Positions 1 to 42,941 of a DNA stretch of 42,941 nt are shown in pieces. Within the stretch, counting starts at the first letter, position 1; each line of letters starts with the position of its first letter. The notes beneath the pieces are model-generated. The model saw only the letters and a list, made by a program, of their open reading frames with translations, was not told where the DNA came from and did no database searches. The DNA lies in IMG/VR virus record IMGVR_UViG_3300032242_001667, positions 1-42,941 of that record; one strand, 5' to 3'. The translations under genes were made by a program, and so were the position numbers. The stretch is from a virus.

Positions 1-2
1 CC

Positions 3-1235
3 AACATATACCTAGACTCCAATAATGGTTTAGCACTAGGGTCTGCATCACAGTTTAAGGTAACGCAAGCTGGCGCACTTACAGCAACCAACGCATCCAT
101 AACAGGAAACATAACCGCCTCAGGTGGACAATTTAGTGGAAATATAAATGCAACGGGATCTATTACAGGTGGAGCAATTTATGGTGCATCAATAACTGGT
201 GGCTTGTTTAAAACATCAAATTTATCTCATAATATTTCAATTGATGGTTCAACAGATGCTATCAGATTATCAGATATTAATGGATCAGAATTAGGAAATA
301 TATTTTCTGGAAATCCAGCCCTACAAGGTTTTAGTGGATATGAAGCTTTATTTATACAAGGAGGACAAATAGATAAAAGCTTAGTGGGCACCGATCCATT
401 AATAGCATTATCTCCAAATTCACAAGCAGGTTACATCCTTTTGGGTGCAGATGGTAATTTATTTAATAATTTTATTTTAATGGATAGCTCACCAACAGTT
501 CCAGCAAATAGTTATATAAATATTGGTACACCAAATCTTAGTATTTATGGACCAACATACGCTCAGGGAACATTTGTTGCAGGTGGTGCAAGCGCATATA
601 CAGTATCATCATCAGCAAATTATGCTAAAGGTGGAGGATTTTATACAGGAGCAGCTTATATGACACAATACAATCCTACAAGTGCTACGGGAAATATTGT
701 CATAGCAGCATATTCAAATGTACTATCTACTCCAAATAGAAAATTTTATGTAAGAAGTGATGGAGCAGTTCTTGCAGATGGAGCATATAGTGGTGCAGGT
801 GCAGACTATGCTGAATATTTTGAATGGAAAGATGGTAATTTAAACAATGAAGATCGTATAGGACTTAGCGTAATTTTAGACGGAGATAAAATTAGACAAG
901 CAACTTCATCTGACAATTTAAATCAAATTATTGGAATTATTTCTCATAAACCAACCGTAATTGGAGATGCTGCTCAAGAATATTGGCAAAATAAATATTT
1001 AAAAGATGAATTTGGTAGAATTATAAATACTGCTTCAAATCCTGGAGAACTTATAGCATTAATTAATCCACAATTTAATCCAGACTTAGAATATATTCCT
1101 AGAGAAAACAGAAAAGAGTGGACACCAGTAGGATTGATGGGTAAATTGCCACTTAAAAAAGGTCAACCAGTTAATCCAAATTGGATTAAGTTAAAAGATT
1201 TATCAAACAATGTAGAGCTATGGCTAGTTAAATAA
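3..1235 (+). CDS. Tail fibre/spike protein with C-terminal peptidase G2 domain (5' truncated)
   Basis: The frame is open from the first codon in the window (position 3) and has no start, so the gene begins upstream. The first ~65 residues are short Gly/Ser/Thr/Ala-rich repeats of ITG/ASG type, as in beta-helical phage fibres. The C-terminal third carries GADYAEYFEW (about 795-828) followed by a D-R-I-G-L...LDGDKI...GIIS stretch, which I recognise as the peptidase G2 (intramolecular chaperone, autoproteolytic) domain found at the ends of tail spikes. In that family the C-terminal chaperone helps the fibre trimerise and then cleaves itself off. Likely role: receptor binding at the tail tip. Family call is by eye; the cleavage residue was not assigned. 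Confidence 0.8.
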   Translation, partial: NIYLDSNNGLALGSASQFKVTQAGALTATNASITGNITASGGQFSGNINATGSITGGAIYGASITGGLFKTSNLSHNISIDGSTDAIRLSDINGSELGNIFSGNPALQGFSGYEALFIQGGQIDKSLVGTDPLIALSPNSQAGYILLGADGNLFNNFILMDSSPTVPANSYINIGTPNLSIYGPTYAQGTFVAGGASAYTVSSSANYAKGGGFYTGAAYMTQYNPTSATGNIVIAAYSNVLSTPNRKFYVRSDGAVLADGAYSGAGADYAEYFEWKDGNLNNEDRIGLSVILDGDKIRQATSSDNLNQIIGIISHKPTVIGDAAQEYWQNKYLKDEFGRIINTASNPGELIALINPQFNPDLEYIPRENRKEWTPVGLMGKLPLKKGQPVNPNWIKLKDLSNNVELWLVK

Positions 1236-1240
1236 AAGAT

Positions 1241-1269
1241 TTGCACTATTAGAAAATAAATAGTATACT
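1241..1269 (+). promoter_or_regulatory. Sigma-70-like promoter TTGCAC-17-TATACT
   Basis: TTGCAC (1241-1246), a 17-bp spacer and TATACT (1264-1269) lie in the short gap after the fibre gene. It would drive the gene at 1295 and the overlapping genes after it. Confidence 0.65.
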
Positions 1270-1294
1270 TACATAGACAAATAAAGGAGATATA

Positions 1295-1510
1295 ATGTCA
1301 GAACAGACTATTCAGTCACAATTTCAAAATGACCCCACACTAGAATTGCTAGTGCAGGAACTACAAAATCGTATTGGGCAGATTACAAGCCAGTATGAAA
1401 CACAGTTAGCCGTACTTAAAGCACAGGCTACACAAGAAATTCAGGCTCGTGAACAGCGTATTCAGGAACTACAGGGAGCACTTGTAGATGCTCAGAAGGC
1501 AAAGAGTTAA
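1295..1510 (+). CDS. Small coiled-coil protein (71 aa)
   Basis: ATG preceded by AAAGGAGAT at good spacing. Residues ~15-70 are Gln/Glu/Leu/Ala rich with heptad-like spacing, predicting a long coiled coil and little else. It lies between the tail fibre and further tail-like genes, behind its own promoter. Function is unknown; a fibre-associated or assembly factor is possible. The 3' end overlaps the next gene by 23 nt in another frame. Confidence 0.75.
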   Translation: MSEQTIQSQFQNDPTLELLVQELQNRIGQITSQYETQLAVLKAQATQEIQAREQRIQELQGALVDAQKAKS

Positions 1511-1877
1511 TTATACTCCCCGTGTTCCTAGCGGAATGATAGCCAAAACAGAAAAAGGATATTTTTATGTTAAAGGCGAAAAAAGATTTAGATTCATATC
1601 TGATAGAGCGAGGGACTCGTGGAGACTTCGTACAGCTGAAACATCTGAATTAGCAATGTCTAATTATAAAATTGTAGGTATTGTTGGATTTAGAGACGGG
1701 ACTTTGATAAAAGATATATCTAATGGTAAAATATATCTTATAGTAGATAATAAAAAAAATCTAGTCGTTGATCCAGATGATTTAAAAGCATTGGGTTTTA
1801 CTAAGAATGATATAGTTCTTGTAAGTAAAAAAGAGGCGGATTTTCAAAAAGAAGGAGAAACACTAAATGCCAGATAA
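1488..1877 (+). CDS. Putative tail-associated protein (129 aa)
   Basis: Starts at ATG 1488 inside the end of the previous gene, with AGGGAG about 11 nt upstream; ATG 1536 is an alternative. The second half reads as a beta-rich module: ISNGKIYLIVDNKK, then a DPDDLKALGF segment and LVSKKEAD. This resembles short repeat modules (GK-Y-L-V...K-R...LG...V-S-E) seen in actinophage tail and cell-wall-associated proteins. The last 11 nt overlap the next gene. Tail role is inferred from neighbours. Confidence 0.65.
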   Translation: MLRRQRVNYTPRVPSGMIAKTEKGYFYVKGEKRFRFISDRARDSWRLRTAETSELAMSNYKIVGIVGFRDGTLIKDISNGKIYLIVDNKKNLVVDPDDLKALGFTKNDIVLVSKKEADFQKEGETLNAR

Positions 1878-2289
1878 CTTTACGCTTGACGCAAGCGATA
1901 TGAATAATATTCAACTTGACATAGCTAATATTAAATCGGAATTAGCTGCACAAAACTTTTTTTTCGACAGTACTCAAGGAATGCAATTAATTGCTGGAAA
2001 TGGTAATTCTGGTCTTCAAATTTATGCTGGAAAGCATACGGTAAATATGCAAAGTAGTACCGAAAAAGTAACAATAAATTTTCCTAATTCAATGACCAAT
2101 ACCCCGATTGTAATTGTAGATCACAATGCATCAAGTGCTAAACCTTCACAATACGGAATTATTCATAGTTTAACAATCAATGCTGGTTCAGTAGATATAT
2201 ATTTACAAGCCTTAAATAATGCATCTAAAATAAAACCTACAAATAAAGTTGGTGTCAATTTACAAATTATTGCTATCGGATATGCATAA
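1867..2289 (+). CDS. Putative fibre protein with H-type lectin-like fold (140 aa)
   Basis: ATG 1867 with AGAAGGAG just upstream. The N-terminal ~35 residues look helical (NIQLDIANIKSELA), a possible trimerisation coiled coil. The C-terminal ~80 residues are beta-rich: VTINFPNSMTNTPIVIV, a middle loop, then VDIYLQAL and a final LQIIAIGYA. This layout resembles H-type lectin domains (paired beta strands, a T-P-x-V strand, terminal IAIG), which bind sugars in phage fibres. By-eye resemblance only. It may bind the host surface glycan together with the upstream fibre. Confidence 0.6.
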   Translation: MPDNFTLDASDMNNIQLDIANIKSELAAQNFFFDSTQGMQLIAGNGNSGLQIYAGKHTVNMQSSTEKVTINFPNSMTNTPIVIVDHNASSAKPSQYGIIHSLTINAGSVDIYLQALNNASKIKPTNKVGVNLQIIAIGYA

Positions 2290-2557
2290 TTATAAGATAA
2301 TAAAATCTTGGGCAAAACGAGAAACAAAGATAGCAAAAGAAGGATATGTATTAGTAAAAGTTCCAGAACATCCTAAAAATTTTGGCGGGTGGTATTATGA
2401 ACACAGACTTGTTTTAGAAAAAACACTTGACAGAATATTAGAAGTATGGGAAACTATACATCATATAAATGAAAATAAGCAAGACAATAGAATAGAAAAT
2501 TTATTTCTATGTACAAGAGAGCAACATAGTAAAGCTCACAAACAGAAAGTAATATAA
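2282..2557 (+). CDS. HNH endonuclease
   Basis: I start it at ATG 2282, overlapping the previous stop by 8 nt. Product 91 aa with a Y-Y-E-H-R segment (~38-42) and a TIHHINENKQDNRIENL core: H60-H61, N69 and N73 match HNH_3-type nucleases of free-standing homing enzymes. There is no partner zinc ribbon or fused DNA-binding domain, so this is a minimal nuclease. It sits between tail genes and a phosphoesterase, a usual site for homing HNH genes in phages. Confidence 0.8.
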   Translation: MHNYKIIKSWAKRETKIAKEGYVLVKVPEHPKNFGGWYYEHRLVLEKTLDRILEVWETIHHINENKQDNRIENLFLCTREQHSKAHKQKVI

Positions 2558-3367
2558 ATGACAAACGATCTTAAGTGGATGATATCGTCTGACCAACAAT
2601 TCCCTTATCAGGATGATAAGATGATTGAATTGTGGTTTAAGGTTATGAAGTGGTTTAAGCCAGATGTAGTAGATTATCTAGGCGACACAGACGACCAGGC
2701 TTGTTATAGCAAATACTCAGACGGTAGATCTGCAGAATTCCTTAAAATGTATAAGGATAATAATGGAGACCAAATTGTTCCATTGATGGAGCATGAGGCA
2801 AAGTTAGCAAGAGAGTTTTATACTCAAACTCGCAAGGTTGCAAAAAAAGCCCAATTGTTTTCTGCACTAGGAAATCATGATATCCGTATCTTTGATTACA
2901 TTGATGCAAAACTTCCAGAACATATTGGGGTGGTGACTCCAGAAACTTTATGGGGTCTGGATTCTTTGGGATATGACTATATCTATTACAATGAACCACC
3001 AAAATTACGATTTGGAGATATCCATGTTCATCATGGAAATGCCATTTCACAAAATGCAGGTGAGTCAGTTCGTAAAGATGTAGATAACTTTGGGGTATCA
3101 CTAATTCGTGGTCACTCCCATCGTGCAGGTGTGTATTTCAATACATACGAATTAAGAAATGGCGGGAAAGGTGAAACACTTCGTGGCTACGAAATTGGTC
3201 ATATGTGTGATGAAAAAAGTTCAGGTATGATGTATACTAACAATCACAATTGGCAAAAAGCATTTGCTATTGCTCATATTGAAAATGGTATATATCCACA
3301 TATCCAACTAATTCATGTATCACCTGATTATACCTGCTTTATAGACGGAAAAAAGTTTTCTGTCTAA
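2558..3367 (+). CDS. Metallophosphoesterase (calcineurin-like)
   Basis: 269 aa, ATG directly after the HNH stop. The metal-site motifs appear in order: D12-x-Q14 (D-x-H in most relatives, so the His is replaced), GD at 42-43 within LGDTDD, GNHD at 105-108, HHGN, then GHSHR. This is the calcineurin-like metallophosphoesterase fold, which hydrolyses phosphoesters with two metal ions. Substrate cannot be read; phage relatives include nucleotide, DNA 3'-end and RNA ligand phosphatases. It stands alone between HNH and the holin candidate. Confidence 0.85.
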   Translation: MTNDLKWMISSDQQFPYQDDKMIELWFKVMKWFKPDVVDYLGDTDDQACYSKYSDGRSAEFLKMYKDNNGDQIVPLMEHEAKLAREFYTQTRKVAKKAQLFSALGNHDIRIFDYIDAKLPEHIGVVTPETLWGLDSLGYDYIYYNEPPKLRFGDIHVHHGNAISQNAGESVRKDVDNFGVSLIRGHSHRAGVYFNTYELRNGGKGETLRGYEIGHMCDEKSSGMMYTNNHNWQKAFAIAHIENGIYPHIQLIHVSPDYTCFIDGKKFSV

Positions 3368-3384
3368 CTAACAAAGGAGAAAAA

Positions 3385-3699
3385 ATGAGTCTAACAACAA
3401 CTCAGACACATTCACTGCTTTTTGCAGTATTGGGACTAGCAGTAGTTCTAGTGACATCATTGGTAAAGACAATTAATCTTACACCAAAGCAGTCACACTT
3501 TATTTCAGTAGTACTTAGTATTGCAACAGGTGCAGTAAGTTCTTATTTCCAGAAAAATGGAAGTGCAGACCTTGTGAGCATCGCTAAGAACTCAACCACT
3601 ATTTATGCAGCATCACAACTTATTTACGGATTTGCTCTACAGAATACATCTGTAGATGCCTGGTTGACCAAGTTCAACTTGCTCCCCGCAAAGAATTAA
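3385..3699 (+). CDS. Holin-like small membrane protein (104 aa)
   Basis: AAAGGAG lies at ideal distance before ATG 3385. Two clear hydrophobic segments (about 9-28 and 38-58) and a weaker one (70-88) fit a holin or holin-like pore protein. The lysin candidate (M23 peptidase) is far away at 26.8 kb, so the holin call rests on size, topology and position after tail genes. A second small membrane protein at 27898 is the competing candidate. Confidence 0.6.
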   Translation: MSLTTTQTHSLLFAVLGLAVVLVTSLVKTINLTPKQSHFISVVLSIATGAVSSYFQKNGSADLVSIAKNSTTIYAASQLIYGFALQNTSVDAWLTKFNLLPAKN

Positions 3700-3885
3700 T
3701 TGTTTTGTAAATCTTGTAGTGGAAGAGTATTTATAGACAGAGTTTTCTCACAAAGACTAAGACTTGAATTGTTTTGTATTTGTTGCGGAAAACGCTGGAT
3801 GATCAAGAAAGACGGGAATAGTTTCGGACAATGGTTAATGGAAAAAGAAAAAAAACTAGGGATAAAATCTTATATTTTTACTTAG
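3700..3885 (+). CDS. Zinc-ribbon protein (61 aa), TTG start
   Basis: Begins with TTG immediately after the previous TAA. C3-x2-C6 near the start and C-x2-C (~26-29) in a FCICCGKRW segment make a four-cysteine zinc site. Its end overlaps the next gene by 55 nt in another frame. A role as a regulator or DNA/RNA-binding accessory is only inference; the start codon is uncertain. Confidence 0.6.
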   Translation: MFCKSCSGRVFIDRVFSQRLRLELFCICCGKRWMIKKDGNSFGQWLMEKEKKLGIKSYIFT

Positions 3886-4346
3886 ATGGCAAATTATATA
3901 AAGCCCTGCACAAAAATCGTGCAGAAGACATTATCATTGTATGGGACTATGAGCAGGAAAAGCGTGTAGCCTATTCATTAACAAATGTTCAAAAAAATAG
4001 GACACACGCTTATTCTGTTTCTCAAGCAGCAAAGATGTTAAATAGAAGCGTTGACACGATAAAAAGACATTGGCGGTCAGGAGAAATAAGAAAGCCAAAA
4101 CAGACATACTCTCTAGATGGACAAAAAAGACCAAATAAATATTTCTTTAGTGAAGAAGATCTAAGAGAAATGCAAGAATTTTTTAAGACAGTACACAGAG
4201 GTAGACCAAGAAAAGATGGTCTTATTACACCAAGTAATATCCCTAGCATAGCAGAACTTGAAGCTTTGATGAGAAATGAAAAAGTTTTATATGCTAAAAA
4301 TGAAGAGGGCGAATTTGTCCCAGTATGGAAACAACCAGAGTGGTAA
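3831..4346 (+). CDS. DNA-binding protein with excisionase/MerR-like HTH (171 aa)
   Basis: Residues ~62-90 read YSVSQAAKMLNRSVDTIKRH followed by W-R-S-G-E-I, the winged-helix pattern of excisionase-like HTH_17 domains, ending in a basic Arg/Lys-rich stretch (HRGRPRKDG). The N-terminal 60 residues form a separate small beta-rich domain. Likely a transcription or recombination regulator. It overlaps its zinc-ribbon neighbour upstream. No integrase lies in the window, so an excision role has no local support. Confidence 0.75.
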   Translation: MVNGKRKKTRDKILYFYLDGKLYKALHKNRAEDIIIVWDYEQEKRVAYSLTNVQKNRTHAYSVSQAAKMLNRSVDTIKRHWRSGEIRKPKQTYSLDGQKRPNKYFFSEEDLREMQEFFKTVHRGRPRKDGLITPSNIPSIAELEALMRNEKVLYAKNEEGEFVPVWKQPEW

Positions 4347-4347
4347 A

Positions 4348-4566
4348 ATGAATGTTGAAAAAAAGCCATCACTTCTTCTAGAATTATCTATTAAAATTCT
4401 AGAAAAGAGTTATAAGATTGCTAAGAAAAAAGATGATTTAGAAAATATGCTTGCCATATCAGACCGACTTATGTTATTATATGGTGTGTTAGAAGAAACC
4501 AAAGACGGGAAAAAAGAAAAACGATTTGGTTTTAATATTTTAGATACAGGGGATGAAGATGAGTAG
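4348..4566 (+). CDS. Hypothetical protein (72 aa), helical
   Basis: I choose ATG 4348, just after the upstream stop, over an in-frame ATG at 4276 that would overlap the HTH gene by 71 nt. The product is helical and Lys/Glu/Leu-rich (two long helices, ~8-50), with a short tail ending in GDEDE. No family recognised. It is the first of several small genes leading to the helicase. Confidence 0.6.
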   Translation: MNVEKKPSLLLELSIKILEKSYKIAKKKDDLENMLAISDRLMLLYGVLEETKDGKKEKRFGFNILDTGDEDE

Positions 4567-4768
4567 CACAAGTGTAAAGGTTGAATTGCAGTATGTACGC
4601 AATTTAGGAAATTACGAAAGTATTCGTATTTCTTTAGGTGTAGAAGATTTTGTCCGTCAGGGAGAAAACACCAATGAAGCAACAGATAGAGTTTATGAAT
4701 TTGTTGAAAATAAATTAATTGAAAAAATGACGGAAATTGAAGAAGAGCTAAAGGCTAATAAAAGATAA
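4559..4768 (+). CDS. Hypothetical protein (69 aa), conserved-looking
   Basis: ATG 4559 is preferred because AGGGG (4548-4552) stands 6 nt upstream; ATG 4553 is too close to it. The VELQYVRNLGNYESIRISL segment followed by an E-A-T-D-R-V-Y helix looks like a compact alpha/beta domain common in phage replication modules, but I cannot name it. It overlaps both neighbours (8 nt upstream, 1 nt downstream), pointing to translational coupling with the helicase group. Confidence 0.65.
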   Translation: MSSTSVKVELQYVRNLGNYESIRISLGVEDFVRQGENTNEATDRVYEFVENKLIEKMTEIEEELKANKR

Positions 4769-5094
4769 TGACTAAAGACTCAGCTAAACTTGCTCACGCA
4801 TTAGTGACCAAGTACACAAACCTGTTTGAACTTAAGTATGGTCGCAAACCCACTATGAATCGTTATAGAGAAAAATGGGCAATGCAAGATGTAATTGATA
4901 GTGTCGGATATGACAGGGCTGTAGAAATTTTAGATTATTATTTTCAAATATCTAAGTCAGGTCATCCACTTGCATGGTTTTACAATAACTTTGACAAGAT
5001 CGATGAAAGTATGTTAAAGTTGCAAGAAGATAAAAATCGCCGAGCAAAACTGCTTGAGCAAACAAAAAGAATGGTAGAAGAAAATGAACAGTGA
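4768..5094 (+). CDS. Hypothetical protein, helicase-loader candidate (108 aa)
   Basis: All-helical, basic N-terminal half (KYGRKPTMNRYREKW) and charged C-terminal coiled coil (ESMLKLQEDKNRRAKLLEQ). It sits directly before and overlaps (11 nt) the DnaB-like helicase, the usual place for a phage helicase loader. The sequence shows no ATPase motif, so it would be an ATP-independent loader like T4 gp59. This is inference from position and helical content. Confidence 0.6.
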   Translation: MTKDSAKLAHALVTKYTNLFELKYGRKPTMNRYREKWAMQDVIDSVGYDRAVEILDYYFQISKSGHPLAWFYNNFDKIDESMLKLQEDKNRRAKLLEQTKRMVEENEQ

Positions 5095-6310
5095 AGCAGA
5101 ATTAATTTCATCAATATGTCAGACTAAAGATATTTCTACTGTGCTTGCAGAAAATGTAGACGACATTTTTGTATCCCATAAAGATGTTTGGAATGGACTT
5201 AAAGCATACTACAACAAGTTTCGTGCTGTTCCAGATGCAGAAGTATTGAAAGAAAAATTTCAAGATTTTGAACCAGTAGTTGTTAAGGGAGAAACTGCTT
5301 ACTATTTGGATAAGGCAAAAAATGATTACCTGACAGCACAAGTACGCAACATGCTACTAAGTTCTGGAACAAGTTTAAAAACAAATGCTGCATCAAGAGT
5401 TATTTCAGATTTGCAGTCAGAAATTACTAAGTTATCTCGCTTAACTACAAATGTGCGAGATGTAGATATCACAGATTATGAATCTGCAGAGCAACATATT
5501 AAATCAGTCCGTGACCGATCTGCCGAAATGGGCGGAGCACCAGGAATTTTAACTGGCTTTAAAGCAATTGATTATGCCTATCCAACAGGTATGGCTCCAG
5601 GTCACTTAATTGTTATGATTGGTTGGGCTGGTCGTGGTAAAACATGGATGAGTTCTTATCTTGCTTGTAAAGCATGGGAGCAGGGATTTAAACCAATGAT
5701 TGTGTCACTTGAGATGACTCCAGAAAATATGCGTGACCGTATCTACACAATGTTAGGTTCTGGTTTATTTAAAGCATCAGATTTTTCCAAAGGTAATATC
5801 AATCTAGATGACTTTGGAAGTTGGGCTAAGAAAAAATTTGATAATACAAATGGATTTATTCTTGTATCAAACGAGGGTACAGGTCAGGTAACTCCATCTA
5901 CAATTCAAGCTAAAATTGACCAGCATAAGCCAGATATCGTAATTTTAGATTATCATCAATTGTTTTCAGATTCCAATAACTCAAAAGCACCCACAGAGCG
6001 TAATATGAATATTTCTCGTGAGTTTAAGAATTTGGCGGTACGAAATAACATACCAGTTATTGATATTACCGCAGCAACAATGGATGATATTTCAAATCAG
6101 GATAGCCCACCATTGCTATCACAGGTGGCATGGTCAAAAGCAATTGAATACGATGCAGATATGGCTATGGCTGTGCATCGTACACCAGATACAAATATTA
6201 TTGAAGTTGTAAGTCGTAAAAATCGTCACGGTACAGAGTTTGACTTTTTCCTAGATTGGGATATTAATCGTGGAATTGTCAAAGAACTTTACGAAAATCC
6301 TTTAGATTAA
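5084..6310 (+). CDS. Replicative DNA helicase, DnaB/gp41-like
   Basis: 408 aa. Walker A GWAGRGKT at residues 180-187 inside a RecA-type ATPase, Walker B IVILDY with Asp near 289, then an NISREFKNLAVRNNIPVID stretch typical of DnaB family motif H3. The N-terminal ~120 residues are helical and short compared with bacterial DnaB (~450-470 aa). It should unwind the fork ahead of the polymerase and contact the primase encoded next but one. It overlaps the loader candidate. Confidence 0.9.
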   Translation: MNSEAELISSICQTKDISTVLAENVDDIFVSHKDVWNGLKAYYNKFRAVPDAEVLKEKFQDFEPVVVKGETAYYLDKAKNDYLTAQVRNMLLSSGTSLKTNAASRVISDLQSEITKLSRLTTNVRDVDITDYESAEQHIKSVRDRSAEMGGAPGILTGFKAIDYAYPTGMAPGHLIVMIGWAGRGKTWMSSYLACKAWEQGFKPMIVSLEMTPENMRDRIYTMLGSGLFKASDFSKGNINLDDFGSWAKKKFDNTNGFILVSNEGTGQVTPSTIQAKIDQHKPDIVILDYHQLFSDSNNSKAPTERNMNISREFKNLAVRNNIPVIDITAATMDDISNQDSPPLLSQVAWSKAIEYDADMAMAVHRTPDTNIIEVVSRKNRHGTEFDFFLDWDINRGIVKELYENPLD

Positions 6311-6332
6311 TTTATGTAAATCCCTTACTTTC

Positions 6333-6341
6333 TGATAAAAT
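6333..6341 (+). promoter_or_regulatory. Possible extended -10 promoter (TGA TAAAAT)
   Basis: TGATAAAAT at 6333-6341 in the gap after the helicase; no good -35 hexamer. It could give the gene at 6366 its own transcript. Confidence 0.3.
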
Positions 6342-6365
6342 ATTAGAAAGATCAAGGGAAATAAA

Positions 6366-6644
6366 ATGTTAAAACGGAATATTAAACCATTTTGGATAAA
6401 CGGGGTGATTAAGAATGATTCAGACATCATTAGGTTACGAGAGATGTATGAACGCTTACTCACAGACGAAATGCGTTCAAAAGGGTATGTTCCAGTATTA
6501 GACCTTGACATACAATTTTCTTTAAGATATAATTCAGATAAAGATGAATACGGTTTCAATCTTGAACTATATGGAGTATTTGTCGGTAAGAGAAAAGCTT
6601 GGGAACTAGAAGGTTTCTCAGGTCAAAATTTTATTCCTAGATAG
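6366..6644 (+). CDS. Hypothetical protein (92 aa)
   Basis: ATG 6366 with AAGGGAA upstream. Mixed alpha/beta: a helix rich in Arg/Glu (IIRLREMYERLL), then beta strands (YVPVLDLDIQFSLRY, YGFNLELYGVFVG). It lies between helicase and primase, so a replication-linked role is plausible, but no known motif is visible. Confidence 0.65.
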   Translation: MLKRNIKPFWINGVIKNDSDIIRLREMYERLLTDEMRSKGYVPVLDLDIQFSLRYNSDKDEYGFNLELYGVFVGKRKAWELEGFSGQNFIPR

Positions 6645-6650
6645 GTAAAA

Positions 6651-7607
6651 ATGACAGAAAGTTATACTAAGTCGGATATCCGAACTATTTTGCATGCCCT
6701 TAATTTAAAAATTGAGGGCACTACAGGAGGGCACTTCTTATGCCTATGTCCATTTCATTCTAATATGAACACCCCATCATTTGAAGTAGATTTTACAAAA
6801 GGCTTATATTTTTGTTTTAATCCATCTTGTGGGGCAAGGGGTACATTAAATGATTTAGTCAAAGAGACTACCCATAGAAATGATTTTGAGGCTATACGCT
6901 TTATTTTGGCTCATAAAGGCTCTACAAGCAATATTTCAGACGATTTGTCAGAGATACTAGATGAGAAACCAGACTTTGTGGAATTCCCCTCAGATACCCT
7001 TCAGAGGCTCTCAGAAGCCCTGTGGCAAAATAAACGTGCAAGGGGGTACTTTTTATCCAGGGGAATTAATGAAGACTCTATGAGAACCTTTAATTTAGGA
7101 TACTCTGAAAACCAAGATATGGTTACAGTTCCCCTAACAGCCCCAGATGGACTTTCTGTAGGAATTATTGGGCGATCTATTGAAGACAAGCGTTTTAAGA
7201 ATAGTCAGGATTTACCACGAAATAAAACTTTATTTAATCTTAGTTCTGCCAAGAAATATGGCGGTAAGATAATTGTTTGCGAATCATCATTTGATGCAAT
7301 TCTTATTGCACAGGCGGGATTTCCAAATGTTGTAGCAACATTAGGTGCACATCTATCTAGAGAACAAGTTCAATTATTAAATAGATATTCATCTACCATT
7401 ATTATTATGACAGATAATGATGAAGCAGGTCGTAAATTAGGCAATAATATTGCTGAAAAATTAAATAATAAAAATCTCTTGTGGAGTTCGTATAATTATG
7501 GTATGATATATCCACATGATGCAAAAGATGCAGGGGAATTAACTCCAGAAGAAATTCGACAATGCATCATCAATGCAGTTCCGCATTACGAATACGCATT
7601 GGTATAA
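6651..7607 (+). CDS. DNA primase, DnaG-like (CHC2 zinc finger + Toprim)
   Basis: 318 aa. N-terminal CHC2 zinc finger with C33, H36, C55 and C60. Toprim domain from ~200: E211 (VCESSFDA), D255 and D257 (MTDNDEAG) are the metal-binding acids. It is about half the length of bacterial DnaG (~580-600 aa) and lacks the C-terminal helicase-interaction domain, so coupling to the helicase must work differently. It makes RNA primers for the phage fork. Confidence 0.92.
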   Translation: MTESYTKSDIRTILHALNLKIEGTTGGHFLCLCPFHSNMNTPSFEVDFTKGLYFCFNPSCGARGTLNDLVKETTHRNDFEAIRFILAHKGSTSNISDDLSEILDEKPDFVEFPSDTLQRLSEALWQNKRARGYFLSRGINEDSMRTFNLGYSENQDMVTVPLTAPDGLSVGIIGRSIEDKRFKNSQDLPRNKTLFNLSSAKKYGGKIIVCESSFDAILIAQAGFPNVVATLGAHLSREQVQLLNRYSSTIIIMTDNDEAGRKLGNNIAEKLNNKNLLWSSYNYGMIYPHDAKDAGELTPEEIRQCIINAVPHYEYALV

Positions 7608-7656
7608 CAAAAAACACAGGGCAAAATATAGCCCATTACATTTAGGAGAATATATT

Positions 7657-8322
7657 ATGGGACTCGTAAAAGGTCTAACAGCACTAAACCAGGCTTTGGA
7701 TAAGCCTACATCACATTCAGAAACACAAAAGGGTCGTTGGCTAAAGCTCAACGATGGTCAGAGCGTAAAGATTCGCTTCCTACAGGAACTTGACCCAGAT
7801 TCACCAGAATACAAAGAAAAAGCAGGTCTAGGTTTTATTGCCGTTGAGCATACAAACCCTGCCGACTATCGCCGTAAGGCTCTTTGTAGCATTGAAGATC
7901 AGGGTCGTTGCTTTGGTTGCGAAATGCACCGCCGTGACCCAAAGGCTGGATGGAAAGGCAAGAGCCGTCTTTACATTAACATCCTTGTTGACGATGGTTC
8001 TGAAGAGCCATATGTTGCAATCTTTTCACAGGGTTCAGGCGCAAAGTCTGCAACTCCAGAAATTATTCAGTACGCAGGAGAAACAGGTAGCATTTCTAAT
8101 GTTGTCTGGCGTTTGAAGCGTACAGGTGAAAAGACTGAGACAAGTTATAGCATTATTCCGTTGCCAACAGCACAAACAGAAGAAATTGATTTTGATAAGT
8201 ATGAACTACTGGATCTTGAAAAGGTCGCTGTTCGTGACGTATCATACGCCGAGCAGGAAGATTTTTATCTTGGTCGCTCCTCTGAAGAAAGTGCTACCAC
8301 TACATCATCAGTTGAGTGGTAA
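7657..8322 (+). CDS. Single-stranded DNA-binding protein, T4 gp32-like
   Basis: Start set at ATG 7657 behind TTAGGAG; an upstream in-frame ATG at 7573 lies inside the primase gene and lacks a site. 221 aa. Residues H65, C77, C85 and C88 have nearly the spacing of the zinc ligands of T4 gp32 (H64, C77, C87, C90), in an Arg-rich OB-fold-like region. A Ser/Thr/Glu tail ends in VEW, like acidic SSB tails that recruit partners. It should coat ssDNA for replication and for the RecA-like protein. Codons here favour CGT/CGC more than the neighbours, suggesting high expression. Confidence 0.8.
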   Translation: MGLVKGLTALNQALDKPTSHSETQKGRWLKLNDGQSVKIRFLQELDPDSPEYKEKAGLGFIAVEHTNPADYRRKALCSIEDQGRCFGCEMHRRDPKAGWKGKSRLYINILVDDGSEEPYVAIFSQGSGAKSATPEIIQYAGETGSISNVVWRLKRTGEKTETSYSIIPLPTAQTEEIDFDKYELLDLEKVAVRDVSYAEQEDFYLGRSSEESATTTSSVEW

Positions 8323-8330
8323 TATTTTCA

Positions 8331-8370
8331 TTGACAAGTCTAGGGGGCTGGTGCTATACTGGTCCCCTAG
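8331..8370 (+). promoter_or_regulatory. Promoter with overlapping operator-like inverted repeat
   Basis: TTGACA (8331-8336), 18-bp spacer, TATACT (8355-8360). A perfect 7-bp inverted repeat, CTAGGGG (8340-8346) and CCCCTAG (8364-8370), brackets the spacer, the -10 and the start site. That is where a dimeric repressor would block polymerase. It has no T-run, so it is not a terminator of the SSB gene. It would drive the glycosylase and Pol III genes. Confidence 0.7.
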
Positions 8371-8388
8371 CACAATGATTGGATAATA

Positions 8389-8883
8389 ATGCAAACTTTT
8401 TTACCTTATGTTTATAATTTTGATTTGTCTGCACAAGTTTTAGATAACAAAAGACTTAACAAGCAATTGCTTGAGGGTCGTCAAATTTATGCAGCTCTTA
8501 TGGGTCGCACTAAGGGTTGGGTAAACCATCCAGCTACTCGTATGTGGCGTAACCATGAAAACATGTTATATAAATATCTTTATGCCATTATGCGTGAATG
8601 CAAGAAGCGTGGTATTGCAACCGAAAAGAATTGGACAGCAATTGAAGAACTGCACGAATCTAACTGGGATCGTGGAGATAATCTTGTAGTTCCACCTTGG
8701 ATGGTAGATGAATCAATTGCTACAAAGATTGAGATTACTCATCGTGGCAATTTGTATAACAAAGACCCAGAATACTATTTTGAATTTCAGCGGGACTCTA
8801 AGAAAATCCGCAACAATGTATGTTGTGAGCGTTGCAACTACTATTGGTTTACACATAAATTAATTAATAACGAGGAATTTTAA
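8389..8883 (+). CDS. Pyrimidine dimer DNA glycosylase-like protein
   Basis: 164 aa. MQTFLPYVYNFDLSAQVLDN, then K-R-L-N-K-Q...E-G-R-Q-I and GWVNHPATRMW match the Pyr_excise-type (T4 endonuclease V-related) family, which cuts DNA at UV-induced pyrimidine dimers. T4 DenV uses an N-terminal Thr amine; here residue 2 is Gln and Thr is residue 3, so the chemistry is not assured. A C-terminal addition with CCERCNYYWFTH looks like a small metal site. A strong promoter with a possible operator precedes it; the stop overlaps the polymerase start (TAATG). Confidence 0.75.
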   Translation: MQTFLPYVYNFDLSAQVLDNKRLNKQLLEGRQIYAALMGRTKGWVNHPATRMWRNHENMLYKYLYAIMRECKKRGIATEKNWTAIEELHESNWDRGDNLVVPPWMVDESIATKIEITHRGNLYNKDPEYYFEFQRDSKKIRNNVCCERCNYYWFTHKLINNEEF

Positions 8884-11800
8884 TGACTGATTTTGTACAT
8901 TTGCATGTTCATAGCCACTACAGTTTGATGGATGGTCTTTGTACCCCACATGAATTGTTGTCTGTTGGAAAGAAATTAAAGCAAACTGCTATGGCTATTA
9001 CCGATCATGGTACATTATCATCTCACCGAGATATGCAAATTGCTGCAAAAGAATTAGGCATGAAGCCAATTCTAGGTCTTGAAGCATACATTTCTGCCAC
9101 AGATAGATTTGACAAGCGTGATGTGAAAAAGCGTGATGATAATACATCTGTTTATAATCATATTATTCTTTTAGCCAAAGATCAAGATGGGTTAAAAAAT
9201 CTTCAAGCTATGTCAGAAATTGCTTGGACAGAAGGGTACTACCATAAGCCACGCATTGATATGGAATTATTAAATGATTATGGCGATGGAATTATTGTTA
9301 TTTCTGGTTGTATGAATGGTCTTATCTCTAAAGCAATTGAGCGTGGGGATATGGAAAAAGCCCGTGAATATGTACGCTGGTTTAAGAATAGATTTAATGA
9401 TGATTTTTATATTGAAATTCAGGCTCATAATCCTGCCGACCTAAATCATAATTTATTAATGCTTGCCGATGAATTTGATGTGAAGCCAGTAGTAACATCC
9501 GATGCACACTTTGATTCACCAGAACAGCGGGCTTTGGAAGAAATCCTACTTATTATTTCTACTAAGCCAAATATGAGCAAAGATGCAACATACGAGTCTG
9601 GCAAAAAGTTTAAGAATATCTTTGAGCGATTAAATCATCTTTATCCAGACCGCCCCATTTCATTTGAAGAAATTGATGTGTATATTCAGGGGCGAGATGA
9701 GATTGAAAAATCTATGCAAAAACAAGGTGTTACTCGTACAGATATTTATGATAATACTTTAGAGATTGAAGCCAAGATTGGCGAGTATGAATTTTATGAA
9801 GGTTTGGAATTGTTGCCAAAACCTAAGAATGATGCTAATGATGAGTTGCGTAAATTATGTGAAGAGGCATTAGAAAATCTTGCTGTATTAGATACGGCAT
9901 ATGGAACAGACTATTCGGAAAGATTGGAGGAAGAACTTTATGTTATCAAGGAAAAGGATTTTGCATCTTATTTTCTTGTCGTTGCTGATATGGTTGGTTG
10001 GGCAAAGTCGCAAGACATTATGGTTGGTCCTGGTCGTGGCTCCGCTGCTGGTAGTTTGGTTTGTTATTTACTTGGTATTACAGATGTAGATCCAATTAAG
10101 TATAATTTATTGTTTTTCCGTTTTATTAACCCAGAGCGTAACGACTTCCCAGATATTGATACCGACTTTATGGATAGACGGCGAGGGGAAGTTAAAGAAT
10201 ATCTTCGTACTAAGTTTAAGAATGTTGCATCTATTTCCACATTCCAATATTTTAAAGATAAAGGTGTTGTACGAGATGTGGGTAGAACATTTGGTGTGCC
10301 ACTAGGTGAAATCAATAAGGCTCTAAAAGGCATTGAAACATTTGAAGACTTAGAATCTAATCCGAATGCAGCTTGGTTCAGAGAGAAGTATCCAGAGGTT
10401 ATGAAGTATGCATCTTTACTTCGTGGTAAAATTCGTGCCGTAGGTATGCATGCTGCTGGTGTTGTTGTTGCCAATCAGCCCATATCTAATTATGTGCCAA
10501 TTGAAACAAGAAAAGATCCAGATGAATCAGTATCTGGTCGCATTCCAGTAGTAGGTTATGATATGGAACAGGCTGCAGATATTGGATTGATTAAACTTGA
10601 TGCACTAGGTCTAAAAGCTTTATCAGTTATTAAAGATACCGTAGATACAATTAAGATTAATACAGGAAAAGAAATTGATTTACATTCATTGTCATTAGAC
10701 GACCCTGAAATTTTTAAAGATTTATCAAATGGTTTTACAAGGGGCGTTTTTCAAGCAGAAGCAACACCTTATACCAACTTGCTTATCAAAATGGGTGTAG
10801 ATAAATTTGAAGACCTTGTTGCATCAAACGCTCTTGTACGACCAGGTGCTATGAATACTGTAGGTGCTGCATATGTAGGTCGTAAGCGTGGTACTGAAAT
10901 GGTTGAATATGTTCATCCAATTATGCAGGACTTTACAAAAAATACATATGGTGTTATCATTTATCAAGAGCAAGTTATGCAAGCCTGTGTTTATTTAGGT
11001 GGTATGACTTGGGCGGAAGCTGATAAAGTCCGTAAAATTATTGGTAAGAAAAAGGATGCTCGTGAATTTGATCTATTTAGAGACAAGTTTATTGAAGGTG
11101 CAATTAAAAACATTAGCAAAGAAGATGCTGAACATCTGTGGCACGACTTTGAAGCTCATGCTGGTTACTCTTTTAACCGTTCCCACGCTGTTGCTTATTC
11201 TATGCTTTCCTATTGGACTGCTTGGCTTAAGCATTATTATCCGCTTGAGTTTATCTATTCCATTCTTAAAAATGAAAAAGATAAAGATGCCAGAACAGAA
11301 TACCTATTGGAAGCAAAGCGATTGGGAATCAAAGTTCTTTTACCACATGTTAACGAATCAAGAGCAGGATTTAGCATTCAGGGAAATTCCATCCGATTTG
11401 GATTAAGTGATATTAAATATATCTCCGACAGTATTTCTTCAAAAATTATTGCTAACCAGCCTTATAAAAGTTATGCTCATTTATTAGAAGTATCTCAAGC
11501 AAAGGGTAGCGGAATTAGTAGTCGTGCAATAGAATCTTTAAATGCAATCGGCGGTGCTGCCTTTGACGATAATCCAAGAACAGGAAAAGAATCTGAAAAT
11601 CTTTATGAGTATTTAACAATACCCAAGTTTGATATTCAAGGCGTTACACCTTTTATTAAATCTCAGATTAATCCACTAGAGGAATTTCTTGAAGAGGGTT
11701 GCTATGTTCTTATGGCTATGGTTCGCTCTATCAAAAAGGGCAAGGGATGGAGCCGTGTAGAACTTGTAGATGATACAGGTACAATTGGAATTTTCCACTC

Positions 11801-12170
11801 TGAAAATACCCAGATTGAAACTGGTAATATGTATTTCTTTTTGGTGGGAGACAATAGAATTCATAGATATGTTACAATAGATGATGTTGTTAATAAGAAA
11901 GCAGACGATACATTTGTTCAGTGGTTACATCGGGATAAAATTAACATTCCAGAAGAAAAAAGATTAGTGGTGGATTTTACACCATATAAAACAAAACAAA
12001 ACAAAATGATGGCTCATATTATTTTATCAGATAAAGATAAGAATTTACAGCGTGTTCTTGTTTTTCCAACCTTGTATGCAAAAGCTTTAGGAAAAATGAG
12101 AGCGGGTTCTGTTTGTGAGCCACTAATTAAAATAGATGATAAAACTATATTTGTAAAGGAAATATTATGA
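8883..12170 (+). CDS. dnaE: DNA polymerase III alpha subunit (DnaE-like)
   Basis: 1095 aa, near full length for DnaE (~1160). N-terminal PHP domain (H8 and H10 in LHVHSHYSLMDG, then ITDHGTL). Catalytic palm PDIDTDF with D424 and D426, preceded by GPGRGSAAGS and followed by HAAGVV. Helix-hairpin-helix region near SSRAIESLNAIGG, then an OB-fold-like C-terminus (SRVELVDDTGTIGIF). It should be the replicative polymerase; no sliding clamp or clamp loader is seen in the window, so it probably borrows the host clamp. Starts by TAATG overlap with the glycosylase. Confidence 0.95.
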   Translation: MTDFVHLHVHSHYSLMDGLCTPHELLSVGKKLKQTAMAITDHGTLSSHRDMQIAAKELGMKPILGLEAYISATDRFDKRDVKKRDDNTSVYNHIILLAKDQDGLKNLQAMSEIAWTEGYYHKPRIDMELLNDYGDGIIVISGCMNGLISKAIERGDMEKAREYVRWFKNRFNDDFYIEIQAHNPADLNHNLLMLADEFDVKPVVTSDAHFDSPEQRALEEILLIISTKPNMSKDATYESGKKFKNIFERLNHLYPDRPISFEEIDVYIQGRDEIEKSMQKQGVTRTDIYDNTLEIEAKIGEYEFYEGLELLPKPKNDANDELRKLCEEALENLAVLDTAYGTDYSERLEEELYVIKEKDFASYFLVVADMVGWAKSQDIMVGPGRGSAAGSLVCYLLGITDVDPIKYNLLFFRFINPERNDFPDIDTDFMDRRRGEVKEYLRTKFKNVASISTFQYFKDKGVVRDVGRTFGVPLGEINKALKGIETFEDLESNPNAAWFREKYPEVMKYASLLRGKIRAVGMHAAGVVVANQPISNYVPIETRKDPDESVSGRIPVVGYDMEQAADIGLIKLDALGLKALSVIKDTVDTIKINTGKEIDLHSLSLDDPEIFKDLSNGFTRGVFQAEATPYTNLLIKMGVDKFEDLVASNALVRPGAMNTVGAAYVGRKRGTEMVEYVHPIMQDFTKNTYGVIIYQEQVMQACVYLGGMTWAEADKVRKIIGKKKDAREFDLFRDKFIEGAIKNISKEDAEHLWHDFEAHAGYSFNRSHAVAYSMLSYWTAWLKHYYPLEFIYSILKNEKDKDARTEYLLEAKRLGIKVLLPHVNESRAGFSIQGNSIRFGLSDIKYISDSISSKIIANQPYKSYAHLLEVSQAKGSGISSRAIESLNAIGGAAFDDNPRTGKESENLYEYLTIPKFDIQGVTPFIKSQINPLEEFLEEGCYVLMAMVRSIKKGKGWSRVELVDDTGTIGIFHSENTQIETGNMYFFLVGDNRIHRYVTIDDVVNKKADDTFVQWLHRDKINIPEEKRLVVDFTPYKTKQNKMMAHIILSDKDKNLQRVLVFPTLYAKALGKMRAGSVCEPLIKIDDKTIFVKEIL

Positions 12171-12379
12171 CAGAAGAAAACACACCAGAAGTTCAATTAG
12201 GTTTAGAACAAATTTTGGCAGCAGTGCTTGCAATTGCTGGTCCCATTGAAATGGAGCAAGGAGCACTACTAGAAAATTATTCACAATATGCAATTTCAGT
12301 TGCACCTACAGAAGATGGGAAGATCACAATCGGTCTTGTCGACTTAAGTGAAGTAGAGGAAGAAGAAATTGCTGAATAA
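12167..12379 (+). CDS. Hypothetical acidic protein (70 aa)
   Basis: Overlaps the polymerase stop by 4 nt (ATGA). Strongly acidic, ending in VEEEEIAE; middle has a helix (LEQILAAVLAIAG) and a beta segment. No family recognised. Its position between polymerase and MazG suggests co-expression with them. Confidence 0.65.
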   Translation: MTEENTPEVQLGLEQILAAVLAIAGPIEMEQGALLENYSQYAISVAPTEDGKITIGLVDLSEVEEEEIAE

Positions 12380-12728
12380 ACTTGCAAAAGATATCCACGA
12401 AGTATCTTTGTCTAAAGGTTTTTGGGATAAACTATATGACAAAAAATTCTTAGGTAAAAACAAGCCCAAGCCAAAGCAAGACATTGATTTTATGCTTGCT
12501 AAATTAGCTTTGGTACATTCGGAAATTAGCGAGGTGCTAGAGGCTATGCGTAAGCAACAGGGCGAAGAAAAAATTGTTGAAGAAATTGCAGATGTCCTTA
12601 TCCGACTGCTTGACTTTTATCAGGGAGCAAAATTATCTGGGTGGGTAGAGTCATCTTTAGACGATATTTATAACAAAAAGATGGAAAAAAATAAATCTAG
12701 ACCCAAAATGCATGGAAACCTTGCATAA
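12369..12728 (+). CDS. MazG-like NTP pyrophosphohydrolase
   Basis: 119 aa. Helical core LVHSEISEVLEAMR then EEIADVLIRLLDF gives the paired E-x2-E and E-x2-D metal sites of the all-alpha NTP-PPase (MazG-like) superfamily. Members hydrolyse nucleoside triphosphates or, in hosts, influence (p)ppGpp; in phages they may clean or redirect nucleotide pools. No ATG is available at the N-terminus; TTG 12369, preceded by GAGGAAG, is the likely start, overlapping the previous gene by 11 nt. Confidence 0.8.
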   Translation: MLNKLAKDIHEVSLSKGFWDKLYDKKFLGKNKPKPKQDIDFMLAKLALVHSEISEVLEAMRKQQGEEKIVEEIADVLIRLLDFYQGAKLSGWVESSLDDIYNKKMEKNKSRPKMHGNLA

Positions 12729-12729
12729 A

Positions 12730-12738
12730 TGGTATAAT
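12730..12738 (+). promoter_or_regulatory. Extended -10 promoter (TGG TATAAT)
   Basis: TGGTATAAT ends 7 nt before ATG 12746, so transcription should begin at or next to the start codon. The surrounding ATAAATGGTATAAT sequence recurs at 26757-26769. Confidence 0.65.
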
Positions 12739-12745
12739 GTAGGTA

Positions 12746-13027
12746 ATGGATGCCTACATCTTAGAGGGTATCGAAGAAGAGTACCTTCTAGTTATTAAAA
12801 CTAAAGACAGAGAGTCTATCCTAGCATTGATAGATAGACTGAGCACCAGTCGCTCAAAATGGATGAAAGAGCTGGCAATTATATTAGAAGAGAGTTTAAA
12901 TGACACTGGTAGCAGAAGAGATTCTAGCAAAACTGGATCCAAAAACAAGACAAAGGGTACAGTTAGCAACAGAAGTAGACGTACAAAAACAGCAAACACC
13001 AAGCATCGGATTAAATCTAGCCCTTAA
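12746..13027 (+). CDS. Small protein overlapping the recombinase gene (93 aa)
   Basis: Begins 7 nt after a strong extended -10, so probably leaderless. Residues 1-52 look like a real folded helix pair (MDAYILEGIEEEYLLVIKT, then REAS/LALIDRL-type helix and W-M-K-E-L). The last ~41 residues lie inside the recombinase gene in another frame and are low-complexity Ser/Lys/Thr/Arg. The 128-nt overlap is unusually long for this genome. Either the basic tail is used, or only the first half matters and translation couples to the recombinase. Confidence 0.55.
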   Translation: MDAYILEGIEEEYLLVIKTKDRESILALIDRLSTSRSKWMKELAIILEESLNDTGSRRDSSKTGSKNKTKGTVSNRSRRTKTANTKHRIKSSP

Positions 13028-13904
13028 GGGTGGGTTTGGATATGGTCGACAAGTTCTTATTTGGGGAAATAAGTCGGCAGGTAAATCATCATTTTGTTTG
13101 CAGATGATTGCTGAAGCGCAAAAAAATGGAAAGACTTGTGCCTGGATTGATGCAGAAGCATCTTATTCAGCAGCATGGGCAGAAAAACTTGGTGTAGATT
13201 CATCTACATTAATTTATTCCCCAGCAAAAACAATTAACGATATGGTTGATGTTGCTGTTCAACTTATGGATGCTGGAGTAGATTTAATCGTTGTTGATTC
13301 TATTTCCGCATTACTTCCAGCCATCTATTTTGAAAAAGATGGTAGCGAGTTGAAAGACTTACAAGACACCAAACAAATTGGTGCAGAAGCAAAGGATATG
13401 ACCCATGCGGTCAAGATGTTAAATTATGCAAACAAAAATACATTATTGGTTCTTATCTCTCAGCAAAGAAATCAATTTGGATCTATGCATGCGAGCCACA
13501 TACCAACAGGAGGAATGGCGGTCAAATTTTTTAGTAGTACCGTCATTAAGCTTTGGTCATCAGAAGCTGAGGCTAATGCTATTAAATCTGGCGTTAAAGT
13601 TGGTGACAAGATTATTGAACAAAAAGTGGGAAGACCAGTCAATTGGATTGTTGATTACAACAAACTCGGACCGCCCAATTTATCTGGACAGTACGATTTC
13701 TATTATCAGGGAGAATCACTCGGAGTCGATTTAGTTGGCGAAGTCCTTGATGTTGCAGAAATGATGGGTATTGTTCAACGAGGTGGTGCGTGGTATACAG
13801 TAGAAGAAGAAAGACTTCAGGGTCGTGCTAAAGCAGTAGAATATCTGCGTAATAATCCTGATGTTGTAGAAAAGATTAGAGAGAAGATTTATGACAAAAT
13901 TTGA
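12900..13904 (+). CDS. RecA/UvsX-like recombinase
   Basis: 334 aa. Walker A GNKSAGKS (56-63), Walker B VDLIVVDSISALL, then VLISQQRNQFG in the place of RecA loop L1 and its catalytic region. It lacks the long C-terminal domain of bacterial RecA and is closer in size to phage UvsX. It should pair homologous strands together with the gp32-like SSB and the resolvases downstream. ATG 12900 lies inside the small gene upstream, with TTAAATG context and a weak ribosome site, suggesting coupling. Confidence 0.88.
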   Translation: MTLVAEEILAKLDPKTRQRVQLATEVDVQKQQTPSIGLNLALKGGFGYGRQVLIWGNKSAGKSSFCLQMIAEAQKNGKTCAWIDAEASYSAAWAEKLGVDSSTLIYSPAKTINDMVDVAVQLMDAGVDLIVVDSISALLPAIYFEKDGSELKDLQDTKQIGAEAKDMTHAVKMLNYANKNTLLVLISQQRNQFGSMHASHIPTGGMAVKFFSSTVIKLWSSEAEANAIKSGVKVGDKIIEQKVGRPVNWIVDYNKLGPPNLSGQYDFYYQGESLGVDLVGEVLDVAEMMGIVQRGGAWYTVEEERLQGRAKAVEYLRNNPDVVEKIREKIYDKI

Positions 13905-14079
13905 TGATTTTTTAAATGATGAGTTACCAGAAATTAATCCAGACGATGAACAATTAGATGGAAACTATGGTTGTCAGACTTGTGAAAAGCATACTTTAAT
14001 AGCGCACTTTAACGAAAAGCAACTTGAGATTTATTGGTTCTGCCCAGAAGGTCATAGATCTTCTATTAGGTTGGGGTAA
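13891..14079 (+). CDS. Zinc-binding small protein (62 aa)
   Basis: Overlaps the recombinase end by 14 nt. Acidic N-terminal half, then C-x2-C (YGCQTCEKH) and C-x4-H (FCPEGHRS), a small zinc ribbon. No family name. It lies at the head of the nuclease gene run, so it may be a recombination accessory. Confidence 0.65.
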   Translation: MTKFDDFLNDELPEINPDDEQLDGNYGCQTCEKHTLIAHFNEKQLEIYWFCPEGHRSSIRLG

Positions 14080-14393
14080 TGTCTGAAAGGTCAGAGGCAA
14101 AAAGAGATGGTGCAAAATTGCAGAAAAATTCTGGTCGGGGGAAGTACCAAAAGGGCGATGCTACTTGGTCTATGTTCGTTGTTGATTATAAAGAATATGA
14201 AAAATCAATATCAATTACACCAAGTATGTGGGCAAAAATTTGTACAGATACTTTTAAGGTTAGTAGAGAAAAATTCCCATTACTTAAATTAATTCTTGGA
14301 AAAGATAATTCAAAAACCAGACTTGCGGTAATTGAATGGGAATTGTTAGAGCAATTAGCGGAATGTTGGGAGGTACATCATGAAAGTGATTGA
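14079..14393 (+). CDS. Holliday junction resolvase-like PD-(D/E)XK nuclease (104 aa)
   Basis: E-x-K-R-D-G-A-K-L then NSGRGKYQKGDATW and FVVDYKEY. This order (Glu, GD with acidic Asp, then D/E-x-K) matches the small Hjc-like fold of phage Holliday junction resolvases, with DYK in place of the usual ExK. I infer cutting of branched DNA during recombination or packaging. Starts by TAATG overlap with the zinc protein. Family call is moderate. Confidence 0.6.
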   Translation: MSERSEAKRDGAKLQKNSGRGKYQKGDATWSMFVVDYKEYEKSISITPSMWAKICTDTFKVSREKFPLLKLILGKDNSKTRLAVIEWELLEQLAECWEVHHESD

Positions 14394-14472
14394 TTTAATT
14401 ATTATGATTGGTGTTGTTGTTAATTGCATTATAAATGTTATTCGTTATATAGAGGAAAAAAATGAGCAATAG
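14380..14472 (+). CDS. Tiny single-pass membrane protein (30 aa)
   Basis: GGGAGG (14368-14373) stands 6 nt before ATG 14380, one of the best ribosome sites in the window. The product is one hydrophobic helix (LIIMIGVVVNCIINVI) with a charged tail RYIEEKNEQ. It overlaps the genes on both sides. Function unknown. Confidence 0.6.
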   Translation: MKVIDLIIMIGVVVNCIINVIRYIEEKNEQ

Positions 14473-14785
14473 TATATTAGAAGATATCAGTCAGGTGACT
14501 GAGTTTAATGAAATGAAAGAATTTATGAATGATCCAGACTTAGATGAAGCTTTGGATTTAATTATTAAATTAATTATGAAACCAGATGTTCCTGCTGGTA
14601 AAGCACCAGAATTAATTGTAAGGCTACAGGCTTTAGCAGTAAAATTTGCAATGCTTTCAAGATACTACACAACATTTGAAAAGGGTGGGGACTCTTCTAA
14701 AAAGAAAAATGTTTATTACACAGTTTCAGATGCTATAGACAAACTTGTAGATGCAGTTAAATATATGGCAAGGTTTGGTGTTTGA
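14462..14785 (+). CDS. Hypothetical helical protein (107 aa)
   Basis: ATG 14462 with AGAGGAAA upstream. Nearly all-helical, acidic at the N-terminus (EFMNDPDLDEALDLIIKLIM), with a basic KGGDSSKKK patch before the C-terminal helix. It is wedged between resolvase and exonuclease genes, overlapping both neighbours, so a recombination or repair accessory is possible. No family recognised. Confidence 0.7.
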   Translation: MSNSILEDISQVTEFNEMKEFMNDPDLDEALDLIIKLIMKPDVPAGKAPELIVRLQALAVKFAMLSRYYTTFEKGGDSSKKKNVYYTVSDAIDKLVDAVKYMARFGV

Positions 14786-15564
14786 TGGGTAGAAATATTA
14801 TTGGCAATTTAAAATTTCAAAAGGTACAAGATGGCGGATTTGACCCACACGCCTTTGCTAAAATGGTTGAAGAAGCATATGTTTCAGATAATAAAAAAGA
14901 TTCTTTTACGCAAAAGAAAACATTTAGTCCTTCTACAATTGGATATGGTCATGGCAATTGTGCTAGATACTGGTTCATAGCCTTTGATGGTGCAGAATTT
15001 GATGATAATTTTGATGCTATGGCTAGAGCCAATATGGATAATGGTACAGCAGCACATGATAGAATTCAAAAGGTTATGGGAAAGACAGGCATCTTAAAAG
15101 AAACCGAAACTGAGATTCTTAATGAAGATCCGCCCATTCGTGGATTTATGGATGCTCTTGTTGAATGGAATGGCGAAGATGTTGCAGGAGAAATTAAGAC
15201 TATTAAGTCTGAGGGATATGCACTTCGTCAAGCATCGATGTCTGCTCCAGGTTATCATCAACTACAGTTATTATCTTATATGAAAAATCGTGAAATTAAA
15301 CAAGGGTTCTTTTATTATGAAAATAAAGATACTCAAGAGTTTTTAATTATTCCAATTAATATGAACGAGAGAAATACAAAGATTATAGATGATGCTTGGG
15401 ATTGGTTAAGAAAAGTATATGCTAATTGGCAAGCACAGACCCTTCCTAATCGCCCATTTACTAAAACACAATCAGCTTGCAAATATTGTCCAGTTAAAAA
15501 AGTATGCTGGAAAGAACTTGATGAGGGTGAAGTTGAAATTGAAGCGATGGTACCGCCTAAATGA
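14785..15564 (+). CDS. Cas4/RecB-like exonuclease with Fe-S cluster cysteines
   Basis: 259 aa. H91, D123 (RGFMDALVEW), then E136-x-K138 (GEIKT) form a PD-(D/E)XK nuclease core. C59 near the N-terminus plus C232, C235 and C241 (ACKYCPVKKVCW) give the four-cysteine 4Fe-4S arrangement of Cas4 and AddB nucleases. No CRISPR array or other cas gene is nearby, so this is a phage recombination or end-processing exonuclease, not part of a CRISPR system. ATG 14785 overlaps the upstream stop (TGATG). Confidence 0.85.
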   Translation: MGRNIIGNLKFQKVQDGGFDPHAFAKMVEEAYVSDNKKDSFTQKKTFSPSTIGYGHGNCARYWFIAFDGAEFDDNFDAMARANMDNGTAAHDRIQKVMGKTGILKETETEILNEDPPIRGFMDALVEWNGEDVAGEIKTIKSEGYALRQASMSAPGYHQLQLLSYMKNREIKQGFFYYENKDTQEFLIIPINMNERNTKIIDDAWDWLRKVYANWQAQTLPNRPFTKTQSACKYCPVKKVCWKELDEGEVEIEAMVPPK

Positions 15565-15848
15565 TTTGTGCAAATATTGGATGCAAAAAAGAATTTGAAC
15601 CAAAAACTCATAATATGAAATACTGTTCGGATGATTGTTGTAAAGAAGCTACTAATTATAAAATTAAACAGAAATATTATGAAAAAAAAGAAAGACTTGC
15701 AGGAAAAGTAAGAATTTGTAAAAACAAAGATTGTAATACTAGGCTTAGTAGATATAATGATTCTAGTATTTGTAATGGGTGTGTAGCTAATGAAAAAGAG
15801 GCTGAAAGAAAACAATTAATAAATATGGTGAAAAATGTCTCTAGCTAA
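15561..15848 (+). CDS. Zinc-finger protein (95 aa)
   Basis: Two cysteine clusters: C-x4-C with YCSDDCC near the N-terminus (residues ~3-26) and C-x4-C then C-x2-C (RICKNKDC...SICNGC) in the second half, separated by a basic helix (KIKQKYYEKKERL). A nucleic-acid-binding role is likely. It overlaps both neighbouring nuclease genes (ATGA start). Confidence 0.7.
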   Translation: MICANIGCKKEFEPKTHNMKYCSDDCCKEATNYKIKQKYYEKKERLAGKVRICKNKDCNTRLSRYNDSSICNGCVANEKEAERKQLINMVKNVSS

Positions 15849-16395
15849 ATTAAAAAAGACCCATCATAAAGTTCTAGGAATTGATGCTAGTACAAATACC
15901 ATTGCTTTTTGCCTGATGGATGGTAAAAAACCAATTCAATGGGGTGAAATTACTTTTACAGGAAGTACAATATATGATAGAATATTAGATGCGAAGAGAA
16001 AAGTTCATGCATTTGTAGCCGAATTAGACTATGATTTTATAGCACTTGAGGCAGCAGTTATGGTTAGATCGGCACAAACTGGTCTTAAAATGGCTTATGT
16101 GTTTGGAGCAATTCTTGGAGAACTTATTCACGATGGGGTGATTGTCAAAGAGGTTCACCCCATTACTTGGCAGTCTTTTATTGGAAATAAGAATTTTACA
16201 ACAGCAGAAAAGAAGGCGGTCAGAGATGAGTTCCCAGGGAAGTCAGACAATTGGTACAAAGGAAAGATTAGAGAAAAAAGAAAACAAAGAACAATTGACT
16301 TTGTTTCAGGTCTTGGAATCAATACCACCAATGATAATGTTGCAGATGCTACAGGCATTGCATGGTATGCGGTAAATGAAATGGCGGGAGAGTAA
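15835..16395 (+). CDS. RuvC-like Holliday junction resolvase
   Basis: 186 aa. RNase H-fold signature: D17 in LGIDASTNTIA, E in FIALEAA, and D in DNVADATGIA, the acidic residues of RuvC-type nucleases. It overlaps the zinc-finger gene by 14 nt. With the Hjc-like protein at 14079 this gives two resolvase-type enzymes in one operon; one may debranch DNA before packaging and the other act in recombination. Confidence 0.82.
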   Translation: MSLAKLKKTHHKVLGIDASTNTIAFCLMDGKKPIQWGEITFTGSTIYDRILDAKRKVHAFVAELDYDFIALEAAVMVRSAQTGLKMAYVFGAILGELIHDGVIVKEVHPITWQSFIGNKNFTTAEKKAVRDEFPGKSDNWYKGKIREKRKQRTIDFVSGLGINTTNDNVADATGIAWYAVNEMAGE

Positions 16396-16544
16396 TGGCA
16401 AAGCTTTATGAATCCCGTGATTGGCTATACAATAGATATGTAGTTCAGCGCAAGAACATTGTTGAAATAGCAAAAGAGGCTGGTTGTAGTCATATGACTA
16501 TCCAAAGATACTTAGAAAAGTTTGGTTTAATTAGGAAGCGTTAA
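16395..16544 (+). CDS. Small helix-turn-helix protein (49 aa)
   Basis: TAATG overlap at both ends. Sequence IVEIAKEAGCSHMTIQRYLE then K-F-G-L is a clear HTH of the homeodomain-like (Hin/terminase small subunit) type. The whole protein is little more than the HTH. It could regulate the sugar island that begins at its stop codon. Confidence 0.72.
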   Translation: MAKLYESRDWLYNRYVVQRKNIVEIAKEAGCSHMTIQRYLEKFGLIRKR

Positions 16545-17245
16545 TGAAAGATAAAATTGCAGTAGTTCTTCCAGTTCGTGATGCTGGCACAGGCAGGTCA
16601 GCAAGATTAATGCGTTGTCTAGAATCATATAAACTTTTTACAGAAGGCTTATCAGATGTTTATATTATTGTTGATTATGATGACATTGAAAACTATAAGG
16701 TTTTATTTGAAAACATTCCTGAGTACGTTTTACATATTCATTTTGCCGATGCTGGAATAACTCTTATGCAAAAAATTAATTCTATCTCTGTGGATTTAGC
16801 GGAAAAATATAAGTATGTTGCTTTTATCGGTGATGATATTATTTTTAGAACAAGTTGGGAATCTAATTTTATTGAATTTCTGTCAAATGTAGACTATGGT
16901 TTAGCTTACGCTAATGATTTTGTGCATGGAGAAAACTTAGCAACTCACCCATGTATTACTAGCAATATGATTAAAGCGGTGGGATTTTTTGGATGCCCCG
17001 CCCTAGAACATAATTATTTTGATAATTATTGGATGGACATTGTAAGAGAAGTTGGTCAATTACAATACTTTCCTCACACTATTATGGAACATATGCATCC
17101 TACTGTTGGTAAGGATAGTCACGATCACATATCAAATGAAATTTCAAATAAAATGATGATTGATCAACAAAACTTTACTAATTACATGAATGATAATAAG
17201 CATTTAGATATAGAAAAGATTAGGAATTTTAATAATGATTTATAA
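16544..17245 (+). CDS. Glycosyltransferase-like protein, GT-A type (233 aa)
   Basis: N-terminal strand IAVVLPVRDAGTGRS, then YVAFIGDDIIFR, the D-D metal/sugar-nucleotide site of GT-A enzymes, and a C-terminal H-x-H region (MEHMHPTVGKDSHDH). First gene of the sugar island. Donor and acceptor unknown. It overlaps the HTH gene before it and the next transferase after it, so the set is one operon. Confidence 0.75.
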   Translation: MKDKIAVVLPVRDAGTGRSARLMRCLESYKLFTEGLSDVYIIVDYDDIENYKVLFENIPEYVLHIHFADAGITLMQKINSISVDLAEKYKYVAFIGDDIIFRTSWESNFIEFLSNVDYGLAYANDFVHGENLATHPCITSNMIKAVGFFGCPALEHNYFDNYWMDIVREVGQLQYFPHTIMEHMHPTVGKDSHDHISNEISNKMMIDQQNFTNYMNDNKHLDIEKIRNFNNDL

Positions 17246-18023
17246 TACAATTAGACAAATGGTTAAAGAAGCTAAAAGTCCTGAACTTCCAGTAATCATT
17301 CCAACATTTAATAACCCAACATATATGTGTAATATGATAGAGCAGTTGAGGCTCTATGGATTTGAGTATGAAGATATTATTATTTTAGATAATTTTTCAA
17401 AAAGTCCAATAATGCAGGAAATGTTAAATCATGCTGCAAAAAAGTTTGGGTGCCATGTTGTTAAAAAATTTACCAATGATGGTCCAAGGGAATATTACAA
17501 GAATAAAGATTTATTTAATTGGTTGCCAGAAAAGTTTATTTTAACCGACCCAGATATTGGTATCAATCCCAATATTCCACATAATTTTGTTGAAATTCTT
17601 TTAGATGTTTCTGAACAATATTCTATGTACAAGGTTGGATTTGCCTTAGATATTGAAATGGAAAGTTTAAAAGGTAGTTCAAACATAAAAGATATTATGT
17701 TTGCACAAAATGTTACAATGTATCAGTGGGAAAAACAATTCTATGCTAATCAAATTGGTTTTACTAAAACAGCAGACCCGATTTATCTTGCAGCAATTGA
17801 CACAACATTTTGCTTAGTTAATAAAAAGTTTTTTACTCCGTATGATGAGCCTATGCAGGTCAAAGATAGATGTGCAAGAATTGGTGGTAATTTTACTGCA
17901 CAACATTATGGGTGGTATTATAATCCACCAATGACAAAAGATGAATACAAATATTATTTATCTCAAGTTCCACCCCAGTGGTCATTCTCAAGTAATGAAA
18001 TGAAAAGAAGGTTAGAGTTGTAA
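17235..18023 (+). CDS. Glycosyltransferase-like protein, GT2/GT-A type (262 aa)
   Basis: LPVIIPTFNNPTYMCNMIEQ start, IIILDNFS second strand and FILTDPDIGI carrying the D-x-D-like motif. This fits family 2-like transferases that add one sugar to a glycan. It overlaps the upstream gene by 11 nt and the downstream gene by 1 nt. AGA is the favoured Arg codon and AT content is high, as through most of the island. Confidence 0.75.
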   Translation: MIYNTIRQMVKEAKSPELPVIIPTFNNPTYMCNMIEQLRLYGFEYEDIIILDNFSKSPIMQEMLNHAAKKFGCHVVKKFTNDGPREYYKNKDLFNWLPEKFILTDPDIGINPNIPHNFVEILLDVSEQYSMYKVGFALDIEMESLKGSSNIKDIMFAQNVTMYQWEKQFYANQIGFTKTADPIYLAAIDTTFCLVNKKFFTPYDEPMQVKDRCARIGGNFTAQHYGWYYNPPMTKDEYKYYLSQVPPQWSFSSNEMKRRLEL

Positions 18024-18694
18024 TGAAAATAAAAATTGCAATAAACACAGTAAATAATTTTAGCAATAAAACTTTACCAATAGTCATTCCATCTTTATTA
18101 AATGCAGGAATTGAAAAATCAGATATTTATATATTTGAGGGAGGGCATAAAGTTAGATCTGTTAATAATTATGAGGGAATAAATTACATAAAAACAAATC
18201 ATAACTCTATTGACTTTACGGCATTAATTGATATTGTAGAGAATGAAATAAATTTTGATTACTGGTTTATGATGCATGATACCTGTAGTGTAGGATTAAA
18301 CTTCAAAAATTTATTATACGCAAATGATATTTTTAATTATCAAAAAATTGCTTTGAGAAATAAACCATCAATGAACATTGGAATTTATAATTATTCTTAT
18401 CTAAAAAAACATAAAGATTTTATTTTAACTTATAAAAATGAAAATGATTCTATAGAATCATTAATTGCTATGAAAAATAAACAAATTATTGAAGAAGATT
18501 CCCTCTTATGGATGACCGTTGATTCTCCAACAGGTATTTGCAATATGCATTTACCAGATGTTCAAATAATTGGAGTAGAAAATTTTTATCAAACAGAGAC
18601 TCCCAGGATAATTGAATATCATGCTAGATTGGATTTATATAAATATAAATCTAATTGGGGACAACATGGAAATAGCCCAACTACAAATTTGTAA
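18023..18694 (+). CDS. Glycosyltransferase-like protein (223 aa)
   Basis: N-terminal IKIAINTVNNFSNKTLPIVI and DYWFMMHDTCSVG in the place of the GT-A D-x-D region; C-terminal H-A-R-L-D segment. More diverged than its neighbours, so the transferase call rests on layout and context. Starts by TAATG overlap. A 55-nt gap and a new promoter follow. Confidence 0.6.
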   Translation: MKIKIAINTVNNFSNKTLPIVIPSLLNAGIEKSDIYIFEGGHKVRSVNNYEGINYIKTNHNSIDFTALIDIVENEINFDYWFMMHDTCSVGLNFKNLLYANDIFNYQKIALRNKPSMNIGIYNYSYLKKHKDFILTYKNENDSIESLIAMKNKQIIEEDSLLWMTVDSPTGICNMHLPDVQIIGVENFYQTETPRIIEYHARLDLYKYKSNWGQHGNSPTTNL

Positions 18695-18717
18695 CATTTA
18701 CAAATAAAAAAATAATA

Positions 18718-18726
18718 TGATATAAT
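18718..18726 (+). promoter_or_regulatory. Extended -10 promoter (TGA TATAAT)
   Basis: TGATATAAT ends at 18726, with no clear -35. It gives the mutase gene at 18750 a ~17-nt leader containing AAGGAT. Confidence 0.55.
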
Positions 18727-18749
18727 GTTATTTAACCTTAAGGATTATA

Positions 18750-19859
18750 ATGAAGTATGACTATCTGATTGTCGGCAGTGGCTTGTTTGGCATAACTTTT
18801 GCTAATATTGCAAAAAAAAATGGAAAGAACTGCTTGATTATTGATAAACGTGATCATATTGGTGGAAATTGTTACACTAAAAATATTGAAGGAATTAATG
18901 TCCACATGTATGGACCACATATTTTTCACACAAACAATAAGGATATCTGGGATTTTGCAAATCAATTTGCAGATTTTAACAATTATGTGACTAATGTTAA
19001 GGCAATGAATAATGGTAAAATGTATTCATTGCCATTTAACATGAATACTTTTTATGAAATGTGGGGAACCGTAGATCCTCAAGAAGCTCAAGATATTATT
19101 AATGGTCAAAAATTTCATGGCGAGCCAACAAATTTAGAAGAACAAGCATTATCATTAGTTGGAAAAGATATATATGAAAAGTTAATTAAACCTTATACAA
19201 CTAAGCAATGGGGTAGAGATCCCAAAGAACTTCCTGCATTTATTATTAAAAGACTTCCAGTAAGATTTACATTTGACAATAATTACTACAACGATAGATA
19301 TCAAGGTATTCCAATTGGGGGATATACCCAAATGTTTGAAAAGATGCTTGACGGCATTGAAGTTAGATTAAATACTGATTATTTTTCTGATAGAGAATAT
19401 TTTGATAGTCTTGCAGATAAAATAGTGTACACTGGATGCATTGATGAATTTTTTGACTATGAATTTGGAGAATTAGAATACAGATCATTAAAGTTTGAGA
19501 ATCAAATTTTAGATAAAGAAAATCACCAGGGAAATGCTTTAGTTAATTTGTGTGATAACTCTGCAGAATATACAAGATGCATTGAGCACAAGCATTTTGA
19601 AAAAAGTCATTCTAAAAAAACTGTTATTACTTATGAATATCCCGCCAAGTATAAAAAAGGAATGATGCCATATTATCCAGTTAATGATGAAAAAAATCAA
19701 AAAATTTTTTCTTTATATAGAGAAAAATCAAAAAAAATAGAAAATATTATTTTTGGGGGAAGATTAGCAGAATACAAGTATATGGATATGCATGTAGTTA
19801 TGGCTTCTGCATTAAGTAAATTTAAATTTATAAACGAAAGGGATAAAAATTATAAATAA
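18750..19859 (+). CDS. glf: UDP-galactopyranose mutase
   Basis: 369 aa, the normal length for Glf. N-terminal FAD-binding GSGLFG, then IIDKRDHIGGNCYT, YGPHIFHT, and LIKPYTTKQWGR, all hallmarks of UDP-galactopyranose mutase. It converts UDP-Galp to UDP-Galf using reduced FAD. Galactofuranose is a building block of the arabinogalactan of mycolata and other bacterial glycans, so this enzyme points to an envelope or virion sugar as the island's target. It has its own promoter. Confidence 0.93.
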   Translation: MKYDYLIVGSGLFGITFANIAKKNGKNCLIIDKRDHIGGNCYTKNIEGINVHMYGPHIFHTNNKDIWDFANQFADFNNYVTNVKAMNNGKMYSLPFNMNTFYEMWGTVDPQEAQDIINGQKFHGEPTNLEEQALSLVGKDIYEKLIKPYTTKQWGRDPKELPAFIIKRLPVRFTFDNNYYNDRYQGIPIGGYTQMFEKMLDGIEVRLNTDYFSDREYFDSLADKIVYTGCIDEFFDYEFGELEYRSLKFENQILDKENHQGNALVNLCDNSAEYTRCIEHKHFEKSHSKKTVITYEYPAKYKKGMMPYYPVNDEKNQKIFSLYREKSKKIENIIFGGRLAEYKYMDMHVVMASALSKFKFINERDKNYK

Positions 19860-20676
19860 AGTAAATAATAAACCTAAAGTAGTTCTAACAATTCCTGCTG
19901 GTCGTAGGCATTATATGGAAATTCTTTTTAAGCATGTGATGAAAGAATATGATTTATTAGATGAAATTAGATTATGGGTTAATTCTAGCAATTCAAGTGA
20001 CATTATGTGGATGGTTGAGATGAGTCTTACACATGAAAAAGTTACATTAGACAAAACTGTTTCCGATAATCCAACACCCAGAATTACTGATCAGAATTTC
20101 GAATTATACAGATTCTGGGATAATTGTAAAGATGAAAATACACTTTATATCAGACTTGACGATGATGTTGTCTGGCTGGAAGAAAATTTCTTTAAGAATT
20201 TAATTGAATTCAGAATTAATAACCCAGAACCGCTATTTATTTATCCAAATATTATCAATAACTCTGTCACAGACTATATCCATCAGCGTTTAGGATGCTT
20301 CAACTTTGAAAATAAAATTGAGTATAACTGTTTTGATCATTATGGAGTTTTGGATGGAAGTCATGCTGAACTTAGACACAATGAATTTATTAAAGATATC
20401 AAAAATAATGACCTAGATAAGTATAAGTTTGGTAAGTGGTCATTATATAATTATGAAAGAGTGTCTATTAACTCTTTAGCTTGGTTTGGTAAAGATATTA
20501 AAAATCTTGAATTTAAACCAGATGAGGAAGATTATGTTTCTTGTGAAGCCCCAAGAATACTAGAAAGACCAAGTATGATTTATGGTGGACCAATTGCAGT
20601 TCATTTCTCTTTCCATACACAAAGAGAATACCTAGATTCTACTGAAATTTTACAGAAATATGCTGAGTTGTCATAA
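19849..20676 (+). CDS. Glycosyltransferase-like protein with non-canonical start (275 aa)
   Basis: The first ATG (19915) would cut off KPKVVLTIPAGRRHY, which looks like the first strand and nucleotide-binding loop of this GT-A type protein. Reading back to the in-frame stop at 19831, no ATG, GTG, TTG or CTG occurs: the only near-start codons are ATA 19843, ATT 19849 and ATA 19852, just after AAAGGG (19837-19842). I place the start at ATT 19849. The body has YIRLDDDVVW (D-D-D metal site). It overlaps the end of glf by 11 nt. Confidence 0.6.
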   Translation: MINKVNNKPKVVLTIPAGRRHYMEILFKHVMKEYDLLDEIRLWVNSSNSSDIMWMVEMSLTHEKVTLDKTVSDNPTPRITDQNFELYRFWDNCKDENTLYIRLDDDVVWLEENFFKNLIEFRINNPEPLFIYPNIINNSVTDYIHQRLGCFNFENKIEYNCFDHYGVLDGSHAELRHNEFIKDIKNNDLDKYKFGKWSLYNYERVSINSLAWFGKDIKNLEFKPDEEDYVSCEAPRILERPSMIYGGPIAVHFSFHTQREYLDSTEILQKYAELS

Positions 20677-21680
20677 TGAAAAAAATACTAATTACTGGAG
20701 CATCAGGATTTTTAGGAAGTCATGTTATAAGACACCTTCTAATAAATACTGATTGGGAATTAGTATGTTTAATCAACAAGAACCATTCAAGAATACCAAA
20801 AAGGATTGAATTATCAGTAAAAGGTTATGATGAATCTTTTGAGAGAATAAAGTTAATCAGACATAATTTATCAGAAAAAATATCTGAAGATTTATCTAAA
20901 GAAATTGGTAGTATTGACTATGTAATTAATGTAGCTAGTCATAGCAGTGTTAATGAATCAATTGATAATCCAGTATTTTCTATTCAAAATAATGTACTTT
21001 TAATGTGTAATTTGTTAGAATGGGCTAGGAAAAACCCTATTAAAAAATTTATTCAGGTTTCTTCAGATGAGGTTTATGGTCCAGCAGCAGAAGGATATTC
21101 GCATAAAGAATGGATATCTCCATATCTTCCAAGTACTCCTTATTCTGCTGGTAAAGCATCTCAGGAATCAATCTGCTTCGCTTACTGGAGGACATATGGA
21201 ATACCAGTAGTAATTGTTAACACTATGAATTTAATTGGAGAAACAATTACTAAGGATAAGTTTTTTGTTAAAATTATAAATAATATACTTTCAAAGAATA
21301 AGATTCAAATACATGGATCTAAAGATGGTAAAACTGGAGGAAGATATTATATTCATGCTAGAAATCAAGCAGATGCAATTCTTCATATTTTAAGTTTACC
21401 CGCTCCCCTATATGGAGAGTCCGAGAAACCAGCAAAATTTCATGTTGTTGGTGATAAAGAAACAACTAACTTAGAGTTGGTTGAGATAATTTCTAAGTCT
21501 ATGGGTGAGGTTTTTGACTATGAGATTATTGATATTGATTCTGTAAGACCTGGATATGGATTGAGATATTCACTAGACGGGGAAAAACTTATAAATACTG
21601 GATGGAAACCACCAATTTCATTTGAAGAGTCTTTAGATCGTACAATTAAATGGACCTTACAGAATAAAGAATGGTTATAA
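20676..21680 (+). CDS. SDR sugar-nucleotide epimerase/dehydratase, copy 1
   Basis: 334 aa. Rossmann GASGFLGSH, VSSDEVYG with D-E after the catalytic Ser, and Y-x3-K in PYSAGKAS: extended short-chain dehydrogenase family, close to dTDP-glucose 4,6-dehydratase/UDP-sugar epimerases. It acts on an NDP-sugar with NAD. About half identical by eye to the next gene, but with AGA-rich, AT-rich codons and some replaced residues (SHSSVNES where copy 2 has SESHVDRS). TAATG start. Confidence 0.85.
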   Translation: MKKILITGASGFLGSHVIRHLLINTDWELVCLINKNHSRIPKRIELSVKGYDESFERIKLIRHNLSEKISEDLSKEIGSIDYVINVASHSSVNESIDNPVFSIQNNVLLMCNLLEWARKNPIKKFIQVSSDEVYGPAAEGYSHKEWISPYLPSTPYSAGKASQESICFAYWRTYGIPVVIVNTMNLIGETITKDKFFVKIINNILSKNKIQIHGSKDGKTGGRYYIHARNQADAILHILSLPAPLYGESEKPAKFHVVGDKETTNLELVEIISKSMGEVFDYEIIDIDSVRPGYGLRYSLDGEKLINTGWKPPISFEESLDRTIKWTLQNKEWL

Positions 21681-21705
21681 AAAACTATCATTATAAAAAA
21701 ACATT

Positions 21706-21714
21706 TGCTATAAT
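21706..21714 (+). promoter_or_regulatory. Extended -10 promoter (TGC TATAAT)
   Basis: TGCTATAAT at 21706-21714 between the two SDR copies, followed by AAGGAG before ATG 21739. It separates expression of copy 2 from copy 1. Confidence 0.6.
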
Positions 21715-21738
21715 GAATACACTAAACAAGGAGATAAA

Positions 21739-22749
21739 ATGAAAAGAGTATTACTCACTGGAGCTTCGGGCTTTGTAGGTAGTCATGTGCTACGACATAT
21801 TTTAATAAATACGGATTGGCAAGTAGTTTGTCCAACCACATTTACTCACAAAGGTATTACAGATAGAATTCGTGTTGCTTGTGAAGGTATTGAAGATGCC
21901 TACAAGCGTGTTAAGGTTATTCGTTGTGACTTTACTGCACCAATTTCGGTAGTAACAGCACACGAGTTTGGCAAGATTGACTATGTAATTAACGTAGCTT
22001 CCGAGAGCCATGTAGATCGCAGTATCGAATACCCTGCACCATTTATTATTAATAATGTATCTTTGATTTGTCACCTGCTTGATTGGGCTAGAATTGCACA
22101 GCCAGAAAAATTTCTTCAGGTTTCCACAGATGAAGTTTATGGTCCAGCACCAGCAGGTTATGCACATCGTGAGTGGGTTGACCAGCATTTCCCAAGTAAT
22201 CCATATTCTGCATCAAAAGCTGCACAAGAAGATATTGCGTTCTCTTATTGGCGAACATACGGAATTCCGTTGGCTATTACTAACACTATGAACATTATTG
22301 GCGAAACGCAGGACACAGAAAAATTTATGCCAATGACAATTAAGCGTGTGTTAAATGGAGAATTGATGAAAATTCATGCATCTCCAACAGGAGAAATTGG
22401 AAGTCGCTTTTATCTTCATGCTCGTAATCAGGCAGATGGATTGCTTCATGTTCTTAATCAGGATTTCCCACTTTATGGTGAAGCAGATACTCCAGAAAGA
22501 TTCCACATTGTTGGTGAGCGTGAAGTAGACAATCTTGAGATGGCTCAAATGATTGCAGATGCGGTTGGCAAGCCATTGAACTATGAACTAGAAGATTTTC
22601 ATTCATCTCGCCCAGGACACGATTTGCGCTATGCACTTGACGGAACTAAGATCACAGATACTGGTTGGCAATTGCCAATTCCATTGCAGGAATCAATTCA
22701 ACGTACAGTAGAGTGGACACTAGCACACCCAGAATGGTTGAAGCTTTAA
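21739..22749 (+). CDS. SDR sugar-nucleotide epimerase/dehydratase, copy 2
   Basis: 336 aa. GASGFVGSH, VSTDEVYG (T-D-E as in RmlB-type dehydratases), Y-x3-K in PYSASKAA, and SESHVDRS. All key residues of the extended SDR are intact. It has its own promoter, a strong AAGGAG site and many CGT codons, unlike copy 1, which suggests strong expression or a separate origin. It likely makes the activated sugar used by the island's transferases. Confidence 0.87.
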   Translation: MKRVLLTGASGFVGSHVLRHILINTDWQVVCPTTFTHKGITDRIRVACEGIEDAYKRVKVIRCDFTAPISVVTAHEFGKIDYVINVASESHVDRSIEYPAPFIINNVSLICHLLDWARIAQPEKFLQVSTDEVYGPAPAGYAHREWVDQHFPSNPYSASKAAQEDIAFSYWRTYGIPLAITNTMNIIGETQDTEKFMPMTIKRVLNGELMKIHASPTGEIGSRFYLHARNQADGLLHVLNQDFPLYGEADTPERFHIVGEREVDNLEMAQMIADAVGKPLNYELEDFHSSRPGHDLRYALDGTKITDTGWQLPIPLQESIQRTVEWTLAHPEWLKL

Positions 22750-23408
22750 TGGCATTATCTTTAATAGTACCCGTCTTAAATAATTTTAAAGTTTTTGCTG
22801 AAATGATGGCTAGTGTAGATTATATTGTTCAACCAATTATTTTAGACAATTGGAATAATAATCGTGGGGTTGCAGCATCTTGGAATGAAGGTATGAGAAA
22901 ATCTTTAGAATTAGGCAATAATTATGCACTTATTACAAATGATGATGCTGTATTTACTTCAGGGGCAATTAAAGAAATGTATGATTTTATAAAATATAAA
23001 TCTAATGCAGTACTTGTTTCTCCAAATCAAAATGGGGGAACGGTAAGTAATGGTCCAGTAGAAAATGGTGCAGACTTCTTTTGTTTCCTTGTAGATATAA
23101 AGAAACTTGTCGAAAATGTTGGATGGTTTGATGAGAATTTTATTCCAGCCTATTTTGAAGATAACGATATGCATAGAAGATTAATATTGTCTGGACTTAA
23201 ACATTATATTCTTCCAGATATAAATGTTGGTCATGTTGGTTCTGCTACACAAAATTTTGAACCAGGAAATCCCGTTTGTCCACCACAACAATTTGAAACA
23301 AATCGTGCATACTTTATTGAAAAATGGGGCGGGCAACCAGGAAATGAACAATATTCACATCCATTTAATAATCCAGAAAATGATATTAAGTATTGGGAGA
23401 AAAGATAA
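22749..23408 (+). CDS. Glycosyltransferase, GT2 family-like (219 aa)
   Basis: I start it at ATG 22749 (TAATG overlap); the in-frame ATG at 22665 lies inside the SDR gene. LSLIVPVLNNFKVF start, ALITNDDAVF with D-D, and GWFDENFIPAYFEDNDMHRR, the E-D-x-D/H region of family 2 rhamnosyltransferase-like enzymes. Last gene of the island; its end overlaps the next small gene (TAATG). Confidence 0.83.
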   Translation: MALSLIVPVLNNFKVFAEMMASVDYIVQPIILDNWNNNRGVAASWNEGMRKSLELGNNYALITNDDAVFTSGAIKEMYDFIKYKSNAVLVSPNQNGGTVSNGPVENGADFFCFLVDIKKLVENVGWFDENFIPAYFEDNDMHRRLILSGLKHYILPDINVGHVGSATQNFEPGNPVCPPQQFETNRAYFIEKWGGQPGNEQYSHPFNNPENDIKYWEKR

Positions 23409-23728
23409 TGACAACTAAAAAAGAGCTTGAAGATTTATATAATTCAGCAAAAAAGGCACCAGCAGGTGATTTAATTCTAGATGCTGCAGTAGAAGTTATT
23501 GATTTATTAATTAGAAAGAATATTTCTTATGGTAATTCAGCACTCTATCCAAATGGTATTTTTGCTAAAGGTGATGCAGTAGATCAATTGTCTGCCCGCC
23601 TAGATGACAAGTTAAATAGGGTAAAGAATAACGAATCCTTTGAGGGCGAGGGTATGCTAGATGCTATTGATGATATCATTGGTTATTTAGTTTTACTAAA
23701 AATTGCACTACAAAATAAGCAAAAATAG
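23408..23728 (+). CDS. Possible DUF1599/Nmad1-like protein (106 aa)
   Basis: KNISYGNSALYPNGIF and the downstream D-D-K-L-N-R-V-K...G-E-G-M-L-D-A-I-D-D-I-I-G-Y-L resemble the DUF1599/nucleotide-modification-associated domain 1 pattern (K-N-x2-Y-G, then D-x2-G-Y). Such domains sit near thymidylate synthase or DNA-modification genes in phages. No other modification enzyme is recognised here. TAATG start after the transferase. Confidence 0.5.
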   Translation: MTTKKELEDLYNSAKKAPAGDLILDAAVEVIDLLIRKNISYGNSALYPNGIFAKGDAVDQLSARLDDKLNRVKNNESFEGEGMLDAIDDIIGYLVLLKIALQNKQK

Positions 23729-23730
23729 TG

Positions 23731-23736
23731 TATAAT
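23731..23736 (+). promoter_or_regulatory. Possible -10 (TATAAT), TAGTGTATAATA type
   Basis: TAGTGTATAATA context repeated at 34464-34475. TTGCAC (23703-23708) lies upstream but the 22-bp spacer is too long, so the -10 may act alone. Confidence 0.4.
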
Positions 23737-23756
23737 AGAAACAAAGAAGGATAATA

Positions 23757-23924
23757 ATGCCAAACTACGATTATAAATGCTTGACTTGCGAAAAAAGTTT
23801 TGCTAGAATAGTAGCCATTGATGAACGAGATAACCAGATATGCGAAGAGTGTGAACAGCCTGTAGAAAGGCAAATAACATTTGGTGGCATGGTCTGGGCA
23901 CCAACAGCAGGAGGTTGGAGATAA
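23757..23924 (+). CDS. FmdB-type zinc ribbon protein (55 aa)
   Basis: MPNYDYKCLTCEKSF opening with Y-K-C-x2-C, then ICEEC, is the FmdB/CxxC regulatory-type zinc ribbon; the C-terminus is Gly/Trp-rich (GGMVWAPTAGGWR). AGAAGGA precedes the ATG. The TAA overlaps the next ATG. FmdB-type proteins are common in actinobacteria and their phages; function is usually unknown. Confidence 0.75.
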   Translation: MPNYDYKCLTCEKSFARIVAIDERDNQICEECEQPVERQITFGGMVWAPTAGGWR

Positions 23925-24199
23925 TGGCTAAGAAAAAAGAAACACCACTAAATTTAAATCCAAAATGGGATTTAGCATATTCATATCAGCATGGTAAAGA
24001 CCTAATTGAACCAGGAGATAAGATTAAAATTAAATTTCAGCGTGGTCAATTTAAATTTTTAAGATATGTATATCATACAGAAAAAAAGGTTTCTTGGCTA
24101 GATTGTTTTGGTCCAGAAGGATATAGGTCTTTTTACACAGAAGAGCTAAAGGGCAAAGTTAAACCAAAGAAATTCAGGAGAAAGAAAAATGCCGTCTGA
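23924..24199 (+). CDS. Hypothetical protein, SH3-like beta barrel (91 aa)
   Basis: AGGAGG (23909-23914) stands 9 nt before ATG 23924; an upstream TTG at 23915 is less likely. Segment GDKIKIKFQRGQFKFLRYVY and WLDCFGPEGYRSFY form a small beta-rich fold seen in many actinophage small proteins next to the terminase. Basic tail KPKKFRRKKNAV. The end overlaps the small terminase gene. No function assigned. Confidence 0.65.
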   Translation: MAKKKETPLNLNPKWDLAYSYQHGKDLIEPGDKIKIKFQRGQFKFLRYVYHTEKKVSWLDCFGPEGYRSFYTEELKGKVKPKKFRRKKNAV

Positions 24200-24716
24200 T
24201 ATAGAAGTTGCTGATAAATTTGATCAGATGAATCTTGTTGTTGAGGAAATGCTAAAAGGCAACAATCCAACACAAATTGCAAGAGAACTTGGTCTTAAAA
24301 GAACTGAAGTTTTAGATCATTTAGATACTTGGAAAAATTTGGTCAAGGGCGACAACTCTATTCGTGAAAGAGCCAAAGAAGCATTAGGTGCTGCCGACCA
24401 GCATTATGCTATGATTATTAATCGTGCTTGGGAAACTGTAGAGCAAGCAGATGTTAACGACCAATTAAATATTAAAGCCCAATCTCTAAAACTTATTGCC
24501 GATGTCGAGGGAAAAAGAATTGATATGTTACAAAAAGCGGGACTCCTAGAAAACAATGAAATAGGAGATCAACTAATTGAAACAGAGCGTAAACAACAAG
24601 TCCTTATTGAAATTTTAAGAGATGTGACATCTGATTGTGACCATTGTAAATTTGAAGTAGCCCGAAGATTAACTGAGGTTACTGGTAAGGTAGAGCCTGT
24701 AACAATAAATGACTAA
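24189..24716 (+). CDS. Terminase small subunit
   Basis: 175 aa. N-terminal HTH (NPTQIARELGLKRTEVLDHL) then a long helical middle for oligomerisation and a C-terminal CDHCKFEVARRL segment. It directly precedes and overlaps by 8 nt the large subunit. It should recognise phage DNA and stimulate the packaging motor. Small subunits are poorly conserved, so position carries much of the call. Confidence 0.82.
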   Translation: MPSDIEVADKFDQMNLVVEEMLKGNNPTQIARELGLKRTEVLDHLDTWKNLVKGDNSIRERAKEALGAADQHYAMIINRAWETVEQADVNDQLNIKAQSLKLIADVEGKRIDMLQKAGLLENNEIGDQLIETERKQQVLIEILRDVTSDCDHCKFEVARRLTEVTGKVEPVTIND

Positions 24717-26553
24717 TTTTGAAGACTTTCTAAATATATTAGAAGAAGATGAATTTGATGAGAAACCTGTTGGCATTGAAGAATTTGTCACCAGTAAAGA
24801 TTTTCTTGGTCTCCCACCACTTTCAGATTTTCAATATACAATGATTAAGGCTTCGACACAAGTCTATAAAAAAGAAACTTTAGTTAAGCTTTATGGTGAA
24901 ACTGAAGGTTTAAAAAAATCTAAACAAACCTGTAATGAAGTTATTTTTCAATTAGGAAAAGGTTCTGGCAAAGATTATGTTTCTACTATTGCTGTGTCTT
25001 ATGTTGTTTATCTTTTGTTATGTCTTAAAGATCCCGCCAAATATTTTGGAAAGCCACCTGGCGATGCTATTGATATTATTAATATTGCTATCAACGCTGA
25101 ACAGGCTAAAAGAGTTTTCTTTAAAGGTTTCCTTACCCGCATTGAAAAGTCACCTTGGTTTGCTGGAAAATATGATGATAAGGTTGCTTCCGTAGCATTT
25201 CCAAAAGCAATTACCGTACATTCTGGTCACTCTCAAAGAGAATCTTGGGAAGGATATAATGTTATCATGGTTATTCTAGATGAGATTTCTGGTTTTGAAC
25301 TTGAATCTACATCTGGTCATGCTTCTGCAAAAACTGCTGATGCTATCTACAAGATGTATCGTGCATCTGTATCTTCCCGATTTCCAGATGTTGGAAAATT
25401 AATTCTTCTTTCTTTTCCCCGATTTAAGAATGACTATATCCAACAAAGATACAATGAAGTTGTAGTAGAAAAAGAAGTTGTTATAAAAGAACATACTTTT
25501 AAAATTGATGAGGATTTACCAGACGATATAGAAGAAAATAAATTTACAATTAGTTGGGAAGAAGATCATATACTTTCTTATAAATTCCCAAGAGTTTTTG
25601 CACTAAAAAGACCAACTTGGGATATTAATCCTACAAGAAAAATTGAAGATTTTGTTCTAGACTTTTATTCCGATCCAGTAGATGCTTTATCTCGTTTTGC
25701 TTGTATGCCACCAGAAGCTATTGATGCTTTTTTCAAGTCTCGTGAAAAGATTGAAGCAGCATTTGTTCAAAAGAATGGCGTGGATACAACAGGAGCATTT
25801 GAAAATCATTTCCATCCTGACGAAGAAAAAACTTATTTTATACATGTGGACTTGGCACAAAAACACGACCATTGTGCAGTAGCCTTGGCACATGTTGAGC
25901 ATTGGGTATCCATGAAAGTGGCGGGACAGATGAAAGATGCTGCTCCTAAAGTTATAGTAGATGCAGTAAGATGGTGGACACCTACAAGTACCAAGTCCGT
26001 AGATTTTGCTGAAGTTAGGGATTATATTTTATCACTTCGTTCTCGTGGATTTAATATTAAACTTGTTACTTTTGACCGATGGAACTCACATGACATGATG
26101 CAACAGATGAATGCATATGGAATGAAATCTGAAATTTTATCGGTGGCAAAAAAACATTATGATGATATGGCTCTTGTTGTAACAGAAGAAAGGTTAGTTG
26201 GACCAAAAATCCCGTTATTGATTGATGAACTTTTACAATTAAGAATTATGAAAAATGATAAAGTAGATCACCCAAGAAAAGGTTCTAAAGACTTATCGGA
26301 TGCTGTATGTGGGGCTATTTATAATGCAGTTGCTCATACTCCAAGAAATTTAAATCAAGAAATTCAAATTTATAATTATTCTAATTACAAAACAGAAGAA
26401 GAAGAATTTGAAGAAGAGCGTCAAAAATGGGATCCTTCTGTAATTAGAACTCCAAGAACTGAAGGTATGCCACACGACATTAGAGAGTATTTATCTATGG
26501 ATTTGCCAGATGATGGAGAACAAAGATTTATTGACAATTTTACAATCCTTTAG
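24709..26553 (+). CDS. terL: Terminase large subunit
   Basis: 614 aa. Walker A-like GKGSGKD (83-89), Walker B VILDE with D191-E192, then the nuclease domain: D381 in IHVDLAQKHD, D456 in VTFDRW, and D528/D531 in KDLSDAV. This is the packaging ATPase plus headful/cos nuclease. No portal gene follows it directly; an RNA and lysis region comes next, so the head genes lie elsewhere or outside the window. Confidence 0.95.
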   Translation: MTNFEDFLNILEEDEFDEKPVGIEEFVTSKDFLGLPPLSDFQYTMIKASTQVYKKETLVKLYGETEGLKKSKQTCNEVIFQLGKGSGKDYVSTIAVSYVVYLLLCLKDPAKYFGKPPGDAIDIINIAINAEQAKRVFFKGFLTRIEKSPWFAGKYDDKVASVAFPKAITVHSGHSQRESWEGYNVIMVILDEISGFELESTSGHASAKTADAIYKMYRASVSSRFPDVGKLILLSFPRFKNDYIQQRYNEVVVEKEVVIKEHTFKIDEDLPDDIEENKFTISWEEDHILSYKFPRVFALKRPTWDINPTRKIEDFVLDFYSDPVDALSRFACMPPEAIDAFFKSREKIEAAFVQKNGVDTTGAFENHFHPDEEKTYFIHVDLAQKHDHCAVALAHVEHWVSMKVAGQMKDAAPKVIVDAVRWWTPTSTKSVDFAEVRDYILSLRSRGFNIKLVTFDRWNSHDMMQQMNAYGMKSEILSVAKKHYDDMALVVTEERLVGPKIPLLIDELLQLRIMKNDKVDHPRKGSKDLSDAVCGAIYNAVAHTPRNLNQEIQIYNYSNYKTEEEEFEEERQKWDPSVIRTPRTEGMPHDIREYLSMDLPDDGEQRFIDNFTIL

Positions 26554-26564
26554 TATTATATAAT
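26531..26564 (+). promoter_or_regulatory. Promoter before the tRNA(CAT) gene
   Basis: TTGACA (26531-26536) in the terminase 3' end. Two -10 choices: TATTAT 26554-26559 (17-bp spacer) or TATAAT 26559-26564 (22-bp spacer). With the second, transcription would start at the tRNA 5' end (26571). Confidence 0.55.
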
Positions 26565-26570
26565 ATTAAA

Positions 26571-26643
26571 GGGGTATTAGCTCAGTTGGTAGAGCAGCAG
26601 ACTCATAATCTGCCAGCCGTTCGTTCAAGTCGAACATACCCCA
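26571..26643 (+). tRNA. tRNA with CAT anticodon (elongator Met, or Ile2)
   Basis: 7-bp acceptor GGGGTAT/ATACCCC, D arm GCTC...GAGC, anticodon stem GCAGA/TCTGC around CTCATAA, T arm GTTCG-TTCAAGT-CGAAC, discriminator A; no encoded CCA. It is not an initiator (no run of three G-C pairs in the anticodon stem). CAT can decode AUG (Met) or, after lysidine modification, AUA (Ile). The AUA-rich genome makes Ile2 plausible. Confidence 0.9.
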
Positions 26644-26646
26644 CTA

Positions 26647-26754
26647 GACTATAGGCACCTTCTTAGGATGGTGTAGTTACTTGGTTAAGAGCCTATGGTT
26701 GGGCTAAGATGTTCAGCAATTTTTGTGCTGGATTTTCGTCAGGTGTCTATAGTC
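26647..26754 (+). ncRNA. Candidate structured RNA of unknown class, 108 nt
   Basis: Four nt after the tRNA. A 14-bp terminal stem joins 26647-26660 to 26741-26754 with one G-U wobble and no mismatch. Inside: hairpin AGCC/GGCT (26690-26705, 5 bp with a U-G pair), hairpin CAGCA/TGCTG with a 7-nt loop (26714-26730), flanked by GATG/CGTC (26709-26712, 26737-26740). GGTGT occurs twice (26670 and 26742) and either copy can pair with GCACC, giving two exclusive folds. No matching reading frame and no known family recognised. Confidence 0.5.
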
Positions 26755-26761
26755 AATAAAT

Positions 26762-26769
26762 GGTATAAT
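26762..26769 (+). promoter_or_regulatory. Extended -10 promoter (TGG TATAAT)
   Basis: TGGTATAAT (26761-26769) with the same ATAAATGGTATAAT context as 12725-12738. It drives the M23 lysin gene with a ~38-nt leader holding AAAAAAGGAA. Confidence 0.6.
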
Positions 26770-26813
26770 ATAATTAGCGATAGCTAAAATAATAAAAAAG
26801 GAATGATGCAAAA

Positions 26814-27224
26814 ATGGCATTACCAATTAAAAATGGGAAGATCGGAACGCCTTACGGCAAGCCAGGTTCAATTTGGATGGCTGGTCATCATCAGGGTGCA
26901 GATTTTCCAGTTCCAGTAGGAACACCAATCCTATCAGTTGCTGATGGAGTTGTTGCTGGCGTAGGTCAGGTATGGGGTCCAAACTTTGGAAATCATCAAG
27001 TAGTTGTGCAGTATACAGTTAACGGAAAGCATTTCTGGGCAATTTACGCACACTGCTCAAAAGATTTTGTTAAGGTTGGCGATAAAGTAAAGAAGGGCGC
27101 AAAGATTGCTCTGTCAGGTGCTGAAGGTCATGTAACTGGTCCACACCTACACTTTGAAGTTCATACAGTTTCGCATTGGGATGTAACAACAGATATTAAT
27201 CCAGACTTTTTGTTTAAGGCGTAA
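26814..27224 (+). CDS. M23 peptidase, probable endolysin
   Basis: 136 aa. H26-x3-D30 (HHQGADF), H80 (YAHCS) and H111-x-H113 (GPHLHFE) are the zinc ligands and catalytic His of LytM/M23 metallopeptidases, which cut peptide cross-links in peptidoglycan. The domain fills the whole protein; no signal peptide or separate wall-binding domain. Could be the lysin or a virion-borne hydrolase. It has its own promoter. Confidence 0.88.
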   Translation: MALPIKNGKIGTPYGKPGSIWMAGHHQGADFPVPVGTPILSVADGVVAGVGQVWGPNFGNHQVVVQYTVNGKHFWAIYAHCSKDFVKVGDKVKKGAKIALSGAEGHVTGPHLHFEVHTVSHWDVTTDINPDFLFKA

Positions 27225-27226
27225 TT

Positions 27227-27655
27227 ATGCCTTGGCACATATCAGATAATGCAAAGGATTGTTCTGGTTATGCTGTTGTATTAGATGCAACAAGCGAAGT
27301 TGTTGGATGTCACAAAACTAAAGAAGATGCGAAAGCGCACCTTGCTGCGCTTTACGCAAATGTAAAGGATGTTAAAAAAATGCAATTTGGACATGGTGCT
27401 AAAACCCCATTCTATATTGAATTTAATACACCAGATGCACAAGGTTTATGGGCGGTATGCAAAGAAAATAATGCCCAAGTTCTTGGTTCATATTCTACTA
27501 AAGAAGAAGCAGAAGCTGCACTAGAAGCACTGACTGTACAAGTTGATGGATATGAAGAAAAGGGTAGTCCAGAACAAACAGAAAATGAAAAAACACAATC
27601 ATTTTGGGATGGAGCTTTTGCTCCAATGTATGGCAATGGGGCGGTGAAAAGATAA
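27227..27655 (+). CDS. Putative structural protein with two repeats and W-GAF tail (142 aa)
   Basis: Two tandem modules: GYAVVLDATSEVVGCHKTKE then DAKAHLAALYAN, and LWAVCKENNAQVLGSYSTKE then EAEAALEALT. Each reads strand-strand-helix. The first resembles modules at the start of phage head-morphogenesis proteins. The C-terminus, SFWDGAFAPMYG, echoes SIWGGAFGAP at the end of the large protein at 34770. Likely a virion or assembly protein. Confidence 0.6.
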   Translation: MPWHISDNAKDCSGYAVVLDATSEVVGCHKTKEDAKAHLAALYANVKDVKKMQFGHGAKTPFYIEFNTPDAQGLWAVCKENNAQVLGSYSTKEEAEAALEALTVQVDGYEEKGSPEQTENEKTQSFWDGAFAPMYGNGAVKR

Positions 27656-27888
27656 TGGATAACAATCAACAAGATGGAACTCCAGCAGTACCATCACCAA
27701 GTATTAATTTGGCAGAACAAGAAGGTATTGGCACATTGATGGACTGGACAGGTTCACTTTCACCAGTATTTGGCTCACAAGATCAGGATGCTAGGACAGT
27801 TTCAACATACAATGCTCCACCAAACCGTGATGGAAAGCCTACTGCGGGCTACGGAAATCAGAGTGGCTATGGCTATAGCAACCAATAA
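27655..27888 (+). CDS. Hypothetical low-complexity protein (77 aa)
   Basis: Start at ATG 27655 (TAATG overlap) rather than an internal upstream ATG. Gln/Asn/Pro/Gly/Ser-rich, likely disordered; contains MDWTGSLSPVFG, similar in flavour to the W-G-x-x-x-P tails of two putative structural proteins. Ends in a Gly/Tyr/Gln-rich tail. Possibly a virion-associated protein. Confidence 0.6.
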   Translation: MDNNQQDGTPAVPSPSINLAEQEGIGTLMDWTGSLSPVFGSQDQDARTVSTYNAPPNRDGKPTAGYGNQSGYGYSNQ

Positions 27889-27897
27889 GGGGGAGCT

Positions 27898-28128
27898 ATG
27901 GTAAAACTATTGAAAAAAATTAAAAAATTGCTTCGTAACAATCCAACTATTGTTTACGGATGGGCATCGGTTATATCAACTTATGTTGTTAAAAAATATC
28001 CAGACATTCCTAATGATTTAATTATTGTAACATTGTTAAGTTTTATTGGGTTAAGTCACCAAATACAAAGAATTGAAGATAAGAAAACGCAAGAAGCGTT
28101 GTACACAGAACCACCAAAAGGAGAATAA
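27898..28128 (+). CDS. Small membrane protein, holin-like alternative (76 aa)
   Basis: GGGGGAG precedes ATG 27898. Basic N-terminus (KLLKKIKKLLRNN), one or two hydrophobic segments (VYGWASVISTYVV; LIIVTLLSFIGL), charged tail. Position just after the M23 lysin makes it a holin or spanin-like candidate competing with the 3385 gene. Overlaps the next small gene (TAATG). Confidence 0.6.
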   Translation: MVKLLKKIKKLLRNNPTIVYGWASVISTYVVKKYPDIPNDLIIVTLLSFIGLSHQIQRIEDKKTQEALYTEPPKGE

Positions 28129-28256
28129 TGGGAAAGCACCACGACAAAGTACTAAAAGCACTAGAAGGTAGAAAAGCTGCCTGTCCAAATAAAGGCGGGT
28201 ATAATATGCCTGGCTCTATGAATAAAAAGAAAACGGGATACGCCAAAAAGCGTTAA
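28128..28256 (+). CDS. Small basic protein (42 aa)
   Basis: ATG overlaps the previous stop (TAATG); GGAG lies just upstream. Lys/Arg/Gly-rich (MNKKKTGYAKKR end), one Cys in a AACPNKGGYNMPGS segment. Possibly a virion DNA- or RNA-binding peptide; no family known. Confidence 0.6.
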   Translation: MGKHHDKVLKALEGRKAACPNKGGYNMPGSMNKKKTGYAKKR

Positions 28257-28261
28257 TAAGG

Positions 28262-28267
28262 TATAAT
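28262..28267 (+). promoter_or_regulatory. -10 box TATAAT 6 nt before the Dps start
   Basis: AATAAGGTATAATATA context, with ATG 28274 6 nt after the box, so a leaderless mRNA is likely. No clear -35. Confidence 0.55.
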
Positions 28268-28273
28268 ATACAT

Positions 28274-28723
28274 ATGGATGATTTAGCCCTCTTACTTAGA
28301 AAAGCACAAGCGAATGCATTTCAAATGTATTCTCAAACACATGGATATCACTGGAATGTGGTAGGTCCACATTTTAAACAATTCCACGCATTTTTTCTTG
28401 AGATTTATGAAGATGTATTTGACTCTATTGATCTTTATGCAGAGATGCAACGTAAAATTGGCAAATATGCCCCATTTGGTGCAGTAAATATGGCAAGATT
28501 ATCTGATGTTGAAATTAATGACACATTAGATTTAAAGCCATTTGATATGCTAAATGAATTGTACAAAACTAATCAAACTGTTTTAGACAGTTTAGTCAGT
28601 CTTTTTAATAAAGCAAATGAATTAAACGAGCAGGGAATCTGCAATGATGTTGCAGCCCGAATATCACAACATCAATTTTGGGCTTGGCAATTAAAAGCAT
28701 CTTTTGAGTGGGGCTGGGGATAG
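28274..28723 (+). CDS. Dps-like ferritin-fold protein
   Basis: 149 aa. H26-W-N-V-x-G31-P-H33-F and H38 with E46 and D50 match the Dps intersubunit ferroxidase signature (H-W-N-V-x-G, then H...D/E). Dps cages bind DNA and oxidise iron with peroxide, protecting DNA. Predicted leaderless transcript. A phage copy could protect packaging DNA or the host from oxidative damage during infection. Confidence 0.85.
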   Translation: MDDLALLLRKAQANAFQMYSQTHGYHWNVVGPHFKQFHAFFLEIYEDVFDSIDLYAEMQRKIGKYAPFGAVNMARLSDVEINDTLDLKPFDMLNELYKTNQTVLDSLVSLFNKANELNEQGICNDVAARISQHQFWAWQLKASFEWGWG

Positions 28724-28724
28724 A

Positions 28725-29198
28725 ATGACCCATCAAACACCAGACATTGATTTAAAGCAGTATATGCATGAGCCTGTAATTGTTTGTGACATTGATGATA
28801 CTATTATTATGGAACCAGATTATGCACCTATTTGGAATGTAATTGAATTTCTTAAAAATCAAGCACAAACTACAAAGATTATTTTACTTACCGCAAGAGT
28901 AGAAAATGAACGAGAATTTACTGTAAAACAAATGCGGGATCTTGGAATTCCATATACTGAAATTATTATGGAACAGTTTGTAGATGTAAATCACGGCGGT
29001 AGAGCAACAAATCCTCATGGTATTTGGAAAGCCGAACAAGTACGTCAAATTATGAATCAGTACAATGTTGTCCTATTTATTGACAATAGTAAACCTGCTA
29101 GAAAAGCAGTTCAAACTCTGGGTGTTCGTACAAAAAAACCAGAAAATATTCAAAATAATATCTTGACTAAAACCGTATGGAATGGTATATTTATCTAG
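28725..29198 (+). CDS. HAD-family phosphatase (157 aa)
   Basis: VCDIDDTII (D-x-D-D-T nucleophile motif), ILLTARVENE (motif II T) and VVLFIDNSKPARKA (late acidic motif) place it in the HAD superfamily, near polynucleotide 3'-phosphatase or DNA-repair type enzymes. ATG 28725 lies just after the Dps stop; a GTG at 28704 would overlap it. Substrate unknown. A second HAD protein is encoded at 33900. Confidence 0.78.
   Translation: MTHQTPDIDLKQYMHEPVIVCDIDDTIIMEPDYAPIWNVIEFLKNQAQTTKIILLTARVENEREFTVKQMRDLGIPYTEIIMEQFVDVNHGGRATNPHGIWKAEQVRQIMNQYNVVLFIDNSKPARKAVQTLGVRTKKPENIQNNILTKTVWNGIFI
29163..29191 (+). promoter_or_regulatory. Promoter for tRNA-Arg (TTGACT-17-TGG TATATT)
   Basis: TTGACT (29163-29168), 17-bp spacer, TATATT (29186-29191) with TGG extension, inside the 3' end of the HAD gene. 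Start site would be ~29198, 12 nt before the tRNA. Confidence 0.55.
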
Positions 29199-29209
29199 TA
29201 AGAAAATAT

Positions 29210-29282
29210 GCCCATTTAGCTCAGGGGATAGAGCGTGAATCTTCTAAGTTCAGCGTCATTGGTTCGAATCCAATAATGGGCG
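29210..29282 (+). tRNA. tRNA-Arg (TCT)
   Basis: Acceptor GCCCATT/AATGGGC, D arm GCTC...GAGC, anticodon stem TGAAT/GTTCA (one T-G) around CTTCTAA, T arm ATTGG-TTCGAAT-CCAAT, discriminator G; no encoded CCA. It reads AGA and AGG, the Arg codons favoured in the AT-rich phage genes such as the sugar island. Confidence 0.93.
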
Positions 29283-29289
29283 CAAATCC

Positions 29290-29318
29290 TTGACATAACT
29301 AAAAAATAATACTATACT
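29290..29318 (+). promoter_or_regulatory. Consensus promoter TTGACA-17-TATACT
   Basis: TTGACA 29290-29295, TATACT 29313-29318. The ATG of the exported transglycosylase-like gene is only 7 nt beyond, predicting a leaderless mRNA. Confidence 0.75.
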
Positions 29319-29325
29319 AGAAGTA

Positions 29326-29787
29326 ATGCGATTCAAAACCAAGGTTTTGGTTCCCGCTATTGCGCTTCTTACAAGTTTTCTTGTATCGCTACCAATAGCC
29401 CAGAATCAAGCCAACGCTAATGAAAGACAGAACAGGTGTGTAGCAACTGCTACACGAAGTTATACTCGGGTTGCTTATGCCAGTCCTATGTATAATAAAA
29501 GATTTGCTCAAGCATATATGTCTAGTAAATATGGCTGGTGTGGACAGCAAGTGTCCTGTTTAACAACATTGTGGAACAGAGAAAGCGGTTGGAGAGTAAA
29601 TGCTCACAACTCCTCTGGTGCACATGGAATACCACAAGCATTGCCAGGTTCAAAAATGGCAAAATTTGGAAAGAAATGGAGAACAGACCCACAAGTACAA
29701 ATTAAATGGGGACTAAACTATATTAAGAAAAGGTATGGAAGTCCCTGTAATGCACTGGGTCATTCTTACCGTTTCGGTTGGTATTAA
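29326..29787 (+). CDS. Exported lytic transglycosylase-like protein (153 aa)
   Basis: N-terminal signal peptide: R-F-K-T-K, hydrophobic VLVPAIALLTSFLVSLPIA, then Ala-rich region with likely cleavage after ANA (~31). LTTLWNRESGWRVNAHNSSG carries E86 in the position of the catalytic Glu of SLT-type transglycosylases; the C-terminal WGLNYIKKRYGSPCNALGH also fits. Four Cys could form disulfides outside the cell. It likely acts on the host wall at the cell surface. Expressed from a strong promoter as a leaderless mRNA. Confidence 0.75.
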   Translation: MRFKTKVLVPAIALLTSFLVSLPIAQNQANANERQNRCVATATRSYTRVAYASPMYNKRFAQAYMSSKYGWCGQQVSCLTTLWNRESGWRVNAHNSSGAHGIPQALPGSKMAKFGKKWRTDPQVQIKWGLNYIKKRYGSPCNALGHSYRFGWY

Positions 29788-29792
29788 TTAAC

Positions 29793-29818
29793 GCCCGCCC
29801 CTAGAAATAGGGGTGGGT
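29793..29818 (+). terminator. GAAA-capped hairpin after the exported gene
   Basis: 10-bp stem CCCGCCCCTA (29794-29803) with TAGGGGTGGG (29808-29817), one G-U, GAAA tetraloop. No T-run follows, so it may be a weak terminator or a stabilising/processing stem before tRNA-Asn. Confidence 0.5.
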
Positions 29819-29821
29819 CAT

Positions 29822-29893
29822 TCTCCCTTAGCTCAACGGCAGAGCGTTCGACTGTTAATTGAAATGTTCTAGGTTCGAATCCTAGAGGGAGAG
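29822..29893 (+). tRNA. tRNA-Asn (GTT)
   Basis: Acceptor TCTCCCT/AGGGAGA, D arm GCTC...GAGC, anticodon stem TTCGA/TTGAA (one G-T) around CTGTTAA, T arm CTAGG-TTCGAAT-CCTAG, discriminator G; no CCA encoded. It decodes AAC/AAT, AAT being very frequent in the island genes. Confidence 0.93.
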
Positions 29894-29894
29894 C

Positions 29895-29916
29895 AATAGG
29901 TAAAATGCCTATTTTA
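29895..29916 (+). terminator. Possible terminator after tRNA-Asn
   Basis: AATAGG (29895-29900) and CCTATT (29908-29913) form a 6-bp stem with a 7-nt loop, followed by TTAATTAA. Short stem, so weak. Confidence 0.4.
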
Positions 29917-29950
29917 ATTAATAAAATACTATCAAAAAAAGGAACTAAAA

Positions 29951-30175
29951 ATGAAAATGACAAAACAAGAAAGAGATTTAACAATTGCATTGGGAAATGA
30001 AATTGCTAAAAATAGAAAATTATCTAATATGCTAAATAGAGTGTCTCGTGAAACTTTTAACCTATGGAATTCTGGGTCAGAAGAATATATGGATGCATCG
30101 TATACAATTTCTAGGGCAATAGACAAGGACTTAACCCCCTTTGATTGTCTAGAAATTAGATTTGATAACGATTAA
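29951..30175 (+). CDS. Hypothetical helical protein (74 aa)
   Basis: AAAAAAGGAAC upstream of ATG 29951. Helical, Lys/Arg-rich N-terminus (KMTKQERDLTIALGNEIAKN), then RAIDKDLTPFDCLEIRF. No family recognised. It is the only gene between two tRNA genes. Confidence 0.6.
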   Translation: MKMTKQERDLTIALGNEIAKNRKLSNMLNRVSRETFNLWNSGSEEYMDASYTISRAIDKDLTPFDCLEIRFDND

Positions 30176-30189
30176 AAAATAAATTTAGC

Positions 30190-30247
30190 GATATATGTTA
30201 GCCAGTTGCATATATCCCCGCACGATTTATGGCGTGGCAAACTGGCA
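30190..30247 (+). ncRNA. Pseudoknot-forming RNA segment before tRNA-Thr
   Basis: GATATATG (30190-30197) pairs with CATATATC (30209-30216), an 8-bp hairpin with an 11-nt loop. The loop contains GCCAGTT (30201-30207), which pairs perfectly with AACTGGC (30240-30246), and CACG/CGTG (30221-30224, 30233-30236) forms a third stem between them. That is a loop-to-tail pseudoknot with a nested hairpin. Could be a riboswitch, processing signal or independent RNA; no known class recognised. Confidence 0.42.
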
Positions 30248-30251
30248 CAAT

Positions 30252-30323
30252 GCCTCTTTAGCTCAGTGGTAGAGCATCGCTCTTGTAAAGCGAGGGTCAT
30301 CCGTTCAAATCGGATAAGAGGCT
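30252..30323 (+). tRNA. tRNA-Thr (TGT)
   Basis: Acceptor GCCTCTT/AAGAGGC, D arm GCTC...GAGC, anticodon stem TCGCT/AGCGA around CTTGTAA, T arm ATCCG-TTCAAAT-CGGAT, discriminator T; no encoded CCA. It reads ACA and related Thr codons common in this genome. Confidence 0.93.
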
Positions 30324-30342
30324 CGTAATGAAAGGAAAAATT

Positions 30343-30861
30343 ATGAATATAAAAAAAGCAACAGTAGGAACAGTTGGAGCAATTGCAATTCTTGCAGGAG
30401 TTACATTTAGTACCGCACAAAACGGAGAAAAGGTATACTTGCCAAATCACATATTTACTCCAGGATCTGTAAATCCTGATGTAACACAGGCAAATATTCA
30501 ATCAACTATCTGTGTGTCAAACTGGACTTCTACAATACGACCATCATCTTCATATACAACTAATTTAAAATTAGAACAACTTGCAAATGAATATAAAACT
30601 TATGCAAAAGAAGTAGGCACATCAGACCCATCAGCATATGAAGAAGATCATTTAATTTCTTTAGAATTGGGTGGTAATCCAACAGACCCTAAAAATCTAT
30701 GGGCTGAACCTTGGAATGGTACATATGGTGCTCATGCTAAAGATAGGGTAGAAAATGCTCTTCATAAGTTAGTTTGTTCTAATCAAATTAGTTTGTCAGA
30801 TGCACAATTTGCAATTTTTGCTAACTGGTACACAGCATACATCAAATATGTAACGCCTTGA
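30343..30861 (+). CDS. Exported HNH-like nuclease (172 aa)
   Basis: I start at ATG 30343 (GAAAGGAA 6 nt upstream); an upstream ATG at 30328 lacks a site. Signal peptide with VGTVGAIAILAGVTFSTAQ and likely cleavage near residue 25. Core YEEDHLISLELGG with D102-H103, then PKNLWAEPW with N118: the D-H...N-L-W pattern of secreted HNH-type nucleases (DHLVPLELGG...NLWPEP). Would act outside the membrane, for example on infecting or lysed-cell DNA. Confidence 0.75.
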   Translation: MNIKKATVGTVGAIAILAGVTFSTAQNGEKVYLPNHIFTPGSVNPDVTQANIQSTICVSNWTSTIRPSSSYTTNLKLEQLANEYKTYAKEVGTSDPSAYEEDHLISLELGGNPTDPKNLWAEPWNGTYGAHAKDRVENALHKLVCSNQISLSDAQFAIFANWYTAYIKYVTP

Positions 30862-30886
30862 TAAATAATAGTTATTATTGTATAAT
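30858..30886 (+). promoter_or_regulatory. Promoter TTGATA-17-TATAAT
   Basis: TTGATA (30858-30863) overlaps the nuclease stop; TATAAT 30881-30886. It drives the membrane protein and glycosyltransferase that follow. Confidence 0.7.
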
Positions 30887-30906
30887 ATTTAAAACAAAGG
30901 ATTTTG

Positions 30907-31179
30907 ATGTATAACGAATATTGGTCTTGGATACTATCTTGTGTTGGTGGCTTTGGCATTTATCTTGCTGGTAAAAAAGACTGGCGGGGGTGGGCAGTAG
31001 GAATACTGTCTGAAACACTGTGGTTGGCTTATGCAATTATTACAAAGCAATATGGATTTGTTTTTGGATCTGTATTATATAGCACAATTTTAATTAATAA
31101 CCTTTATGGTTGGTTGCAAGAATATCGTGTAAAAAGAATTAGACGATACTTAAATAAAAAGAAAAAGAGAAATAAGTGA
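30907..31179 (+). CDS. Membrane protein, PnuC-like in layout (90 aa)
   Basis: ACAAAGGA before ATG 30907. Three hydrophobic segments (WSWILSCVGGFGIYLAG, WAVGILSETLWLAYAII, GSVLYSTILINNLYGW) and a basic tail. W-x2-G-x8-W-x2-Y resembles pieces of nicotinamide-riboside transporter-like proteins, but it is far shorter than PnuC. Overlaps the next gene through GTGA. Confidence 0.65.
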   Translation: MYNEYWSWILSCVGGFGIYLAGKKDWRGWAVGILSETLWLAYAIITKQYGFVFGSVLYSTILINNLYGWLQEYRVKRIRRYLNKKKKRNK

Positions 31180-32303
31180 GAATAGGTTTTATCAGTTCCG
31201 ACTGGGCTGATTTTAATGTTGGTTCTCCAGGTGGTTGTACTTGGATTAGATGTATGTCGGTTGCCAATTATTTAAATACAGTTGGGCACGAAGCAGTATG
31301 TGGAGAAATTGGATGGAAGGAAGGCGAAGGTTTTGTAGTAGCACCAACAGTTTTAAGACTACAACAAAATAATCGTAATCCAATTTTAAATCCAGAAGGA
31401 GCTTTTGACAAACTAGATGTTGTTGTTATCAAATTATTTATGTGGGAAAATGCAAAAGAGACAATCGAACAGGCTAGAAAATTTGGTCAGGTTGTAATTA
31501 TTGATGTTGATGATTGGTTCTTGGGTCTCCCCCAAACAAACATTGCTTTTGAAACTACCCATCCAAAAAATAGTTCTGTTTGGAATCGTGACCATATGCA
31601 CACTTCTTACAGTGCCGCAGATGCCCTGATTCATAGTACAGAATTTCTTGCAAATAATTATGGTAAGTATAACTCAAATAATTATATTGTTAGAAACTCC
31701 GTAGACCCAAGTTTATTTGTAAAAAGATTTGATAATGCTGGAGACAAGCCAATTATTGGTTGGGTTGGAATCATGTTATGGAGACAACATGATGTTGAAA
31801 CATTAAAGGGAATACTTGGTCCATTCTTAGAAAAACATGACTTAATGTTTCATCACGCAGGAATGTTGATGGATAGACCAAAACAATTTGCAGAATTAAC
31901 AAAAATGGATCCTGAAAGATTAATTGAAGTAACAGGAACTAATGTTTGGAACTATGGAAATATTTTATTGCCAATGGATGTTGGACTTGTCCCATTAGAT
32001 ATGATTCCGTTTAATGAAGCAAAGTCAAGTCTTAAGGGGATTGAATATGCTATGTCTGGTATCCCATTTATTGCATCTGGAACAAAAGAATATAAATTAC
32101 TTAATCAAGACGGAGCAGGAAGAATTGCTAATAAGCCAGCAGAATGGATTAAACACCTAGAAGCCTACCTTGATCCCGCCACAAGAAAGGCGGAAGCACA
32201 AAAAGGTTATGAAGTTGTTATGGAAAAATACAATCTTCAAACTAAGATACATGAGTGGTCAGACACAATTATTGAAATTTATAAGAAAGCTAAAGGGTTA
32301 TGA
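31176..32303 (+). CDS. Glycosyltransferase, GT4-like (375 aa)
   Basis: GTG start in a GTGA overlap. N-terminal IGFISSDWADFN and GGCTWIRCMSVANYL, C-terminal VPLDMIPFNEAKSSLKGIEY followed by A-M-S-G-I-P-F-I-A-S-G-T. This second-domain pattern (E-A/G...E-x2-A/G-x-G-x-P) is that of GT-B, family 4-like transferases. It lies outside the main sugar island and may add a further sugar to the same glycan. Confidence 0.78.
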   Translation: MRIGFISSDWADFNVGSPGGCTWIRCMSVANYLNTVGHEAVCGEIGWKEGEGFVVAPTVLRLQQNNRNPILNPEGAFDKLDVVVIKLFMWENAKETIEQARKFGQVVIIDVDDWFLGLPQTNIAFETTHPKNSSVWNRDHMHTSYSAADALIHSTEFLANNYGKYNSNNYIVRNSVDPSLFVKRFDNAGDKPIIGWVGIMLWRQHDVETLKGILGPFLEKHDLMFHHAGMLMDRPKQFAELTKMDPERLIEVTGTNVWNYGNILLPMDVGLVPLDMIPFNEAKSSLKGIEYAMSGIPFIASGTKEYKLLNQDGAGRIANKPAEWIKHLEAYLDPATRKAEAQKGYEVVMEKYNLQTKIHEWSDTIIEIYKKAKGL

Positions 32304-32440
32304 AAAACTGGATTGATCCAGAAGATGAAATAATTCGGGGTAGAAGAAAAAAGGTTGAGCCTAAGCCTAAACCCAAAAAGGCTAACCATAAGCATGAATA
32401 TATTGACAATTCATGCACTAAATGTGGTAAAATTAAATAA
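32300..32440 (+). CDS. Small Lys/Pro-rich zinc protein (46 aa)
   Basis: ATGA overlap with the transferase. Basic Lys-Pro repeat (VEPKPKPKKANHKHEY) then C-T-K-C near the end: a tiny nucleic-acid-binding-like protein. Its stop codon ends exactly one base before the tmRNA starts, and the tmRNA promoter lies in its 3' half. Confidence 0.55.
   Translation: MKNWIDPEDEIIRGRRKKVEPKPKPKKANHKHEYIDNSCTKCGKIK
32403..32433 (+). promoter_or_regulatory. tmRNA promoter TTGACA-19-TGG TAAAAT
   Basis: TTGACA (32403-32408) and TAAAAT (32428-32433) with TGG extension lie inside the small gene before the tmRNA. The usual 7-nt gap places the start at G32441, the predicted mature 5' end of the tmRNA. Confidence 0.65.
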
Positions 32441-32674
32441 GGGGATGAACAGTTTCGATTGTATGCAGACTCTTATACATCAGTAAAATAAAATAAAAAT
32501 AAACGGCGTATCTCAAAATACCCTCGCTCTGGCTGCTTAAGCCACAAGCCGACTCGCAATTAGTTGGGAACAGAAATTTGCATAAAAATAAAGTAATAAA
32601 ACTCTAGACAAAAATACTGTAATAATGTATAATTGAAAACATATAAGACGGCGGTGCAAATCCGCCCATCTCCA
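32441..32674 (+). ncRNA. ssrA: Compact tmRNA (trans-translation RNA), 234 nt
   Basis: tRNA-like domain: acceptor GGGGATG (32441-32447) with CATCTCC (32667-32673, one G-U), T arm GGCGG-TGCAAAT-CCGCC (32650-32666), discriminator A, no CCA. Helix H2: TTGTATG/CATATAA (7 bp) and TTATACAT/ATGTATAA (8 bp). Open tag frame 32502-32540 reads NGVSQNTLALAA then TAA, ending in the ALAA-type degradation signal of SsrA tags; the TAA lies in a GGCT/AGCC hairpin. A second hairpin (CCGACT/AGTTGG) can form a pseudoknot with TTGC downstream. No PK1 is seen before the tag, so this is shorter than the usual ~350-nt tmRNA. Confidence 0.88.
32605..32633 (+). promoter_or_regulatory. Possible promoter inside the tmRNA 3' half (TAGACA-17-TATAAT)
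   Basis: TAGACA 32605-32610 and TATAAT 32628-32633. The -10 overlaps the H2 helix strand, so it may be accidental. If real, it would express the gene at 32688. Confidence 0.35.
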
Positions 32675-32687
32675 CAAAGGATAAAAA

Positions 32688-32963
32688 ATGAGTTATAGTG
32701 AAAATAAATGGTCGCAACTTGGGCATGAGTATGCCAATAAAACAAAAACGGGAACTACTTATGGAGACATTCAGAGTAAAGCCCACAAGTATACAACTTC
32801 AGAACAGTTTGTAAAAGCATATGCAGAAGCATTTTTGAACTATTTGGATAAGCGTTTTGGCAAAAATAATGCAATTCATATTGTAGACATTACTGCTGAA
32901 CATGAAACATTTGCAGAGGCTTTTGTTCAGTTTGTTGAATTAATTGAAAAGTTGGAAAAGTAA
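32688..32963 (+). CDS. Hypothetical protein (91 aa)
   Basis: ACAAAGGAT directly abuts the tmRNA 3' end and lies 6-8 nt before ATG 32688. Mostly helical and Lys/Glu/Ala-rich (FVKAYAEAFLNYLDKRF, ETFAEAFVQFVELIEKL). No family recognised. Confidence 0.65.
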   Translation: MSYSENKWSQLGHEYANKTKTGTTYGDIQSKAHKYTTSEQFVKAYAEAFLNYLDKRFGKNNAIHIVDITAEHETFAEAFVQFVELIEKLEK

Positions 32964-32964
32964 A

Positions 32965-33267
32965 ATGACCGAAGAAGAGTTTGACGAGTATATGTCGTGG
33001 CTTATTGACATAGGTGCAGCAAAAATTCATGATTATGCAGAAAATGGACAGCCCATGTACAAGTTTGATTTAGATCTTTTACAAACAGTGGCACCAGAAA
33101 TGTATTCTGTATTTCTACAAGAGCTTGATGAAGAACTTATGGACTTATACCAGGCTGGTCTTGTAGATATTGAATATGATGAAAATCTTACTGCAAGATT
33201 TAGTATAAGTGAAAAAGGAAAAATATTTGCTGAAACTGGCATTATGCCAGAAGATGATGTAGAATAG
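32965..33267 (+). CDS. Hypothetical acidic protein, winged-helix-like (100 aa)
   Basis: ATG 32965 just after the previous stop, chosen over an ATG at 32944 inside that gene. Alternates helices (MYSVFLQELDEELMDLYQA) with a beta hairpin (GLVDIEYDENLTARFSIS) before a KGKIF segment, a pattern of small winged-helix domains. Very acidic overall. Function unknown. Confidence 0.6.
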   Translation: MTEEEFDEYMSWLIDIGAAKIHDYAENGQPMYKFDLDLLQTVAPEMYSVFLQELDEELMDLYQAGLVDIEYDENLTARFSISEKGKIFAETGIMPEDDVE

Positions 33268-33277
33268 GATTATAAAA

Positions 33278-33478
33278 ATGACTGAAGAACAAGAATTAAA
33301 AAATTGGAATGACCGAGCAGATTGGATTCAGTTTGGTGTTGCTCAGGGTTGGATTAGCGATCCATATTGTAATACTCACGATGGTGGTACGCAGTATTGG
33401 ACAGAAGAAGAAATGCTTGAATGGGAAGAGGGCGGAGATCCATGTCAGACCGTAATAAGAGTTTTAGGGGTTGACTAA
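33278..33478 (+). CDS. Hypothetical Trp-rich acidic protein (66 aa)
   Basis: AGGAT before ATG 33278. Residues include several Trp (NWNDRADWIQF, TQYWTEEEMLEWEEGG) and two Cys (DPYCNTHDGG, DPCQTV). The acidic, aromatic composition suggests a small protein-binding fold. The stop overlaps the next ATG. Confidence 0.6.
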   Translation: MTEEQELKNWNDRADWIQFGVAQGWISDPYCNTHDGGTQYWTEEEMLEWEEGGDPCQTVIRVLGVD

Positions 33479-33693
33479 TGGTAGATACAGAATTGAAAGA
33501 ACGTCAATTATTAATTGCAGATAGATGTGACCGTTGTGGTTCACAGGCATTTGTTATTGTAAAAGGTGTAAATGGAGAGCTATATTTTTGTGGACACCAC
33601 TATGAAAAACATCAAAAGTCATTAGAATCGTATGCCTTTGAAATTGTCGATGAAAGATGGGCAATTAACGATAAAAATAAATCAAGTAATTAG
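33478..33693 (+). CDS. DUF7455-like zinc protein (71 aa)
   Basis: RCDRCGSQAFVIV, then ELYFCGHHYEKH, then an acidic helix: the C-x2-C...C-x-H-H pattern of the actinobacterial DUF7455 family. Such proteins are widespread in actinobacteria and their phages with no known job. TAATG start. Confidence 0.75.
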   Translation: MVDTELKERQLLIADRCDRCGSQAFVIVKGVNGELYFCGHHYEKHQKSLESYAFEIVDERWAINDKNKSSN

Positions 33694-33702
33694 GAGTTAG
33701 AT

Positions 33703-33903
33703 TTGGCAAGTCCATCACAAACTCCATCTTGGAATCGTAATACACCATGCCCATGTAAAGGTTGTACGGTTGCCCGACAAAATGAGCGGGAACAGATAAT
33801 CTACAATCTTGAGCAATATAAAGATTTAAACGATGTAGGAATACAAACAATTAATTATGCCTATGAACAAGTTATTAAAATGTTGAAAGAGAATAAATTA
33901 TGA
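33703..33903 (+). CDS. Zinc-knuckle small protein, TTG start (66 aa)
   Basis: TTG 33703 preceded by TAGGAG. Opening with TPCPCKGCTVARQNERE: C-x-C-x2-C, then a helical coiled tail (REQIIYNLEQYKDL, YAYEQVIKMLKENK). Overlaps the HAD gene (ATGA). Function unknown. Confidence 0.65.
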   Translation: MASPSQTPSWNRNTPCPCKGCTVARQNEREQIIYNLEQYKDLNDVGIQTINYAYEQVIKMLKENKL

Positions 33904-34313
33904 AAAGTAAAGCAATTATTGTAGATATTGATGGAACAGTATCTACAAGAACCAACAGAACCCCATTTGACTACTCTAAGGTATTAGATGATGCTCCTAA
34001 AAATGATGTAATTAATGTTATTTCATCAATGTGGATGGCGGGATTTAGATTAATTTTTGTATCTGCCCGTGATGATTCCTGCTTTGATGATACATATGAA
34101 TGGCTTTGTAAGTATTGTCCCCCATTTGTTAAATTAATTATGCGTAAATCTGGTGATACCAGAGAAGATGGTGTAGTTAAAAGAGAAATCTACGAGAACC
34201 AGATTAAACAAGATTATGATGTTGTAGCCGTATTTGACGATAGACAGCGTGTTGTAGACATGTGGAGATCAATTGGACTAACTTGCTTACAGGTAGATTA
34301 TGGAGATTTTTAA
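33900..34313 (+). CDS. HAD phosphatase, polynucleotide 3'-phosphatase-like (137 aa)
   Basis: IIVDIDGTVSTR (D-x-D nucleophile), LIFVSARDD, and VVAVFDDRQRVVDMW: the motif order of the T4 polynucleotide kinase phosphatase domain in a stand-alone protein. It would remove 3'-phosphates from nucleic acid ends. No kinase or RNA ligase is next to it, so the link to RNA or DNA end healing is inference. Confidence 0.78.
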   Translation: MKSKAIIVDIDGTVSTRTNRTPFDYSKVLDDAPKNDVINVISSMWMAGFRLIFVSARDDSCFDDTYEWLCKYCPPFVKLIMRKSGDTREDGVVKREIYENQIKQDYDVVAVFDDRQRVVDMWRSIGLTCLQVDYGDF

Positions 34314-34456
34314 TGTTAATTAACAAACTTATGAGATATGCAGAAAAAATTGGGTTGGACCCAGAAGAATTAATGCAAATGACACTTCTGGAAGCATCCC
34401 TGCTAATTGAAGAAACCCAAAATATGTGGGTAACGCTAGAAAAAAGCGTAGAATAA
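34313..34456 (+). CDS. Small helical protein (47 aa)
   Basis: TAATG overlap at ATG 34313. Acidic, helical (INKLMRYAEKIGLDPEELMQ, LLEASLLIEETQNMW). No family recognised. Confidence 0.55.
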   Translation: MLINKLMRYAEKIGLDPEELMQMTLLEASLLIEETQNMWVTLEKSVE

Positions 34457-34463
34457 TTGATTT

Positions 34464-34496
34464 TAGTGTATAATATAGATAGGGTTTTTATACCCT
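34464..34496 (+). promoter_or_regulatory. -10 TATAAT (34469-34474) with leader hairpin
   Basis: TAGTGTATAATA context as at 23725. A 5-bp hairpin AGGGT/ACCCT with a 6-nt loop (34481-34496) would fold at the mRNA 5' end before the start codon at 34523. Confidence 0.45.
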
Positions 34497-34522
34497 AAAT
34501 GAAACGAGGTGAAAATAATATA

Positions 34523-34753
34523 ATGGCAAGCGATAATTTAAGTGCAGTTCAGCCTTCGGCTAATCCTGCACCAACAACAAGCGCATCAGACCCAGCAAAA
34601 GATGTTACTCCTAGCGTAACAGATCTTGGGGTAAATGAAGCAGTGGCTCTTAACAGTTTCCCAAATGGAATTGGTAGTGGCTCAGATGCTTCAATGACAA
34701 TTTCACAGCCAGCTGGCGGTCCAATTGTTACAACAGAGGCAGGACCTAACTAA
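34523..34753 (+). CDS. Low-complexity Ala/Ser/Pro protein (76 aa)
   Basis: ATG 34523 with GAGGTGA ~11 nt upstream; ATG 34499 is possible. Disordered, Ala/Ser/Pro/Asn-rich (NPAPTTSASDPAKDVTPSVT). It sits directly upstream of the large putative head protein and may be a virion decoration or assembly protein. Confidence 0.55.
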   Translation: MASDNLSAVQPSANPAPTTSASDPAKDVTPSVTDLGVNEAVALNSFPNGIGSGSDASMTISQPAGGPIVTTEAGPN

Positions 34754-34769
34754 AAAGGAGAATTTTATT

Positions 34770-36251
34770 ATGGCAGACAAAGGACATAAGCCAACAAGCG
34801 GAATGAAATCTGCAGCAAGAAGAGCACTCGCATGGCACGAAGAAGGCAAGCGTGGTGGAACTTCAGTTGGTTATGCCAGAGCAAATCAAATTGTAAACGG
34901 TGAATCCTTATCTGATAAAACCGTAAAAAGAATGTACTCCTTTTTCTCTCGTCACGAGGTAGATAAAAAAGCTACAGGATTTAATTCTGGAGAAGAGGGC
35001 TACCCAAGCCCAGGCAGGGTTGCTTGGGATTTATGGGGCGGGGATGCAGGGTATGCTTTTGCCCGATCTAAAGTAAAACATACAATTAAAAAAATGATTA
35101 TGGAAGAATTAACAAAAGCAATAAAAACTCCTAAAAAAATTAAAGTTGGACAGATGGTTTCCTGGGGTTCCAGTGGTGGAAATGCCAGTGGAAAAGTTGT
35201 AAAAGTAAAGAAAAATGGTAGTATTAAAGTACCAGATTCTAGTTTTACAATTACAGGAACAAAAGATAATCCAGCCGTACTAATTAGAGTTTATAAAGAT
35301 GGAAAGCCTACTGATACTTTAGTAGGACACAAAATGAATACATTAAATTCCATTAAAAAAGGAATTGGGAATTATAGTAGTGTAAATGAAACTCTACACA
35401 ACGATTCTCATGTAGAATATTACATTCGGGAAGAAGGTGAAAATAAAACAATGACAGATAAAATTACAACAGAACCCGATCCACAGGGCGACATTGCAGT
35501 AACAAAGTCTGTGGACTCAGATCTGGCTCGCAGAAAAATTGCTAAAGCAATGAAGCGTTTGGAAAAGGCTATTTCTAATTTGCCAGATGTAAGTCGTGCA
35601 TCATCGGTTGATGTAGCAAATGCTACAGCACCAATTAACAAAGTTGATGGAGATACCGAAGTAGTAAATTTGGATGGAAATCCAACAGTTGCTGCAAAGC
35701 AGGTAGCAAAAGCTATCAAATCTCTTGAAAAGGCACTTGGCGGATTGCCAAATGTAAGTCGTGCTTCAAGCGTGAATGTTTCTAATGAAACTGCACCAAT
35801 AGCAAAGGCTGACGCAGATGCGCCACAGCAGGGAACAGACGCAAAGCCTTTAAATGGAGATGGAGATAATTCAAAACCAGGAAACGAAACAACAGATACA
35901 GATGCAAAGCCTATGACTAAATCAGATGATGAGGTTGAGAAAGCAGCATGCTGTGAAGCTTGCGGAGATGACTGTTCTGCAGATAAGCAATGTTGCACAA
36001 AGTGCATGAAGATGACGAAAGAGTATTCTTCTCCACCAAGTCCTGCTTCATCTGGTACAGTTATGGCAGCAGATGGTGAAGATATGACAAAAGCAGCAGG
36101 AGATGATGACGATGATTCAGATTCAGAACCTGATGATGATGAAGATGATAAAGTTCAGAAGTCTGCACAAGATTTGATCAACGATGCAAAAATTACAAAG
36201 AGCATTTGGGGTGGAGCATTCGGTGCACCAAGCATTCCAAATATGAAATAA
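34770..36251 (+). CDS. Large putative head/virion protein: DUF-type N domain, TUDOR-like middle, repeats (493 aa)
   Basis: AAAAAGGAG before ATG 34770 (ATG 34725 rejected: inside the previous gene). N-terminus (residues ~5-100) carries GGTSVGYARANQIVNGESLS, then SRHEVDK and GRVAWDLWGGDAG, a conserved module of phage head-protease-region proteins. Next, KVGQMVSWGSSGGNASGKVV resembles the HVA1 TUDOR (DUF2945) domain. Then two ~42-residue repeats, a Cys-rich patch (CCEACGDDC...CCTKCMK), a run of Asp and a SIWGGAFGAP tail. Likely a virion or scaffold protein; the exact role is unknown. Confidence 0.72.
   Translation: MADKGHKPTSGMKSAARRALAWHEEGKRGGTSVGYARANQIVNGESLSDKTVKRMYSFFSRHEVDKKATGFNSGEEGYPSPGRVAWDLWGGDAGYAFARSKVKHTIKKMIMEELTKAIKTPKKIKVGQMVSWGSSGGNASGKVVKVKKNGSIKVPDSSFTITGTKDNPAVLIRVYKDGKPTDTLVGHKMNTLNSIKKGIGNYSSVNETLHNDSHVEYYIREEGENKTMTDKITTEPDPQGDIAVTKSVDSDLARRKIAKAMKRLEKAISNLPDVSRASSVDVANATAPINKVDGDTEVVNLDGNPTVAAKQVAKAIKSLEKALGGLPNVSRASSVNVSNETAPIAKADADAPQQGTDAKPLNGDGDNSKPGNETTDTDAKPMTKSDDEVEKAACCEACGDDCSADKQCCTKCMKMTKEYSSPPSPASSGTVMAADGEDMTKAAGDDDDDSDSEPDDDEDDKVQKSAQDLINDAKITKSIWGGAFGAPSIPNMK
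35529..35820 (+). repeat. Two tandem protein-level repeats within the large virion protein gene
   Basis: Copy 1 (about 35529-35655) reads AKAMKRLEKAISNLPDVSRA then S-S-V-D-V-A-N-A-T-A-P-I-N-K; copy 2 (about 35690-35820) reads AKAIKSLEKALGGLPNVSRA then S-S-V-N-V-S-N-E-T-A-P-I-A-K. About two-thirds identical by eye. Confidence 0.75.
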
Positions 36252-36276
36252 AAGTTTAGCAATAAACAAAATTAGG

Positions 36277-36308
36277 CTAACAGCGGTCCGTGACCGCTGT
36301 TGGTTTTT
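36277..36308 (+). terminator. Rho-independent terminator
   Basis: Perfect 10-bp stem AACAGCGGTC/GACCGCTGTT (36279-36288, 36292-36301) with a 3-nt loop, extended by wobble and C-G pairs to 36277, followed directly by TTTTT (36304-36308). The clearest terminator in the window; it ends the structural transcript. Confidence 0.85.
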
Positions 36309-36319
36309 AGGAAGGAAAT

Positions 36320-36706
36320 ATGAGAATATTAGTGGCTGGTAGCAAAGATTGGTCAAATTACGGAGATGTAATGCGTAATATGACTATTTTGTTAGAAGAC
36401 TTAAAATACGCCGAATTAGAAAATAAAACAATAACTATTGTTCATTCGGGTGGTAGAGGTCTAGAAGACATGATTACAGAGTACATAGGCAAGGTAGAAA
36501 AATTTCTTCGCCAAAAGGGGTACTATGTTAGGGAGGAAATTTGCAAACCTTCAGATCCATTTAACAAATCTATTAATGATTATAATATGATTGAAAAAGG
36601 GGCGGATTATGCAATGATTTTCTCTACACAAGGGGATAAGCGTTCTTATTACTGTATTAAATTATTGGAAGAATTTGGTATCCCAACTAAGATAATTAAT
36701 GAATAA
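36320..36706 (+). CDS. DUF2493/SLOG-like protein (128 aa)
   Basis: GAAGGAA before ATG 36320. ILVAGSKDWSNYGDVMRN and IVHSGGRGLEDMITEYI match the G-S-R-x-W...V-H-G-G-A-R-G layout of DUF2493, a SLOG-superfamily Rossmann domain that binds nucleotide derivatives. First gene after the terminator. Function in phages unknown. Confidence 0.7.
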   Translation: MRILVAGSKDWSNYGDVMRNMTILLEDLKYAELENKTITIVHSGGRGLEDMITEYIGKVEKFLRQKGYYVREEICKPSDPFNKSINDYNMIEKGADYAMIFSTQGDKRSYYCIKLLEEFGIPTKIINE

Positions 36707-36741
36707 ATTAAATTGATTAATAAAGGTATAAATGGTAAAAT

Positions 36742-36909
36742 ATGATGAGAAAAAGTAAACAAAAAAATTTGGAGTTTGAAGTAATTGTTGAGCTCCTATC
36801 AAATATAAACAATCTGCTTTATTTTATTGCAGATGATATACAAAAGAAAAATGAAAAAGAAGCCAAAGTAATCGTAAAACAAAATAAAGGAGAATTGCAT
36901 CGTGGCTAA
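36742..36909 (+). CDS. Small basic helical protein (55 aa)
   Basis: ATG 36742 (or 36745) with possible -10 TATAAA (36727-36732) close by, so a leaderless or near-leaderless mRNA. Basic Lys/Asn-rich ends around a hydrophobic helix (VIVELLSNINNLLYFIADDI). Overlaps the next gene by 8 nt. Confidence 0.5.
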   Translation: MMRKSKQKNLEFEVIVELLSNINNLLYFIADDIQKKNEKEAKVIVKQNKGELHRG

Positions 36910-37138
36910 AGAATCAAATAACACCGTTGAACTGGATTATGGTAAAGCCCATGATTTTGTAACTAAGAATACATCTATCGGATTTTTTTGGAATGGGTGG
37001 GACATTTTTAAATGGACCGAAAATGAAAATGGATACATGCAGAAAAACGGAATGTTTCGTAATAATAAATGGGGACACGCAATCAAGATACCTATGACGG
37101 ATAATGGAACTTGGAAAGTATTAAAAAAGTATGTCTGA
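36902..37138 (+). CDS. Hypothetical aromatic-rich protein (78 aa), GTG start
   Basis: GTG 36902 with AAAGGAG ~8 nt upstream. Many Trp/Phe/Gly (IGFFWNGWDIFKWTENENGY, NKWGHAI). Small beta-rich fold likely. The stop overlaps the start of the WhiB-like gene. Confidence 0.6.
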   Translation: MAKESNNTVELDYGKAHDFVTKNTSIGFFWNGWDIFKWTENENGYMQKNGMFRNNKWGHAIKIPMTDNGTWKVLKKYV

Positions 37139-37454
37139 AATTATTGATGCATTAGGATTGATGCAAGAAGATGTTCGTTGGTATCATCTTGCTGCCTGTC
37201 GCAATATGCATGTTAATAATTTTTATGACTACTATGAGAACGATCAAAGACTTGCTATGCAAATTGATGAAATGTGTATGGTATGTCCAGTAGCAAAACA
37301 ATGTTATGCAGAAGGCGTAAAAAATAAAGAAAAAGGTGTTTGGGGCGGAGTTTATATGAATCTCGGGAGAGTTGATAAACAAAACAATGCTCACAAAACA
37401 GAATCAGTATGGAAGAGGTTGAAAAAAATTCATGGCAGAAATATTGTCAAATGA
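37131..37454 (+). CDS. whiB: WhiB-family transcriptional regulator
   Basis: 107 aa. C23, then C49-x2-C52-x5-C58 (MCMVCPVAKQC), then GVWGGVYM at 69-76: the four Fe-S cysteines and the tryptophan/glycine turn of WhiB proteins, which bind sigma-A and change host transcription. WhiB is restricted to actinobacteria and their phages, giving the host clue. It is the first recognisable regulator in the right-hand operon. Confidence 0.93.
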   Translation: MSEIIDALGLMQEDVRWYHLAACRNMHVNNFYDYYENDQRLAMQIDEMCMVCPVAKQCYAEGVKNKEKGVWGGVYMNLGRVDKQNNAHKTESVWKRLKKIHGRNIVK

Positions 37455-37737
37455 TGAACATTTTGTACCAGAGCCAAAAACTAAAATATTTTATAATGTA
37501 GAGATGGCTAAGGCTTTAAGAGAAATAAAGCCACCGTACAAAAATGTCATTGTTGATATTCGTACAAGACCAAATTATTTAGCTTTGGTTGTATACGAAG
37601 ACAATATTCTAGAATTTGAAGTAGACCAAAGAGTCAATATAATGGAGTATCTGCTTATGATGAGAGAAGTTGTTCAATCATTTGGGGTGCGTTGTGAATT
37701 AGAGGGGGCAACGGGAAGTGCAAGAAGAAAGTCTTAA
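37432..37737 (+). CDS. Hypothetical protein (101 aa)
   Basis: Starts inside the WhiB gene end (23-nt overlap). Alpha/beta: NVIVDIRTRPNYLALVVYED, then EFEVDQRVNIMEYLLMMREV. Tail is basic (GSARRKS). Found between WhiB and the zinc-ribbon genes; no family recognised. Confidence 0.65.
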   Translation: MAEILSNDEHFVPEPKTKIFYNVEMAKALREIKPPYKNVIVDIRTRPNYLALVVYEDNILEFEVDQRVNIMEYLLMMREVVQSFGVRCELEGATGSARRKS

Positions 37738-37912
37738 ATTTACTATAGTTTTTTTGCATGAAGAAGAAGTCTATGGAGAAGTTGTTTCCGAAGGCACATA
37801 TGCCTCTACAATTAAATATAATAAAGATGGATTTCAGTATGTGTCTATTTTCTTAAATGAAGATTTTGATATTATACAGGAGTTCAATATACCAGAAATA
37901 GAGGAAAATTAA
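37718..37912 (+). CDS. Hypothetical beta-rich protein (64 aa), GTG start
   Basis: GTG 37718 in the end of the previous gene (20-nt overlap); AACGGGAA upstream. Acidic, all-beta (LKFTIVFLHEEEVYGEVVSE, FQYVSIFLNEDF). No family recognised. Confidence 0.55.
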   Translation: MQEESLKFTIVFLHEEEVYGEVVSEGTYASTIKYNKDGFQYVSIFLNEDFDIIQEFNIPEIEEN

Positions 37913-38142
37913 TGATATGTTATTCTTGTAATAAACCTAAGAATCAATTGAATCCAATTCAATCTTCTTTGTTAAAAAATCATCAACTACTTATGTGTCA
38001 GACATGTATAGACAGCAGGTTTGAGCCAAGATGGGTAATTATTTTAGCAGGAAGACAATTTGGTATTGATCATGTTAGAGATTTTATTTTAAAAAGAAGA
38101 TATGACGGCAGAGAAATATCTGCTAATGAATTGGTGGTATAA
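37912..38142 (+). CDS. Zinc-finger protein, conserved phage type (76 aa)
   Basis: TAATG start. MICYSCNKPKNQL then LLMCQTCIDSRFEPRWVIIL: two C-x2-C pairs. The FEPRWVIILAGR segment and following basic helix match a conserved small protein of actinobacterial phages. Likely a nucleic-acid-binding accessory; function not known. Confidence 0.7.
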   Translation: MICYSCNKPKNQLNPIQSSLLKNHQLLMCQTCIDSRFEPRWVIILAGRQFGIDHVRDFILKRRYDGREISANELVV

Positions 38143-38445
38143 ATGTTAGAAGTAACAAATGATATGGAAAAAGTCCGTGAAGGTAAATCTGTAGTTTATT
38201 TTACTGCAAGTTGGTGTCAGCCTTGTAAGCTTATTAAACCACAATTTGCAAGGGCGGGGACTATTGACAAGGACAGAAACTATTACATTGTTGATGTAGA
38301 AGAAATACATAAAGTCTGGTTAGAAGTCTACAATATTCAATCTGTACCACAAATGCTTATTTTGGATGCAGGAGTTGTTTCTCATAAAATTAATAGTACA
38401 TCAACAGATGAAATTTTGGAAGAGGTAAAAAATGTTATCATATAA
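38143..38445 (+). CDS. Thioredoxin-like protein
   Basis: 100 aa. ASWCQPCK with C25-x2-C28, and the cis-proline SVPQ loop, in a thioredoxin fold. The CQPC middle differs from the CGPC of thioredoxins, so reduction potential may differ. It could reduce phage or host enzymes (such as ribonucleotide reductase) or serve the polymerase, as host thioredoxin does for T7. ATG directly follows the previous stop. Confidence 0.85.
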   Translation: MLEVTNDMEKVREGKSVVYFTASWCQPCKLIKPQFARAGTIDKDRNYYIVDVEEIHKVWLEVYNIQSVPQMLILDAGVVSHKINSTSTDEILEEVKNVII

Positions 38446-38776
38446 ACTTGGTTTTATTTCTGGTTGGATTATAAGACTTACTATAACTGCTTATTTAATT
38501 TTTGATATTATTAATAAAATAAATAAGGGTCAGTCCGTTGTAACAGATTTAATTTGTTTTTTGTTTATGGCTTTTACAGCAGTAGTTACAAATCAAATTG
38601 TTTCAATTCGTAATTCAAACGAAGAAATTAAATGGTCCACTGCGTATGTAGTTGCGTTTCTTGAGATACTTTTACAACAAGAACAACAAAAACAACAAGA
38701 AGAAGATGAGTTTGAAAAGTTAATTAGTACTTTTCGTAAAACAAAACAGGAAAAAGATTTAGGTGAAACTGAATGA
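38432..38776 (+). CDS. Membrane protein with Gln-rich coiled tail (114 aa)
   Basis: Overlaps thioredoxin by 14 nt. Two hydrophobic segments (GFISGWIIRLTITAYLIFDI; DLICFLFMAFTAVVTNQIV), then a long charged helix (EIKWSTAYVVAFLEILLQQE, QQKQQEEDEFEKLI). No family known; position suggests an infection-stage host-membrane protein. Confidence 0.65.
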   Translation: MLSYKLGFISGWIIRLTITAYLIFDIINKINKGQSVVTDLICFLFMAFTAVVTNQIVSIRNSNEEIKWSTAYVVAFLEILLQQEQQKQQEEDEFEKLISTFRKTKQEKDLGETE

Positions 38777-39318
38777 CCTGTATTGTTGCGGTAGCAAAAG
38801 AAGGTAAAGTTTTTATGGGCGGGGACTCGGCAATGACTGACGAGGGTGCTGGTATAGTAAGTCGTATGCATCTACCCAAAGTGTTCATAAAGGGTGAATA
38901 CATTGTGGGCTATGCAGGAAGTGCTAGGTTTGGCAAGCTTATGCAACATGTATTTGAATATCCAAAGCCACCAGCAAGTCTAAAAACATCTGAACAACTA
39001 GATGCTTTTTTAAATGGAATTGTAGTTACATCATTTCGCAAACAGGCACAAGAAATGAGTCTCGAAAAGGAAGAAAAGGAAGACTTTGCAGTACTTATTG
39101 GACTTCGTGGACACCTATTTGAATTTGATGAAGATTGGGCTATGTTTGAATTAGGTCGTAATTATAATGCTATTGGGAGCGGTGCTGCAGTAGCACTTGG
39201 CTCTCTATATACCACAGAAGTGTGGAAAGATCCGTCAAAAAGGATTAGGGTTGCCCTTGAAGCAGCATCTCTATACACCCCATATGTGGGTGAACCATTT
39301 GACATTTTATCAAAATAA
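38773..39318 (+). CDS. HslV/proteasome-like Ntn hydrolase
   Basis: 181 aa. After removal of Met1, the chain would start T-C-I-V-A-V with Thr1, then Asp17 in FMGGDS, and Lys35 in LPKVF, close to Thr1/Asp17/Lys33 of proteasome beta subunits and HslV (AGDGQ, NVKKV). VGYAGSARFGKLM matches the GFAG-x-A helix. An HslV-like peptidase ring should need an ATPase partner (HslU); none is seen. Possible roles: degrade host proteins or process phage ones. It overlaps the membrane gene by 4 nt. Confidence 0.75.
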   Translation: MTCIVAVAKEGKVFMGGDSAMTDEGAGIVSRMHLPKVFIKGEYIVGYAGSARFGKLMQHVFEYPKPPASLKTSEQLDAFLNGIVVTSFRKQAQEMSLEKEEKEDFAVLIGLRGHLFEFDEDWAMFELGRNYNAIGSGAAVALGSLYTTEVWKDPSKRIRVALEAASLYTPYVGEPFDILSK

Positions 39319-39328
39319 ATTATATAAT
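39299..39328 (+). promoter_or_regulatory. Consensus promoter TTGACA-18-TATAAT
   Basis: TTGACA 39299-39304 in the end of the HslV-like gene, TATAAT 39323-39328. One of the strongest promoters here; drives the H1-like, GroES and next genes. Confidence 0.75.
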
Positions 39329-39354
39329 ATAAGATACTCAAAAAGGAGAAAAAG

Positions 39355-39645
39355 ATGAGTGAAACACCAAAAGCAAAGGCTACTGCTAACCCTAATCGCA
39401 CCACAGCGAAAAAGGCAACAGCAAAGAAAGCCGTAATTGCTGATAGTACAAATAAAGATAAGCCAGTAAAAAAGGCAACTCCTGCTAAGAAAACAACAGC
39501 CAAGAAGGTTGCTGATACTGCAGTAAAAGCAGAAAAAGCAGTAGTAGCAGAAGTACAGGCTAATCCACAGGTCGCAGAAGCCGTTGTAGACGCTATTCAG
39601 CCAGGTCTGTGGGACCGCATTAAAGCATTCTTCGGAGTTAAGTAA
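39355..39645 (+). CDS. Histone H1-like Lys/Ala-rich protein (96 aa)
   Basis: AAAAAGGAG before ATG 39355. Lys/Ala/Pro/Thr-rich with KKATAKKA-type repeats, like histone H1 tails and HU-tail proteins of actinobacteria, followed by an amphipathic C-terminus (PGLWDRIKAFFGVK). Likely a nucleoid-like DNA-binding protein. Strong promoter and ribosome site suggest abundance. Composition alone supports the call. Confidence 0.7.
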   Translation: MSETPKAKATANPNRTTAKKATAKKAVIADSTNKDKPVKKATPAKKTTAKKVADTAVKAEKAVVAEVQANPQVAEAVVDAIQPGLWDRIKAFFGVK

Positions 39646-39965
39646 TGCCAAACTTTGAGCCAACACATGATTGGATTGTCGTAGAACTTGTAGAAGAAAA
39701 AGAACAGGAAAAGGTAACTAACTCTGGTCTCGTAATTGCTTCTGGTTCTGACTATGATGAAAGCAAAGCTTTGCCTACTGCAAAAGTAGTGAGCGTTGGA
39801 CCAGGATACACCGATCCATCTGGTAAATTCCATGAAGTGCCAATTAACATTGGCGATAGCATTATTTATATGCATAACTCTGGAATTGAACACGAAGAAG
39901 ATGATGTTAGATATTACTTTGTTAATTACCGAAACTCTGTAATTGCAATTAAGAGAGGTTCATAA
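39645..39965 (+). CDS. groES: GroES-like co-chaperonin
   Basis: 106 aa. HDWIVVELVEEKE, then NSGLVIASG mobile loop, AKVVSVGPG, VPINIGDSIIY and a final VIAIKR: the beta barrel of GroES with its mobile loop. No GroEL lies in the window, so it would cap host GroEL, as T4 gp31 does for capsid folding. TAATG start. Confidence 0.85.
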   Translation: MPNFEPTHDWIVVELVEEKEQEKVTNSGLVIASGSDYDESKALPTAKVVSVGPGYTDPSGKFHEVPINIGDSIIYMHNSGIEHEEDDVRYYFVNYRNSVIAIKRGS

Positions 39966-40195
39966 TGGCGGATGCAAGCGTACCTTTAGCAGTTGACCAA
40001 TTAGAAGAAATTGTGGGCGTAGTTGCTCACAATCTCTACGCAAAGTGGGCGGAAGAGGGAAGATTTTCTGAAGAAGAAATTTCCCAAGCAGCCATAAATA
40101 GCGTAGACGATACTGTATTTGTCATAAGCGAATACATGCGTATCTTTAATGACCTTATGTTGCAACAGGCACATAAAATTGGACTTGATGTTTAA
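39965..40195 (+). CDS. Hypothetical helical protein (76 aa)
   Basis: Overlaps the GroES stop (TAATG). Acidic helical protein with a hydrophobic middle (EEIVGVVAHNLYAKWAEEGR; DTVFVISEYMRIFND). No family recognised; last gene of the GroES transcript. Confidence 0.65.
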   Translation: MADASVPLAVDQLEEIVGVVAHNLYAKWAEEGRFSEEEISQAAINSVDDTVFVISEYMRIFNDLMLQQAHKIGLDV

Positions 40196-40206
40196 TTAGT
40201 CATTGA

Positions 40207-40255
40207 TGATATAATAGATATAGCCACTTAAAGCCACAAGCTAAGGGTGGCTATA
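40207..40255 (+). promoter_or_regulatory. Extended -10 (TGA TATAAT) with a 5' leader hairpin
   Basis: TGATATAAT 40207-40215; start near 40221. TATAGCCAC (40219-40227) pairs with GTGGCTATA (40247-40255), so the mRNA would begin with a 9-bp stem. It precedes the DUF1003-like gene. Confidence 0.55.
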
Positions 40256-40269
40256 TTACTATAAAGGTA

Positions 40270-40644
40270 GTGATTATAATCAAAAACATTCTGCACAAAA
40301 TAAATAAAAAAGCAGAAGCATTAAGTGACTTGATCAGTCACTGGTTTGGTCAGCCTATTTTCTTGCTTGTTCACATTATTTGGTGGTCAGCATGGATGTT
40401 AGGTGGAGTCGAACCTTATCCTTTCGGATTATTAACTCTAATTGTTTCATTAGAAGCAATTGTATTATCGGGATTGATTCTCAATAGTTCTAATCGGGCT
40501 GCTGATGAAGATAGACGGATGATGAATAGAGATCATATTCTAGAAAAGGATACGAATCAAGTGGTTGATCGGATTCACGATGAACTGCAAGATATCAAAA
40601 CAATATTTTATTCTCATATTCATAATGATAGAATAGGGGAATAA
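40270..40644 (+). CDS. DUF1003-like membrane protein (124 aa)
   Basis: Two hydrophobic segments (IFLLVHIIWWSAWMLGG; FGLLTLIVSLEAIVLSGL), with P-Y-P-F-G-L-L-T-L, S-N-R-A-A-D-E-D-R and a helical tail: the DUF1003 pattern, membrane proteins of unknown function. GTG 40270 is the first possible start, but AAAGG lies only 3 nt upstream; ATT 40273 or ATA 40276 would have better spacing. Last rightward gene before the origin region. Confidence 0.7.
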   Translation: MIIIKNILHKINKKAEALSDLISHWFGQPIFLLVHIIWWSAWMLGGVEPYPFGLLTLIVSLEAIVLSGLILNSSNRAADEDRRMMNRDHILEKDTNQVVDRIHDELQDIKTIFYSHIHNDRIGE

Positions 40645-40648
40645 AAGG

Positions 40649-40676
40649 CTAAAGGGCGGGAAAATCCCGCCCTTAG
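40649..40676. terminator. Bidirectional terminator between converging operons
   Basis: AAGGGCGGG (40652-40660) and CCCGCCCTT (40666-40674), 9 bp with a 5-nt loop, extended by CTA/AG with one bulge. TTTAATT follows on the + strand and TTTAGCCTTTTATT on the - strand, so it can end both converging transcripts. Confidence 0.75.
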
Positions 40677-40693
40677 TTTAATTACCGCCGTAT

Positions 40694-40879
40694 TTATTCT
40701 TTATCTAATTCCCTAATAGTTAAACAAGGATAAATCGTAATACAATATCCACACAAACTTATATTGCCAAATTTGGCGGGAATTGGAAAATGAACATTTC
40801 TCACTCTATTAATAGCTTCATTAAGAGTATATATCTCTAACTCATAACTGTCACATAAAGCGTTAAATTTATCCAGCAT
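40694..40879 (-). CDS. Zinc-knuckle protein, paralog A (61 aa)
   Basis: Leftward. ATG 40879 with GGTGG upstream, overlapping the membrane gene. EAINRVRNVHFP, then C-x2-C (LCGYC) and YPCLTI match paralog B at 41277 (LAINRV, CYHC, YPCFTI). The C-x2-C...Y-P-C-x-T pattern is common in small actinophage proteins of unknown function. Confidence 0.65.
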   Translation of the reverse strand: MLDKFNALCDSYELEIYTLNEAINRVRNVHFPIPAKFGNISLCGYCITIYPCLTIRELDKE

Positions 40880-41039
40880 GGTGATACATCCACCAGATGC
40901 ATTGAACAAATAAGATCAAATTAGCTACCGCATATACTGTCCATAAGCCTGTTAGAAAATAAAAGAACTTATCATCGGTATCTAAACTACGCCATTTATT
41001 AAAAACGCCTGAAATTGATGTAATTAATTTATTAGTCAT
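40869..41039 (-). CDS. Small single-pass membrane protein (56 aa)
   Basis: Leftward. ATG 41039, overlapping paralog B. Basic N-terminus (MTNKLITSISGVFNKWRSLD), then one long hydrophobic helix (FYFLTGLWTVYAVANLILF). Sandwiched between two related zinc-knuckle genes with overlaps at both ends, so all three are co-translated. Confidence 0.6.
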   Translation of the reverse strand: MTNKLITSISGVFNKWRSLDTDDKFFYFLTGLWTVYAVANLILFVQCIWWMYHHAG

Positions 41040-41277
41040 TTTCCTGTCCTTCAATTGCTACAATCGTAAAGCAGGGATAATTGACAAAATGGCGGGTTGA
41101 AAAAGAACTACAATGATAGCATACTAAATGATCATGTGGTCCTTCAACTGCTCTATGTAAATCATATACACGATTAATAGCTAACATAGCATCAAATTCT
41201 TTATGGTTTTCCCAAGCATCATCATCTGCTGGACATTCTGGTATTTCTATTATTTCAAATTTATTAAAGGTTGTCAT
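41032..41277 (-). CDS. Zinc-knuckle protein, paralog B (81 aa)
   Basis: Leftward. ATG 41277 behind TTAGGAG; longer in-frame readings upstream would start in the promoter. LAINRVYDLHR then C-x2-C (LVCYHC) and YPCFTI shared with paralog A. Acidic middle (PADDDAWENHKEFD). First gene of the short leftward operon. Confidence 0.7.
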   Translation of the reverse strand: MTTFNKFEIIEIPECPADDDAWENHKEFDAMLAINRVYDLHRAVEGPHDHLVCYHCSSFSTRHFVNYPCFTIVAIEGQEND

Positions 41278-41317
41278 TATTCTCCTAAATTTGGCGGGAT
41301 TTGCCAAAGATACTATA

Positions 41318-41346
41318 ACTATACTATATATACTATACATAGTCAA
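41318..41346 (-). promoter_or_regulatory. Leftward promoter TTGACT-17-TATAGT
   Basis: TTGACT (41346-41341) and TATAGT (41323-41318) on the - strand. A TTTGGC/GCCAAA hairpin (41290-41308) lies in the short leader between this promoter and ATG 41277. Confidence 0.65.
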
Positions 41347-41388
41347 TAAGGACATATAACCTGATATTCAATAGAATATACTAGAACA

Positions 41389-41700
41389 ATCGTAATATGC
41401 TCCACATTACTCCACTTTCCTCCAATTAATTACACACTTATCCACAATTTATACACATATACACATCTTAATTGATATGCTTGGTATAAACCGACATGCA
41501 TATCCCCATCGTAATGTCAAGTATTTTGATCAAATTTGTACATATTTTGGCTAAAAATTGTACAAAACTGTAGTAAAACTACATAAAATGTACCATTTTA
41601 GCTATATCTTGTGGAGATTTTTAGACAAGGTTCGTAATACTATTTATATAGACAATTTTGCGGGGGAATTGTGGAGATTTTTATATGGGGATCGTAATAT
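41389..41700. other. Likely replication origin (DnaA boxes plus repeats)
   Basis: Noncoding from 41347 to 41889. Two perfect DnaA boxes: TTATCCACA (41438-41446) and TTATACACA (41449-41457), 11 bp apart, with a near-match ATATACACA at 41457-41465. TCGTAAT occurs four times (41390, 41509, 41632, 41692). Two direct repeats with a 31-bp core, 60 bp apart, follow. Flanks are very AT-rich. This fits a phage origin fired by host DnaA, between two leftward operons. No replication initiator gene is seen nearby. Confidence 0.65.
41609..41699 (+). repeat. Direct repeat, two copies, period 60 bp
   Basis: TTGTGGAGATTTTTA at 41609-41623 and 41669-41683, each followed after 8 nt by TCGTAATA (41632-41639, 41692-41699). 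TTGTGGAGA resembles the reverse complement of a DnaA box (TGTGGATAA). Copies also share a TTATATA tail. Confidence 0.8.
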
Positions 41701-41773
41701 GGTTATATATAGTATATGCTATTCCGCCCCGCAAATGTCTGTCAAGTTTGATTTATATATGGATATTAGTAAA

Positions 41774-41801
41774 CCCCCCAGACCTACCGAAATCTGGGGG
41801 G
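41774..41801 (-). terminator. Leftward terminator
   Basis: CCCCCCAGA (41774-41782) and TCTGGGGGG (41793-41801), 9 bp, 10-nt loop. On the - strand the stem is followed by TTTACTAA. It would end the leftward operon before the origin region. Confidence 0.6.
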
Positions 41802-41889
41802 CATATATAACTAATTGGACTTGGTTGATATACCTGAACGCCCTATACTATGTATATATTATACTATTGGATTAGTTAGGAGTCAAGAC

Positions 41890-42159
41890 TTATGAAATCC
41901 CGCCCGTGTATTTTTTCACCACTTCTAACATTTCATAAGCGACTTGCGACATACCATTTTCGGTGATGTGAGTTGTGCCATAAACATAATCCTGACTTGT
42001 GGCTTGTAGATAACCTACCACCACTTGAAAGAATTGCTGATTATGCTCTGCACCGCCGTCTAATGCTATGTGCGCCCCAAGCAATCTAGGATTGAACCTA
42101 CGGTCATTTAGGGCTTCGTTGAACTTATCCAACAGTTTGCTATTTACTGAACTAGCCAT
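41890..42159 (-). CDS. Hypothetical protein (89 aa)
   Basis: Leftward, ATG 42159 with GAGGAG upstream. SKLLDKFNEALNDRRFNPRL then an alpha/beta part (QQFFQVVVGYLQATSQ) and ending in a helix (VAYEMLEVVKKYTGG). No family recognised. Has its own strong promoter. Confidence 0.65.
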   Translation of the reverse strand: MASSVNSKLLDKFNEALNDRRFNPRLLGAHIALDGGAEHNQQFFQVVVGYLQATSQDYVYGTTHITENGMSQVAYEMLEVVKKYTGGIS

Positions 42160-42189
42160 AGTAACTCCTCTATTTAGTTATGGACAACC

Positions 42190-42219
42190 ATCTTATCACA
42201 TAACCCCTGCTCTTGTCAA
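42190..42219 (-). promoter_or_regulatory. Leftward promoter TTGACA-18-TGA TAAGAT
   Basis: TTGACA (42219-42214) and TAAGAT (42195-42190) with a TGA extension, overlapping the stop of the next leftward gene. Drives the 42159 gene. Confidence 0.65.
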
Positions 42220-42578
42220 GGATTATTTACCCGCACAATTGTGTCGGGTGATGCTGTTACTATGCTGGGTGCTAGAATACCACCTGGACATGTACAATAT
42301 ACCATATGCTGATGACACTCGCTACAACCGTCAAATCCTACCCTATATCCTTCTTTGGTATATCCTTCTAGGATCCTCTTCTCCCTGACCCGCTTTTGTC
42401 CTGGTTTAACCGTAGCCAATATAGGCTTAGTCTGTTTAAGTTTATTTAGTTTTAAAGGTTTGATATCATCATCAAATACCCCGTCATACTTAGCTAATTC
42501 AATTTTCATGGCAGAATTAAATCTGCCACGTTCGCCTACGGTAAAACCTAGGCTCCGTAAGTATTCTCGTTTAGTCAT
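42216..42578 (-). CDS. Lsr2-like DNA-binding protein with zinc finger (120 aa)
   Basis: Leftward. ATG 42578 with GGGAGG upstream; an upstream ATG at 42629 would overlap the previous gene by 59 nt. TKREYLRSLGFTVGERGRFN matches the C-terminal DNA-binding domain of Lsr2 (R-x-W/Y...G-x-x-V-x-x-R-G-R), which inserts RGR into AT-rich minor grooves. C-terminal CSECHQHMVYCTCPGG gives a four-Cys zinc site. Could silence or open AT-rich DNA, possibly near the origin. Confidence 0.65.
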   Translation of the reverse strand: MTKREYLRSLGFTVGERGRFNSAMKIELAKYDGVFDDDIKPLKLNKLKQTKPILATVKPGQKRVREKRILEGYTKEGYRVGFDGCSECHQHMVYCTCPGGILAPSIVTASPDTIVRVNNP

Positions 42579-42936
42579 TTGTTGCCTCCCAATTCTCATC
42601 GTCTTTAATAAATTCAATTGCCCAGTCAATAGCCTGATAAAAACTATCTAGTACTTCACCCTCTGGCAATACATCATCGTTCCACACTTCCCACCAGGGA
42701 TTCATGTGATAAATCTCGTATTCACGCTCTACAGACCACAAATGAATTAAGGCATATAAATCTTCATCTGTTTCCGCAAAACGCTCTAGGTCGTCTGTGT
42801 AGCGGCATATATTGACCTCATGCTCTACCCACTCGCCTGTTTCTAAATCTTCGGCGGGGATCGATAAATACATCTCCCCATTACGAGCAACATGTAGAAC
42901 ACGGTCTTTATACTCTAATAGAGCAATAGTTTCCAT
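42571..42936 (-). CDS. Hypothetical acidic protein (121 aa), possibly 5' truncated
   Basis: Leftward; ATG 42936 is 6 nt from the window edge, so an earlier start may lie outside. Acidic, Trp/Glu/Asp-rich (EDLETGEWVEHEVNICRY; HLWSVEREYEIYHMNPWWEV). No family recognised. Overlaps the Lsr2-like gene by 8 nt, so the two form one leftward operon. Confidence 0.6.
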   Translation of the reverse strand: METIALLEYKDRVLHVARNGEMYLSIPAEDLETGEWVEHEVNICRYTDDLERFAETDEDLYALIHLWSVEREYEIYHMNPWWEVWNDDVLPEGEVLDSFYQAIDWAIEFIKDDENWEATND

Positions 42937-42941
42937 ATCAC

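Follow-up and report, generated by a model that had tools for sequence, protein, structure and literature searches.

A compact phage-encoded tmRNA whose 3′ H2 DNA is probably also the promoter of the next gene

The DNA analysed here (the window) is the IMG/VR virus record IMGVR_UViG_3300032242_001667, 42,941 bases in length. A compact one-piece tmRNA gene (ssrA) of 234 nt lies on its plus strand at 32441–32674, with G1 at 32441 and the discriminator A (A73) at 32674, exactly where the original prediction had placed it (Table 1). A permuted tmRNA was rejected for this locus (20.4 bits, E = 0.036). The 5′ end of the gene directly abuts the stop codon of a 46-aa ORF, for which no Pfam match was found; the 91-aa ORF downstream matched neither Pfam nor PHROG. 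Neither the tmRNA gene nor any of the window's four tRNA genes encodes CCA. Near the tmRNA, at 33900–34313, a protein is encoded that matches the PNKP phosphatase domain of polynucleotide kinase in Pfam (E = 1e-47) and may act in RNA-end repair; genes for RNA ligase and polynucleotide kinase also occur in the Streptomyces phage Wakanda. Elsewhere, the window contains two adjacent nucleotide-sugar epimerase genes (20676–22749), both phrog_540 and probably a duplication, and a ferritin-like protein (28274–28723; Pfam PF00210).

Table 1. Features of the tmRNA locus and its flanking genes, in window coordinates.
Feature	Position (strand)	Remarks
46-aa ORF, H-x-H / C-x2-C motif	32300..32440 (+)	Conserved directly upstream in L004, L172, L174
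Acceptor stem, 5′ strand GGGGATG	32441..32447 (+)	Pairs with 32667–32673 CATCTCC, 7 bp, G3–U70 wobble
Outer H2, 5′ strand	32459..32465 (+)	7 bp with 32640–32646; two-sided changes at 7/7 pairs
Inner H2, 5′ strand	32473..32485 (+)	8 bp plus CAGTA (4–5 bp); partners 32615–32619, 32625–32632
A-rich single strand in place of PK1	32486..32504 (+)	Ends AAUAAAC directly before the resume codon
Tag frame	32505..32540 (+)	GGC GTA TCT CAA AAT ACC CTC GCT CTG GCT GCT TAA = GVSQNTLALAA*
P5 hairpin, stop codon in loop	32526..32549 (+)	Two-sided changes, G-C to A-U among them
Single hairpin replacing PK2–PK4	32555..32580 (+)	Loop motif GGAACAGAA; two pairs with two-sided changes
Promoter-like element TAGACA-17-TATAAT	32605..32633 (+)	11/12; inside tmRNA gene, 55 nt upstream of next ORF
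T arm GGCGG-TGCAAAT-CCGCC	32650..32666 (+)	5 bp; three pairs with two-sided changes
91-aa ORF (MSYSENKW...)	32688..32963 (+)	Likely first gene served by embedded promoter

The acceptor, the T arm and the two-part H2 all form as predicted and are kept in the relatives described below. The G3–U70 wobble of the acceptor is invariant in all 13 aligned sequences; this pair confers alanine identity on tRNA-Ala and tmRNA. H2 was modelled as 19 pairs in three helices, one inner pair of which is missing in the related locus L004. The predicted absence of PK1 ahead of the tag was confirmed, its place being taken by a single strand. Upstream of the resume codon, which is fixed as GGC, the resume signal consists of UA at −5/−4 and an AUAA tetramer; tmRNAs are known to prefer AUAG or AUAA there (PMC4236655). 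The frame ending in LALAA-TAA, said to lie within a hairpin, is present and has its stop codon in the loop of P5. The ~65 nt that separate P5 from the 3′ strand of H2 hold one covarying hairpin instead of PK2–PK4; these pseudoknots, like PK1, are typical of tmRNA, not defining. The loop motif GGAACAGAA of this hairpin is common to the Streptomyces phage tmRNAs L146–L153 (GGMACAGAA).

The Rfam tmRNA model RF00023 matched the locus end to end at 32441–32677 with 43.0 bits; its E-value is 6.9e-16 when 501 bases are searched and 1.4e-17 across the entire record. The model match proposed as a check on the prediction is thus significant, but its score falls 4 bits under the curated cut-off of 47 bits. 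ARAGORN makes no call on the window tmRNA, and together with the score this means that standard annotation would miss it. Relatives are picked up by both programs; RF00023 scores are 44.8 bits for L001, 36.4 for L004, 65.6–69.2 for the orthologues L008–L011 (tmRNAs of ~247 nt, over the cut-off) and 50.5–95.7 for the Streptomyces phages. Because the smallest members escape annotation pipelines, genes of this kind are probably under-counted. Folding of the window RNA strand beats that of 200/200 shuffles (z = −2.9).

Related loci were found in IMG/VR by an exact 3′-end pattern, the tag pattern and a neighbouring protein. Two candidates were rejected: in L005 the 5′ pattern matched by chance within a terminase-like gene, and in L177 the tag pattern matched but the tmRNA model did not. 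L001 and L004 share the neighbours of the window, with the 46-aa ORF upstream and an MSY-type ORF downstream, and L172 and L174 have the 46-aa ORF plus a related downstream ORF. A search of the locus DNA against cultured phages gave no match. None of 84,980 bacterial and archaeal species genomes contained the exact tmRNA 3′ end, and no host was found either in this way or via the phage epimerase.

A covariance model (R2) built without the window group (window, L001, L004, L172 and L174) finds the window tmRNA with 178.8 bits (E = 1.5e-47). In an alignment of 13 sequences, which was fitted to the model and is hence biased towards the structure, 98.4% of pair cells hold standard pairs and 25 of the 49 base pairs show two-sided changes. 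These include the H2 covariation sought in relatives, at 13 of the 19 modelled pairs, and three acceptor pairs, changed in L176. Shuffled controls gave 8.1 ± 1.8 two-sided pairs, with 0/500 reaching 25, and sliding the partners gave at most 5. An unfitted alignment of fewer sequences (A1) showed a similar picture, with 8 such pairs, a number reached by 4/500 shuffles. As judged from these alignments, the covariation of the tmRNA pairs excludes chance. Broken pairing of the tRNA-like domain in related phages, which would have spoken against a tmRNA, was not seen: its pairs all form.

The tag is likewise maintained. GVSQNTLALAA is identical in L004, L172 and L174, as called by ARAGORN for the latter two, and L001 carries a Q to K change. 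ARAGORN tags of other relatives are GATQNALALAA (L008–L011), GTTQNALALAA and GVTQNALALAA. The codons vary synonymously (CTG/TTA, GCT/GCA, AAT/AAC), while the final five residues are constant. Apart from this short tag, no conserved protein frame runs through the region in the relatives. Minus-strand ORFs of 60–61 aa do overlap the 3′ part of the tmRNA, as would be expected if the tmRNA match were incidental and one strand or the other were protein-coding, but L001, L004 and L008 each interrupt the frames at another position; protein coding was rejected, with next to no probability left to it. We also considered whether a tmRNA that formerly worked is now decaying and growing shorter in the absence of selection. 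Such decay would agree with the stepwise loss of PK2–4 and PK1 and with the mismatches of the window copy, one U–U in the hairpin and one C–A in P5. It is very improbable given that nearly all cells still pair, that so many pairs have changed on both sides, and that the tag has been retained unaltered in three relatives. The comparative data confirm the window locus as a compact, phage-encoded one-piece tmRNA.

The DNA polymerase, helicase and terminase of the window are 55%, 63% and 67% identical, over 97–100% of the query, to their nearest matches, which belong to Stanwilliamsviridae or other Streptomyces phages of cluster-BE type. By these proteins, the freshwater phage belongs with the Streptomyces cluster-BE/Stanwilliamsviridae-type phages. 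RF00023 matches above its cut-off in 8/8 such phages; an orthologous tmRNA is annotated in Lululemon (267 nt), Wakanda (280 nt) and BillNye (296 nt), and one tmRNA per phage was described for BE1 phages (PMC5764925). BillNye, Wakanda and some of the freshwater relatives have a tRNA-Arg gene nearby, upstream of the tmRNA. Across this phage lineage compact tmRNAs are the norm, and the window tmRNA is a new, smaller variant in an already annotated group, not new in kind. The original prediction was right about a compact, phage-encoded tmRNA with an LALAA tag; it overlooked that the compactness is lineage-wide, with annotated Streptomyces relatives, and that the 3′ part holds a conserved promoter.

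Two of the Streptomyces phages showed peculiarities of their own. In TunaTartare (L153, NC_070784.1, 80158–80936), a tmRNA gene unannotated in the record is interrupted, just after the hairpin replacing PK2–4, by an ORF annotated as endonuclease VII (80340–80837); possible readings are an insertion of homing type and a tmRNA that harbours a nested gene. In BillNye (L151, NC_042105.1, 75347–75642), ARAGORN reports a 20-aa tag ending in YALVTV, not ALAA, which differs from the other Streptomyces phages checked.

The lineage forms a natural size series. In the Streptomyces phages, PK1 is recognisable by eye and the tmRNA measures about 267–300 nt (267–297 nt in the seven uninterrupted genes). In freshwater relatives (L008–L011, L083, L135, L173, L175 and L176), PK1 is a hairpin of ~5 bp and the tmRNA measures about 247–260 nt. 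In the window group PK1 is gone and the length falls to 231–237 nt; measured against the PK1-derived hairpin of L008–L011, the window has a deletion of 16 nt. These are the smallest tag-bearing tmRNAs found in this analysis, which bears out the predicted unusual compactness. Outside the lineage, the shortest one-piece tmRNA called by ARAGORN has 268 nt (L093, 27–294, minus strand); this short phage tmRNA carries the tag AKTTSFALAA and apparently represents another lineage. The series suggests that the lineage lost PK2–4 first and PK1 afterwards, and it reveals which tmRNA parts are kept when space is short: the tRNA-like domain, H2, the resume signal, the tag and P5 are kept, and PK1 and PK2–4 are lost. 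This pattern fits deletion work on E. coli tmRNA, which works with PK1 replaced by a hairpin or a single strand (PMC4236655). Since PK1 is dispensable there, its loss is no argument against function.

A promoter scan, with hexamers scored out of 12, revealed the embedded promoter-like element. At the matching place, 12 of the 13 family members score 10–11 and 8/8 Streptomyces phages score 9–11, counts that come from related sequences and so do not represent independent cases. The −35 hexamer of the window family is TAGACA, not TTGACA; the Streptomyces phages have TTGACA (TGGACA in BillNye) combined with TATATT, TATGCT, TACTGT or similar. The exceptional family member, L176, has no promoter and a tRNA gene directly after the tmRNA. 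Without it, 11 of the 12 hexamer columns are invariant, against a mean of two letters per spacer column. R2 suggested a further stem enclosing the PK2–4 hairpin, but this stem fails in the window group and therefore does not explain the conservation of TAGACA.

The position of the element was also informative. Seven of the eight plus-strand sites of the window scoring at least 11, the tmRNA site included, are no more than 70 nt away from a gene start, with gene starts chosen by us from the ORF list (background 12.9% of positions; binomial P = 4e-6). In the annotated DNA of Wakanda, five of six strong promoters lie equally close, within 70 nt (background 22%, P = 0.003); its tmRNA promoter is among the five and likewise stands 55 nt before the next gene. 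These observations suggest that the embedded promoter probably starts the next transcript, serving the downstream gene.

The promoter could instead be a chance by-product of the sequence needs of the RNA, unused for transcription. The −10 hexamer does sit within paired H2 sequence, and GAC belongs to the general tmRNA consensus at that place. However, the −35 hexamer is invariant although it lies outside the modelled H2 pairs, the Streptomyces phages retain the hexamers with different letters, and L176, with a tRNA next, forms H2 from different letters and lacks the promoter. Moreover, 20 other phage tmRNAs score 7–8, the level of shuffled sequence, and we regard a chance origin as rather doubtful. 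We favour, with some reserve, a reading in which one stretch of DNA has two conserved jobs, as the 3′ strand of tmRNA H2 and, with the bases preceding it, as a sigma-70-type promoter of the next unit. The rescue RNA and the downstream gene would thereby be locked together, and the RNA would have shrunk around this constraint to ~231–237 nt. If the embedded promoter is real, the tmRNA genes of these phages are also regulatory sites. The literature searched yielded no paper on such an element, which is not proof of novelty.

As for the RNA itself, the fold, the tag frame and the G3–U70 pair are held across the relatives, and ordinary trans-translation during infection is the best-supported and likeliest role. 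No SmpB gene was found in the 11 virus records searched, some of which are fragments, so the host would supply this protein. The same absence, with the strong reduction of the window RNA, would also agree with a decoy whose tRNA-like domain sequesters host SmpB and blocks trans-translation in the host. This role has been proposed for mycobacteriophage DS6A, whose tmRNA is reported to be domain-only; inhibition of tmRNA by a similar molecule has also been described (PMC4131195, PMC11915505). A decoy would have no need of the tag frame, the resume signal or P5, which are conserved here by synonymous and compensatory changes; because the tag is conserved, this role is disfavoured and appears quite improbable.

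For trans-translation, the following course can be proposed. Since the 46-aa ORF, stop codon included, runs right up to the tmRNA, the latter would have to be cut from a longer transcript. Read-through from an upstream promoter, for which TTGATA-17-TATAAT at 30858 is the best candidate, would deliver the glycosyltransferase gene, the 46-aa gene and then the tmRNA. Host RNase P would cut at 32441, and the RNA would be trimmed, receive CCA, be charged with alanine via G3–U70 and be bound by host SmpB and EF-Tu. It would then enter stalled ribosomes and switch them to the GGC codon at 32505, and broken proteins would end in (A)GVSQNTLALAA, a ClpXP-type tail. Taken as a whole, the sequence evidence makes us highly confident in a working minimal actinophage tmRNA, the 3′ H2 DNA of which is probably also the promoter of the next gene.

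Compared with bacterial one-piece tmRNA (RF00023), the window RNA has the same acceptor with G3–U70, T arm, UUCGA segment and H2, the same AUAA before the resume codon, an ALAA-ending tag and a stop codon in P5. It differs in its length of 234 nt, the lack of PK1, the one hairpin in place of PK2–4 and the unencoded CCA. The tmRNA of Cluster C mycobacteriophages (Bxz1 and relatives), listed in PMC4131195, is likewise an actinophage tmRNA. Mycobacteriophage DS6A also has a reduced tmRNA relative, but this holds little beyond the tRNA-like domain and no tag, whereas the window tmRNA keeps tag, P5 and H2. By polymerase, helicase and terminase, the Streptomyces cluster BE/Stanwilliamsviridae phages are of the same lineage as the window phage; their tmRNAs are also one-piece, carry the GGMACAGAA hairpin for PK2–4 and a promoter at the matching place, and in several cases have a tRNA-Arg nearby upstream. 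Unlike the window tmRNA, they retain PK1 (by eye); they exceed its length by 33 to 66 nt, and in most of them the tag starts with alanine (ANS...FALAA) rather than with the glycine of GVSQNTLALAA.
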